NCBI GenBank assembly: GCA_023511455.1
Contig: JAIMBJ010000026.1
Span: forward strand, 1-51,865
Reading direction: 5' to 3'
From: Bacillota bacterium
GTDB taxonomy: Bacteria > Armatimonadota > HRBIN16
Length of the DNA: 51,865 nt
A program made the position numbers and the translations under genes. This document shows positions 1 through 51,865 of this stretch, piece after piece (positions within the stretch are counted from its first letter, which is position 1; each line of letters starts with the position of its first letter). Under the pieces are notes generated by a model. It did not search any database. It was given only the letters and a program-made list of their open reading frames with translations, and was not told where the DNA came from.

Positions 1-268
1 CGCACCACCCTCTGGTGTTTGCCACTCCAGTGAGTGGTCACCAGTTCCATCTGCTGAGCATAAGGCTTGTCCAAAAGCCCCCGCGTGGGGTCTACGAACG
101 CCTTCGCTTCCTGCCACAACGCCTCTGTGTCTAAAAAGTGAAGGCATCGTGCGCGGGAGAGTGTTGCCCTTCGGGTCGGCATCTGGCTGCTTCGGTGCAG
201 GTGAAGATCTTCTGGGCGGCAATGAGGAAGTGGATGTAGTCTAAATCATCACGTTTAGGTGGGTTCAT
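1..268 (-). pseudogene. Broken DDE-type transposase remnant, cut by window edge
   Basis: Reading leftwards from ATG at 268, the frame gives 45 residues beginning MNPPKRDDLDYIHFLIAAQ and ending at TAG (131-133). The next frame then continues from about 131 to the window edge with DTEALWQEAKAFVDPTRGLL, DKPYAQQMEL and THWSGKHQRVV. From memory of the family, these are consecutive parts of one IS4/IS701-like transposase N-terminus, so a frame-shifting lesion lies near 131-142. The join GLL-DKPY also seems to lack the short stretch that usually carries the first catalytic Asp. A weak AGAGGAG ribosome site lies upstream. The exact IS family is not assigned. Confidence 0.75.
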
Positions 269-312
269 TTTCTACAGCGCTCCTCTTGGCCGGCTTGCGT
301 TTTCATGTTATC

Positions 313-342
313 ATAGTATTGTCGATAGGGGTTCGCGGTCAA
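313..342 (-). promoter_or_regulatory. Possible transposase promoter at the IS end
   Basis: On the minus strand, TTGACC (342-337) is followed after 18 bp by TACTAT (318-313), a fair match to a sigma-70 promoter. The -35 box overlaps the inner edge of the terminal repeat and points at the transposase start at 268, a common arrangement in insertion sequences. Boxes were judged by eye only. Confidence 0.35.
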
Positions 343-356
343 CTGCGTAACTCCTA
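340..356. repeat. Terminal inverted repeat of the IS remnant
   Basis: CAACTGCGTAACTCCTA here is identical over 17/17 bases to the right end of the miniature element at 7193-7209, and 16/17 to the reverse complement of its left end at 7015-7031. It sits about 70 bp upstream of the transposase start, where an IS end is expected. The gene at 412 begins only 55 bp beyond it. Confidence 0.75.
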
Positions 357-411
357 TTGTAATCAGGCGTGTAAAACACGCACAAGATGAGAAGGAGGCA
401 GCCACGATGTA

Positions 412-2457
412 TTGCAAAAATCGCTTATCTACCCGCCCCTTACGGCACTGTGCCTCATGCCTTGCCTCCTGCTGACACCTCTGCAGGCACAAGACCTTTC
501 TATCACCCTGCTCAATGGCGATTGCGACGGCGATAACGAAGTGACCCTTTATGACTTTGGCATTTTGTCCTCTGCGTTTGGAAGCGTTCCCGGAGATCCC
601 AACTGGGACCCTCGCGCCGACTTGGATGGCGACCTTCAAGTAACCCTTTACGACTTTGCCATCCTTCAGGGCAACTTTGGGGCGATTGGCGCGCAGCCAT
701 TTGACCCCGCTTTGCCCCGGCAACCTGCTCTGCAGAGCGGCGGTTATGAGCTACAAGGTGTAGTGCAACTGGAGGGCTGGCAGGGCGAATCCAAACTCGT
801 ACGCATCGAGGCTCTGCAGGAAGATGACCCTCAGCAGGTAGTATACTATCTGGACAACGTGCTGACAGGTTCGTCTTTCACTCTTCGTCTTCCACAATCA
901 GGAGCGTGGTGGGTGAAGGTGACAGGTGTTTCGGGCTTTTTAGTGGCTCAACGTGCGGCGAAGCGAAGGTATCTGCGCACACCCCAGATGTGGGCTTTCT
1001 TTGTAACCCCTGGCGAAGGGGAGGCTTATGCAGACAGACGTTACGCCCCCCTTGCGCCCATTGGCGTTCATGTGAGGGTGGTGGACTACGACCTGGTCAC
1101 TTTTGCTTCTGCAGACAATAGCGAACTGCTGGTAAATCGCGAGCGGGCACAATCTCAAGACTTCTCTTGCACATGGCGAGTAGTCTCCGGTGGAGGAGTA
1201 ATTGTTCCAATAGGCCCTATAAATTCGACGTCCGCAGTATATTTTCCTCCTCTCTTGGAAGCGAACGAGCAGGAGCGAGAAGTAACTATCGAGTGTATCA
1301 TCACCGATAACTCGCCTGATCCTGCAAGAAGGGATGCTGACTGCGTCATCACGCAGCGTTTCCGTATAGTGAACCGTCCAACTGTGCACATAGGGGTGCA
1401 GGCTGTTGACTCTCAGGGGGAATCGATATCTGGCACACCGATGCCTTCGGGTCAATTGATGCCCGCATGTCTCAGATTTAGCGCGAGTAGCCGCAAAGGA
1501 GGATGGCAACTAGATCGTGTGGAGTGGCGTATCCCGTGGGGGACTGTATCAGCAGTATCCGCTGACGGTAGCACGGCAACGGCTGTACTATCGTTTCCGA
1601 TACCACGCGATGAAGAACACCGTCGATTTAGTTACGAGGCAGCAGCAACGTTTAGTATCACGCTTCCTCCCCCTGTCGGACGACTGGAGCACCGAGACGA
1701 AAAGGTTTCTGAACGGCTTCTGGGATTCGATATGACTGACCGATTCTCCTATAACGAGTTGCTGGATACCTCACGCGGGAGATCAATCGCAGGCGAGTTT
1801 TACGTGCCCAATTGGTTTCACAATCGGGCAGGGCACTGGGGCAACGTCATTCCCCGCTTCAACGAAGAGTACATCCACAACGGCGTCAGGTATCCAGTGG
1901 TGCACTGGGTGGACAGGGAGTGGTTTGAAGACCCCTGGGGCAACGAATTGGCAGCCCTCATGGATTGGGAAGGGCTACTGGCTCCTCGTGGTTTGCAGTA
2001 TAGCGAAATGTATCGTGGTCGCATCTACCTGTGCCGAGCGGTAATTCGGCACAGTCTCGAGAATAACCCTTACGGGCTTCGTACCGAGTGGATAGACTAC
2101 GTCGCGCGGATTGTCGCTCATGAATTTGCACACAGAGATCAGCTCATCGCTTCTTGGGGAGGGTTTGGAGATGCCCAAATTGGTTCTTACCCTAACTGGC
2201 GGCTTTTATCTCCTGATTATGACCGGGATGGCGACGGGCTGTCGAATGAGTATGAGGAACGAGTACAAGCTGTCTACCCCACGAATCCTAACGACCGCTG
2301 TGCGGTGCTGAAATGGTGGACAGGAGACCCGGGGGCGACGCACGCGTACTATACTGACCCGGAGATGTGTGCTCACCTTTGGGGCGAATGGGATTGCTAC
2401 CAAGTTGGCTCGTTGGACAACCGAGACTGGTCTGTCACAGGACGTCAAGACTACTAA
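412..2457 (+). CDS. Secreted protein: N-terminal dockerin-like pair, HEXXH motif
   Basis: The 681-residue protein opens with a signal peptide (hydrophobic core around LCLMPCLLL, likely cut after LQA). Two EF-hand/dockerin-like calcium loops follow at about residues 35-83 (GDCDGDNEVTLYDF and DLDGDLQVTLYDF). The middle is unassigned. Near the C-terminus, HEFAH at residues 570-574 fits a zinc-metallopeptidase HEXXH signature, followed by a calcium-type DRDGDGLSNEYE loop from residue 604. The third zinc ligand was not identified, so protease activity is a guess. In the sequence as given the only usable in-frame start is TTG at 412; an out-of-frame ATG at 407 is better placed for GGAGG (394-398). 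One extra A in the following A5 run would join that ATG to this frame. Confidence 0.8.
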   Translation: MQKSLIYPPLTALCLMPCLLLTPLQAQDLSITLLNGDCDGDNEVTLYDFGILSSAFGSVPGDPNWDPRADLDGDLQVTLYDFAILQGNFGAIGAQPFDPALPRQPALQSGGYELQGVVQLEGWQGESKLVRIEALQEDDPQQVVYYLDNVLTGSSFTLRLPQSGAWWVKVTGVSGFLVAQRAAKRRYLRTPQMWAFFVTPGEGEAYADRRYAPLAPIGVHVRVVDYDLVTFASADNSELLVNRERAQSQDFSCTWRVVSGGGVIVPIGPINSTSAVYFPPLLEANEQEREVTIECIITDNSPDPARRDADCVITQRFRIVNRPTVHIGVQAVDSQGESISGTPMPSGQLMPACLRFSASSRKGGWQLDRVEWRIPWGTVSAVSADGSTATAVLSFPIPRDEEHRRFSYEAAATFSITLPPPVGRLEHRDEKVSERLLGFDMTDRFSYNELLDTSRGRSIAGEFYVPNWFHNRAGHWGNVIPRFNEEYIHNGVRYPVVHWVDREWFEDPWGNELAALMDWEGLLAPRGLQYSEMYRGRIYLCRAVIRHSLENNPYGLRTEWIDYVARIVAHEFAHRDQLIASWGGFGDAQIGSYPNWRLLSPDYDRDGDGLSNEYEERVQAVYPTNPNDRCAVLKWWTGDPGATHAYYTDPEMCAHLWGEWDCYQVGSLDNRDWSVTGRQDY

Positions 2458-2474
2458 ACGAGGAGGTAAACGCC

Positions 2475-3899
2475 ATGAAACGCTTTGCGCTATTCCACAC
2501 GGCCGTGTTTGTGTTCGCAACGGCGCCGCTGGTGTGGGCAGACCTGCCGCCGGCAAAGGACCCGCTGCGACAACCGGCGATTATATTGCCCGAAACGCCC
2601 GCAGAATGGATAGAGATGTATTGCACTGCCCAGAAGAACCCTGCAGGTCTTCTGTGTTATCTGCGCGACCACGTGGCTTTCATGAACGAGCGTAAACAGA
2701 AGTCATTTTCCGTGTCGGAGACGACGCCTGATGAGAAGGAACAGCTGGGGCGCCGATGGTATGCGCTGACCTTGCTGGGAGATACTGCAGGTTCCGACAT
2801 CATCCCTGCCATTGAGGAGTTCATCGCTGCGCGCAAGGCACAAGGTGATACGATGACAGACTTTGACGTGGCGTTGGCTGAGGTAGTCATCGAGTGCATT
2901 CAAATGCGTGTCTCTGGGCGAGACACTTACATCGCGACGATGCTGGACTGGGTTCGCAACGGCGACAAAACCTACCCTGGGTCGGTAGACGAAAGAGGAC
3001 AACCTACCCGCAAAGGAAAGATGCGTGTCTGGCAAGCAGCTTGGGCGTTGGGACAGCGACGAGTGCCAGAGGCTGCACCGGTACTGGAGGCAAAGACCCA
3101 GGAGCCGTTGTGGATCGCTGGTATATATGGTTTTCCGCTTATCCGTGCGCTGGCACAAATTGGTGACAGGAACACTATGAAAACCATTGCCCATGCCTGC
3201 TATTTCAGAGGATTATTCGATCGCTTATTCCGCTGGAACTCATTGTGCCCGGGTGAGGTGGACCCTGTGTGGACTTACTGGCAGATGCGGACGCAAGGCA
3301 TGAGCCTTCCCCAGACAATTGAGACGATGCTGGGCGCGCTTGGGGGCGATGAGCTTGACGTGTATGCCCACAAGGTGTTGGAAGCGCTAGGAGACACAAG
3401 TGTTCCCTATCTAATCGATGCCCTTCAGCACCCCAGGGGGAAGGACCCTATACGTTGCCTGAAGATAGTAGCATTGGTTCTGGGTAACTTAAGGGCGAGG
3501 CAAGCGGTTGAGCCCCTGCGCGGGCTGTTAAGAGAGGCATTGGGCGGAGGCGACATCAAGCTTGGTATCGAAGCCGCCATCGCCCTCGGCAAAATCGGTG
3601 ACCCTTCCGTGTTACCAGAACTGCTGTCTGCAGCGCAAAGCACCGACTTTTACTTCCAAGCAAGCGCTATCCGCGCGTTAGGATACCTTGGTGACCCTCG
3701 TGCCGAGCCTCTGTTACTGGAGTTGTTGACCACCCATCCAGAGGCTAACGTCCGCTACGGCGCAGCGGAGGCGTTGCGCACGGTGGGCACGGCTTCTGCG
3801 ATGCCTGTTTTGGAACAAAGGTTGCAAATGGAGACGGACAGGGGCACGCGCGGACAGATAGGGACCACCCTGCAAACCCTGCGCCAGAAGGTACGCTGA
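2475..3899 (+). CDS. Secreted HEAT-repeat protein
   Basis: The start is ATG 2475, preceded by GAGGAGG with good spacing; a longer frame would begin inside the upstream gene. The 474-residue product has a signal peptide ending near VWADLPP. The C-terminal half carries helical repeats of the HEAT/PBS-lyase type, seen as recurring ALGxIGDPSVLPxLL and ALGYLGDPRAEPLLLELL patterns (about residues 300-470). Such repeats form protein-binding scaffolds, and no enzymatic motif was seen. It starts 17 bp after the dockerin-like gene on the same strand, so the two are probably co-transcribed. The specific partner is unknown. Confidence 0.8.
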   Translation: MKRFALFHTAVFVFATAPLVWADLPPAKDPLRQPAIILPETPAEWIEMYCTAQKNPAGLLCYLRDHVAFMNERKQKSFSVSETTPDEKEQLGRRWYALTLLGDTAGSDIIPAIEEFIAARKAQGDTMTDFDVALAEVVIECIQMRVSGRDTYIATMLDWVRNGDKTYPGSVDERGQPTRKGKMRVWQAAWALGQRRVPEAAPVLEAKTQEPLWIAGIYGFPLIRALAQIGDRNTMKTIAHACYFRGLFDRLFRWNSLCPGEVDPVWTYWQMRTQGMSLPQTIETMLGALGGDELDVYAHKVLEALGDTSVPYLIDALQHPRGKDPIRCLKIVALVLGNLRARQAVEPLRGLLREALGGGDIKLGIEAAIALGKIGDPSVLPELLSAAQSTDFYFQASAIRALGYLGDPRAEPLLLELLTTHPEANVRYGAAEALRTVGTASAMPVLEQRLQMETDRGTRGQIGTTLQTLRQKVR

Positions 3900-3991
3900 G
3901 GTTTCTCAAAAGGCACGCCTCGCAGCGCCAGGGGTGAGACAGGAGTGCCGCCCCGAAGCACTGCCAGGCGTTTTCTCCCTGAACCGGCTTG

Positions 3992-6991
3992 CTACCCTTT
4001 CACCACGCCGATAGGACGCAGACGGGCGACCTTGCGGGAGATACCCACGCCTTCACACACGTCTACCACGTTTGCCACGTCCTTGTAGGCGTAAGAAGCC
4101 TCTTCTGCCAGTGTGGCTTTGTTCTGGGCGCGCACGTAGATGCCTTTCTCCGCCAGCTCCTGGGCGATGTTGCGACCCTGCGCCTCACGCATCGCGCCAT
4201 GCCGGCTCATCATGCGTCCCGCGCCGTGACAGGTGGAGCCAAAGGTCTCACGCATAGCGGTTACCGTGCCCACCAGTATGAAGGAGTACCGCCCCATGTC
4301 GCCCGGAATCAGCACCGGTTGACCCACATGGCGATACACCTCTGGCACAGCGGGGTGTCCGGGACCGAAGGCGCGAGTGGCTCCCTTGCGGTGCACGCAT
4401 ACCGCCTTGACTTTGCCGTTTATCTCGTGTTCCTCTATCTTGGCGATGTTGTGTGCCACGTCGTATATCTGATGCATACCCAGGTCCTGCGGCTTGCTGC
4501 CGAATACCTTTGCAAAGGCCTGCCGCACCCAGTGCGCAATTGCCTGGCGGTTTGCCCAGGCGAAGTTCGCCGCGCACGCCATTGCCGTCAGGTAGTCCTC
4601 GCCTTCTTCAGAGGTAATGGGGGCGCAGGCGAGCTGGCGGTCGGGCAGTTCGATGCCGTACTTCTTCTGCGCTTTTTGCATGACGTCCAGATAGTCATCG
4701 CAGGTCTGGTGTCCAAAGCCACGCGAGCCGGTGTGTATCATCACCGTAATCTGTCCCACCTGAGTGATGCCGAAGGCCTCGGCGACTTTGGCGTCGTAGA
4801 TTTCGTCCACCACCTGTATCTCTAGGAAGTGGTTGCCGCCGCCCAGTGTGCCCAGCTGCGTCTTTCCCCGCTCGATGGCGCGATTGGAGATGTTGGACGG
4901 CTCGGGCGGAAGCAGTCCGGTGAGGGTGGTGCTTTGCTCGCTGCGCTCGATGTCCTCCTCCCAGCCGTAGCCGTGTTCGATCATCCAGATGGCGCCTTTG
5001 CGCATCACCTCGCGCAGCTCCTGCGGGTTGACCTTGATCAACCCCTCGCCCTTCAGCCCTGCGGGAACATCGCGGAAAATCTGGTCCACCAGCTCCTTAA
5101 TGCGCGGCTGTACCTCATCCATCGTCAGGTCGGTTCGCAACATGCGGACCCCACAGTTCGAGACCACGAAACCATTCGCCACGAAGTTATGGTCAGGATG
5201 CATTACAGTCAGGTCATAGACCTCTTTGACATCCTGTACGGGTGTAATGCGGGCAATGCTGTCCCACACCATGCCGCTGGATTCAATTCCCGCAGTTGCC
5301 TCCTTGAGGTATTCTGGGAAGGTGGGAAACTGCTTGGGCACTCGAGGTGTTCGGTTCGGGTTTTCGTAGATGCTGCGCTCAATAAACCGCTGGCTGACGC
5401 CGAGCGGTTGCAGGTTTTCGGTAATCTCTTGCAGAGTTTTGCCCTGATTGTGCATCCGCAGCGCGGTGAGGGATGCCTGCTGACGGGCTCTGACTACCTG
5501 AATTTTACGCTTTACGTACTGTGCTGCCGCGTTTGCCAATGCTCGGCGCGCGCGATTATACTCGAAACCAACCTGTGACCATAATCGCAATAGGTTTTCG
5601 GGGTCATTGCGGATAAGGAGTTTGAACCGCACGGAAACGTCCCCTTGTTCATTGACCTGTTCTACTTCCTCACGTAGGGGATGTACTTCTATTTCGAACT
5701 CGCGAAGCATGTTCGCTATCTGCAGAAGGAACCGTCTGCCGCTTTCCGCCTGGGGTGGTCTCTTGCTCATCGAAAGCGTGGGATACTGGAAGTGATGTAC
5801 GTGTCCCGGCAGGGGGGCAGGAGCATTCATCTCAGCGCCAAAGAGCGCTGCGAGGAATAGCCGTTTCTGCCACCTGGGCGCGCGCTGCAGCCACGACGGC
5901 ACCTCGTATGCCTGCTCTGTCTTTTTGCCAACAGGTGCCCCCAGGGCTGCCATGACCAGCGCAAAACCCGTGCTAACCACCTTAAAAGCGCATTCCTGGT
6001 ATTCAAAGTGTACCTTCTTGTGGGGTTTCACAATGGAGTGTTGGCGCAACCTGCGGTAGACCTGCGAGGGAGTGATACCGACACGCTTTAGGTCGCGGCG
6101 GATGTCCTCCAGGTCCGCTTCTTTTCCGTAAAACCAGGTGACGCCTTTCCCGGTTTTGCCTTCGAAATAGAGCGTGCCATCACCCATCAAGTAGCCTAGC
6201 AGCTTGATGAAGAAGGGTGTGGCGGGCGAGTCGTATCGCAATGGAAGAATCTTCAGTCGTCTCAAGTATCTGAGTATTTGCTCGCCACGGTTTCCCGCCT
6301 CCACGTCACCCAGGTCCTTTAAGCGATGGATGATGTCCTCTTCATCAAGAATAACCTCGTCACCGGGCTGTTCGTAGGGAACCCCTTCGAAAGGATACAG
6401 GGCGATGACGTCTCCAACCTTCAGCTCCTGCAAGGGCTTCATTCCGCTCGGGGTTAAGAAGGGGTGTTCCACGCTTGCCCGAATCACATCCCCTGCCTCT
6501 GTACAAATCTCATAGACAGGGTTATCCGCGCGCGCTTTGATGTAAGCGCCGATACTTGCTGTGTCGGACGATTTTCGGGAGAACACCTGGCAGATAATCG
6601 TCTCTTGGTGCCACCGGTGCTGCAGGTCGCCAATGGTCAGGGTGTAGCCATGCTCGCAGAGAACTCGTGTTTCCTCAGTTAAGCAGTTGATGTCAAAGCC
6701 AACCCCTCCAGGTGACACTACACCCTCTTTGATATCCATTGCCGCTACTCCACCAATGGGGAAGCCGTAGCCCCAGTGGATGTCGGGCATGGCGATGGAG
6801 TAGCTCTGAATACCCGGCAGGGTGGCGACGTTTGCTACCTGCTCCGGAGACTGGTCCTGAACAATCTGTTCGACTAACTGCGCGCTGGCGTAGATGATGC
6901 CGTCCACGCGCATGCCGTTTTTGTAGTCCTTGGGAATGCGCCAGCGATAGGTATCAATCCGCTCTAATTTGCCCTCCCACTTTTCGCTCAT
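3992..6991 (-). CDS. rtcB: RtcB 3'-phosphate RNA ligase precursor with intein
   Basis: This encodes a 999-residue precursor: 102 residues of N-extein, a 510-residue intein and 387 residues of C-extein, giving a 489-residue ligase, normal for RtcB. RtcB joins RNA 2',3'-cyclic or 3'-phosphate ends to 5'-OH using GTP and Mn2+, acting in tRNA splicing or RNA repair. The C-extein has GGGNHF, HTGSRGFGHQ and STCHGAGR; His922 of the precursor corresponds to the guanylylated histidine. ATG 6991 is chosen because GGAGG lies 9 nt upstream; a GTG at 7000 would overlap that site. The gene runs convergent with the HEAT-repeat gene. No archease gene is adjacent. The miniature element at 7015-7209 lies immediately upstream. 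Confidence 0.95.
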   Translation of the reverse strand: MSEKWEGKLERIDTYRWRIPKDYKNGMRVDGIIYASAQLVEQIVQDQSPEQVANVATLPGIQSYSIAMPDIHWGYGFPIGGVAAMDIKEGVVSPGGVGFDINCLTEETRVLCEHGYTLTIGDLQHRWHQETIICQVFSRKSSDTASIGAYIKARADNPVYEICTEAGDVIRASVEHPFLTPSGMKPLQELKVGDVIALYPFEGVPYEQPGDEVILDEEDIIHRLKDLGDVEAGNRGEQILRYLRRLKILPLRYDSPATPFFIKLLGYLMGDGTLYFEGKTGKGVTWFYGKEADLEDIRRDLKRVGITPSQVYRRLRQHSIVKPHKKVHFEYQECAFKVVSTGFALVMAALGAPVGKKTEQAYEVPSWLQRAPRWQKRLFLAALFGAEMNAPAPLPGHVHHFQYPTLSMSKRPPQAESGRRFLLQIANMLREFEIEVHPLREEVEQVNEQGDVSVRFKLLIRNDPENLLRLWSQVGFEYNRARRALANAAAQYVKRKIQVVRARQQASLTALRMHNQGKTLQEITENLQPLGVSQRFIERSIYENPNRTPRVPKQFPTFPEYLKEATAGIESSGMVWDSIARITPVQDVKEVYDLTVMHPDHNFVANGFVVSNCGVRMLRTDLTMDEVQPRIKELVDQIFRDVPAGLKGEGLIKVNPQELREVMRKGAIWMIEHGYGWEEDIERSEQSTTLTGLLPPEPSNISNRAIERGKTQLGTLGGGNHFLEIQVVDEIYDAKVAEAFGITQVGQITVMIHTGSRGFGHQTCDDYLDVMQKAQKKYGIELPDRQLACAPITSEEGEDYLTAMACAANFAWANRQAIAHWVRQAFAKVFGSKPQDLGMHQIYDVAHNIAKIEEHEINGKVKAVCVHRKGATRAFGPGHPAVPEVYRHVGQPVLIPGDMGRYSFILVGTVTAMRETFGSTCHGAGRMMSRHGAMREAQGRNIAQELAEKGIYVRAQNKATLAEEASYAYKDVANVVDVCEGVGISRKVARLRPIGVVKG
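5156..6685 (-). other. Intein within RtcB, LAGLIDADG-type
   Basis: The intein begins with Cys103 (CLTEETRVL, block A), directly after extein GFDIN, and ends VVSN directly before extein CGVRML. Block B is recognisable as SVEHPFLTP and block F as the region up to HNFVANGF. A dodecapeptide homing-endonuclease motif, LLGYLMGDG, has its Asp at residue 271 of the precursor; a second one, FLAALFGAEM, has Glu in the acidic position. The penultimate residue is Ser rather than the usual His. The reading frame is open throughout, so splicing competence is likely; endonuclease activity is uncertain. Confidence 0.9.
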
Positions 6992-7009
6992 ACCACTCAC
7001 CTCCCCAAC

Positions 7010-7214
7010 AGCATTAGGAATTACGCAGTTGAAAGACTATCCGGAAGTTTCCGATGTAACACGCCATCTTCTGTCATTCTGAGCGGAGCGAAGAATCTCG
7101 TTTACCGGGCTGAGATGCTTCGCTTTCGCTCAGCATGACAGGAAAGTGTCTTTGCAATCACTGAAAAAGCGTGACTCGTTAGATGTTCATCGCAACTGCG
7201 TAACTCCTAAGCAT
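7010..7214. mobile_element. 195-bp miniature inverted-repeat element with target duplication
   Basis: The element spans 7015-7209. Its ends are TAGGAATTACGCAGTTG (7015-7031) and CAACTGCGTAACTCCTA (7193-7209), complementary at 16 of 17 positions. It is flanked by a perfect 5-bp direct repeat, AGCAT (7010-7014 and 7210-7214), the expected target-site duplication. There is no coding sequence inside, so it is non-autonomous. The right end is identical to the IS end at 340-356, which points to that transposase type as the mover. It fills the 344-bp gap upstream of rtcB. Confidence 0.85.
7071..7141. repeat. REP-like imperfect palindrome inside the miniature element
   Basis: CTGTCATTCTGAGCGGAGCG (7071-7090) pairs with the region ending CGCTCAGCATGACAG (7126-7140). 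The arms are about 30 nt with few mismatches and a short loop, so RNA from either strand would fold into a long hairpin. The TCATTCTGAGCG/AGCGAAG wording resembles dispersed palindromes common in bacterial genomes (recognised from memory). Confidence 0.75.
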
Positions 7215-7335
7215 ATTATACTCCAAGCTGGACAAAGTTTATGGAGCAATGGAAAGCAACGCGTCTGTGGACATAAAATAGTGAAGGGCACAGAGCGTTT
7301 CCTCTGTACCCTCCCCATCTGCCGCTGGAGCGGTG

Positions 7336-8412
7336 TCAGCGCAGTATCGGTTCCGGACTGGACCCGACCTCCGTGATGATCCACTCGCTGCCCATGCGCT
7401 CGACGGTGTAGCTGATGTAGGTGGTGCGTATCTGCCCATCTTCGTCCTCGTATACGTGCTGTCCGTACAGCACGTAGGCGTCGTTTGTCCGCTTGCGGAT
7501 TTCGTCAAAGGCGAAGCGCACCGTGCGCGTGTTGCGCATGGCATCTATCGTCATGGTGAAGTAATCCTCTGCGGGTATAGAGTAGGCGTACTTACCGCGC
7601 AGGTACACTGCCACAAACATATCGAAGCGCAGGTGTCGGCGTATCAGGTCGGGACTATTGTATCGCCATGCGCGCTGGATATCGCCGATGGTCACGTCCA
7701 GCCGCGAGGGCAGGTTGCGCTCCAGATAGTAGCTCTCGCGGTAGGTGAACACCGGCACTTCCACGAAGACCGGTCGCTCTATCACCACAATGCGCTCGGT
7801 CGAGATATACGCGGGCATTGTGGGATAAAACACGTACACCGACGGACAGACGCGGTACGGCTCGTACACACGCATATAGAAACCGTACGCCACGCCGCGC
7901 GGATAGTGACGCCGGTACTGGTCGTTGACCGGCGGGAAGTAAATCTTCGGCTGCCATTCGCCGGTTCGTCGTGCGAGGTTAATCATGCCGTTGCTGGACG
8001 GGCGTGGGCGGTTGCCGAACGGTGTTTCCATCTCTGGAGGATACACCCAGTACTCGCCTGGCCCAACCGGCGGCTGGTTGTTGCGTCCGCTGGGTTGTGG
8101 ACGATTGCCCGGCGCAGTTGGCGAAGGATTATTGGACGGCTGGCGCGTCGGGGCAGGTGCAGGGGTGTTGTTTCCTCGCTTGCGGAAAAGGTCGTTGGTG
8201 TCGGAGTTGCTGTTGCCGGGGGATACAGACGGCGCGCTGCGTCCATCGCTCTTGCTGGGCGCCGGCTTGTCGTCGGACTTGCTCTTGCCGCTTTCGGTCT
8301 TCTTAAACAGCTTGCCGAGGTCGTCTGCGGACGCAGGCACTGCCATCGCCACACCGATGGCGATCACCGCAGCCGCTATCAGCAATCTCCAGCGGGAGAC
8401 CAGAGTTTTCAT
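7336..8412 (-). CDS. Exported protein with Pro/Ser/Asn-rich linker, unknown function
   Basis: ATG 8412 follows GGGAGGG by 8 nt and opens a clear signal peptide (core LLIAAAVIAIGVAMAVPASA). The 358-residue product then has a low-complexity Ser/Pro/Asn/Lys stretch (about residues 30-115), a Tyr/Pro-rich middle, and a compact C-terminal domain of roughly 110 residues. That domain contains GDIQRAWRYNSPDLI and ends SEWIITEVGSSP; its pattern recalls NTF2-like/SnoaL folds, but this is only an impression. No catalytic motif was found. It lies 64 bp downstream of the propeller gene on the same strand, so joint transcription is possible. Confidence 0.7.
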   Translation of the reverse strand: MKTLVSRWRLLIAAAVIAIGVAMAVPASADDLGKLFKKTESGKSKSDDKPAPSKSDGRSAPSVSPGNSNSDTNDLFRKRGNNTPAPAPTRQPSNNPSPTAPGNRPQPSGRNNQPPVGPGEYWVYPPEMETPFGNRPRPSSNGMINLARRTGEWQPKIYFPPVNDQYRRHYPRGVAYGFYMRVYEPYRVCPSVYVFYPTMPAYISTERIVVIERPVFVEVPVFTYRESYYLERNLPSRLDVTIGDIQRAWRYNSPDLIRRHLRFDMFVAVYLRGKYAYSIPAEDYFTMTIDAMRNTRTVRFAFDEIRKRTNDAYVLYGQHVYEDEDGQIRTTYISYTVERMGSEWIITEVGSSPEPILR

Positions 8413-8476
8413 GGGAACACCCTCCCTTCCAGTGCTTACACTAATTAGACTGTTCCACATCTCGCCGGGTTACATA

Positions 8477-10711
8477 TTACTTGCTTTGCTCCGGGGGCAG
8501 GATATAGCCGTAGTATCTGCCCATCCAGTACGGCAGTAGCCAGAACACACCGTCGCTTTCGGTCTGTCCGCCATCGCCCTGCACTGCCCGCCAGGGGTTA
8601 TCATCCCAGCGCATCACGCCGCGTTCGCTCGGCGGGGGTAGACGGTCGGTTTGCCAGGGATCTATCTCGGGGGCGCGCACCAACTTCAGGTCCTCGCGGC
8701 GGGTATTGTCCACCGTCCAGCGCACCAGGTCCAGCGGGGCATCGCGCAGGAACATGAGGGAGTCCCCCATTTCGGGTGGAGAGCCGGTGAGCGAGGCGTA
8801 CAGGAAGTGGAACCAGGGGTTCTGGTCGTGCTTCACCCCTTCGTACCACGTGTCCAGTGCCTGTCTGTACAGCCGTTTGAGGTCGGCATCGTTTTCGTAC
8901 AGCAGCAAAGCGGGAAAAGCCAGCGCCAGCAGTTCGTCGTCGATATGCGTGCGCCAGGCCCGGTTGAAGGTTTTCGCTCGCTTCACGTTTTCGCGATAAC
9001 CGTGCTCGTCCAGCAGGCGGCGATATTCGCGCTCGTATTTGGCATCGCCGATCATGTGGTGCGCTGCCTTCAAGAAGGAGAGTATCTCCACCGAGTTGAT
9101 GCCGCGTTCCGGCGCCCAGTCCGGGTCTCCATTGAGCTTCTCTGGTGACCACACGCCCCAGCGGGTGTGTGTGCCGTCGATATCGCGCAACACATAGCCG
9201 CCATCGATGATGTAGTCCATCACGCGGCGCACATGCTCGCGCACCTGTTGCTTATCCTGCTCGTCGGCGGCGAGGTCGTAGAAGAACAGATAGCCATAAA
9301 AATGTCCGGTGATTTCGTCACTGCTGGTATCCCCCTTCCAGAGCCAGTTACCATCTTTGCTCAGCCGCCATCGCTCGTGCACGCGCTTGTGACGGGGGTC
9401 CCTCACGTGTTCTTCTGCCCACTCGGCATCGGTGTACACGCGGTTGGGGTCGTTCATGGGCTTCCATTCCGCCGGGATGACCGTTCGCGCCACGAATCCG
9501 GGCGTATCGGTCACCGTTTGCAAAAAGCGCAGGGCATGAAACGCTTTGCGCGCGTTCTCACGGGCGGAGGGGTCTTTAGTGGCGGCATACCGGAAGGATT
9601 CCATCGCGAGATACATGCCTGTATACTCGCCGTCGTTGTCGTCATCGCGTGGTTTCCAGGTGCTGACATCGCCCGGCACCTGCAGGAAACATTTCTCGAC
9701 CAGACCGGGTTCACGCACATGGCGAGCGAGGCAAACGCTCAGGTAGTATTGAGCCTTTTCCGACAGGGTCAGCATACGCCTGCGTATCGCGCTGAGCCCG
9801 CCAGCGGTAGCCACCCACGCAGTTCCGTCTTTTTCAAATGCGACATCACGTACGTCATCGTCGGGCAGCCAGCGCAGGCTGTGCAACAGAGACCACCGTT
9901 TGCCGTCCGTGCGGGTCACGCCGACTGGCGTGCCCACCCACATTCTGCCATCTGGCGTGCGACGCACACACTGCACCTGCACGCTGGGCAGCCCATTGGC
10001 GGCGGTGATTTGCCCCACACGGTGTCCATCGCGATGGATAGTAATGCCCCCCAGACCGCCAATCCAGAGGTGCCCATTTGGGGCGAACGCCAGTCCCCGC
10101 ACCGATGCGCTCAGCAGGTGCTGCTCGTCGTAGTGCCACGTGGTGCCAGACAAAGAATGGTGAAACAATCCCACGTCGGTGCCAATCCAGATGCCGCCGT
10201 TACCGTCTGGCAATACCGCTCGGACGCTTCGCGCACAGGGCAGGTTTTGCGGCGTTACCGAATCGCCTTTTATCCGCCACATCCCATCGGGACCGAAAGC
10301 CAGTATCTCACCGTTCACTTCACAGAGAGCGGATACCGGTTGCGCGACGCCGGGCACTTTTTGTAAACCACTATCGGTCGCGCGATACAGCCCGTCCCAT
10401 GCACCCAGCCAGACGCGCCCGTTACTATCCGTGAAGGCGACGAAAGCGGGCCCTGCATGTTCGGGGGCGGTCGCTGCTCTCCAGCGGTTCTGTGTTTTGT
10501 CCAGAAGGTAAATGCCGGCGCGGGTTGCCGCCCAGATGTTGCCTTGGATGTCCACAGCAACCGCGCGTACATCATTTGCCCCTGAGTCTCCCAGAGAGTA
10601 TTTCTCAGCGGTTTCCTGCAGAAAAGGCGTATCCACAGCGGGCTGGGCGATGCTCGCCATGACGAGTACGAACGACAGGGTAAGCGCAATCAAGATGGAG
10701 GTTTCTGGCAT
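8477..10711 (-). CDS. Exported two-component-type beta-propeller protein with helical C-domain
   Basis: ATG 10711 is preferred because GAGGTG lies just upstream; an in-frame ATG at 10723 lacks a ribosome site. The 744-residue product has a signal peptide (SILIALTLSFVLVMASIA). About six propeller blades follow to roughly residue 320, each with a W[IV][GA]-x-G[IL] core such as NIWAATRAGIYLL, GIWIGTDVGLF and RMWVGTPVG. These resemble the ligand-sensing propellers of hybrid histidine kinases, but no kinase domain follows. Instead, about 400 residues of mostly helical sequence rich in Trp and Asp may form an alpha/alpha barrel. Function is unknown; carbohydrate or polymer binding outside the membrane is a reasonable guess. 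Confidence 0.75.
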   Translation of the reverse strand: MPETSILIALTLSFVLVMASIAQPAVDTPFLQETAEKYSLGDSGANDVRAVAVDIQGNIWAATRAGIYLLDKTQNRWRAATAPEHAGPAFVAFTDSNGRVWLGAWDGLYRATDSGLQKVPGVAQPVSALCEVNGEILAFGPDGMWRIKGDSVTPQNLPCARSVRAVLPDGNGGIWIGTDVGLFHHSLSGTTWHYDEQHLLSASVRGLAFAPNGHLWIGGLGGITIHRDGHRVGQITAANGLPSVQVQCVRRTPDGRMWVGTPVGVTRTDGKRWSLLHSLRWLPDDDVRDVAFEKDGTAWVATAGGLSAIRRRMLTLSEKAQYYLSVCLARHVREPGLVEKCFLQVPGDVSTWKPRDDDNDGEYTGMYLAMESFRYAATKDPSARENARKAFHALRFLQTVTDTPGFVARTVIPAEWKPMNDPNRVYTDAEWAEEHVRDPRHKRVHERWRLSKDGNWLWKGDTSSDEITGHFYGYLFFYDLAADEQDKQQVREHVRRVMDYIIDGGYVLRDIDGTHTRWGVWSPEKLNGDPDWAPERGINSVEILSFLKAAHHMIGDAKYEREYRRLLDEHGYRENVKRAKTFNRAWRTHIDDELLALAFPALLLYENDADLKRLYRQALDTWYEGVKHDQNPWFHFLYASLTGSPPEMGDSLMFLRDAPLDLVRWTVDNTRREDLKLVRAPEIDPWQTDRLPPPSERGVMRWDDNPWRAVQGDGGQTESDGVFWLLPYWMGRYYGYILPPEQSK

Positions 10712-10745
10712 GCTACACCTCATGCTTGTTTAGAGTGTGCAAGAT

Positions 10746-11309
10746 TCACGCCCTCATAATCAGCTCGACAGGCACGTCGATCCCAACGCTGGGTAAGTGG
10801 ACTTTCTGGGTAAGGTCTGTATATTCGCTCCGCTGCCACTCGCCACCGGGCTGACGGATGAAGTGTTCCACGTGCGTTCTATCCTGCGCCACCAGCAGGT
10901 ATTCGCGCAGGGTGGGGATGTGCTGATACGCCGCGAACTTTTCACCCCTGTCAAACGCCTCGGTGGACGGCGAAAGCACCTCGATGACCACCGTGGGATT
11001 CAACAAGGTGTCCTTTTGTTCGTCCTCGAACTGCGGCTGCCCACACACAATCACCACGTCAGGATAAAAATAGGCGTTCACCTCTGCGATTTTGACACGC
11101 ATATCGCTGCCCAGCACCACACACGGCTTGTTTCTCAGGGCGAGATGCAGGTTCGCCGCGATGTTCGTGCTGAGGCGGTTATGGACGTAAGATGCCCCCG
11201 CCATCGCGATAACCCTTCCTGCAAGGTATTCGCTTTTGGTGCTGGCTTGCCGCTCGGTATGGAGGTACTCGGCTTGCGAGATAGTTCGGACGGCACGCAC
11301 CGCGCCCAT
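10746..11309 (-). CDS. Uma2-family PD-(D/E)xK nuclease-fold protein
   Basis: A 187-residue protein starting at ATG 11309, with AGGAGG 7 nt upstream. It shows the Uma2 order of landmarks: N-terminal EYLAGRVIAMAGAS, GSDMRVKI, FYPDVVIVCG with the putative catalytic Asp, VVIEVLSPSTEAFDRGEKF with Glu, then LREYLLVAQDRTHVEHF. The fold is related to restriction-type nucleases. The family is abundant in cyanobacteria, Chloroflexi and Armatimonadota, and its biological role is unsettled. It lies one base downstream of a truncated paralogue, indicating tandem duplication. Confidence 0.85.
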   Translation of the reverse strand: MGAVRAVRTISQAEYLHTERQASTKSEYLAGRVIAMAGASYVHNRLSTNIAANLHLALRNKPCVVLGSDMRVKIAEVNAYFYPDVVIVCGQPQFEDEQKDTLLNPTVVIEVLSPSTEAFDRGEKFAAYQHIPTLREYLLVAQDRTHVEHFIRQPGGEWQRSEYTDLTQKVHLPSVGIDVPVELIMRA

Positions 11310-11310
11310 T

Positions 11311-11622
11311 CTATGCCTCCTGTGAAAGCGAAATGCCTTCGTAAATAGCCCACCGCGGCAACGCGACCGCCGCGCTGTGCAATACCACGCTTTGCTTGGG
11401 GTGGTCATACGCTGTGCGCGACCACTGTCCATCGGGCTGACGGACGTAGTGTTCTGCATGCATTCTGTCCTGCACCAACAGCACGATGATGTGGTGCGGT
11501 TCCGATGCACCTGCGAGGGCACGTACCTCGCCCGCCAAATACTCCCTTTTGGTGGGCTCTTGCCGTTCCGCCTGTAGGTAATCAGTCTCCGGGACACAAA
11601 CTTTGAGTGAGTGCATTGCCAT
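11311..11622 (-). pseudogene. Uma2 paralogue with internal deletion
   Basis: The 103-residue frame opens like a Uma2 protein (DYLQAERQEPTKREYLAGE, then RALAGASEPHHIIV) and passes straight into the family's C-terminal part (VLLVQDRMHAEHYVRQPDGQW ... IYEGI). Compared with the 187-residue neighbour, about 90-100 central residues are absent, including the PDVV and EVLSPSTE segments that carry the catalytic acids. The junction stays in frame, so a short protein could still be made, but it should lack nuclease chemistry. The ATG at 11622 has no clear ribosome site. A functional mini-protein cannot be excluded. Confidence 0.7.
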
Positions 11623-11715
11623 TTTTCGTCAACCCTTTACATCCTACCAGTGTTCCTCGCCGTTTGTCAATCGCTTTTCCCCGCAGGTTGCACAGCAACG
11701 AGCAGAAGCACTGTG

Positions 11716-11724
11716 TGATATAAT
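11716..11724 (+). promoter_or_regulatory. Extended -10 promoter upstream of pilT
   Basis: TGATATAAT combines a consensus -10 box (TATAAT, 11719-11724) with the extended TGN element. No good -35 box lies at 17 bp; TTGCAC at 11688 is too far away. The predicted transcript would start near 11731, about 47 nt before the pilT start. Confidence 0.5.
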
Positions 11725-11777
11725 AAGCGTGGGGGGACTTCCCTCCCACATCGACGGTAGCGAGTTACAAAAGAATC

Positions 11778-12905
11778 ATGCGAAACATTCACGATTTACT
11801 GGAGTATGCTATTCCGCGACGCGCTTCGGATGTCATCCTCAAGGCTGGCAGTCCTCCGGTTTTAAGGATTGACGGCAAAGTGGTGGTCAGTGATTTACCT
11901 CCGCTTACTCCTCTGGACTGCCACGAGCTAGCGTATAGCATTCTTTACAGCGCCGCTCGTGATGCTCTTCTGGCGTCCGCTCATCCCCGCGCGAGCGTGG
12001 AGCCGCTGGATGTGGACGAGAAGATGCAGCAGCTGGAACAGCACGCCGAGATTGACACCGTCTTCACCGTCGGGGGGCTGGCACGTGTAAGGTGCAATCT
12101 TTTTCTGCAGAGGGGCAGTATCAGTGCGGCTCTACGGATAATACCTCTGCAACCGCCCACTATTGAGGAAGCCAACCTGCCGCTGGTCTTTAAGGATTTC
12201 GTTTCTCAACAGCAGGGCTTGATTCTCATCACCGGGCCCACCGGCAGCGGCAAATCCACCACCATGGCGGCGATGATCGAGGAGATTAATCGCACCCGCA
12301 CTGCCAACGTCGTCACCATCGAGGAGCCGATAGAGTACGTCTTTGAGGACAAGCAAAGTGTGATTCTGCAGCGCGAGGTGGGAACGGACACCGCTTCTTT
12401 TGCCACTGCCCTGCGAAGTGTGCTGCGACAGAATCCGGATGTGATTGCCATTGGGGAGATGCGTGATGTGGAAACCATGCGGGTTGCGCTGACCGCTGCC
12501 GAGCTGGGGCATCTCGTGATTGCCACCCTGCATACCATGTCCGCTCCTGCCACTATCACACGCATTCTCAACAGCTTCCCGCCGGAGGAGCGTGTGCCTT
12601 TACGTGTGCAGCTGGCGAATACGTTAATCTGCGCGGTGGCACAGCGGCTGGTGATGCGTGCCGATGGGGAAGGCAGGTTGCCCGCGGTGGAGATACTGGT
12701 GGGCTCGCCTACCGTGCGCAAGTTGATCGAAGACGGTAAAACCGACGACCTGTATGCCGCCATGCGCGAAGGTGAGCATTACGGCATGAACACACTGAAC
12801 CAGGCTCTCGAACGACTGTACTCGGCGCAGCTGATTACCTACGAAGAGGCTCTGGCAAATGCGGGGAACGTGGCGGAGCTGAAGCAGATGCTCCGCCACC
12901 GGTAA
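11778..12905 (+). CDS. pilT: PilT-type twitching-motility ATPase
   Basis: A 375-residue AAA-type secretion ATPase. Visible motifs in order are an N-terminal PAS-like domain with RASDVILKAGSPP; Walker A GPTGSGKST with Lys159; the acidic IEEPIEYVFEDK segment; Walker B with IGEMRDVETM; the His box HLVIATLHT; and a C-terminal AAMREGEHYGM near the position of the AIRxG motif of retraction ATPases. PilT hexamers depolymerise type IV pili at the inner membrane. Compared with typical PilT (about 345 residues) there is an acidic insertion around residues 65-95. No other pilus assembly gene is adjacent; the PilB role is less likely given the length. Confidence 0.85.
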   Translation: MRNIHDLLEYAIPRRASDVILKAGSPPVLRIDGKVVVSDLPPLTPLDCHELAYSILYSAARDALLASAHPRASVEPLDVDEKMQQLEQHAEIDTVFTVGGLARVRCNLFLQRGSISAALRIIPLQPPTIEEANLPLVFKDFVSQQQGLILITGPTGSGKSTTMAAMIEEINRTRTANVVTIEEPIEYVFEDKQSVILQREVGTDTASFATALRSVLRQNPDVIAIGEMRDVETMRVALTAAELGHLVIATLHTMSAPATITRILNSFPPEERVPLRVQLANTLICAVAQRLVMRADGEGRLPAVEILVGSPTVRKLIEDGKTDDLYAAMREGEHYGMNTLNQALERLYSAQLITYEEALANAGNVAELKQMLRHR

Positions 12906-12909
12906 GCGT

Positions 12910-13488
12910 TCAGATTAAATCCGCTGCGGTGATGATGCTCTCGGCAATCTCGCGCATCTTCTTGTTCTGATTGCGCGCCTGGAAGTGGATGCGCTTGAAC
13001 GCCTCCTCTTCGGTCAACCCCAGACGCTGCATCAGGATTCCCTTGGCGCGCTCGATCAGCTTGCGGGTCTCAAGGGCTTCTTTCAGTTCCTCTACCTCGC
13101 GGTTGCGCGCCTGAAGCTCGCGGAAGCGGAGCATGGCAATCTCAATCGCGGGCCCCAGGTCCTCTTTGCGGAATGGCTTGACAAGATAGCCGAACGCCCC
13201 CGCTTCGCTTGCCGCCTCCACCAGCTCCTGTTCGCTGTAGGCGGTCAGAAAGACAATGGCACAGGGGCGTTCCTGAACAATCGCGCGAGCTGCCTCGATG
13301 CCGTCCATCTCCGGCATGCGAATGTCCATGATGATTAAATCGGGTTCGTGCACTCGCGCTGCCTGTACTGCCTGCACGCCGTTCTCTGCCTCCGCAACTA
13401 CCTGATGACCGATTTTTTCCAGCCTCGCCCGCAGCATCATACGGGTCAGCGGTTCGTCCTCGGCGATTAAAATGCGGTAACTTTCCAT
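12910..13488 (-). CDS. ANTAR-domain response regulator
   Basis: A 192-residue protein: a receiver domain (residues 1-120) with acidic pocket EDE near residues 10-12, phospho-acceptor Asp55 in LIIMDIRMPEMDG, a conserved Thr (FLTAYS) and Lys (YLVKPF). A short coiled linker (RNREVEELKEALETRK) and an ANTAR domain (ERAKGILMQRLGLTEEEAFKRI) follow. ANTAR proteins bind paired RNA hairpins and prevent transcription termination. ATG 13488 is chosen over an upstream in-frame start lying in the preceding gene. It follows the phosphoesterase gene by 10 bp and is probably co-transcribed. No histidine kinase is adjacent, and no dual-hairpin target was recognised here. Confidence 0.9.
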   Translation of the reverse strand: MESYRILIAEDEPLTRMMLRARLEKIGHQVVAEAENGVQAVQAARVHEPDLIIMDIRMPEMDGIEAARAIVQERPCAIVFLTAYSEQELVEAASEAGAFGYLVKPFRKEDLGPAIEIAMLRFRELQARNREVEELKEALETRKLIERAKGILMQRLGLTEEEAFKRIHFQARNQNKKMREIAESIITAADLI

Positions 13489-13498
13489 GCCTTTTCCC

Positions 13499-15568
13499 TC
13501 ACTTTTCCAACATCTGGTTGCCCCGGACACGCGCCGGAAAAGCGTAAACCTTTCCGTTCAGAGACCCGATGACGAACCGTTCACCGTCCGTATCGGGTAC
13601 GCAAAAAACGTGTCCCTCCGCCAGCTGATAGGTCTGTAATATCCGCCCGCTGCTCTCCTCTATCCAGTATACCACACCATCTACCGACGCCGTGAAGATA
13701 ACGCCCTGCGCCAGAGCACACCCAGAATCATACATCACTCGCCCCGTTTCTGCAACCCATCGCGGCTGTCCAGTACGTATATCTATGGCGTAGACCAGCC
13801 CCCGATTGCCCAGCGCACCACAGTAGACCATCCCGTTTTTGAGCAGAGGGGACGGATAACCGAAACTGTTGCCCGACGCAGAAGGCAGTTCCCACAAGAC
13901 CTCCCCGTTGCTGACGCGCATCGCGTGCAGTACTCCATCGTTGGAAGGAACCACGACACGCACTCCGTCCGTAGCCGGTGAGCCAATGGCGGGGGAGTAG
14001 TAGAACGACCTCCCGAACTTCTGTTTCCACCTCAACGCACCAGTGCGGGCATCCAGCGCATAGACGTGATTGTCCCAGCATCCTGCGATAAACATCCCGC
14101 GCACTGGCACGATGCGCGATTGCACGAACATATCCGTCTGGAAATCCCACAGCGGTTTGCCATCGCGCAGGGACAATCCGTAAATCTTACCGTCGCCTGC
14201 AGCGGTGCATACCACGTCCTCATGAATCCCCGCCGAAGCAAACACGGGAGGAGGCAGCTTCGTCTTCCAGATGGGGCGACCGTCGGACCGGCGCAGGCAC
14301 GCGACCACTCCCGATGTGCTTCCGATAACTATCACATCCTCAGTTACTGCCGGAGCGGCAACCAGCGTGCCACCCACAGGCGTTTTCCAGCGCACCCTGC
14401 CGGATGCGATGTCCACAGCATACAATGTGCCGTCGAAACTGCTGATGTAGACGGTGCCGTTGTACACAACAGGTTGCGCCTTGACGGAGCCTCCTGTTCG
14501 GAAAACCCACAAAGGGCGCACCGCACCGGGCAGTTGCACGATAGTGGACGTTTCGTAAGGCTTCTGTTCACAGACCGCCCGGAAATCCACCCGATGCGTG
14601 CCTGGCACAGCATCTTCGATGGGCAGGCGCACGGTGAAGGAGGTACCGATGCCTTCCGCGGTCACGCTGCGCCATTCTCCGTTGCCGATGCGGCTCTGCC
14701 ACTGCTCGGGACGCACGTCTTCTGGCGCACGCCACTGCAGCCGCGCCACCAGGGCATTGCCCTGCGGGCGCACGTCTTGCACGTGCAGCTGTGGTACCGG
14801 CTGAGGCGCGCGAGGTAACTCTGCCAGCAGAATGGGTTGTGCGTTTTCCTTCGTCACGCGCCAGATGCGTATCGTGGTGTTGCCTATCTCCGCGCGGTGA
14901 TAGCTGCCCTGATACAGTCCGCGTGCCATCAGGAACAGCACACCGTTGCGCCACCACGTGGTGTCCCTGTGTCCATGACCTACGAATACCGCCTTGACGT
15001 TGTATGGGGCGATGATGTCCAGCAGGCGGTGTTCGTTATCGACCATTTTCGCACCGGAGGCGACCCAGTGATGGAAGAAGAGGAAAACCGGAGCGCCTTT
15101 GGGAAGCCGACGAAGCCGCTTCTGCAGCCACTGCAGGTCTGCCTCTTCGAAGTGCCCGTGATGTTCCAGTAATGCCGTGCTATCCAGAGCAAAAAAGTGG
15201 CATCCCTCCCGCTCCCAGTGCATCCGCAGGGGACCCAGCCACCTGGCGAAACCTTCCTTGCCGATTGCGCTCCAGCGCACATCGTGGTTGCCCGGCACAT
15301 TGATGAGCGGGATACGCAGCTCGCTCATGATTTCGCGATAGCGCCGGTACTCCTCGGTAGAGCCGAGCTCGGTACAGTCACCGGTGTTCACAATAAAGGC
15401 GGGTTGTGGGTCGAGTGCGTTGAAAGTCTGAATGTAGGCGCGAGTTTCCTGATGATGCGCCGTGATACCGATATGGGTGTCGGTGATATGCAAAAAGACG
15501 AACGACTCGCCCCAGGCTGCGGAGCAGAAAAGCAAGATGGCGCACAGCCAGGTTATCCTTTTCCCCAT
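13499..15568 (-). CDS. Secreted metallophosphoesterase fused to PQQ-type propeller
   Basis: ATG 15568 begins a signal peptide (RITWLCAILLFCSAAWG) with AGAGGT upstream; 689 residues. The N-terminal half is a calcineurin-type phosphoesterase with the ordered metal ligands DTHIG, GDCTELG, GNHDVRW, FFHHW and GHGHRD. An Ig-like spacer follows. The C-terminal half (about residues 320-680) has repeated propeller blades such as GTLYAVDIASGRVRWK, KIYGLSLRDGKPLWDF and HVYALDARTGALRWK, as in PQQ-dependent dehydrogenases and BamB. No PQQ-binding residues were identified, so the propeller may be a binding platform. The product should act in the envelope or outside the cell; the substrate is unknown. Confidence 0.85.
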   Translation of the reverse strand: MGKRITWLCAILLFCSAAWGESFVFLHITDTHIGITAHHQETRAYIQTFNALDPQPAFIVNTGDCTELGSTEEYRRYREIMSELRIPLINVPGNHDVRWSAIGKEGFARWLGPLRMHWEREGCHFFALDSTALLEHHGHFEEADLQWLQKRLRRLPKGAPVFLFFHHWVASGAKMVDNEHRLLDIIAPYNVKAVFVGHGHRDTTWWRNGVLFLMARGLYQGSYHRAEIGNTTIRIWRVTKENAQPILLAELPRAPQPVPQLHVQDVRPQGNALVARLQWRAPEDVRPEQWQSRIGNGEWRSVTAEGIGTSFTVRLPIEDAVPGTHRVDFRAVCEQKPYETSTIVQLPGAVRPLWVFRTGGSVKAQPVVYNGTVYISSFDGTLYAVDIASGRVRWKTPVGGTLVAAPAVTEDVIVIGSTSGVVACLRRSDGRPIWKTKLPPPVFASAGIHEDVVCTAAGDGKIYGLSLRDGKPLWDFQTDMFVQSRIVPVRGMFIAGCWDNHVYALDARTGALRWKQKFGRSFYYSPAIGSPATDGVRVVVPSNDGVLHAMRVSNGEVLWELPSASGNSFGYPSPLLKNGMVYCGALGNRGLVYAIDIRTGQPRWVAETGRVMYDSGCALAQGVIFTASVDGVVYWIEESSGRILQTYQLAEGHVFCVPDTDGERFVIGSLNGKVYAFPARVRGNQMLEK

Positions 15569-15730
15569 CAGCTCATACCTCTTTCCACACGTGATGCGCA
15601 CACTGCAGACTGCTAGCCTGCGGGGCTGCTAACGCTCCAAATGATTCTTTCTCCTTGGTGGACATGCTCCCTGCTTGCAAGCGCGATGGTGCGGTGCCGG
15701 CGAGGGGGACAGGTAAACGCCCTTCACAAG

Positions 15731-15736
15731 TATAAT
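15731..15736 (+). promoter_or_regulatory. -10 box upstream of the antiporter gene
   Basis: TATAAT lies about 29 bp before the start codon, and GGAGG follows at the expected ribosome-site position. No convincing -35 box was seen at 16-18 bp spacing. Confidence 0.4.
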
Positions 15737-15764
15737 TAGCAGACAAAGGCGAAAGGAGGACAGT

Positions 15765-16955
15765 ATGGCGCTGGATAGTTTCTTGCTGATGCTGATTCTC
15801 ATTCTACTCTTCGCCCGCATCATGGCGCAGCTGGCGGAGCGTGTGAAACAACCCCCTGTACTGGGCGAGTTGATTGCAGGGGTACTGCTCGGCGCGAGCG
15901 TACTCGGTTGGGTTCCCGATAACGAGATCCTGCATCTGCTGGCAGAAGTGGGTGTCATGCTTTTGTTGTTCGAAATCGGTTTGGAAACCGACCTGGGTGC
16001 GCTGCTTCGGGTGGGGGCGAAGTCGCTCGTGGTGGCTCTTATCGGTATTGCCTTACCGTTCGCCGGGGGATACCTGACCTGCGTCGCTCTGGGCATCACT
16101 GGCAAGACCGCCATTCTGTTCGGAGCGGCGTTCTGCGCGACCAGCATTGGTATCACCGCGCGTGTGCTGTCCGACCTGGGCGTGCTGAACAGCACAGAGG
16201 GACGTATCGTGCTGGGGGCGGCGGTTCTGGATGACGTTTTGGGATTGGTGATTCTGGCTGTGGTCTCGGCGATAGCGATGAAGGGGAGCGTGAGCCCGCT
16301 ATTCGTTGTGCAGACCACGGTCGTGGCGCTGGTATTTGTGGCGGTAGCGTTAATCGTGGGCAGGATGCTTGCTCCTTCTATCCTCCGGGTGGTAGACCGG
16401 ATGACGGTGCGCGGTGCGCTGGTGACGGCGGCACTGGTGATGGCATTCGCTTTCGCGCTGGCGGCGAAGAAAGTAGGTTCCGCGGCGATAGTGGGTTCGT
16501 TTGCGGCGGGACTGGTGCTCTCCTCCATTGGGCGCACGAAGCAGATCGAGCATGAGCTCAAGCCCATTGCCGATTTCTTTACGCCCATCTTCTTCGTCAG
16601 TGTAGGCGTGGCGGTGAATGTGCGACTGTTTAATCCCTTTGATCCAGCGAATCGCTCCACACTGGTGCTTGCGCTGCTGGGCACGGTGGTGGCGTTTTTG
16701 GGTAAGTTCCTGGCAGGCTGGGGAGCGTGGGGCAAGGGCATACGAAAAGCCCTCATCGGTGCGGGGATGGTTCCACGCGGAGAGGTGGGTCTCATTTTCG
16801 CGACGGTGGGCAAGCAGAACGGTGTGCTGAGCGATGCCCATTATGCGGCACTGCTGGCGGTGATATTTCTGACAACCTTCGTCGCTCCGATACTGCTGGC
16901 GTTCATCGCTAAAAGAAGCGTCACTCCCGAAGCGGTGGAGGTTCCCGTGCATTGA
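15765..16955 (+). CDS. CPA2-family Na+/H+ antiporter
   Basis: A 396-residue integral membrane protein of about 12-13 hydrophobic segments, starting at ATG 15765 after AAAGGAGG. The conserved core reads ATSIGITARVLSDLGV, then GAAVLDDVLGLV with adjacent aspartates at 156 and 157. A double Asp marks electrogenic Na+/H+ exchangers of the NapA type, whereas KefB/C-like K+ transporters have Gln-Asp. There is no C-terminal TrkA-N domain, so it is the membrane domain only. Monocistronic, with its own -10 box and a hairpin after the stop. Likely roles are pH and sodium homeostasis. Confidence 0.88.
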   Translation: MALDSFLLMLILILLFARIMAQLAERVKQPPVLGELIAGVLLGASVLGWVPDNEILHLLAEVGVMLLLFEIGLETDLGALLRVGAKSLVVALIGIALPFAGGYLTCVALGITGKTAILFGAAFCATSIGITARVLSDLGVLNSTEGRIVLGAAVLDDVLGLVILAVVSAIAMKGSVSPLFVVQTTVVALVFVAVALIVGRMLAPSILRVVDRMTVRGALVTAALVMAFAFALAAKKVGSAAIVGSFAAGLVLSSIGRTKQIEHELKPIADFFTPIFFVSVGVAVNVRLFNPFDPANRSTLVLALLGTVVAFLGKFLAGWGAWGKGIRKALIGAGMVPRGEVGLIFATVGKQNGVLSDAHYAALLAVIFLTTFVAPILLAFIAKRSVTPEAVEVPVH

Positions 16956-16963
16956 CGGGAAAC

Positions 16964-16983
16964 GGCTCGGCGGAAGCCGAGCC
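16964..16983 (+). terminator. Hairpin after the antiporter gene
   Basis: GGCTCGGC and GCCGAGCC form a perfect 8-bp stem with a GGAA (GNRA) tetraloop, starting 8 nt past the stop codon. The downstream sequence ATGTTAAAAGGCTTTT has only a short T run, so intrinsic termination is plausible but not strong. It could serve both convergent genes. Confidence 0.55.
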
Positions 16984-17046
16984 ATGTTAAAAGGCTTTTC
17001 GGGCAAAAGCAGGCGTCATCGAAGCAGCGACAGCTGCAACGTCACC

Positions 17047-17517
17047 CTATTTCGGAGGATACACCTCGATAATCACTGCCACCTCCTGACAGTCGTAGAA
17101 CTTGGGGCAGTGTACGCATTCCGTCCACACTTTGCGGGGTAGCTCGGCGCGGTCGCACACGCGGAACCCCAGTTTCTCGAAAAACTTCGGTTTGTAGGTG
17201 AGTGCGAACACCCGCTCGACGCCGATGAGAGGAGCCTCTCGCAGGCATTCCAGCACCAGCTGCTTGCCGTAGCCTTTTCCCTGAGCCTGTTCGGCAACCG
17301 CCAGTGATTTAATCTCCGCCAGGTCGCGCCATAGCACATGAAGCGCCACACAGCCCACCACCTCGTCACCTTCTTCCACCACGAAGAAGTCGCGCAGGTT
17401 TTCATAGAACTGCGCCAGCGAGCGGTGTAGCATCTCCCCACGGTCTGCATAATAGTTGACAAGGCGTTGCATCGCCGGAACGTCCGCCGTGCGCGCCTTC
17501 CGTATAGTGCCCCTCAT
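17047..17517 (-). CDS. argA: GNAT acetyltransferase, likely short N-acetylglutamate synthase
   Basis: A 156-residue single-domain GNAT protein. The acetyl-CoA site is visible as EIKSLAVAEQAQGKGYGKQLV (Q/R-x-x-G-x-G/A type), followed by RVFALTYKPKFFEKLGF. The C-terminal VWTECVHCPKFYDCQEVAVI, with three cysteines, matches my recollection of stand-alone ArgA-like N-acetylglutamate synthases, which make the first intermediate of arginine synthesis. A generic N-acetyltransferase is the alternative. ATG 17517 lies 16 bp after the rseP stop, so it is probably the last gene of that operon. No arginine gene is nearby. Confidence 0.75.
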   Translation of the reverse strand: MRGTIRKARTADVPAMQRLVNYYADRGEMLHRSLAQFYENLRDFFVVEEGDEVVGCVALHVLWRDLAEIKSLAVAEQAQGKGYGKQLVLECLREAPLIGVERVFALTYKPKFFEKLGFRVCDRAELPRKVWTECVHCPKFYDCQEVAVIIEVYPPK

Positions 17518-17533
17518 ACCCTGTTGTTTTGTT

Positions 17534-18619
17534 CTACTGTGGGAACTTCCCTGCAATCAGGCGGTTGATGTCGTTGGCGGTGACCAGTACCAGAATGGAG
17601 AGCAGGATAGCCAGCCCGACCATCTGCACCGCCATCTGCTGTTTGGCAGTGAGACGACGCCCTCTGCGCAGCCATTCAATGAAGTAAAGCACCAGGTGTC
17701 CTCCATCCAGAATCGGGATGGGAAAGAGGTTCAGTATGCCCAGACTGATACTCAGAGCCGCCATGAAGCTGAGCACACGGTGCAGCCCCTCTTTCGCGGC
17801 AACGTGCGTCATCTGCACGATTGCCACCGGGCCACCCACGTTGTCCTTGACGTTCTTGGTGAAAAGGTGTTCGGGAATCGCCATGATGAGGTTTTTGGTG
17901 ATGCGTGTCCCTGCCACCAGCGACTCCCAGGGCGACAGCCGTTTGACCTCGAAGCCGGGTATAAATCCCAACCGCCCCTCTTTGCGAATGACCTTTTTGC
18001 CGTCCTTGACCTCTTCGACCTCGTACTCCTTCGGGGTACCGCTGAGCAGGACGTACTGGTTATCACGCTTGACGCGCACAAACAACCGCTTGCCGGGGCT
18101 GCTGTGAATCACTTTCATCATGTGTTCGCCGTCGCGGATGGGTTCCTTGTTAATCTCCACGATCACGTCGCCCATTTTCAACCCCATGCGTTCCGCTTCG
18201 GTGCCGGGCAGAACCTGTGCGACACGGTTCATGGGCTTACCGATGTCCAGCCCCACCGTCATGCCCATGATGGAGAAGATAGCATAACCCAGCAGCAAGC
18301 TCATTACAGGACCGGCAAGCACCACTGCGTTGCGCTGCCATATCGGTTTGGAGAAGAAGGTGCCCGGAGGCGGGGTCTCTTCGTGTGAGTCCATGCCGGC
18401 GATACGCACGAAGCCTCCCAGTGGGATCGGGCGGATGGTGTACTCGGTGTCACCTCTGCGTGCCAGTACAATCCACTTGGGACCAAACCCGACAGCGAAC
18501 TCTTCCACGCGCATCCCGCACCATTTCGCAACAATAAAATGACCGAACTCATGTGCGACAACGAGTATACCGATTGTGAGTAGAAAATAGAACAGGGTCT
18601 GTAACACCTGGTATTCCAA
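17534..18619 (-). CDS. rseP: Site-2 intramembrane metalloprotease RseP
   Basis: A 361-residue membrane protease. The zinc site HEFGH is at residues 23-27 in the first membrane helix, a single PDZ domain lies around residues 125-210 (VAQVLPGTEAERMGLKMGDVI), and the third ligand sits in NLFPIPILDGGH. RseP cleaves anti-sigma factors and signal-peptide remnants within the membrane. The start is taken as TTG 18619, because GAGGAGG lies 8 nt upstream; an earlier TTG at 18643 would place that ribosome site inside the gene. It follows dxr by 108 bp, which may hold its own promoter (TATAAT on the minus strand at 18688-18683). Confidence 0.92.
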   Translation of the reverse strand: MEYQVLQTLFYFLLTIGILVVAHEFGHFIVAKWCGMRVEEFAVGFGPKWIVLARRGDTEYTIRPIPLGGFVRIAGMDSHEETPPPGTFFSKPIWQRNAVVLAGPVMSLLLGYAIFSIMGMTVGLDIGKPMNRVAQVLPGTEAERMGLKMGDVIVEINKEPIRDGEHMMKVIHSSPGKRLFVRVKRDNQYVLLSGTPKEYEVEEVKDGKKVIRKEGRLGFIPGFEVKRLSPWESLVAGTRITKNLIMAIPEHLFTKNVKDNVGGPVAIVQMTHVAAKEGLHRVLSFMAALSISLGILNLFPIPILDGGHLVLYFIEWLRRGRRLTAKQQMAVQMVGLAILLSILVLVTANDINRLIAGKFPQ

Positions 18620-18727
18620 CGGCGAAACCTCCTCAACAGGCAACGATTTGCGGCGAACCGGTTGCTACCTATTCTTACGTTCATTATACCTGTTGCGCGT
18701 TTCCGATTCGCTACAAAAAGCACCAGA

Positions 18728-19870
18728 TTATGGACTTTTCCAGAGGCGTGCTTGTTCCCGCGCCCACAGGTCCACCTCTCGCACGGCTTCCAGCGTCGCG
18801 GGTTGAGGCTGATGCTTTTCCATCACGTCGCGCACACACTGTATAATGTCGGTAAAAGCGATTTCTCCCCGCAGGAATCGAGCGACAGCCACCTCGTTGG
18901 CGGCGTTCATGGCGGCGGGCATGGTGCCTCCTGCTGCCAGTGCGTCGCGCGCCACCCGCAGCGCGGGGTATCGGCGCAGGTCGGGTTCGCAGAACGTGAG
19001 CATACCGACCTCGGTCAGGTTCAAGCGGGGCAGGTGAGTATCCACCCTTTCGGGGTAGAGCAGGGCATACTGAATAGGCAAGCGCATATCCGGTAAACCC
19101 AGCTGCGCCAGCACCGAGCCATCCTGCAGTTCCACCAGCGCGTGCACGATGCTTTGCGGATGCAGCACGACCTGTATCCTGTCGGCGGGCACCCCAAAAA
19201 GCCAGTGCGCTTCGATAATCTCCAGTCCTTTATTCATCAGCGTGGCGCTGTCGATCGTGATTTTGGCTCCCATCTGCCACGTGGGATGCTGCAGGGCACG
19301 CTCTGGGGTGACGAAGGGCAGTTCTTCAAGGGGGAGATCGCGCAGTGCGCCGCCAGAAGCGGTCAGCAGGATTCGGTGCACCGAGTCAGGTCGCTCGCCC
19401 TGAAGGCACTGGAACACGGCGGAGTGCTCACTGTCGATAGGCACTACAGGCACACCATGCTGTTTCGCCAGCGACATCACGCTCTCTCCCGCCGCAACCA
19501 GTACCTCTTTGCTTGCCAGCGCGATGCTTTTACCTGCACGCAACGCAGCAACCGTCGCCGCCAGCCCGCAGACTCCAGCCACTCCCACGACCACAGTGTC
19601 CACCTCGGGCAGTGTGGCGATTGCTTGCAAGCCTTCGTCGCCGGCGTAGACGTACCAGTCGGGTTGGCGCGCGCGCAGGGCAGAAGCTGCCTGCTCGTCA
19701 GCGAGGGCGACGTGCCGCACGCCAAACTGATGAGCCTGTTGCCACAGGCGTTCGTGGTCGCGGTGGGCGGCAAGGGCTATCACCCGAATGCGGTCGGTCA
19801 GGCGCGCTACCACATCCAGACATTGTGTGCCAATAGAACCAGTGCTTCCGAGAACGGCTATCCGCTTCAT
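18728..19870 (-). CDS. dxr: 1-deoxy-D-xylulose 5-phosphate reductoisomerase
   Basis: A 380-residue enzyme, normal length, converting DXP to methylerythritol 4-phosphate with NADPH and a divalent metal, the committed step of the MEP isoprenoid pathway. Motifs: GSTGSIG dinucleotide loop at residues 8-14, IDSEHSAVFQCL carrying metal ligands, ASGGALRDLP, and NKGLEIIEAHWLF followed by LHPQSIVHALVE. The ATG overlaps the uppS stop by 4 bp (ATGA), so translation is coupled to the enzyme that consumes the pathway's product. The usual intervening cdsA is absent. Confidence 0.96.
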   Translation of the reverse strand: MKRIAVLGSTGSIGTQCLDVVARLTDRIRVIALAAHRDHERLWQQAHQFGVRHVALADEQAASALRARQPDWYVYAGDEGLQAIATLPEVDTVVVGVAGVCGLAATVAALRAGKSIALASKEVLVAAGESVMSLAKQHGVPVVPIDSEHSAVFQCLQGERPDSVHRILLTASGGALRDLPLEELPFVTPERALQHPTWQMGAKITIDSATLMNKGLEIIEAHWLFGVPADRIQVVLHPQSIVHALVELQDGSVLAQLGLPDMRLPIQYALLYPERVDTHLPRLNLTEVGMLTFCEPDLRRYPALRVARDALAAGGTMPAAMNAANEVAVARFLRGEIAFTDIIQCVRDVMEKHQPQPATLEAVREVDLWAREQARLWKSP

Positions 19871-20658
19871 CCCTCATCCAGAATGCCGCCGAACTTCCGT
19901 ACGCGGTGCTGGTAGCTCACGATGGCTTCGATGAGATGTTCTGTGCGGAAGTCGGGCCAGAGGGTGGGGGTTACCCACAGTTCCGAGTAGGCGGTTTGCC
20001 ACACAAGAAAGTTACTGACGCGCATTTCACCCGCGGTACGGATAATCAGGCTGGGGTCCGGCATATCCGGTGCGTACAGGTGCGCCCGAATGGTGGATTC
20101 ATCGATCTCTTCGGGCTGTAACTCACCCCGTCGGACGCGCTCGGCGATGGCACGCACGGCGTCTACAATCTCCGCTCGTCCGCCGTAGTTAATGGCGAGG
20201 TTCAGGATAAGGCGGTCGTTCTGTGCGGTAATCTCCATGCCGCGGCGCAGTTCTTCCTGAAGGCTGGCGGGCAGCTCATGCAGACGCCCAATGACGCGCA
20301 CCTGAATACCGTTGATGTACATCTGGCGCAGTTCCTGACGCGCCGCTTCTTCAATCAAAGCCATCAAACCGCTGGTCTCGTCCGGCGGGCGACGCCAGTT
20401 CTCGGTGCTAAAGGTGTACAGGGTCAACATCCTCACGCCGAGGTCGGCGCAGTCCTTGACCACGCGACGCACCGTTCGATAGCCCTGACGGTGCCCGACC
20501 AGACGGGGCAGACCGCGCTGTACCGCCCAGCGACCGTTGCCGTCCATGATGATAGCGATATGCTCGGGCAGTCGCGAAAAATCCACTCCTGCCTCTCGCG
20601 CTTTGACGACAGCCACGGACTGTTCGTCCGTATCAGCCTGTGAGGAGAGGGTTTCCAT
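19867..20658 (-). CDS. uppS: Undecaprenyl diphosphate synthase (cis-prenyltransferase)
   Basis: A 263-residue (Z)-prenyltransferase elongating farnesyl diphosphate to the C55 carrier for peptidoglycan. Key segments: HIAIIMDGNGRWA with catalytic Asp, GHRQGYRTVRRVVKDC, TLYTFSTENWRRP, and the C-terminal RTAGEMRVSNFLVWQTAYSE. ATG 20658 is used; a GTG three codons earlier is equally open and the ribosome-site evidence is ambiguous (GGTGAG favours the ATG). It is about 25 bp downstream of frr and overlaps dxr by 4 bp. Confidence 0.95.
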   Translation of the reverse strand: METLSSQADTDEQSVAVVKAREAGVDFSRLPEHIAIIMDGNGRWAVQRGLPRLVGHRQGYRTVRRVVKDCADLGVRMLTLYTFSTENWRRPPDETSGLMALIEEAARQELRQMYINGIQVRVIGRLHELPASLQEELRRGMEITAQNDRLILNLAINYGGRAEIVDAVRAIAERVRRGELQPEEIDESTIRAHLYAPDMPDPSLIIRTAGEMRVSNFLVWQTAYSELWVTPTLWPDFRTEHLIEAIVSYQHRVRKFGGILDEG

Positions 20659-20683
20659 CCTTCTCACCGGAGCCTTGCTCCGC

Positions 20684-22877
<2,194 letters not shown>

Positions 22878-22883
22878 TGATGC

Positions 22884-23822
22884 CTAGTCCTCCTGTGTTC
22901 GTCGTGTGCGCTGACGTTCGACCGTTTCCTCTTCTTCGAACTCGCTGTATTCCTCGTACATCCTGGCGTATTCGTCGTCCTCGCCGGGTCGAACCAGGAT
23001 ATCTTTTTCTTCTTCCTCAACCTCCTCGGCTTCCGTTTCTATTGCTTCTTCGTAGATGGCTTCGCCTTCTTCGGGTTTCTCTTCGCCTTCCGCTTCCTCA
23101 GCCTCTTCGGCAGCTTCCACCACTTCCGCGCCCTGCCACTCGACTGCCTTCACCTCGACGATAGCGTCGGCGATGCGGCTGCAAAGCAGCTTAATGGCTC
23201 GGATGGCGTCATCGTTGCCCGGAATCACGTAATCCACCTCGTCGGGGTCGCAGTTGGTGTCGACGATGGCGATGATGGGGATTTCCAGCCGGTGCGCCTC
23301 TTGCACGGCGATGTGCTCTTTCTTAAGATCGACGATGAACACGGCGTGCGGTAGCCCCGGCATATCCTTAATGCCAGCCAGTACCGAGTTCAGCTTTTCT
23401 TTCTCTTCGCGCAGCTTGGCGGCTTCCTTTTTGGGCAGGCGCTCCAGCGTGCCGTCCGCCTCCATCTTTTCGAGGTCGTTAAGGCGTTTGATGCGTTCCT
23501 GAATGGTTCTCCAGTTGGTCAACATCCCGCCCAGCCAGCGCTTGTTGACGTAAAACTGTCGGCTGCGTTCGGCGGCTTCGCGCACCGCTTCCTGCGCCTG
23601 CTTCTTGGTGCCTACGAACAGGATGTGCCCGCCGTTTTGTACCACCTCCTGCACGAACGCCTGCGCCTGTTCGAACAGCTGAAGCGTCTGGTGCAGGTCA
23701 ATGATGTAGATGCCGTTCCGCGCGCCATAGATATAGCGCTTCATCTTGGGGTTCCAGCGGCGGGTGTGATGACCGAAATGAACTCCTGCTTCCAGGAGCT
23801 CTTTCATGGTGACCGTAGCCAA
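22884..23822 (-). CDS. rpsB: Ribosomal protein S2 with long acidic C-terminal tail
   Basis: The S2 core is clear: [43 protein letters not shown] and the [19 protein letters not shown] region. TTG 23822 is the likely start, since GGAGG lies 10 nt upstream and the homology begins there; this gives 312 residues. The family is usually 230-260 residues. The extra part, from about residue 230 on, is a strongly acidic Glu-rich tail. It lies on the ribosomal small subunit and recruits S1 in other bacteria. It is first gene of the rpsB-tsf-pyrH-frr-uppS-dxr group and has a structured leader. Confidence 0.95.
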
Positions 23823-23858
23823 AGCCGTTTTTCCTCCTTTGCCTTCAGGTTGTGCCTC

Positions 23859-23918
23859 CCGCTCCATCCGCCCCGTGCGCGATCCCGGGCGGGACACCGG
23901 CGCACGAGTCCGGAGCGG
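23859..23918 (-). promoter_or_regulatory. Structured rpsB leader, possible S2 autoregulatory RNA
   Basis: In the rpsB 5' region, CCGCTCC (minus 23918-23912) pairs with GGAGCGG (23865-23859), CGTGCGC (23906-23900) pairs with GCGCACG (23880-23874), and an inner TCCCG/CGGGA stem (23894-23883) closes the loop. The stacked GC-rich hairpin ends about 37 nt before the start codon. S2 represses its own operon through leader RNA in several bacteria, so that role is a reasonable inference here. Confidence 0.5.
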
Positions 23919-24091
23919 TGTGTCATCGCGTTTTGTCGCAAAGCCAGTTTACCACAAAACGGTGGGGGAATCAAGCTTCCCAACGGCGCCTGTGGTGGAA
24001 ACGCCTGTGGAGAATCCGTTGGCGATGCAGGATGCTCCGTTAGCGAGACAGAATTATTATCCTCGAAAAACATTCGGGAGGGTGTAGCCGC

Positions 24092-24979
24092 ATGAAAGTG
24101 CAAATGGGTGTTCGCGAACTGGAGCTGGGTAGCCAATATCTGGGCGAACTACGCGATTGCAACGCACTCATGGGGAATGTTCAAGCTTTGCGCGAGCGCA
24201 TGGCAGAGGATGGTTACCTGCTCATCCGCCGCTTCCATGATCCAGAGCGGGTGAAAGCGGCGCGACGTGTGCTTCTGGAAAACCTCGCTGCGAACGGACA
24301 GATCGACACGCGCTACCCACTGGACGAGGGGGTCATCGCCGAGGGGGCACGCGGGGCGTTCCTCGGCGGGGCAAAGGCGGTAACACATACGCCGGAGTTC
24401 CTGGCAGTCGTCGAATCTCCAGAAGTCATGCAGTTCTTCACCGACTTTCTGGGCGCGCCGGCAATCACCTTTAACTACAAGTGGCTCCGTGCGGTGGGTA
24501 AGGGCGAGTTTACCGGTGCCCACTACGATATCGTCTACATGGGCAGAGGAACTACCAATCTGTACACCGTCTGGACTCCTCTGGGCGATGTGCCACTCGA
24601 AAAGGGACCGCTTGCCATTCTGGAGGGGTCGCACCGACTCGAAAAGCTGAAAGAGACTTACGGACGGGTGGACGTCGACCGCGACAGGCTGCAAGGCTGG
24701 TTCTCCAATGACCCTGTCGAGATGGTGGACAAGTTTGGTGGACGATGGCTAACCACCGAGTTTGAGGCGGGCGACGCCATCATTTTCGGCATGTTTACCA
24801 TGCACGGTTCGCTGAATAACGTCACCAACACGTATCGCCTGAGTTGCGACACCCGTTACCAGCGCGCGGACGAGCCTGCAGATGAACGGTGGATTGGCGA
24901 GAACCCGAAAGGGCATGAAGTGCATGGCAAGGAAGCCCTTGAGTCCATTCAGGAAGCGCGAAAACGCTGGGGGTTGTAG
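24092..24979 (+). CDS. Phytanoyl-CoA dioxygenase-family Fe(II)/2-oxoglutarate enzyme
   Basis: A 295-residue protein beginning at ATG 24092 with GGGAGG upstream. The 2-His-1-carboxylate iron site is visible as GAHYDIVYMG (His and Asp) and TMHGSLNN (distal His), followed by RLSCDTRYQ, whose Arg would bind 2-oxoglutarate. Family members hydroxylate small molecules; PhyH-like genes are common in carbohydrate-degrading clusters of Armatimonadota and Planctomycetota, with mostly unknown substrates. It is first of a four-gene + strand cluster, with 6 bp to the next gene. Cytoplasmic; no signal peptide. Confidence 0.88.
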   Translation: MKVQMGVRELELGSQYLGELRDCNALMGNVQALRERMAEDGYLLIRRFHDPERVKAARRVLLENLAANGQIDTRYPLDEGVIAEGARGAFLGGAKAVTHTPEFLAVVESPEVMQFFTDFLGAPAITFNYKWLRAVGKGEFTGAHYDIVYMGRGTTNLYTVWTPLGDVPLEKGPLAILEGSHRLEKLKETYGRVDVDRDRLQGWFSNDPVEMVDKFGGRWLTTEFEAGDAIIFGMFTMHGSLNNVTNTYRLSCDTRYQRADEPADERWIGENPKGHEVHGKEALESIQEARKRWGL

Positions 24980-24985
24980 CCCGCC

Positions 24986-25697
24986 ATGTCCGGACAGCAC
25001 CGCCCGTCCGCTGAACAGGTAGAGGTACCGGTGCGTCTTAACCTGTCTCTCTCCGCAGGGCAGCGACGGGCGGCTGAAGAGGCTCGGCTACAGCTCGTTC
25101 ATGCCAGTTCCGGTTGGCAAACCTGGGCGCAGCAGCTGGACGGGGCCGTGTGGGCGTCAGTGCCTCTCTCCGTGCTGCGAGAAAGGTGGGCACTTCAGAT
25201 ATCCACACGACCTGCTCCCGCCATGGTCATCGCCCGGCGCGACCGCGCGACGCGACAACTGCTCATCGAAGAGGATGGGAAACCCGTTTTGCAATACAAC
25301 TACTGGACGGTGGACCGCCCTGAGCGCCACGCGCAGGTGTCTCCCGAAAACCGTATCTACTCGCGCCCGCGCAGTAACTACATCCATCCCCTCTACAGGC
25401 AAGCAGGCGTGGGCAGGTGCGTTTGGCGTCTTTCCGGGGGCGAAGGAGACAGGCGGACTGCTTATCTTCCCACATGCGGAGAACCCCCACCATCCGCCTG
25501 ACTGGGTGGAGTATCCTGACCTGAACTGGATACAGCCCACGTTTCCTGCAGCGGGGGTGCGCTACGAGTTGAAGCCGGGCAAGCCGCTGACGTTGCGCTA
25601 CAGGTTATGGGTCTGGAACGGCGAGGAACCGCCACAGGATGTGTGGCAGGCGCACTGGAATGCCTATCATCTGGCAGTCACAGGAGGAGAAACATGA
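24986..25697 (+). pseudogene. DUF6807 (PmoA-like) gene with internal deletion and frameshift
   Basis: From ATG 24986 the first frame reads to about 25385 with the family's N-terminal features, including DGKPVLQYNYWTV and SNYIHPLY. After that it turns to non-homologous sequence and stops at 25501. A second frame takes over at about 25390 and ends at 25697 with the family's C-terminal features: TGKQAWAGAFGVF, LLIFPHAENPHHPPDW and KPLTLRYRLWVWNG. Together they make about 235 codons against roughly 300 or more in relatives. The His-rich middle (HxHHRG type, from memory) is missing. A deletion that also shifted the frame explains this; an assembly collapse would look the same. Confidence 0.7.
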
Positions 25698-26322
25698 GCA
25701 AGGTCTCACGGCGTACGTTCCTTCAAGCGGGTGTAGGCGCAGCGCTTGCTTTGCCGGTGGTGGTACCTGACAGGCAAACGGCCCAGCCGTACCATTACCG
25801 CATCGATCTTTTTTTAGCCAAACAGGGAGGCGGTATATCGATCTTGCGTCTGAGATGAGGCGCATCGCCTGGAAGGACGGATGGGCATGGGTAGAGGTCA
25901 TAGGGGAAAACTACGTTGCCGACATCGCTGCGCTTTTGCAGAAGGAGGGGAGTCGGTGGTACGTTCGCGGTATTGTAAACCCTGCATACGTGACCTGTCC
26001 AGACGAACACACCTGTCTCGATGTGCTGGCTTACCTGTACCGTATCTTTCAGGCAAAGGCGGCTGCCGCGCCGCGGGATATATTCCCTGAAGTCCACCCC
26101 GAACGGGAGGCGATGCTGCGTGCGCTGCGGAAGGCAATCCCTGTCGAGCGGGTGGTGCTTCTGGTAAGGGAGTTCGAAATGCAGGGAGACAGGGTGCGCG
26201 TCACGGTGCACCCACGCAGTCCAATTGGCATGGAGCAGTACGAACCCGTGACGGCGGTCATGCAGAAGGAAGGAACCGTTTGGGGTGTCGGTTCGTTAGA
26301 CACCGCACGCGAGGAAGAATGA
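25694..26322 (+). pseudogene. Tat-exported protein split by a frameshift at a T7 run
   Basis: ATG 25694 (AGGAGGAG upstream) opens a Tat signal, SRRTFLQAG followed by a hydrophobic stretch, but this frame stops at 25858 after 54 residues. The neighbouring frame is protein-like from the T run (25809-25815) onward: SQTGRRYIDLASEMRR, then AWKDGWAWVEVIGENYVADIA to a stop at 26322. Adding one T would fuse the two into about 209 residues. A downstream ATG at 25855 overlaps the first stop (ATGA), so separate translation of the second part is possible but would lose export. Two Cys (VTCPDEHTC) follow. No known family was recognised. Confidence 0.65.
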
Positions 26323-26400
26323 CCCATCCTGCAAGTCTACTCCCGGCTTACGGCAGAGGGGCGTGTTTATTTCCGACGCATCACCAAACTGGAGGTATTC

Positions 26401-29397
26401 ATGGCGCAACCAGTTGCAATCGCTTTGAACGACCATCCTCATCTCGGGCAGTTGTTTACCGCCGAGGAGAAGTTTAACCTGCTCTGGGTTTCCGTGCCCA
26501 GCTGGAGCGATAACGAGGGAGGATTCACGCTCACCTTGTGGGATTCGCCCCGGCGCAGGCGCCGTCTGGCGTCGCAGGCATTTACCGACATCCGCGATAA
26601 CAGCAGGGTCGCCCTGATTTTGCCGGAGCCGGTTCCGCCCGGCACCTACTACTGGGAGGTCTCCCAGCGTACGGGCGGCACGCGCGTGGGGCTTTACGCC
26701 CATCGGCTGGAGAGCGACTCTTCACAACCCGCCTATCTGGGCGATCGGCGTGACGCGCGTCTGCGCTTTTTGTTTGGGGTGCAGTATTCGCCGTATGTGG
26801 GGCAGGGCAAGCGACGTTCCTGGTGGTCACGCACCCGCCAAACGGCAGGTACACAGGGAAACTTTCCCCAATGGATTTGGTATCCCGAAACCCCTATCGC
26901 CGACAACGCCACACGCTTTTTCCGCAAGACCTTTGAGGTGCCCAAGCGCATTCGACGGGCAAGGGTGATTGTCACGGGCGATGATGCCTTCACCCTGTGG
27001 CTCAACGGGCGCGAGGTGGCGAAAGGCGGACAGCCCATGCTTCGTGATGTGGATGTCACTCGTCTGCTGAGACAGGGACGCAATGTGCTGGCGGCGTCGG
27101 TGTTCAACGCGGTTGCGCCCGCCGGATTGTTGCTGGAGCTGCGAATCGAAGACGTTGACGGGCGTGTGCAGCGGGTGTTCAGCGATAGCAGCTGGCGGTG
27201 CAGTACCCAGGAATCCCCCCGCTGGCAGGAGGTCGATTACAATCATTCGCGCTGGGCGCAGGCGGTGGTGCAGGGTGATGTGTTCGCCGGGCCATGGTAC
27301 GGCACCGGCAATATCGCGCGGTACTACCCGCATCCACGCCTGCAGGGCGCGCTGGAACCGCTGAAACGAGAGCCTCCGGCACGCGCGGAAGTGCGTGTGG
27401 AACGCGGCGCGCCCCGATTGTTTATCAACGGCAGAGAGGTCTTTCCGTTACTCGCATGGAGCAATGACCTGATCGAGTTCGCGCCCGACTTCACCCACGC
27501 CGGCATCGACCTCTTCCATCCCCATTACAACCTCGCCGATGGTTGGCGGGAGGACGGCAAGCACGATTGGAGCGGGTTCGTGAACCTGCTGTCGCGCCTG
27601 CTGGGTATCAACCCAAAGGCGTACTTTCTGATACGGCTGGGTGTGTTTGCACCGGAGTGGTGGAAAGCGAAGCATCCTCAGGAGCTGATTGGCTACGCTT
27701 GTGAACTCGATGAGCGGCAGGGCGAGTTTGGAGGGGTGCGGCATCCGTCTTTTGCCTCGGAGGTGTGTCGACGCGATACCGAGGCGGTGCTGCGTCACTT
27801 TCTGCGCTTTGTAGAGCGCAATCCCCTGCGCAGTCGCGTCATCGGCTATCAGATAGCCAACGGTATCTATGGGGAATGGCACTACTTTGGGGCGCGCTAC
27901 CTGCCTGATACCAGCCTGCCGATGCAACGCGCGTGCGGCGTTGTTCCCGACGCCAGAGCCCGGATGCACGCTTCATTGGGGCTGTTCCGTGACCCGACGA
28001 CAGAGGCGGAGGTCATCCGCTACTACCAGCGCTTCCATGACGTTTGCGCCGATACCATCCTGACCTTCGCGCAGGTGGTGAAGCAAGAAACACGCGGCAG
28101 GGTGCTGTGCGCTGCGTTCTATGCCTATCTGCTGGAGAACCTGTGGATACAGGAGGGTGGTCACCTCGCACCGCAAAAGGTATTGACAAGCCCATACCTC
28201 GATTTTGTCGCGTGCCCCTATGCCTATCAGGGAGACGCGCGCGATGGCGCGGGCAACTGGTTGGGACGCTCGCGAGGCTTGTCGGGTGATGGGGGGTATC
28301 GTGTGCTACTAGAGAGCATCCAGCGGCATGGCAAGCTCTACTTCGCGGAGATAGACCCCAGCACCTGCCTGGAAACACAGCCCGAGCAGATGGGCAACGG
28401 CGGTGTTGGCAGCGAGACGCTGCGGGGCAGTCGGCTCATCCTGCGGCGCGACCTGGCGCATATGACGGCGCAGGGCAACGCTGGGTGGCTTTTCGATATC
28501 GGTCCGGGTTGGTTTGCGGAAAGGGAGTTTCTGGAAGAGATTCGCGCTTTCGTGCAGCTGGGCAGGGAACGTGTCCGCTGGAACCTGCAGTCCTCCGCGC
28601 AGGTGGTGGCGGTGTTTCAGCCCGAGAGCTTCTTTTTCACCGCGCACTGGAAAACTGCCACGGGGGAAGGCGAGTTCGACCTGTTCGGAGACTATTTCCT
28701 CAACAGGCAATCCCGCGCTATCCATCGGCTTGGTGCGCCGGTGGACTTTCTGGACATCAATGACCTGAATCCAGGCGACGCGAGGCGGTACCGGCTGTTT
28801 CTGCTGTGCAACTGTTTCACCTTGAACGATGAGCAGGTGGAGAAGTTGCGCCGTCTTTTTGCGCAAAGCGGTGCGACGGTGGTCTGGTTCTACGCGCCCG
28901 GATATGTTTGCCCAGAGGGTAGTTCGGTGGAGCGTATGAGCCGTTTGACAGGGTTTTCCCTGCGCCTGTTGCCTGGAGCGGGAGGCATGCTGATCGAAGC
29001 GGATGGGAGAACGTTTGGTTTGCCGGGGGTACATCAGCCCCGCTTTGTGGTGGAAGATGCCTCCGCTGAGCAGTTAGGGCGCTGGCAAGATGGTAGCGGT
29101 GTGACTTTTGCTCGCAAGCAGGTAGACGGGTTTACCTCCGTGTATGTGGGCACTGCGCCCGTGCCTGCGGAGATTCTTCGTTCTTTAGCGCAGGAGGCGG
29201 GGGTACGTTTGTGGACCAGTCAGCCCGACATCGTTTACGCCTGCACGGATGCTGTCTCCGTCACCGCCACGTCCGATGGGGAAAGAGAAATCCAACTCCC
29301 CAAACCCATGCGTTTATGGCAAAACGACTCCAGCAGGCAAACCGTCTTCCGCCTGAAGATGCGCGAAGGGGAGACGGCGGTGTTCATCGCGTCGTGA
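26401..29397 (+). CDS. Glycoside hydrolase-like protein, rhamnosidase-type N-domain plus GH42-like barrel
   Basis: A 998-residue protein starting at ATG 26401 with GGAGG 8 nt upstream and no signal peptide. Around residues 160-290, WIWYPETPIADNATRFFRKT and GDDAFTLWLNGREV match the jelly-roll found at the N-terminus of alpha-L-rhamnosidases. A barrel of about residues 335-770 resembles GH42 beta-galactosidases, with candidate catalytic glutamates E492 (GIYGEWHYFG) and E650 (YFAEIDPST). A later segment (FLLCNCFTLNDEQVEKLRR) resembles the trimerisation domain. Likely substrate is a plant or microbial glycan; the assignment is to clan level only. Last gene of the 24092-29397 cluster. Confidence 0.75.
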   Translation: MAQPVAIALNDHPHLGQLFTAEEKFNLLWVSVPSWSDNEGGFTLTLWDSPRRRRRLASQAFTDIRDNSRVALILPEPVPPGTYYWEVSQRTGGTRVGLYAHRLESDSSQPAYLGDRRDARLRFLFGVQYSPYVGQGKRRSWWSRTRQTAGTQGNFPQWIWYPETPIADNATRFFRKTFEVPKRIRRARVIVTGDDAFTLWLNGREVAKGGQPMLRDVDVTRLLRQGRNVLAASVFNAVAPAGLLLELRIEDVDGRVQRVFSDSSWRCSTQESPRWQEVDYNHSRWAQAVVQGDVFAGPWYGTGNIARYYPHPRLQGALEPLKREPPARAEVRVERGAPRLFINGREVFPLLAWSNDLIEFAPDFTHAGIDLFHPHYNLADGWREDGKHDWSGFVNLLSRLLGINPKAYFLIRLGVFAPEWWKAKHPQELIGYACELDERQGEFGGVRHPSFASEVCRRDTEAVLRHFLRFVERNPLRSRVIGYQIANGIYGEWHYFGARYLPDTSLPMQRACGVVPDARARMHASLGLFRDPTTEAEVIRYYQRFHDVCADTILTFAQVVKQETRGRVLCAAFYAYLLENLWIQEGGHLAPQKVLTSPYLDFVACPYAYQGDARDGAGNWLGRSRGLSGDGGYRVLLESIQRHGKLYFAEIDPSTCLETQPEQMGNGGVGSETLRGSRLILRRDLAHMTAQGNAGWLFDIGPGWFAEREFLEEIRAFVQLGRERVRWNLQSSAQVVAVFQPESFFFTAHWKTATGEGEFDLFGDYFLNRQSRAIHRLGAPVDFLDINDLNPGDARRYRLFLLCNCFTLNDEQVEKLRRLFAQSGATVVWFYAPGYVCPEGSSVERMSRLTGFSLRLLPGAGGMLIEADGRTFGLPGVHQPRFVVEDASAEQLGRWQDGSGVTFARKQVDGFTSVYVGTAPVPAEILRSLAQEAGVRLWTSQPDIVYACTDAVSVTATSDGEREIQLPKPMRLWQNDSSRQTVFRLKMREGETAVFIAS

Positions 29398-29464
29398 GCG
29401 GTCACAAACGGCTTCGTGCATTTTCTGAAAATTTTGGTGAAAAAATTACTGGAATCCCTTCCTG

Positions 29465-29480
29465 TGGCACGATTCTTGCA
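29465..29480 (+). promoter_or_regulatory. Sigma-54 (-24/-12) promoter
   Basis: TGGCACG-ATTC-TTGCA matches the full sigma-54 consensus, with GG at 29466-29467 and GC at 29478-29479 separated by exactly 10 bp. Transcription would begin near 29491, about 49 nt before the start at 29540. The upstream DNA is AT-rich (29415-29455), suitable for a bent activator loop. The dependent gene would need an AAA+ activator, not seen in this window. Confidence 0.75.
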
Positions 29481-29539
29481 TCGAAATAATTACGGGAGTG
29501 TTAATCTCCCATTACACTCGGAAAGGAGGGTTTTTGGTT

Positions 29540-30943
29540 ATGCAACGCACCTTTGCGGGTATCGTGTTCGCTGTATGTGCCACTCTGCTGATGTGTCAGG
29601 GAGAGGTTCAGGCACAGGCTCTCAACATGGACCTCGTGGGAAGCTACAATACCCCAGGGGAAGCGATCGGAGTGGTGGTGTCTGGTTCGCTGGCGTATGT
29701 CGCCGATGAAGGCGGTGGGTTCCGCATCATCGATGTATCCAATCCTGCTGCTCCTCAGCAAAGAGGGGCTTTGCAGACCGCGGGGGTCGCTCAGGATGTG
29801 GCTGTGTCCGGCAACTATGCGTACCTGGCGGCGGCAGGCGCAGGCTTGCGCATCATCGACATCACCAATCCCGCAAGTCCTCGGGAGGTAGGCGCCTTCG
29901 ACACCCCGGAGTTTGCCTACGAGGTGGCCGTCGTCGGCTCGGTGGCTATGGTCGCGGATGGAAATGGCGGCTTGCGGATTATCGACGTATCGAACCCCGC
30001 CGCCCCGCGTCAGATTGCCACACTGGGAGGTTCCATCCGCGCTATAGCCGTATCGGGTTCGCTGGCGTATTTGGCAGCTACGAGCGCAGGACTGCGCATC
30101 GTGGACATCTCTGACCCTGCCAACCCTCAGGTGGTCTCCACACTGAACGTTGGCTATGCATACGATGTTGCCGTGCTTGGCAACGTAGTCTATGTTGCCA
30201 GCTGGTATGCAGGCATACGCATTGTGGACGTGTCCAATCCTGCCAGTCCGCGCGTTGTGCAGACTATCAACACGCCAGAAAACGTCTGGGAGCTGCACGC
30301 GACTGGTCGCTTTGTGTATGCTGCAGCTGGGGCGTCCGGCGTGCGCATGTACGACGTGAGCAACCCGTCTGCGCCGGTAGAAGCAGGCTATTACAACACG
30401 CCGGGCTGGGCAGAAGGCGTGTTCGCTGTCAGCAGGTATGTATACGTTGGCGATAACGCGCCCGGGCTGCTGGTGTTGCGCTACACGGGTGTCATGGACT
30501 TCTCGGTGCGCGGGCAGGTTACGCTTGGCGACTATGGAGCCAGCCCGCAGGGGGTGCAGGTGCAGGTCGAGCTGCGACAGGGCGGTTCCGTCGTGCGTCA
30601 GGAGACCGTGACGCTGGACAGCAACGGCGGATACGTCCTAGCGGAAGTGCCACAAGGCACGTACGATATCGCCTTCAAAGCCAGCCACTGGCTGCGGCGG
30701 GTGCTGACCGGGGTCGTGGTCGATAATGACCTGACCGGCGTGGACGTCGTGCTGGTGAACGGCGACGTGGACGGCGACAACGAGGTCACCCTGCTCGACT
30801 TCGGGCGGCTGGTCGCCGCGTTCGGTTCCATTCCCGGCGATGCCAACTGGGATGCTGACGCCGACCTGGACGGCGATGACGAGGTTACCCTGCTGGACTT
30901 CGGTATTCTGGTGCGTAACTTCGGCGAGCTGGGTGACGAGTAG
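29540..30943 (+). CDS. Secreted LVIVD-repeat propeller with C-terminal dockerin-like module
   Basis: ATG 29540 with GGAGG upstream starts a 467-residue protein with signal peptide (FAGIVFAVCATLLMCQG). Residues 30-310 hold about seven LVIVD-type beta-propeller repeats of the form GLRIIDVSNPAAPRxxG...VAVSGxLAYLA. A carboxypeptidase-regulatory-like beta domain follows (VRGQVTLGDYGASPQGVQV, then EVPQGTYDIAFKA). The C-terminus carries two calcium loops (GDVDGDNEVTLLDF and DLDGDDEVTLLDF), nearly the same module found N-terminally in the protein at 412. It is single-gene and apparently sigma-54-dependent. A surface or matrix role is likely; no cohesin was seen. Confidence 0.88.
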   Translation: MQRTFAGIVFAVCATLLMCQGEVQAQALNMDLVGSYNTPGEAIGVVVSGSLAYVADEGGGFRIIDVSNPAAPQQRGALQTAGVAQDVAVSGNYAYLAAAGAGLRIIDITNPASPREVGAFDTPEFAYEVAVVGSVAMVADGNGGLRIIDVSNPAAPRQIATLGGSIRAIAVSGSLAYLAATSAGLRIVDISDPANPQVVSTLNVGYAYDVAVLGNVVYVASWYAGIRIVDVSNPASPRVVQTINTPENVWELHATGRFVYAAAGASGVRMYDVSNPSAPVEAGYYNTPGWAEGVFAVSRYVYVGDNAPGLLVLRYTGVMDFSVRGQVTLGDYGASPQGVQVQVELRQGGSVVRQETVTLDSNGGYVLAEVPQGTYDIAFKASHWLRRVLTGVVVDNDLTGVDVVLVNGDVDGDNEVTLLDFGRLVAAFGSIPGDANWDADADLDGDDEVTLLDFGILVRNFGELGDE

Positions 30944-30956
30944 CCTCCTCGGTTTT

Positions 30957-30984
30957 CCCCCTCCCTCCGCACAGGGGGGAGGGG
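30957..30984 (+). terminator. GC-rich hairpin after the LVIVD/dockerin-like gene
   Basis: CCCCCTCCCTCC (30957-30968) pairs with GGGGGGAGGGG (30974-30984) around a short GCACA loop, 14 nt past the stop. No long T run follows, so this may slow polymerase or protect the 3' end rather than terminate by itself. Confidence 0.5.
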
Positions 30985-31020
30985 TCTTCGCATAAAGCAG
31001 GATTTTTCAAAACCCTTCGC

Positions 31021-31112
31021 GAATTCGTTCTCAAACGACGCCGAAATACTACCCAAAAATCGTTTTATTGGGGTAAAATATTTTCGGCTTTTGCGATTGT
31101 GAATTCGTTCAC
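31021..31112 (+). promoter_or_regulatory. nuo leader: repeated GAATTCGTTC, UUCG hairpin, possible -10
   Basis: GAATTCGTTC occurs at 31021-31030 and again at 31101-31110. The second copy lies in the perfect inverted repeat GTGAA-TTCG-TTCAC (31099-31112), which in RNA would be a UUCG tetraloop hairpin 17 nt before nuoA. TAAAAT at 31074-31079 is a candidate -10 box, but no clear -35 was found. The duplicated site may be a regulator target. Confidence 0.4.
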
Positions 31113-31129
31113 GTGGCGAAGGGAACGAC

Positions 31130-31600
31130 ATGATGCTTAACACGTATATCCCTGTGCTGGTTTTAGCAGTGCTGGCAGCGGTGTTGGCTGTGGGCATGGT
31201 GGTGCTTTCTTTCCTGCTGGGTCCGAAGCGACCGGACGCCCGCAAAGTGTCTGCCTACGAGTGTGGCGTGACCCCTGTCGGCTCCGCACGCGAGCGGTTC
31301 CCCGTGAAGTTCTTTCTGGTGGCGATGTTATTCATTATTTTCGACGTGGAGACCATCTTCCTCTATCCATGGGCGGTTATCTTCAAGGACGCGCCGAAAT
31401 CGGTGCAGCTGTTTAACCTGATGGAGATGGGCGTCTTTATCGCTATTCTTTTCGTCGGCTACTTCTACATGCTGGGCACGCGCGCGCTGGAGTGGGAAGA
31501 GTCCGAGCGGGCGCAACCGCGGCGCGTGAATCTCAGCGCAGTCGCCCAGCGACTGGACGCCACTGCGACCTCGCGGGAGGAAGTGGCGTTGCCCAATTGA
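31130..31600 (+). CDS. nuoA: NADH-quinone oxidoreductase subunit A
   Basis: A 156-residue membrane subunit with three hydrophobic helices. Signature elements are [36 protein letters not shown], whose acidic residues near [12 protein letters not shown] line the quinone/proton path, and a C-terminal helix [16 protein letters not shown]. The tail after about residue 125 is longer than in E. coli. The start is ATG 31130 or the adjacent ATG 31133. It is first gene of the complex I operon, but the following gene is nuoC, not nuoB. Confidence 0.95.
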
Positions 31601-31610
31601 GGAGGAAACC

Positions 31611-32198
31611 ATGAGCCAAACCAGCGCACAGGAGATGACCGAGCGGACAGACGTGTTGCTTCTTCGGGAGCGGTTCCCGCAGGCGATACAGGAGGTATAT
31701 TCCTTCCGCGGCGATACGTGGGTGGTTGTAGACAAAGCCTATCTGTTGGAAGTCTGTCGCTTTTTGCGCGATGACCCCGAACTCAGCTATCGGTTTCTCT
31801 CCGACGTAGTGGGTATTGACCAGCTGGGCAGGCGCGAGCCGCGCTTCGAAGTGGTATACAACCTGTATTCGTTCCGCACGTTCACGCGGTTGTTTCTGAA
31901 GGTGCGTGTGAATGAAAACGAAACCATCCCGTCGGTGACGGGTATCTACCCGGGCGCAAACTTTCCGGAACGTGAAGTGTACGACATGTTTGGCATTGTG
32001 TTCGAAGGGCACCCTGACCTGCGGCGCATCCTGATGCCGGATGATTGGGTAGGGCATCCCCTGCGCAAGGACTTTCCGCTGGGCGGTGAAGAGGTGGTCT
32101 TCGACCGCGGCACGCTGGGACCGTCTATCGCGGAAGTGCAGACCCCGCATCCCGGAGAGTCCTTCTTTGGGAAAACAGGACTGTCCAGCAGGGAGTAA
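31611..32198 (+). CDS. nuoC: NADH-quinone oxidoreductase subunit C
   Basis: A 195-residue 30-kDa-type subunit of the peripheral arm, with GAGGAGG before ATG 31611. Recognisable segments are [27 protein letters not shown] and the signature [32 protein letters not shown]. It is separate from nuoD rather than fused. It starts 10 bp after nuoA, leaving no room for nuoB, which normally sits here. Confidence 0.96.
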
Positions 32199-32213
32199 CA
32201 GGTGGAGGCAAGC

Positions 32214-33422
32214 ATGAGCATTACGCCAGAGCAGATGGAGATATTACCCGGCGCCGCCGAAGGCACGATGATTATCAATATGGGCCCACAACACCCCAGC
32301 ACGCACGGGGTGTTGCGACTGGTGGTGGAACTGGAAGGCGAGACCATAGTCAACGTGGTGCCCCACATTGGCTATCTGCATACAGGAATTGAGAAGACCT
32401 GCGAATACGAACAGTATCAGAAGTGCATCCCGCTGGTGGAGCGGATGGACTACCTCTCGGCGATGAACAACTCGCTGGCGTTCGTGCTGTCGGTGGAGAA
32501 GCTGCTGGACATCGAGGTTCCGCCGCGCGGGGTGTGGATGCGCATGATTTTCAGCGAACTGCAACGCATCGCCAGCCACCTGGTGTGGCTGGGCACGCAC
32601 GCGCTGGACATCGGCGCGATGACGCCGTTCTTCTACTGCTTCCGCGAGCGCGAACGGATTCTGGACATGTTCGAGCATCTCTCTGGCGTGCGCATGTTCC
32701 CGTCGTGGATTCAGGTCGGCGGCTGGCGTGCGGATATGCCAGAGGGTCTGCTGGAGAAAATCGCGGCGTTTGTGGAAGATTTTCCTTCTAAAGTGGACGA
32801 CTATGAGGGGCTGCTCAGAGAGAACCCGATTTGGATCGAGCGCACGCGCAACATCGGCATCATCACGGTGGACGAGTGTATCGCATTAGGCATCAACGGA
32901 CCTATCCTGCGCGGCAGCGGTTACGCCTATGACATCCGCAAAGCGAACCCGTATCTCTACTATGACCAGGTGGAGTTCGACATCCCGACAGGTACCGTGG
33001 GCGATGTGTATGACCGCTTCCTGGTGCGGCTGGAAGAGATGCGTCAAGCCACGCGCATCATCAAGCAGTGCCTGGAGCGCATCCCGGAGGGACCTGTCAG
33101 CAGCGACGACCGCAAGGTGGTTCCACCGCCACGCGAAGAGCTCGACAACAGCATGGAGTCTCTGATTCACCACTTCAAGCTGTGGACGGAGGGCTTTCGT
33201 CCACCAGAGGGCGAGGCTTACGTGCCCATCGAGGGACCCAAAGGCGAAATCGGCTACTATGTGGTGAGCGATGGCAGCAACCGCCCGTGGCGGGTCAAAA
33301 CGCGACCACCTTGCTTCATGAACTTGCAGGCGCTACCGCTGATGAGCAAGGGACACATGGTAGCGGACATCGTGGCAATCATCGGAAGCATCGATATCGT
33401 GTTGGGGGAGATCGACCGATGA
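32214..33422 (+). CDS. nuoD: NADH-quinone oxidoreductase subunit D (49-kDa)
   Basis: ATG 32214 follows GGTGGAGG by 5-6 nt; an earlier GTG at 32202 would overlap that site. The 402-residue protein contains the quinone-pocket region MGPQHPSTHGVLRL, GYLHTGIEKTCEYEQYQKCIPLVERMDYLS, and the C-terminal DIVAIIGSIDIVLGEIDR. It forms the quinone site together with NuoB, which is not encoded in this operon. The stop overlaps the nuoE start by 4 bp. Confidence 0.97.
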   Translation: MSITPEQMEILPGAAEGTMIINMGPQHPSTHGVLRLVVELEGETIVNVVPHIGYLHTGIEKTCEYEQYQKCIPLVERMDYLSAMNNSLAFVLSVEKLLDIEVPPRGVWMRMIFSELQRIASHLVWLGTHALDIGAMTPFFYCFRERERILDMFEHLSGVRMFPSWIQVGGWRADMPEGLLEKIAAFVEDFPSKVDDYEGLLRENPIWIERTRNIGIITVDECIALGINGPILRGSGYAYDIRKANPYLYYDQVEFDIPTGTVGDVYDRFLVRLEEMRQATRIIKQCLERIPEGPVSSDDRKVVPPPREELDNSMESLIHHFKLWTEGFRPPEGEAYVPIEGPKGEIGYYVVSDGSNRPWRVKTRPPCFMNLQALPLMSKGHMVADIVAIIGSIDIVLGEIDR

Positions 33423-34087
33423 GCGAGCGGATTCAGCTGAGCGACTATCCGCGCGTGCGACGCATCGATGAGAAAAAGCCACCCGAACTGCGCTTCTCCC
33501 CGCAAGCTGTGGAGGAGCTGGAACGCATCAAGCAGCATTACCCGACAAAGCGGGCGGCGATGTTACCCGCGCTTTGGATTGCCCAGCGGGAGTATGGCGG
33601 CTACCTACCGCCAGAAGCGTTGATGGAGGTCGCATACCGCCTGGGTACGTCATACGCGGTGGTCGAGGGGGTAGCATCGTTTTATACCATGTATAACAAA
33701 CGTCCCGTCGGGCGGGTGATGCTGGAGGTATGCACCAATCTGACCTGTTCCATCTGCGGAGGCTATGAAGTTCTGCGCTATCTGGAACAGAAGCTGGGCA
33801 TTCGTGTAGGCGAGACCACGCCGGATGGGCAGTTCACGTTGACAGAGGTAGAGTGCCTGAACGATTGCGGCAACGCCCCCGTGATGCAGGTGGGCAATCG
33901 CTATGTTGGCAATCTCACCCCCGAGAAGATCGATGCCTTGCTGGAAGAGCTGAAACAGACTGACCAGCACACAGTAGTGCAGCTGGCGGATACCGTCGTG
34001 CAGTGTCATCTATCGGAGAGCGACCGCCAGGCGATTGCCGAAGCGCTGGCGAAAAGCAGTGTCTCGCAGGAGGTAGACAATGGGTGA
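33419..34087 (+). CDS. nuoE: NADH-quinone oxidoreductase subunit E (N1a cluster)
   Basis: ATG 33419 overlaps the nuoD stop. The 222-residue thioredoxin-like subunit has the [2Fe-2S] ligands C105, C110, C146 and C150 (CTNLTC and CLNDC). An N-terminal helical region (FSPQAVEELERIKQHYP) and the segment VASFYTMYNKRPVGR are standard. About 40 residues at the C-terminus, after the conserved fold, form an uncommon extension. It is coupled to nuoF, whose start lies 8 bp inside its end. Confidence 0.96.
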   Translation: MSERIQLSDYPRVRRIDEKKPPELRFSPQAVEELERIKQHYPTKRAAMLPALWIAQREYGGYLPPEALMEVAYRLGTSYAVVEGVASFYTMYNKRPVGRVMLEVCTNLTCSICGGYEVLRYLEQKLGIRVGETTPDGQFTLTEVECLNDCGNAPVMQVGNRYVGNLTPEKIDALLEELKQTDQHTVVQLADTVVQCHLSESDRQAIAEALAKSSVSQEVDNG

Positions 34088-35369
34088 GTTAAGGGTATTA
34101 TTCCAGCACAGGGACGTTCCTGGTATCGAAACTCTCGCTGTTTATGAACAGCACGGTGGCTACAGCGCGTTGCGCAAGGCGTTGGGGATGACCCGTCAGC
34201 AGGTAATCGATGAGGTGAAGGCGTCTGGCGTGCGCGGGCGAGGCGGTGCTGGCTTCCCCGCATGGATTAAGTGGAACGGCATCCCGAAGGACGAGCGACA
34301 GCCTCACTACGTGCTGTGCAACGCCGACGAAGGCGAGCCGGGCACCTTCAAAGACCGCGAGCTGATGATGCGCCTGCCGCACCAGCTCATCGAAGGCATG
34401 ATTATCGCTGGCTACGCCACACTGGCGAAGGTCGGCTACATCTACATTCGTGGGGAGTACACCGAGCCTGCCCGCGCGATGCGCCGCGCCATCGATGAGG
34501 CATATCAGGCGGGCTATCTGGGCAAAAATATTCTGGGCAGCGGTGTGGATTACGACCTGTACATCCACATGGGCGCAGGATCGTACGAGTGCGGTGAAGA
34601 GTCAGCCATGATGAGTTCGCTGATGGGCGAGCGGGGTCAGCCGCGCCTGAAGTTTCCCCACGCGCCCCTGCCCACCATCGCGGGCTTGTGGGACTGCCCG
34701 ACCTTGATAAACAATGTGGAGACCCTGTCCTGCGTCCCTGCCATCATCCGCAACGGCGGTGCGTGGTATGCGTCGATGGGCACCGAGAAAAGCACCGGCA
34801 CCAAAATCTTCTCGGTGAGTGGACACGTGAACAAGCCGGGCAACTACGAGGTGGAGATGGGCACACCGCTGATGGAGCTGCTGGAGCTGGCGGGCGGCGT
34901 GAAGGGCAAGCTGAAGGCGGTCATTCCGGGCGGTTCGTCAGTGCCCATTCTGCCTGCGGAAAAGTGCGACGTGAACCTGGATTACGAGTCGTTGCAGGCG
35001 GCGGGCACGATGCTGGGGTCTGGCGGCTTCATGGTGCTGAACGATACCGTCTGCATCGTCCGCTTCATGCGCCGTACCGCCGCGTTTTACGCGCACGAGT
35101 CCTGTGGAAAGTGCACGCCCTGTCGCGAAGGCACGCGGTGGATGGTGAAGATTTTCGACCGCATCCTGGCAGGCGGCGGGCGGATGGAGGATATCGACTT
35201 ACTGCTGGACATCTGTGACCAGATCGACGGGCGCAGTTATTGCGGGCTGGGTGACGCCGCGGCGTGGCCAATCCGCGCCAGCATCAAGCATTATCGGCAC
35301 GAATACGAGTATTACATCCAGCATGGGCATTCCATCGTGGAGGCACAGGCGCAAGCTATCGCCGTGTAG
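34080..35369 (+). CDS. nuoF: NADH-quinone oxidoreductase subunit F (FMN, NADH site)
   Basis: A 429-residue subunit with GGAGG before ATG 34080. The FMN/NADH fold shows GRGGAGFPAWIKW and CNADEGEPGTFKDRE, then GAGSYECGEESAMMSSLMGERG. The [4Fe-4S] N3 ligands are C342, C345, C348 and C388 (SCGKCTPCREGTRW and YCGLGD). It oxidises NADH and passes electrons to NuoG. It overlaps nuoE, consistent with stoichiometric synthesis of the dehydrogenase module. Confidence 0.97.
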   Translation: MGELRVLFQHRDVPGIETLAVYEQHGGYSALRKALGMTRQQVIDEVKASGVRGRGGAGFPAWIKWNGIPKDERQPHYVLCNADEGEPGTFKDRELMMRLPHQLIEGMIIAGYATLAKVGYIYIRGEYTEPARAMRRAIDEAYQAGYLGKNILGSGVDYDLYIHMGAGSYECGEESAMMSSLMGERGQPRLKFPHAPLPTIAGLWDCPTLINNVETLSCVPAIIRNGGAWYASMGTEKSTGTKIFSVSGHVNKPGNYEVEMGTPLMELLELAGGVKGKLKAVIPGGSSVPILPAEKCDVNLDYESLQAAGTMLGSGGFMVLNDTVCIVRFMRRTAAFYAHESCGKCTPCREGTRWMVKIFDRILAGGGRMEDIDLLLDICDQIDGRSYCGLGDAAAWPIRASIKHYRHEYEYYIQHGHSIVEAQAQAIAV

Positions 35370-35388
35370 GGAGGCAAGTCGGGCAACT

Positions 35389-37704
35389 ATGGCTGAACAG
35401 GAGCTGGTGACTATTGAAATCAACGGCATCGAGCTTCAGGTGCCGAAGGGCGAGATGATTATCGAGTCCGCCAAGCGCATTGGTGTGGACATTCCCTTCT
35501 TTTGCTACCATCCCCGCCTGGGTCGTGGGCAAGCGGCAAACTGTCGGATGTGTCTGGTGGAAGTGGGCACGAAACAGCCTGACGGCTCCGTGCGCATGAT
35601 GCCCAAGCCACAAACGTCTTGCTCGCTGCCCGCCAGCGAGGGTCTGGTCATTTATACCGACACGATGGCTATCCAGAAGGCGCGGCGGGGCGTTCTGGAG
35701 TTTCTGCTGATTAACCATCCGCTCGACTGCCCGATTTGCGACCGCGGCGGCGAGTGTCCCTTGCAGAATAACACGCTGTTTTACGGGCCGGGAGTGTCGC
35801 GCTTTGTGGAGGAGAAGCGCCACTTGCCCAAAGCCTTCCCCATCAGCGATTACGTGGTGCTGGACCGCGAACGGTGCATCCACTGTGCCCGCTGCACGCG
35901 GTTCTCGCAGGAGATTTCGGGCGACGCCCAGCTGGAGTTCCTGAAGCGCGGCGCGGACATGATGGTCAGCACCTTCTACGACACCGAGTTCACGTCGCGC
36001 TTTTCGGGCAATACTATCGAGCTGTGTCCTGTTGGGGCGTTGACGAGCCGCGTATACCGCTTCCGCGCGCGCCCGTGGGATATGAAATCGCAAAAGGGTA
36101 TCTGCACACGCTGTTCCAACGGCTGTAACGTCTGGCTGGATTATCGCCCGAACCGGCTGGTGCGCGTGCTGGGGCGCGAGAACGAAGCGGTTAACGAAGA
36201 GTGGACATGTGATAAGGGCAAGTTCGGGCACGAATATGTCAACAGCGACCGCCGCTTGCTCAGCCCGCTGATCAGGAAGGATGGAAAGTTCGTGACCGCC
36301 GGCTGGGTGGAGGCATACCAGCTGATAGCGTCGCGCCTGCGGCAGGCGGTCGAGCAACACGGTGCGAAGTCGGTCGGGGCGATTGGCGGGGCGCACCTGT
36401 CCAACGAGGAGGCATACCTGTTGCAGAAGCTGATGCGCGTGGCGGTAGGCACGAACAATATCGACCACCGTCTGGAGCGCAACCAGCTGCCACTGGCAGG
36501 CAACGTGATGCTAACTCGATTCGGCGTGCCCTTCGCGCAGAACGCCATCGCCGACATCGAGCAGGCGAAAACAGTGTTCATTTTCGGTTCGGAGCTGGTA
36601 GACGAGCAGCCGATTGTGTTCCTGCGGGCGCGTAAGGCGTGGTACCGGCGCGGAGCGAAGGTGGTTATCGCCTACCCGGAGGTGACGGAGACCGAGCTGC
36701 GCTTCGACGAGCCGCTGGTGTTGCGGTACCGAGAGGGCACGGAAGCTGCGCTGGTCAACGGTTTGATTCACCTGCTGCTTGATTCGAACAAGGCGGTTAC
36801 CGACGCTCTGTCCGCAGACGAATTGCAGGTGTTGCGGGAGTCGGTGCGCGTGTATACCCCTGAGCAGGTTGCTGAAGCGACAGGTGTTCCTGTGCAGCAG
36901 CTGGAAGAGGCGGTGACGCTGCTGGGAGAGGGCACCGTGATATTGTGCGGGGCAAAGGTGCGCAACCATCCTGACCATGCCGGGCTTCTACACGCGCTGG
37001 CGAATCTGACCGTCTTGACCGGCAATGCCGCGCGCGACAACGGCGGTTTGAATATTCTTCTGTCGGAGGTGAACTCGCACGGCGCGGCAGACATGGGAGT
37101 ACTGCCCGACGGGTTACCGGGGCACGCACCGATAGGGGATGAGGAAGCGCGTCAGCGGATAGAGCGGATGTGGGGAGCTGGCCTGCCTGCGGAGCCCGGC
37201 TTCAACACACACGCCATGCTGGAATCTGCCGCGCAGGGACAGATGCAGGTACTGTATATCGTGGGTGAGGACGTGGCACAGAAGTACCATGACCCCGAAC
37301 TGGCGCAGCGTGCGTTGGAGAACGCGGGGTTTGTGATAGTGCAGGACCTGTTCCTGACCGAGACAGCACAATATGCGGACGTGGTGTTGCCCGCGGCGAG
37401 CGTGGCAGAAAAGGAGGGTACCTTTACCAACACCGAGGGGCGGGTGCAGCGCTTCTGGAAGGCGTTCAACTCGCCATCGCCAGAGGTCAAACCCGATTTG
37501 AACATCTTCGCCGAGCTGGCGGTGTATCTGGGCAAGCCGATACCCGTCTTCTCGGCGGAGCAGGTGATGGACGAGATTGCGAAGGTCGTTCCCGCCTACG
37601 CTGCCTGTTGCTATGAGGTGCTTCCCGCAGAAGGGCGTCGCGTTGTGCAGAGTGCGGCGCGGCTGCGGCTGACGCCTGCGGCAGAAGGCGCAGCGGTGTT
37701 GTAA
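35389..37704 (+). CDS. nuoG: NADH-quinone oxidoreductase subunit G
   Basis: ATG 35389 begins 19 bp after nuoF; 771 residues, close to the Thermus length. Cluster ligands can be placed: N1b [2Fe-2S] at C39, C52, C55, C78; N5 at H110, C114, C117, C123; N4 at C163, C166, C169, C213; and the off-pathway N7 at C239, C242, C246, C274, which many NuoG proteins have lost. The remainder is a molybdopterin-oxidoreductase-like fold without evidence of Mo binding. It delivers electrons toward NuoI, which is missing from the operon. Confidence 0.96.
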
Positions 37705-37731
37705 TATACTGAAAGATGGACAAAGGGGTGG

Positions 37732-38766
37732 TTGAGGAGAGTGGACGCATTACTGAATAACCCTTGGGTGGTTATCCCGCTACGGATTCTGATTGTCATC
37801 GGATTCATCCTGACCCTGGTGCCAGGACTGGTGTGGCTGGAGCGCCGCGTGCTGGCGTTGATGCAAATCCGCAAGGGCCCGAACCGAGTGGGGCCGGCGG
37901 GGCTGTTACAGCCAGTAGCGGACGGGATTAAGCTGTTCTTTAAGGAGGACGTTGTTCCCGAGCGGGTAGACCGATTTATTTACTTTCTCGCGCCAGCGGG
38001 TTTCCTAATACCAGTACTGATAGCACCTGCGATTATCCCCTGGGGACCCAATGACCGTCTGACGCCGATTGCCGACGTGAACATCGGTATCCTGTTTTTG
38101 CTGGCAATGACGTCGCTGACGGTATACGGCATCGTGCTGGCGGGTTGGTCTTCGAACAACAAATACTCGCTGCTGGGTGGGCTGCGCGCTTCCGCACAGA
38201 CCATCTCGTATGAGCTGGCGATGGGGTTGTCTATCATCTCGGTGGTGCTGCTCACAGGCTCGCTATCCATGCGCGACATGGTACTGAATCAGCAGGGCAG
38301 CCTCGGCATGTTGAACTGGCATGTGTTCCGCTTTTTCCCGCTGGGGCTGATTGCAACGGGCATTTTTCTGGTGGCGATGCTTGCGGAGACGAACCGCGCC
38401 CCCTTTGACCTGCCGGAAGCGGAAAGCGAACTGATAGCGGGCTATCACACCGAATACAGCAGCATGAAGTTCGCGATGTTCTTCATGGGCGAGTATGCCA
38501 GCATGATTACCATCTCCGCGGTGATGGTAACGCTGTTCTTCGGTGGCTGGCTGCCGCCGCTGCCGTTCGCGCCCTTCACGTGGGTGCCTGGTCCAATCTG
38601 GTTTCTGCTGAAGCTGGGCGTGTTCATCTACTTTTTCATCTGGGTGCGGGCGACGTTGCCCCGCCTGCGATACGATATGCTGATGAAGCTGGGCTGGCTG
38701 CGCCTGTTGCCAACGGCTCTGGTCAACCTGTTTTTAGTCGCCATCATCGTGTGGTGGCAGAAGTAA
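37732..38766 (+). CDS. nuoH: NADH-quinone oxidoreductase subunit H
   Basis: A 344-residue membrane subunit of about eight helices linking quinone site and proton channels. Conserved elements: [39 protein letters not shown], the [17 protein letters not shown] loop, and [21 protein letters not shown]. The start is uncertain: TTG 37732 (AAGGGG upstream) or GTG 37741 in the same frame. The next gene is nuoJ, 10 bp on, so nuoI is absent from its usual place. Confidence 0.95.
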
Positions 38767-38776
38767 GGAGGACGGG

Positions 38777-39271
38777 ATGCTTGCACAGATTCTGTTCTGG
38801 CTGATGGCGCTGGTGATTGTGGTAACGTCCATCGGCGTGGTGGCGGTGCGCAACCCCGTGCGCAGTGCGCTGAACCTGGTGGCGAACTTCTTTGCGCTGG
38901 CAGTGCTGTATCTACTGCTTTACGCGCAGTTCGTGGCAGTGGTGCAGATTATCGTCTACGCGGGCGCGATTATGGTGCTGTTCCTGTTTACCATCATGCT
39001 GTTGAATCTGGGCGCGCCGTCGGAAATGGTGGAACGGTATGAGTGGAAGCGTCCCGTGACGGTAGGATTGGCGTTGCTGTTCGTGATTGTGCTGTCTGGT
39101 GGGGTGTTCGCGCGGTTGGGGCAGGCGCAGCCTGCGCCCGATGACATCGGCACGGTGCAGATGGTGGGCAAGTACCTGTTTACCGACTGGGTGTATCCCT
39201 TCGAGTTGACTTCGGTGCTTCTGCTGATTGCGATTGTGGGCGCGATTGTCATGGCGAAGCGGAGGTTCTGA
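38777..39271 (+). CDS. nuoJ: NADH-quinone oxidoreductase subunit J
   Basis: A 164-residue five-helix membrane subunit, with AAGGAGG before ATG 38777. The characteristic [28 protein letters not shown] and [20 protein letters not shown] helices are present; the latter contains the pi-bulge region that couples quinone chemistry to proton movement. The stop TGA is directly followed by the start of a 28-codon gene. Confidence 0.95.
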
Positions 39272-39358
39272 ATGGTAGTCGGCTGGAGGGAGCTGCTGGT
39301 GGTTCTGGTGGTAGCCATGGTGCTGATTTTTATGGTCAGGGTCATGCGGAGGCTGTAG
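39272..39358 (+). CDS. 28-residue membrane peptide between nuoJ and nuoK
   Basis: ATG 39272 immediately follows the nuoJ stop, and GGAGG lies 6 nt upstream. The peptide starts [10 protein letters not shown], is a single hydrophobic helix through [12 protein letters not shown], and ends with the basic VRVMRRL; TAG is at 39356-39358. Its 3' end also carries the GGAGG for nuoK, 2 bp beyond the stop. It could be a small accessory membrane peptide, or simply a translation relay that couples nuoJ to nuoK. No homologue was recognised. Confidence 0.5.
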
Positions 39359-39360
39359 GC

Positions 39361-39681
39361 ATGGAGGCAATACCGGTCAGCTGGTATCTGATGTTGAGCG
39401 CGTTTATGTTCGCAATGGGCGTGACCGGAGTGGTCATCCGGCGCAACCCCATCGTGATATTCATGTGCATTGAACTCATGCTGAACGCGGCGAACCTGGC
39501 GTTTCTGGCTTTCGCGCGGCAGCAGGCGCAGTTGGGGGCGCAGGTCGCGGGGCAGGTGTATACGATACTGGTGATGGCGGTGGCGGCAGCGGAAGTGGCA
39601 ATCGGGCTGGGGATTATCGTTGCCATCTACCGACTGCGCGACACCATTAACGTGGACGAGATGAACCTGCTGAAGTTCTGA
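39361..39681 (+). CDS. nuoK: NADH-quinone oxidoreductase subunit K
   Basis: A 106-residue three-helix subunit of normal length. The two buried glutamates of the proton path are recognisable in [15 protein letters not shown] and [18 protein letters not shown], with the C-terminal [13 protein letters not shown] typical of the family. It starts 2 bp after the small gene and ends 12 bp before nuoL. Confidence 0.96.
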
Positions 39682-39693
39682 GGGAGGACTGCG

Positions 39694-41724
39694 ATGACCA
39701 GTACCTTTGACCTGATATGGGCGGTTATCGGCTTACCGCTGGCGGGCTTCCTGTTCCACGCCTTCTTGGGGAAGCGGGTTAGCAAGAAGGTGGTGGGAAC
39801 GGTTGGCACGGCGGTAGTGCTTGGGGCGTTCGCGCTATCGGTGTACCTGTTGCTGGAACTGTTGAAGCGACCTGCTGAGGAACAACAAGTTATCAGCACG
39901 CTGTGGCGATGGATTGAGGCGGGCGAGTTCAAGGTATCGTTCGAAGCGCTGGTAGACCCGCTGTCTTTGCTGATGGCGTTGATTGTCACGGGCGTTGGGG
40001 GACTTATCCATCTCTACTCCACTGGCTACATGGCGGGTGACGAGGACTATCCCCGTTTCTTCACCTACTTGAATCTGTTTATCGTGTTCATGTTGACGCT
40101 GGTTCTCAGCAACAACCTGCTGATGATGTTCGTGGGCTGGGAAGGCGTCGGATTGTGTTCGTATCTGCTGATTGGGTTCTGGTATAAGGACAAGGTGAAT
40201 ACCGATTCGGCGAACAAGGCGTTCATCGTCAACCGCATCGGCGACTGGGGCTTCATGCTGGCGGTCATCCTGTCGTTCTGGACGTTTGGCACGCTGAACT
40301 TCGCGGGCGAGGAAAGCATGTTCCAGCGGGCGATAGACATGAACCAGCAGGGTATGCTCTCGGCAGGCATCATCACCGCCATCGCTTTGTTGCTGTTCGT
40401 AGGGGCGACGGGCAAGTCCGCGCAGTTTCCGCTCTATATGTGGTTACCCGACGCGATGGCAGGTCCCACCCCTGTCTCCGCACTGATTCACGCCGCGACG
40501 ATGGTCACCGCTGGCGTGGTGATGGTTACCCGCTGCCATGTGTTTTTTGAACTGGCGCCAGCGGCGATGCTGGTGGTGGCGGTGATTGGGGTGTTTACCG
40601 CCATCTTTGCCGCGACCATCGCCATCGCGCAGACGGACATCAAACGCGTGCTGGCATATTCCACGGTGAGCCAGCTGGGTTACATGTTTCTGGGGTGCGG
40701 TGTGGGGGCGTTCGCCTCGGGTATGTTCCACGTGACCACGCACGCTTTCTTCAAGGCGCTGCTGTTCCTGGGTTCGGGGTCGGTGATACTTGCGCTGCAC
40801 CACGAGCAGGACATGCGGCGCATGGGCGGACTGGCGAAGTACCTGCCCATCACCTACTGGACAATGCTGGCAGGCTGGCTGGCAATCTCGGGCGTTCCCC
40901 CGCTGGCGGGCTTCTTCTCGAAGGACGAGATACTCGCCGCGACCTTTGGCACGCACGCCCTGCCCGTGAGCATGGGACAAATCCTGTGGGCGGTGGGACT
41001 GGCGACGGCGTTGCTGACGGCGTTTTACATGACGCGCCTGATAGGATTGACCTTCTGGGGAACGCCCCGCTGGGCAGCGGCGCACGCCCACCACGGCAAA
41101 GACGACGTGCATGGGCATGGCGCGCATGGTCATCACGGCGAACCGAAGGAGTCTCCGCCCAGCATGACCGTTCCGCTGATGATTCTGGCAGTGCTGTCAG
41201 TGGTGGGCGGATTCATCGGCGGATTCGCGCCGCTGCATATTCCCAGCCTGTTCGAGGCGTTTCTGGAGCCGTCTGCTGGATTAAAAGTGCTGGGTGAGGA
41301 TGCCGTGCCCCATCTGCCTGTCCGCGTGGAATGGATACTGGTTGGGGCGTCGGTGGCGGCGGCAGTGCTGGGCATCTGGTACGGCTGGTCGCGCTATCGG
41401 AAGGGCTTGCCCGAACGCGAACGCGAGCTGGCTGGCGTGCGCAAGGTGCTGTACAACCAGTACTACTATGACTGGCTGATGGTAAAGGGCATAGGCTTAT
41501 GGCTGGGCGGCAAAATCGCGAACTGGATGTGGCAGTTTGTGGACGTGCGCCTCGTGGACGGGCTGGTAAACGGCATCGCGGGTCTTACAGGTTTGGTGGG
41601 CAGTAGCCTGCGGCGCGTGCAGACAGGCTATGTGCGCAGCTACGCTTTCACTATTCTGATTGGAGCAATTGTGCTGCTGGTATGGCTATTAATACGAGGG
41701 GCAAGTGCGGGGGTGGCGAGGTAA
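39694..41724 (+). CDS. nuoL: NADH-quinone oxidoreductase subunit L (antiporter-like)
   Basis: A 676-residue antiporter-like subunit with about 15-16 helices and the long lateral helix toward the C-terminus. The Glu/Lys pair of the proton channel is placed at E150 (FVGWEGVGLCSYLL) and K241 (GATGKSAQFPLYMWLPDAM). A His-rich cytoplasmic or periplasmic loop (HHGKDDVHGHGAHGHHGE, about residues 465-490) is notable but seen in other NuoL proteins. GGGAGG precedes ATG 39694. Confidence 0.96.
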   Translation: MTSTFDLIWAVIGLPLAGFLFHAFLGKRVSKKVVGTVGTAVVLGAFALSVYLLLELLKRPAEEQQVISTLWRWIEAGEFKVSFEALVDPLSLLMALIVTGVGGLIHLYSTGYMAGDEDYPRFFTYLNLFIVFMLTLVLSNNLLMMFVGWEGVGLCSYLLIGFWYKDKVNTDSANKAFIVNRIGDWGFMLAVILSFWTFGTLNFAGEESMFQRAIDMNQQGMLSAGIITAIALLLFVGATGKSAQFPLYMWLPDAMAGPTPVSALIHAATMVTAGVVMVTRCHVFFELAPAAMLVVAVIGVFTAIFAATIAIAQTDIKRVLAYSTVSQLGYMFLGCGVGAFASGMFHVTTHAFFKALLFLGSGSVILALHHEQDMRRMGGLAKYLPITYWTMLAGWLAISGVPPLAGFFSKDEILAATFGTHALPVSMGQILWAVGLATALLTAFYMTRLIGLTFWGTPRWAAAHAHHGKDDVHGHGAHGHHGEPKESPPSMTVPLMILAVLSVVGGFIGGFAPLHIPSLFEAFLEPSAGLKVLGEDAVPHLPVRVEWILVGASVAAAVLGIWYGWSRYRKGLPERERELAGVRKVLYNQYYYDWLMVKGIGLWLGGKIANWMWQFVDVRLVDGLVNGIAGLTGLVGSSLRRVQTGYVRSYAFTILIGAIVLLVWLLIRGASAGVAR

Positions 41725-41727
41725 GCG

Positions 41728-43284
41728 ATGGAGACGACCACACCAGGATTGTTGACACTGATTATCTTCCTGCCGCTGGCGGGCGCGCTGATTCTGCTGC
41801 TGATGCCACGTGAGAACGTCAGTGCCATCCGCTGGTTCACGCTGGCGGTGACGACAGTGGTATTTGTGCTGTCGCTGCGGTTGTATTTCGGGTTCGACGC
41901 TGGCAGCGCGGGTATGCAGTTCCGTGAGTTCGCTCTGTGGATGCCCCAGTTCGGAATCCACTACCATCTGGGCATTGACGGCATCAGCCTGTGGCTGGTA
42001 TTGCTGACCACCTTCCTGACGGTGCTTTCAGTGGCGTTCTCGTGGGTGGTGGAGGAGCGCGTGAAGGAGTACATGTTCTTCATGTTGCTGCTGGAGACGG
42101 GAATGCTGGGCGTGTTTTGCGCGCTGGATTTGGTGCTGTTTTATGTGTTCTGGGAAGCGATGCTGGTACCGATGTACTTCCTGATTGGCATGTGGGGCGG
42201 GGAGCGGCGCATCTACGCAGCGATTAAGTTCTTCTTGTTCACCTTCTTCGGCAGCATCCTGATGCTGGTGGCGATTGTCGCGCTGTATTACCTGCACCGC
42301 GACATGACGGGCATGGCTACCTTCGACCTGCTGAAAATCCAGCAGGCACTGGCAACCAGCCCGCTACCCCTTCATCTGCAGTTGTGGCTGTTCGCAGCGT
42401 TCGCGCTGGCGTTTGCGATTAAGGTGCCGATGTTCCCGTTCCATACCTGGTTGCCCGATGCGCACGTGGAGGCACCGACGGCAGGGTCGGTGATTCTGGC
42501 GGGCGTGTTGCTGAAGATGGGCACCTACGGTTTCCTGCGGTTCTGTCTGCCGCTGTTCCCCGATGCGTCGCAGGTGGCTGCCCCGCTGATGCTGACGCTG
42601 GCAGTCATCGGCATCATCTATGGGGCGATTGTGGCGGCAGTGCAGCCCGATGTGAAGAAGCTGGTAGCGTATTCCAGCGTCAGCCACTTGGGCTTCGTGA
42701 TGCTGGGGCTGTTCGCGCTGAACGCACAGGGGCTGACGGGCAGCATCCTGCAGCAGGTCAATCACGGCATTAGTACGGGCGCGCTGTTCCTGCTGGTGGG
42801 CATGATTTACGAGCGCAGGCACACCCGCCTGATTGCGGAGTTCGGCGGGCTGAAGCGCGTGATGCCCGTGTACGCGGCCTTCTTCCTGCTGGTGATGCTG
42901 TCTTCAGTGGGGCTGCCGTCCACCAACGGGTTCGTGGGCGAGTTTCTCACCCTGTTGGGGGGATGGGCGGCGAGCGTTCCGTTGACGGTCATCGCCGCGT
43001 CGGGGGTGATCCTAGCGGCGGTGTATCTGTTGTGGATGTTTCAGCGGGTGTTTTACGGCGAGCCATCGGAGAAAAACGCCCACCTGCCCGACCTGAACCT
43101 GCGCGAAATCGCCATTCTGGTGCCTATCGTGGTGCTTATCTTCTGGATTGGTTTGTATCCCAGCACGTTTATAGACCCGATGCAGGCTTCGGTAGACAAC
43201 CTGATTCGGCAGGTGAACGGCGACGCGGGCGCAGCTTGGCTGGCGCAGATGGGTGAATCAGTGGTACAATCGGTAACACGTTAG
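41728..43284 (+). CDS. nuoM: NADH-quinone oxidoreductase subunit M (antiporter-like)
   Basis: A 518-residue antiporter-like subunit, 3 bp after nuoL, with GAGG before ATG 41728. Proton-path residues are E143 ([15 protein letters not shown]) and K232 ([18 protein letters not shown]). The segment [19 protein letters not shown] is also typical. The length matches E. coli NuoM. It is followed, unusually, by a cytoplasmic enzyme gene before nuoN. Confidence 0.96.
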
Positions 43285-43307
43285 CAACTACGGGAGGGCG
43301 AACGGCG

Positions 43308-44249
43308 ATGACCAAATTCGAACGCATTCAGGCAGCGATACGGGGCGAGGCGGTAGACCGCGTGCCGTACAGCCTGTGGTATCACTTCCGACTGAACCCA
43401 CCCGCAGGGGAGACTCTGGCAAACGCGGAGCTGGAGTTCTACGCTAAATATGACCCCGACCTGTTCAAGGTAATGCACGACATCCCGTATGAGATGCCGC
43501 TGGGCATGGCATCGATTCACTCTATCAGCGACTGGGCGAAGCTATCGGTGCTTCCCCCTGACAAGGGCAACTTTGGCGAGCAGCTGGCGGCGTTGCGCAT
43601 CATCCAGCGGCGCAAGGGAGACGACGCGCCCATTGTGGACACGGTGTTCAACGTGTTCGCTTACGCGCAGAAGATTTCGCAGCAGCAGCTGTTGAACCAC
43701 CTTCGCCAGGATGCAGATACCGTACGCATTGGGCTGGAACGTATCGCGCAGTCGCTGGCGGGCTACGCAAGGAAGTTGGCGGAGGAGGGCATCGGTACCT
43801 ATCTGGCGGTGGCTGGCGCAAGTGCTGACTTGGCGACGCCAGAAGAGTATGAGCGTATCTTCCTGCCGCTGGATGAGATGGTGCTGGATGCGGCGCAGGG
43901 CGCGCCGGTGAACGTACTGCATCTGCACGGCGAGAACATCTACTTCGACCTGATGCTGCCGCTGAGCGCGAAGGCGCACATCCTGTCCTGGAGCAACCGA
44001 ATCACCGCACCATCCATTCCCGAAGCGCGGCTGAAGTACACGGGCTGCATCATGGCGGGCGTGGACGAGGTGAACATCAAGAGCATGACAGTGGAGCAGG
44101 TGAAGCAGCAGGTACGCGAGACCATTGAGCAGACGCGAGGACGGGGCATCATCGTCGCGCCCGGTTGCGCTGTGCCCACCGATACGCCGCCAGAGCTGTT
44201 ACTTGCCATCCGTGAGGCTGTGCTGGAAGCAGGAGGAGCGCAGGCATGA
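43308..44249 (+). CDS. UroD/MtaA-superfamily protein inside the nuo operon
   Basis: A 313-residue barrel protein with GGGAGG before ATG 43308. The N-terminus (FERIQAAIRGEAVDRVPYSLW) is typical of the uroporphyrinogen decarboxylase superfamily, but the MRQAGR signature of true HemE is absent. In corrinoid methyltransferases such as MtaA, zinc is held by an H-x-C pair and a late Cys. Here the matching places read H205-L-H207 and C287 (PGCAVPTDTPPEL), so metal binding is possible with altered ligands. It overlaps the nuoN start by 4 bp (ATGA), so its synthesis is coupled to complex I. Heme synthesis is unlikely; methyl transfer or an assembly role is speculative. Confidence 0.8.
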   Translation: MTKFERIQAAIRGEAVDRVPYSLWYHFRLNPPAGETLANAELEFYAKYDPDLFKVMHDIPYEMPLGMASIHSISDWAKLSVLPPDKGNFGEQLAALRIIQRRKGDDAPIVDTVFNVFAYAQKISQQQLLNHLRQDADTVRIGLERIAQSLAGYARKLAEEGIGTYLAVAGASADLATPEEYERIFLPLDEMVLDAAQGAPVNVLHLHGENIYFDLMLPLSAKAHILSWSNRITAPSIPEARLKYTGCIMAGVDEVNIKSMTVEQVKQQVRETIEQTRGRGIIVAPGCAVPTDTPPELLLAIREAVLEAGGAQA

Positions 44250-45745
44250 ACGGTTACCCGCCGCTGCCCCAGGACATTCGTTTCAGCGCGATTGCGCCAG
44301 AGCTGGTGCTTTCGGTAACGGCGATGGCGGTGTTGCTCATCGGGTTATCAATGCGTCGGGGCACGTATACCCCGCTGGTAGTACTGAGCCTGGTGGGCAT
44401 CGCTGTCAGCGGGGGGACGGTGGTCTTCTTCTGGAATAAGCCTTTGACCGCCTTCGCTGGTACGGTGTTGAGTGACCAGTTTGCGCAGATGGTGCGGCTG
44501 ATTCTGCTGGGCATCGCTGCCATTGCGGTGCTGATGGCGGAACCGTATCTGCAGGAGAAGCGCATCCGCTTTCCCGAGTATTTTGCGCTCGTGCTGTTTT
44601 CCACGGCGGGTGGCATGGTGATGGCGGCGGCGCAGAACCTGCTGGTGCTGTTTATCGGGCTGGAGATATTGTCCCTTTCCATGTATGTGATGGCGGGGCT
44701 GGCGCGTACGGAGGCTCGCTCGGAGGAGGCAGCATTGAAGTACTTTCTGCTGGGGGCGTTCGCGTCAGGTTTCCTGATTTACGGCATTGCGCTTGTTTAC
44801 GGGGCGTCTGGCACCACCAATCTCAACGAACTGATGCCTGCGCTGTTTTCGTCGGAGCCAGCGAAACGGTTGCTGCTGTATGCAGGGTTAGGTTGGATAT
44901 TAGTAGGACTGGGTTTCAAGGCGGCGCTGGTGCCGTTCCACATGTGGACGCCGGATGTCTATGAGGGCGCGCCCACGTCAGCAGCGGCGTTCATGGCGTC
45001 CGCGGCGAAGACGGCAGCGTTTGCGGTGTTCATCCGCGTAGCGTTAGCGTTCCAACCGGCCAGCGCGCTTTGGGTGCCAGTGCTGGCGGTACTGGCTATT
45101 CTGACGATGACGGTGGGAAACCTGCTTGCGCTGGCGCAGACCAACCTGAAGCGGATGCTGGCGTACTCCAGTATTGCGCACGCGGGTTACCTGCTGGTGG
45201 GCGTGGTGGCAGTCAGCAGCTTCCCCTCGGCGCGGGCGGGCATCAGTGCGGTGCTTTACTACTTCATCGCCTACGCGCTGATGACGATGGGCGCGTTTGC
45301 AGTAGCGTCGCTGATGGCGCACGAGGGGCGCGAGAGCAACCTGATTGACGATTTGTCAGGGCTGGGCACGCGCAGCCCGCATGCCGCCGCGATGATGACG
45401 GTGTTCATGCTGTCGCTGGCGGGCATCCCGACGACCGCGGGCTTTCTGGGCAAGTTTTTCCTGTTCAACGCTGCCTTGCAGCAGGGTTCGGTGGGGCTAT
45501 TGCTGGCGATTGTGCTGGCGGTCAACAGCGTTATCTCCGCGTTCTACTACCTGCGGCTGATTGTGGTCATGTATTTCCGCCCGACGGAACTGCCTGCGTT
45601 GCCGCGGCCTGGCTTCGGCTTGCAGCTGGCGATAGCGTTGTGCATGGTGGGCAGTCTGATTTTCGGGCTGTATCCGCTGGGTTGGGATCAGGCGCAGCAG
45701 GCAGCAGATGGCGTCGTGCGCGTGGTGCAAACGGTGCAGCGGTAG
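44246..45745 (+). CDS. nuoN: NADH-quinone oxidoreductase subunit N (antiporter-like)
   Basis: A 499-residue antiporter-like subunit with about 14 helices. Proton-path residues are E140 (FIGLEILSLSMYVMAGL) and K225 (GLGFKAALVPFHMWTPDVYEG). Its ATG lies within the end of the UroD-like gene. It is the last gene of the operon; a convergent toxin gene ends 41 bp downstream, with no clear terminator between them. Confidence 0.96.
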   Translation: MNGYPPLPQDIRFSAIAPELVLSVTAMAVLLIGLSMRRGTYTPLVVLSLVGIAVSGGTVVFFWNKPLTAFAGTVLSDQFAQMVRLILLGIAAIAVLMAEPYLQEKRIRFPEYFALVLFSTAGGMVMAAAQNLLVLFIGLEILSLSMYVMAGLARTEARSEEAALKYFLLGAFASGFLIYGIALVYGASGTTNLNELMPALFSSEPAKRLLLYAGLGWILVGLGFKAALVPFHMWTPDVYEGAPTSAAAFMASAAKTAAFAVFIRVALAFQPASALWVPVLAVLAILTMTVGNLLALAQTNLKRMLAYSSIAHAGYLLVGVVAVSSFPSARAGISAVLYYFIAYALMTMGAFAVASLMAHEGRESNLIDDLSGLGTRSPHAAAMMTVFMLSLAGIPTTAGFLGKFFLFNAALQQGSVGLLLAIVLAVNSVISAFYYLRLIVVMYFRPTELPALPRPGFGLQLAIALCMVGSLIFGLYPLGWDQAQQAADGVVRVVQTVQR

Positions 45746-45786
45746 GGGTTTGTGGCGGGTGCCGTTTAGTTCCAGTGATGTTGCAG

Positions 45787-46293
45787 CTATGCCGTTTCTT
45801 CGAGACTGATGATTCGCTGGTACAGGGCATCGCTAATCCAGAAACCTGCCTCGCTTCGCAGGCGTTCCATCTCCTGCTGCAGTGAACTCACCTTGCCGCT
45901 ACGGTATGCCCTCAGAAGGATGCCAATGCTACCAGTCACAGACAGCCCCAGATTCCTTGCGACCTCACGTCCCTCTGACTCGTCGATGAGGAGTATATCC
46001 GCTTTGTGCTCCGCGGCCAGTGCAATGGCTTCCGCTTCGCCAGCGTCCAGCTGCATCCGTAAAATTGATACCATCGCGCGATTGTTAGGGGCGAGCAGGT
46101 TTATCCAGCCTTCCTGGCAGGCGAGTCGCACATCCTCCGCACCGGGGCGTCCCTTCCCTTGCTCAACCACTTCGTTCCAGACAGCAGGGGGAATCATCAC
46201 CTTCTCGAAGAACTCGCGCAGCAGGTCCAACCTGCCAATCGCTGACAGGTGTATGGGGGTCGAGGAGTTACTGACCGCTGTCGGCATAGGCAA
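45787..46293 (-). CDS. DUF3368-type PIN-like toxin
   Basis: A 168-residue PIN-fold protein. Acidic metal-site candidates are seen in DAGEAEAIALA and ILLIDESEGREVA; the first position, usually Asp, is Asn in AVSNSSTPIHL, a variant I recall in DUF3368 proteins. PIN toxins are RNases. ATG 46293 (or 46287) overlaps the upstream antitoxin gene by 26 bp, the standard toxin-antitoxin layout. It runs convergent with nuoN. Confidence 0.8.
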   Translation of the reverse strand: MPMPTAVSNSSTPIHLSAIGRLDLLREFFEKVMIPPAVWNEVVEQGKGRPGAEDVRLACQEGWINLLAPNNRAMVSILRMQLDAGEAEAIALAAEHKADILLIDESEGREVARNLGLSVTGSIGILLRAYRSGKVSSLQQEMERLRSEAGFWISDALYQRIISLEETA

Positions 46294-46528
46294 TATCTTC
46301 CAGCAGGTCTTCTTGAGAGTAGTGCCTGTTTATCCGACGTCTGCCCAGTATTTGTTCGAAAGACCATCGGTCTAAGCCAGCAAGCGCACATGCCTTGCCA
46401 GCCGAAAGCACACCGCGCTGATATAAAGCGATTGCCAGCTCTTTGCGCAGTTCCGCCTCCACCTCGTCAGGCGGCAGACGGATGGCTGAATAGACCTCTT
46501 CTGGGATTTCAATAAGTATCTTGGACAT
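46268..46528 (-). CDS. UPF0175-type antitoxin
   Basis: An 86-residue protein with AAGGAGGG before ATG 46528. It contains the UPF0175 features: N-terminal IEIPEEVYSAIRLPPDEV, helix ELRKELAIALYQRGVLSAGKACALAG with helix-turn-helix character, and C-terminal HYSQEDLLEDI. UPF0175 genes pair with DUF3368 toxins, as here. The protein probably binds both toxin and its own promoter. Confidence 0.85.
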   Translation of the reverse strand: MSKILIEIPEEVYSAIRLPPDEVEAELRKELAIALYQRGVLSAGKACALAGLDRWSFEQILGRRRINRHYSQEDLLEDIAYADSGQ

Positions 46529-46589
46529 GCTTCCCTCCTTAACTTGACGGTATCAGGCTGTTTATGGTCTTACCCATCTCGTTGCTCCT

Positions 46590-47879
46590 TTACGTTAGCT
46601 CCCCATCGACGTCGATGCGGGTTGCGCCGTGCAGGTAGGGACGCAACACTTCGGGAATGAGTATCGTGCCGTCCGTCTGCTGGTAGTTCTCCAGCACGGC
46701 AATCATCAGGCGGGGCAGGGCAAGCCCCGAACCATTAAGTGTGTGGACAAACTCGGGTCTGGCGCCGGGGGCAGGGCGGTAGCGGATGTTGGCACGGCGC
46801 GCCTGAAAGTCGCGGAAGTTGGAGCAGGAGCTCACCTCCAGCCACTCCTGGCAGCCCGCTGCCCATACCTCGATGTCGTACTTCATCGCCGCCACGAAGC
46901 TGAGGTCGCCCGTACACATCTGCACCCATCGGAAGGGCAGATTCAGCCGTCGGCACACATCCGAAGCGTCTTCAATCAGCTTCATCAGCTCTTCATCGGA
47001 GGTGTGTGGCTCCACGAACTTGACCAGCTCCACCTTATCGAACTGGTGTCCGCGCTTGATGCCGCGCACGTCGCGCCCTGCCGACATCTTCTCGCGACGG
47101 AAGCAGGCGGTGTAGGCGACATAGTAAAGTGGTAACTGCTCCTTTTCCAGAATCTCTTCGCGGTGCAGGTTGGTGACGGGCACCTCCGCGGTCGGGATGA
47201 GCCAGAAGTCCTCCTCCGCATCGTGATACAGGTTGTCTCCGAACTTGGGCAGGTTGCCTGTGCCGTAAAGGCATTCTGACTTGACAAGATAGGGCGGGTA
47301 GACTTCGGTGTAGCCGTGCTCGCGGGTGTGCAGGTCCAGCATCCAGGTGATGAGCGCGCGTTGCAGCGCCGCCCCTGCCTTCTTCAAGATGTAGAAGCGC
47401 GAGCCGCTGATCTTAATCCCCCGCTCGAAATCCAGAATGCCCAGCTGCTCGCCCAGCTCCCAGTGGGGTTTGGGGGTAAACTCAAATGCTGGCAGGTCAC
47501 CCTCGTATTTCACCACCACGTTCTCGCTCTCGTCTTTGCCAACGGGCACGCTGGGGTGGGGCAGGTTGGGCACCTCCAGCATCCGTGCGGTGAAGGTCTG
47601 TTCTACCTCTTCCAGTTCCTTCTCGAGCTGCGCAATCTGGTCGCCCACCTGTCGCATCTGCGCGATGCGGGCGTTGCGCTCTTCGGGGTCTTTGATTTTG
47701 GGGATTTCTTTGGAAACGGCGTTGCGCTCCGCCCGAAGGCTTTCCACCTGAGTGAGAATCTCCCGTCGGCGAGCGTCCAGCTGCAGTATCTCGTCGATGA
47801 TGGCGGGGTCTGCACCCACCTTCTGCAGACCGTCTTTCACGAAGTCAGGCTGTTCCCGAATCAAACGGATATCGAGCAT
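46590..47879 (-). CDS. serS: Seryl-tRNA synthetase
   Basis: A 429-residue class II synthetase, normal length, charging tRNA-Ser (and tRNA-Sec). The N-terminal coiled-coil arm is about residues 28-100. The catalytic core shows [10 protein letters not shown], motif 2 [12 protein letters not shown] followed by [14 protein letters not shown], and motif 3 [21 protein letters not shown] 47879 follows GGAGAGGG; an earlier in-frame start is less likely. No T-box structure fits in the short upstream gap. Confidence 0.97.
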
Positions 47880-47949
47880 ATCGCGTCCCTCTCCTGCACG
47901 GATTTGCGGGTACAGTATACCAATCTTCATCCGGAGGAAGCAAACGGGG

Positions 47950-49173
47950 TCACGATGGGCGTTGTGGCAGGTAAGGCATCAGCCCCATGTCGCCGGGCTG
48001 GTCGCGACGCAGGCGTCCCTCGTGGAACGGCTGACCGCCGTCGTCTTTACCGTTCGGTCCCACGCTGTACAACATGTAACGGTCACCTTGCGGGCGGTAG
48101 ACAAACGGCTGGTTGCTGAACGGGTCGGTGAAGTATGGGCTATCCCCCAGCTCTTTCAGTGAAGCCGGGTAGCGTCCACGGGACTTGCGATATGCTTCCA
48201 GACGCAGGGTAGTGTATAGCAGGCGCAGTCGAGCGCGGGTATAGGTATAGCGGGCGATGGCAAGAGCAATTCCCTCTGGCTCGCGTACGACCAGTTCACG
48301 TCCCAGTTGTTGTAACGCAGGAGGGTAAGGAACAAACTGTTGTTGTGAATAGGGTAATTTCACCTGTTGCAGCCATTGTTGCACGTACTGCTGTGCTGCC
48401 TGCGAGAGCGGAGCCTTTGGCAGGTAAAGCATTTCGCGCTCCAGGTCAGATTTGGGCAGGTCCAAACGGAAGCCTCGCAGGGACTGTCCGCGCACCGTCC
48501 GTTGCCAGCCGGTCAACCAAACCCGGAATTCCTGCTCCAGAAGTTTCTCCAGAGAGTATTCGTTTGCCAGCAATTGCTCCAGACGACGCGCGCCGCGCTC
48601 AGCATCCTGGGCATTCAGACGAGGAATTAGAGCGGGTATCGCCTGAAAGAGATCACTGGTTGCCATAAAGTGAAAAGTGAGATGGAGCACATTGCCACCA
48701 TTAAGGATTTTTTCCAGGAAGGCAAAAGCGTCTAGATAGGCATCCAGCGCTTGTGCAGTTTTACCCTGTTGTGCAAGCAATGTGGCCTGCACGATGTAAA
48801 GGCGAGCGAATTGGCGGTAAGCTTCTACGGTGGGGTCACCCGTCTGGTATGCCAGTCGCTCCACCTGTGCAGGCTTGTTGAGCACCTCTCGTACCTTCCG
48901 GAATACCTCGCGATTGGCTTCCACGACGGCTTGTTTCTCGGCGAGTGTTCCATAGTCTGTCTGCTGAGCAAGCGCTGCCAGTTTACCGGGTTCGCGAATG
49001 TTGTAGATACACGCGATGAGTTCGCTATATACATTGTTGGGGGGTGGGGTCAGAGGTGGAGGTAACGAGAATTGGGGCGAGGAATTGCGGCTGTATACGA
49101 ACAGACCATATCCCAACCACATCAGCAGCACAATGCCGATGACCGCCCCAACCGTTGCAATTGCTTTCTTCAT
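47950..49173 (-). CDS. Membrane-anchored protein with pseudopilin-G-like C-terminus
   Basis: A 407-residue protein with one N-terminal membrane helix ([19 protein letters not shown]), a Pro-rich linker, then a long helical region to about residue 320. The C-terminal 90 residues ([39 protein letters not shown]) resemble the calcium-binding end of type II secretion major pseudopilin GspG. There is no prepilin cleavage motif. Such proteins are frequent in Planctomycetota and Armatimonadota; function unknown. It lies 15 bp after a small membrane-protein gene. Confidence 0.7.
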
Positions 49174-49188
49174 TCGTGCTTCGCCTGC

Positions 49189-49392
49189 TTACTTTTCCTG
49201 CTCCATTCGCTGCCGGATGTTCTGAAACTGCTGCGGCGTGTAGGGCGTGATGTTGGGTCCGGGGCCGGCCTGAAACGTGGCCTGGCTCTGCTTGCGCTTT
49301 TCCCGCACATATCCGAACACCTGCCACAGTACCAGCAAAATGGCGAAGGTGAACAGGATGATGTGCCACGGTTTGATTTGATTCTCCTTCAT
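49189..49392 (-). CDS. Small single-helix membrane protein
   Basis: A 67-residue protein with AAGGAGGAG directly before ATG 49392. One hydrophobic helix (PWHIILFTFAILLVLWQVFGY) is followed by a basic patch (REKRKQSQ) and a Pro/Gln-rich tail (ITPYTPQQFQNIRQRMEQ). No family was recognised. Its position between a pseudopilin and a GspG-tail protein suggests a link to that envelope machinery. Confidence 0.65.
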   Translation of the reverse strand: MKENQIKPWHIILFTFAILLVLWQVFGYVREKRKQSQATFQAGPGPNITPYTPQQFQNIRQRMEQEK

Positions 49393-49415
49393 CCTCTCCT
49401 CCTTGTAGATAAGAT

Positions 49416-49443
49416 GCCAACCCCTGCAAAGCAGGGGGTTGGC
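49416..49443 (-). terminator. Hairpin after the pseudopilin gene
   Basis: GCCAACCCCTGC (49416-49427) and GCAGGGGGTTGGC (49431-49443) form a 12-bp stem with one bulged G and an AAA loop. It lies 11 nt past the pseudopilin stop on the minus strand. The following sequence (ATCTTATCT) has few T residues, so it may act as attenuator or 3'-end protector between the pseudopilin and the downstream genes. Confidence 0.5.
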
Positions 49444-49454
49444 GTTCACCGAAC

Positions 49455-50312
49455 TCAATCCTGATAGCGTGTCCACATATTGGGCGTGGTCTTGCGGAAG
49501 AACTTCACGTGACCGTCCGCCAGCACATGATTTGCGCCACCGGTGTGCCTCTTGGCGATGCGCCCTACCTTCTCACCAGCGATGTAGCATCCACTTCCCA
49601 CATAGCTGTTGCCATAGGTATCATACTCCACATCGGTGTCGCGTGGGAAGCGGAAAACCGCCATCGTTCCTGAAGGATTGCCGTTGTGAGGGCAGTTGGG
49701 GTCACCGTCAGAGATAGCAATGGTGTTAGCCACATCCTCAATCGCTGCGAGTGCAGCGCCGACGTCCATCACGGTGTCGTCGATTGCCGGGATGTAGATG
49801 GAGTGGCTGATGACGCCATGGTAACAGTTCAAACCAGTGTTACAATCGCACCTGCTACAGTACTGGTTGGCGTCGTTGTAGCCTTCATTGATTAGGTACC
49901 CCACTCGCCATGGGCGCACTGAAGTGCCCGGTTCCTGCCCAAGTGCAGAGTTGTATGCAGATGCAACAGGCCCACAGTTCAAGCGCGTGCCATCATGTGC
50001 GAACACCCGGTTACTGCTGGGGCAGGCGAACAGCTGCTGGTTCTTCACATAGGGGTAGATAAGGTCCAACCACACGAATCGTGGACATTGCCCCCAAGTG
50101 TTGGGATAGCTGTACGAGCCGACGAAGATTTCGTCGTAGTCCTGCGCGTACATGAGCGCGCCCAGCCCAATCTGTTTGAGATTGCTGATGCACGATGCCG
50201 CGCGTGCCTTCTCCCGCGCCTGTGCGAACACAGGGAAAAGGATGGCTGCCAGTATCGCGATAATCGCGATGACCACCAGCAGTTCGATGAGCGTGAATGC
50301 ACGGCGTTTCAT
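49455..50312 (-). CDS. Type II secretion-type pseudopilin with H-X9-DG end
   Basis: A 285-residue protein with a prepilin leader: [28 protein letters not shown], cut before Phe (A/FTLIE) and N-methylated in the mature form, followed by [20 protein letters not shown]. The C-terminus has [19 protein letters not shown], the H-X9-DG signature of the DUF1559-like group. Cysteine-rich central loops suggest disulphide bonds outside the cell. These proteins are highly multiplied in Planctomycetota and Armatimonadota. GGAGG precedes ATG 50312. Confidence 0.88.
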
Positions 50313-50354
50313 GTTGTGTTTTCCTCCTTTTATTGGATTCTTTTGATTAATTTA

Positions 50355-50379
50355 TAGCTAGCACCACTTGTGCTTGCTA
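50355..50379 (-). promoter_or_regulatory. Imperfect palindrome next to a -10-like box upstream of the pseudopilin
   Basis: TAGCTAGCAC (50355-50364) and GTGCTTGCTA (50370-50379) are inverted copies, 9/10 matching, with a 5-nt centre. On the minus strand a TATAAA box (50356-50351) abuts it, so a bound regulator would cover the promoter. Evidence is by eye only. Confidence 0.35.
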
Positions 50380-50440
50380 CCACATTTTACCACAGCTAGG
50401 CAAAAAGTGCAATAAAATAACTGCCTCTTTTTTAGATTTT

Positions 50441-50619
50441 TAGATAGCAGCTCTGCAACTGCCCTTTTATCACCGACTGCAGAGCCAATTGTCTGTTGTG
50501 CTGAACGCAAGCAAACCATCACAGACCCTCAAAACGACTCTTCGCTTCACCCAGAATAACGGGTGTTGCCGCTTTATATCGCCAACTCACGAACAACCTT
50601 TACAACTGCGTCATTCCTG
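50441..50619 (-). mobile_element. Diverged second copy of the miniature element
   Basis: Read on the minus strand from 50619, CAGGAATGACGCAGTTG matches the end of the 7015-7209 element at 15/17 positions. The next 50 bases align with only one 1-nt gap at roughly 60% identity. The hairpin arms follow in order: ATTCTGGGTGAAGCGAAGAG, then GATGGTTTGCTTGCG and TTCAGCACAACAG, matching CATTCTGAGCGGAGCGAAGA and GATGCTTCGCTTTCG/CTCAGCATGACAG. The far end is degenerate and the boundary near 50441 is approximate; about 20 bp of the original seems deleted. It occupies most of the 287-bp intergenic gap and overlaps the 3' end of the lacI-type gene. Confidence 0.7.
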
Positions 50620-51703
50620 AAATGTTACAGTGGCTGGAGGCTCTCACCAGCAGGTGCACTGGCAGCTTCACCACTCGCTCTGCAGGGGTGTTGCCCTCGA
50701 TCACTTCGATCAGTAAGCGAGCCGCTACCCGTCCCATGTCAGCGGCGGGTTGCTGGACAGTGCTGAGGGGCGGTTCGGTCAGCTCGGTAATGGGTGCGCC
50801 GTCATAGCCGATGATGGCGATATCATCCGGCACGCGCAGCCCGGCATCTTTCACCGCGCGTAGCGCGCCGATGGCGGAGACATCGTTCGCGGCGAAGATG
50901 GCGGTCGGCGGGTTGGGCAGCTGCAGCAGTCGTTGCGTGGCTTCACAGGCACCCCGTTCCGAGAAATCGGTCTGTGCAAGCAGGTCATGCTCGATGGGTA
51001 TGTCTGCATCCTGCAATGCACGCAGGTAGCCCTGATAGCGGTCGTAAGCGTTGGGGATGCTGAGCATCCCGTGCAGGTGAGCGATACGCCGATGTCCCTG
51101 CTCGATGAGGTGCCGTGTGGCGAGGTAACCGCCCATCTCGTTGTCGGCGTCCACCGCCACCATTTTACAGCCGTACACCTGCTGTGTGCCGACCGCGGCA
51201 AGGGGAATATCTGCGTCGCAGAGCTCCTTCAGGAGTGGTTCATGCTTGTGTGGCGCGAGGATAATCAAGCCTTCCAGACGTCCACTGTACACGGCGTTGA
51301 GGCACATCTCCCGCACGTCTTCGCTCATGGCGTAAATCATCAGGTGATAGCCCTCTGCGAAGCCGACATCGGCAATGCCTCGCATGATCTCCGAGGACCA
51401 CCAGCCCGCCAACACGGAATGTCGCACATACAGTTGCAAGATACCCAGTGTGCGGCTGCGCATTCCCGCCAGCCGCCGGGCGGCTTCGTTGGGATAGTAG
51501 TTCAACTCGCGCGCGAGGCGCAGAATCTCCGCGCGGACCGCCGCGCTGACCCGCGCCCCCGGCTTGTTGTTCAGCACATAGGACACCGTCGCCTGCGAGA
51601 CGCCGACGCGCTCCGCAATCGTCTGCATGGTAACCCGCCCGCTGGGGCGTCTACCCTTTCGCTTCTTCTCTTTGACTGTAGTGGGGGCTTCAGTCGCTTC
51701 CAT
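50600..51703 (-). CDS. LacI-family transcriptional regulator
   Basis: A 367-residue repressor. After a basic N-terminal extension of about 22 residues, the helix-turn-helix and hinge read VTMQTIAERVGVSQATVSYVLN and AARRLAGMRSRTLGIL. The periplasmic-binding-like core carries YDRYQGYLRAL, PTAIFAANDVSAIGAL and IIGYDGAPI. Sugar-type effectors are usual. The last codons (from Ser to the stop) lie inside the diverged miniature element, so the native C-terminus has been altered. The gene is preceded by a consensus promoter and a palindrome; no target gene is adjacent on the same strand. Confidence 0.92.
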   Translation of the reverse strand: MEATEAPTTVKEKKRKGRRPSGRVTMQTIAERVGVSQATVSYVLNNKPGARVSAAVRAEILRLARELNYYPNEAARRLAGMRSRTLGILQLYVRHSVLAGWWSSEIMRGIADVGFAEGYHLMIYAMSEDVREMCLNAVYSGRLEGLIILAPHKHEPLLKELCDADIPLAAVGTQQVYGCKMVAVDADNEMGGYLATRHLIEQGHRRIAHLHGMLSIPNAYDRYQGYLRALQDADIPIEHDLLAQTDFSERGACEATQRLLQLPNPPTAIFAANDVSAIGALRAVKDAGLRVPDDIAIIGYDGAPITELTEPPLSTVQQPAADMGRVAARLLIEVIEGNTPAERVVKLPVHLLVRASSHCNISGMTQL

Positions 51704-51730
51704 TTGAGCGCAGCCTCACGGTTTTGCGCT

Positions 51731-51750
51731 TAATCAAGGTGTATTGATTA
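51731..51750 (-). promoter_or_regulatory. Palindromic operator candidate at the lacI-type promoter
   Basis: TAATCAA (51731-51737) and TTGATTA (51744-51750) form a perfect 7-bp inverted repeat with a 6-bp centre, a 20-bp site of the size bound by LacI-family dimers. It overlaps the -10 box and the predicted start of transcription, so binding would block initiation. Autorepression is the simplest reading. Confidence 0.6.
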
Positions 51751-51775
51751 TATCTTGCCTCACCAAAACTGTCAA
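51747..51775 (-). promoter_or_regulatory. Consensus sigma-70 promoter of the lacI-type gene
   Basis: On the minus strand TTGACA (51775-51770) and TATAAT (51752-51747) are both perfect consensus boxes separated by 17 bp. Transcription should start near 51740, giving a leader of about 37 nt. It is the strongest sigma-70 promoter I noticed in the window. Confidence 0.8.
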
Positions 51776-51799
51776 GGGATTTAAAGGTTGTTGTGGTTT

Positions 51800-51840
51800 C
51801 CAATTTGAAATGTCCTATTTTATTCCCAATTTGAAATGTC
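51800..51840. repeat. Direct repeat CCAATTTGAAATGTC, possible IS end
   Basis: CCAATTTGAAATGTC occurs at 51800-51814 and 51826-51840, 26 bp apart, with similar flanks. Short subterminal direct repeats like this are seen at the ends of IS21-like elements, and the wording GACATTTCAAATTG is familiar from such ends. The element, if present, would lie beyond the right edge of the window with its tip near 51792. Confidence 0.45.
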
Positions 51841-51865
51841 ACATCGTCTTAATCCCCGGAAATAC

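Follow-up and report, generated by a model that had tools for sequence, protein, structure and literature searches.

Several described systems come close to the arrangement at this locus. QMITE2 of Coxiella burnetii is a MITE of ~190 bp with a repetitive extragenic palindrome (REP), the REP itself being a target of IS1111 (PMC10969869), while GTAG-15 of Anabaena and CGTC-1 of Halothiobacillus are REP dimers within longer palindromes (PMC3733652). Other REPs are targeted by members of IS110 and IS3 (PMC1525189). The REPs tagged at one end with an unpaired CGTC, often in the form TGTC and also as CCTC, constitute a superfamily with a stem of 8-9 bp that begins with A-T and T-A pairs, a loop of 4-5 and tails most of which, according to the same paper, fit CCA; they are without a known transposase, and Di Nocera et al. 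left open what moves them, suggesting a broad spectrum of transposases (PMC3733652).

The locus studied here lies in a window of 51,865 nucleotides (the whole stretch of DNA that was analysed) from genome G000. We consider it very likely that a MITE with IS701-type ends was mobilised in trans, carried a captured REP-like dimer inside it, and landed in the leader of rtcB. For a MITE-borne REP that serves another IS as target, QMITE2 is a precedent; of more interest here is the presence of the dimer in at least three MITE types. The two cases, likened by description only, have in common the REP inside the MITE and the REP targeted by another IS, whereas the palindrome of QMITE2 is GTAG-type and the one described here is CGTC/TGTC-like, accompanied by IS701-type ends and common to at least three MITE families. 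GTAG-15 and CGTC-1 resemble the present case in that REP dimers are regularly embedded in longer repeated inverted sequence; however, the surrounding sequence was not assigned there to a MITE of any named IS family, nor were empty sites demonstrated.

That the element at rtcB (Table 1) is a genuine IS701-type MITE is well supported, and as a MITE it is ordinary. The preliminary description had reported a 195-bp element with 17-bp terminal inverted repeats (TIRs) matching at 16 of 17 positions and AGCAT on both sides, and direct reading agrees with it base for base (TAGGAATTACGCAGTTG against the reverse complement of TAGGAGTTACGCAGTTG); the internal REP-like palindrome, given there as 70 bp, is present and spans 69 bp (7072-7140). 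An ORF scan found no frame of at least 80 aa inside the element, and there were no Rfam matches within the window. Folded as single-strand DNA, the sequence reaches z = -7.05, with none of 200 shuffles as stable. The usual marks of a MITE come together here: TIRs, a target site duplication (TSD) of 5 (sometimes 6) bp, small size without a transposase gene, dispersed copies and empty sites, and an autonomous-type element that has these ends and is present in G000 as contig-end halves.

Table 1. Features of the MITE at rtcB and its surroundings in the window.
Feature	Position	Strand	Basis
IS701-family element, 5' end, cut by contig edge; TIR at 340-356	1-356	-	end and protein match
rtcB with in-frame intein	3992-6991	-	Pfam RtcB 581.7 bits, Intein_splicing 64 bits
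rtcB Shine-Dalgarno GGGGAGGTG	6998-7006	-	conserved in most congeners
Left target site duplication AGCAT	7010-7014		direct reading; AGCAT occurs once in the best-matching empty sites of congeners
MITE, 195 bp, non-coding, IS701-type ends	7015-7209	+	ends, copies, flanks
Left TIR TAGGAATTACGCAGTTG	7015-7031	+	direct reading
109-bp core (MITE positions 48-156) common to second MITE family with different ends, 83-85% identity	7062-7170	+	L015, L016, L017, L022
REP-like unit 1 with a stem of the TTC/GAA type and an outward-facing TGTC tag	7072-7099	+	covariation, folds
REP-like unit 2 with a stem of the TGC/GCA type and an outward-facing TGTC tag; second half of the 69-bp palindrome begun by unit 1	7112-7140	-	covariation, folds
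Right TIR TAGGAGTTACGCAGTTG, equal to left end of IS701 element	7193-7209	-	direct reading and end comparison
Right target site duplication AGCAT	7210-7214		direct reading
Probable rtcB -10 box TATAAT, beside insertion point	7215-7220	-	inferred; conserved in most congeners

Sequence searches of G000 (3.85 Mb, 73 contigs) returned about 20 copies of the MITE, ~17 of them near-full-length; the full-length relatives are 95, 91, 84 and 76-79% identical, and many partial ones accompany them. Exact TSDs flank seven of the 17 two-ended copies, with 5 bp in five (AGCAT in the window, CTTAT at L008, ACCTG at L013, GCAGT at L019, GTGGA at L023) and 6 bp in two (TGAAGT at L006, AGCGGT at L010). As a control, the left flank of each copy was paired with the right flanks of the others; none of these 272 pairs matched exactly and nine matched with at most one mismatch, a level reached by 12 of the 17 true pairs. 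In the remaining five copies no target duplication can be recognised. The pre-insertion sequences of ten sites were reconstructed and searched for in nine congeners. At rtcB, the MITE is absent in all eight congeners with inspected junction alignments: the sequence of G006 is exactly CACCTCCCCAACAGCATATTATACTCCA, in which AGCAT occurs once, small changes distinguish G003, G002, G009, G008 and G005, and divergence is greater in G001 and G004. Thus, the insertion at rtcB is recent. Full copies of this MITE were found only in G000 and G007 in the genus search. Further empty sites were seen for L013 and L006 in G007 and for L002 in G003, while the L023 site is occupied in G007, where the flanking matches overlap by 5 bases, so that the family must have moved both before and after G000 and G007 split. 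Same ends, different 5-bp flanks and empty sites in relatives had been proposed as the check on this element; all were recovered, and a complete MITE adjoining rtcB is borne out by its ends, copies, TSDs and empty sites. One copy (L258, G000:C28:47400-47798) sits inside an apparent CRISPR repeat bordering an array, with the TIR coming directly after GCAACGCCTGCCCCGACCAATAGGGGA.

The ends tie the MITE to the IS701 family. Several G000 contigs have the exact 17-bp end TAGGAGTTACGCAGTTG at their edges, and IS701-family halves at contig ends have the TIR TAGGAG/CTTACGCAGTTG, with TAGGAGTTACGCAGTTG bounding the protein start and TAGGACTTACGCAGTTG the C-terminal half. The N-terminal halves are those at C6 and C26, the C-terminal ones those at C1 and C24, and all match model NF049921 (transpos_IS701_2); the scores of 83 bits (N-terminal half at C6) and 99 bits (C-terminal half, C1 and C24) fall below the cut-off of 250, as fragments would be expected to. 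The common flank CGGAG at the contig ends of C20 and C1 would fit a single IS copy flanked by a 5-bp TSD. A complete relative of 1139 bp in a Methanosarcina record (L185), flanked by TTAAT on both sides and with one end exactly matching the 17-bp TIR and the other differing at two positions, encodes a transposase scoring 392 bits against the same cut-off of 250. Congener G003 has several 1.1-kb IS701 copies with the same ends, and a target duplication is absent at most of its complete copies. The MITE and the IS701-family elements of NF049921, which span many phyla, are thus alike in their 17-bp ends and mostly 5-bp duplications, but the MITE has no coding capacity and its interior is unrelated except for the TIR. 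We found nothing relevant in the literature on IS701 together with MITEs.

IS701-family (DDE) transposases acting in trans would recognise the end TAGGAGTTACGCAGTTG and generate TSDs of 5 (sometimes 6) bp, as we infer from the shared ends. The assembly of G000 contains no complete gene for an IS701 transposase, its copies being cut off by contig ends. The two N-terminal pieces of greatest length (the window fragment and G000:C6:1-375) have in common a short deletion that removes the first DDE aspartate region; both copies are probably inactive. The active mobiliser in G000 is therefore only putative and could be another IS701 copy. In a genome scan, the exact TIR was found in many phyla including archaea (L125-L204), and in distant phyla it bounds MITE families of 80-200 bp with 5-bp duplications in most hosts. 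Among 48 small TIR-bounded elements at 45 loci in other phyla, 22 have an exact 5-bp TSD, as against six of 2256 control pairs, and none of the 48 contains the palindrome.

Inside, the MITE contains no IS sequence and instead a dimer of REP-like hairpin units, probably captured within the genus. The palindrome consists of 28 nt, a 12-nt spacer and 29 nt, the inverted units reading TGTC-ATTCTGAGCG..CGAAGAAT-CTC and TGTC-ATGCTGAGCG..CGAAGCAT-CTC with the tags outward. Among 83 distinct units from G000 and related genomes, the variable stem positions are TT/AA in 50, TG/CA in 27 and CC/GG in four, and 97.6% of the units are complementary in the stem compared to 49% after shuffling; such covarying positions identify the single unit as a conserved hairpin. 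It folds into 5 bp, a 2x2 internal mismatch and 2 bp with a loop of 3-4; the first pair is A-T and the second T-A in most units and C-G in the CC type. The TGTC/CGTC tag, found in all pattern matches by construction, is unpaired in the folds. In these traits the units resemble the CGTC-tagged REPs of Di Nocera et al. 2013 (PMC3733652), with which they have in common the C/TGTC tag outside the stem, the A-T first and usually T-A second pair, the short loop, a 3-nt tail, frequent inverted dimers including heterodimers, and no associated Y1 transposase. Their tail is CTC, however, where that of CGTC REPs is mostly CCA, and their stem of 5 + 2 pairs is interrupted by the 2x2 mismatch, so that they are candidate members of that superfamily; this bacterial group is not listed in that paper, and a literature search on the palindrome sequence found nothing relevant. 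REPs associated with a RAYT (REPtrons) have a Y1 gene in the genome, and G000 has no match to the Y1 transposase (PF01797), with weak or no matches in the genus. A RAYT/Y1 transposase was rejected as mover of the palindrome for want of one in G000.

The distribution of the units reaches far beyond the element at rtcB. Strict counts gave 71 in G000, 296 in G002, 226 in G006 and 269 in G008, 10-29 in the other congeners that have any (about 10 each in G003 and G005), none in G004, and a few in other genera of the phylum. TIR-bounded elements hold 42 of the 71 units of G000, of which 32 are in the family of the rtcB MITE, nine in a second family and one in a hybrid; for the other 29 no enclosing element was recognised, and most of them form short mosaic clusters. 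Elements of the second family end in GAGGGTGTTCGA and are flanked by duplications of 9 bp (AGTCGGTCA in L016, AGCTGGTCG in L022). The hybrid (L390, G000:C36:27950-28600) is a chimera with an IS701-type end on one side and a GAGGGTGTTCGA-type end on the other, joined via the palindrome core. At many sampled loci of G002 (L301-L329) the dimer is flanked by a third inverted-repeat element, whose ends are close to CACACGTGATTATTTGGAT, with two-ended copies at L309 and L316 in G002 and at L104 in G009; no convincing target duplication was found for this family, for which only the ends are claimed. Sampled units of G006 and G008 form mosaic clusters without ends of these MITE families. The palindrome thus predates the rtcB-type MITE and is more widely distributed, and within a single genus no fewer than three different MITE types contain a REP-like dimer that has no transposase of its own.

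The palindrome also seems to be a landing site. The TGC-type unit is interrupted at one fixed point by an IS (TGTCATGCTGA / IS / GAGCG..AGCGAAGCATCTC) at 12 junctions with GA on both sides, nine of them at the G000 contig ends C2, C14, C17, C30, C31, C35, C49, C50 and C56 (L093-L101) and the others at C9, C28 and C31 (L050, L258, L057). By the look of these junctions the interrupting IS would be site-specific with the palindrome as its target. IS110 was tried as its family and set aside: PF02371 has no match in G000, and the body of the IS is unassembled.

How the dimer came to sit between such different ends can be read in several ways. As a tentative extension, to which we give somewhat more than a one-in-three hearing, the dimer may be an exchangeable cargo core packaged between several unrelated transposon ends that were swapped by recombination in the core; the end types would be the IS701 type with 5-bp duplications, the GAGGGTGTTCGA type with 9-bp duplications, and the third type in a congener. 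Slightly less probable, and on balance unlikely, is that the palindrome itself is mobile, the REP-like dimer having been moved by a RAYT-type (Y1) transposase into pre-existing MITEs of which it is a mere neighbour. The far wider spread of the units, their presence in several unrelated MITE families and alone, and the elements of other phyla with the same TIR and no palindrome would all fit such insertions, but the lack of PF01797 in G000 does not, nearly all examined MITE copies hold at least part of the palindrome at the same place, and the 109-bp core common with the second family exceeds the palindrome. The same placement and the extended core suggest one capture with later end exchange and not repeated insertion.

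The preliminary description had suggested that MITEs of this kind account for how such palindromes spread, and this holds in part. With 42 of 71 units of G000 inside MITEs, the rtcB-type MITE could be taken as the main route of spread in the genus, yet this is improbable: G002, G006 and G008 have their 226-296 units, and G003 and G005 theirs, without it, and 29 units of G000 are free. It is largely refuted as a general account and true only as one route, given that a palindrome wider in distribution than the MITE, with free units besides, makes the MITE one vehicle among several and not the origin. On the other hand, at least two other unrelated MITE families carry units, and the general idea gains more from them than from a single element. 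Finally, an ancestral intergenic regulatory or terminator palindrome with transposon-like ends by chance would suit a strongly folding sequence in a 5' untranslated region, but dispersed copies, identical ends, TSDs and clean empty sites leave it next to no probability, and the empty sites, such as that of G006 with its one AGCAT, already refute it.

Returning to a MITE mobilised in trans with its captured dimer, the element lies between the -10 box motif of rtcB and the Shine-Dalgarno, and the gene upstream of rtcB ends in a terminator-like hairpin (7314-7283). The intein within rtcB is an Intein_splicing domain at protein residues 112-612. A consensus promoter scan did not report an rtcB promoter with the -10 box of Table 1; both the identity of the promoter and the effect of the insertion on rtcB are thus put forward from the sequence context. 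From its position, at about +1, the transcript should begin near the MITE end, and the leader of the rtcB mRNA, otherwise about 20 nt long, would become a folded one of ~200 nt. The predicted folded leader has -86.5 kcal/mol for 255 nt (z = -2.9), and the MITE probably lengthens the rtcB mRNA leader.

With a CGTC/TGTC-like dimer inside MITEs of at least three end types in one genus, hitch-hiking becomes testable by strain comparison; the IS701-type family has empty sites and TSDs here, and one chimeric copy joins two families. If the dimer is indeed exchangeable cargo, this would answer how CGTC-type REPs without their own transposase disperse. The insertion at rtcB, for which the unoccupied allele is known in the genus, offers a natural test of a folded 195-nt leader.
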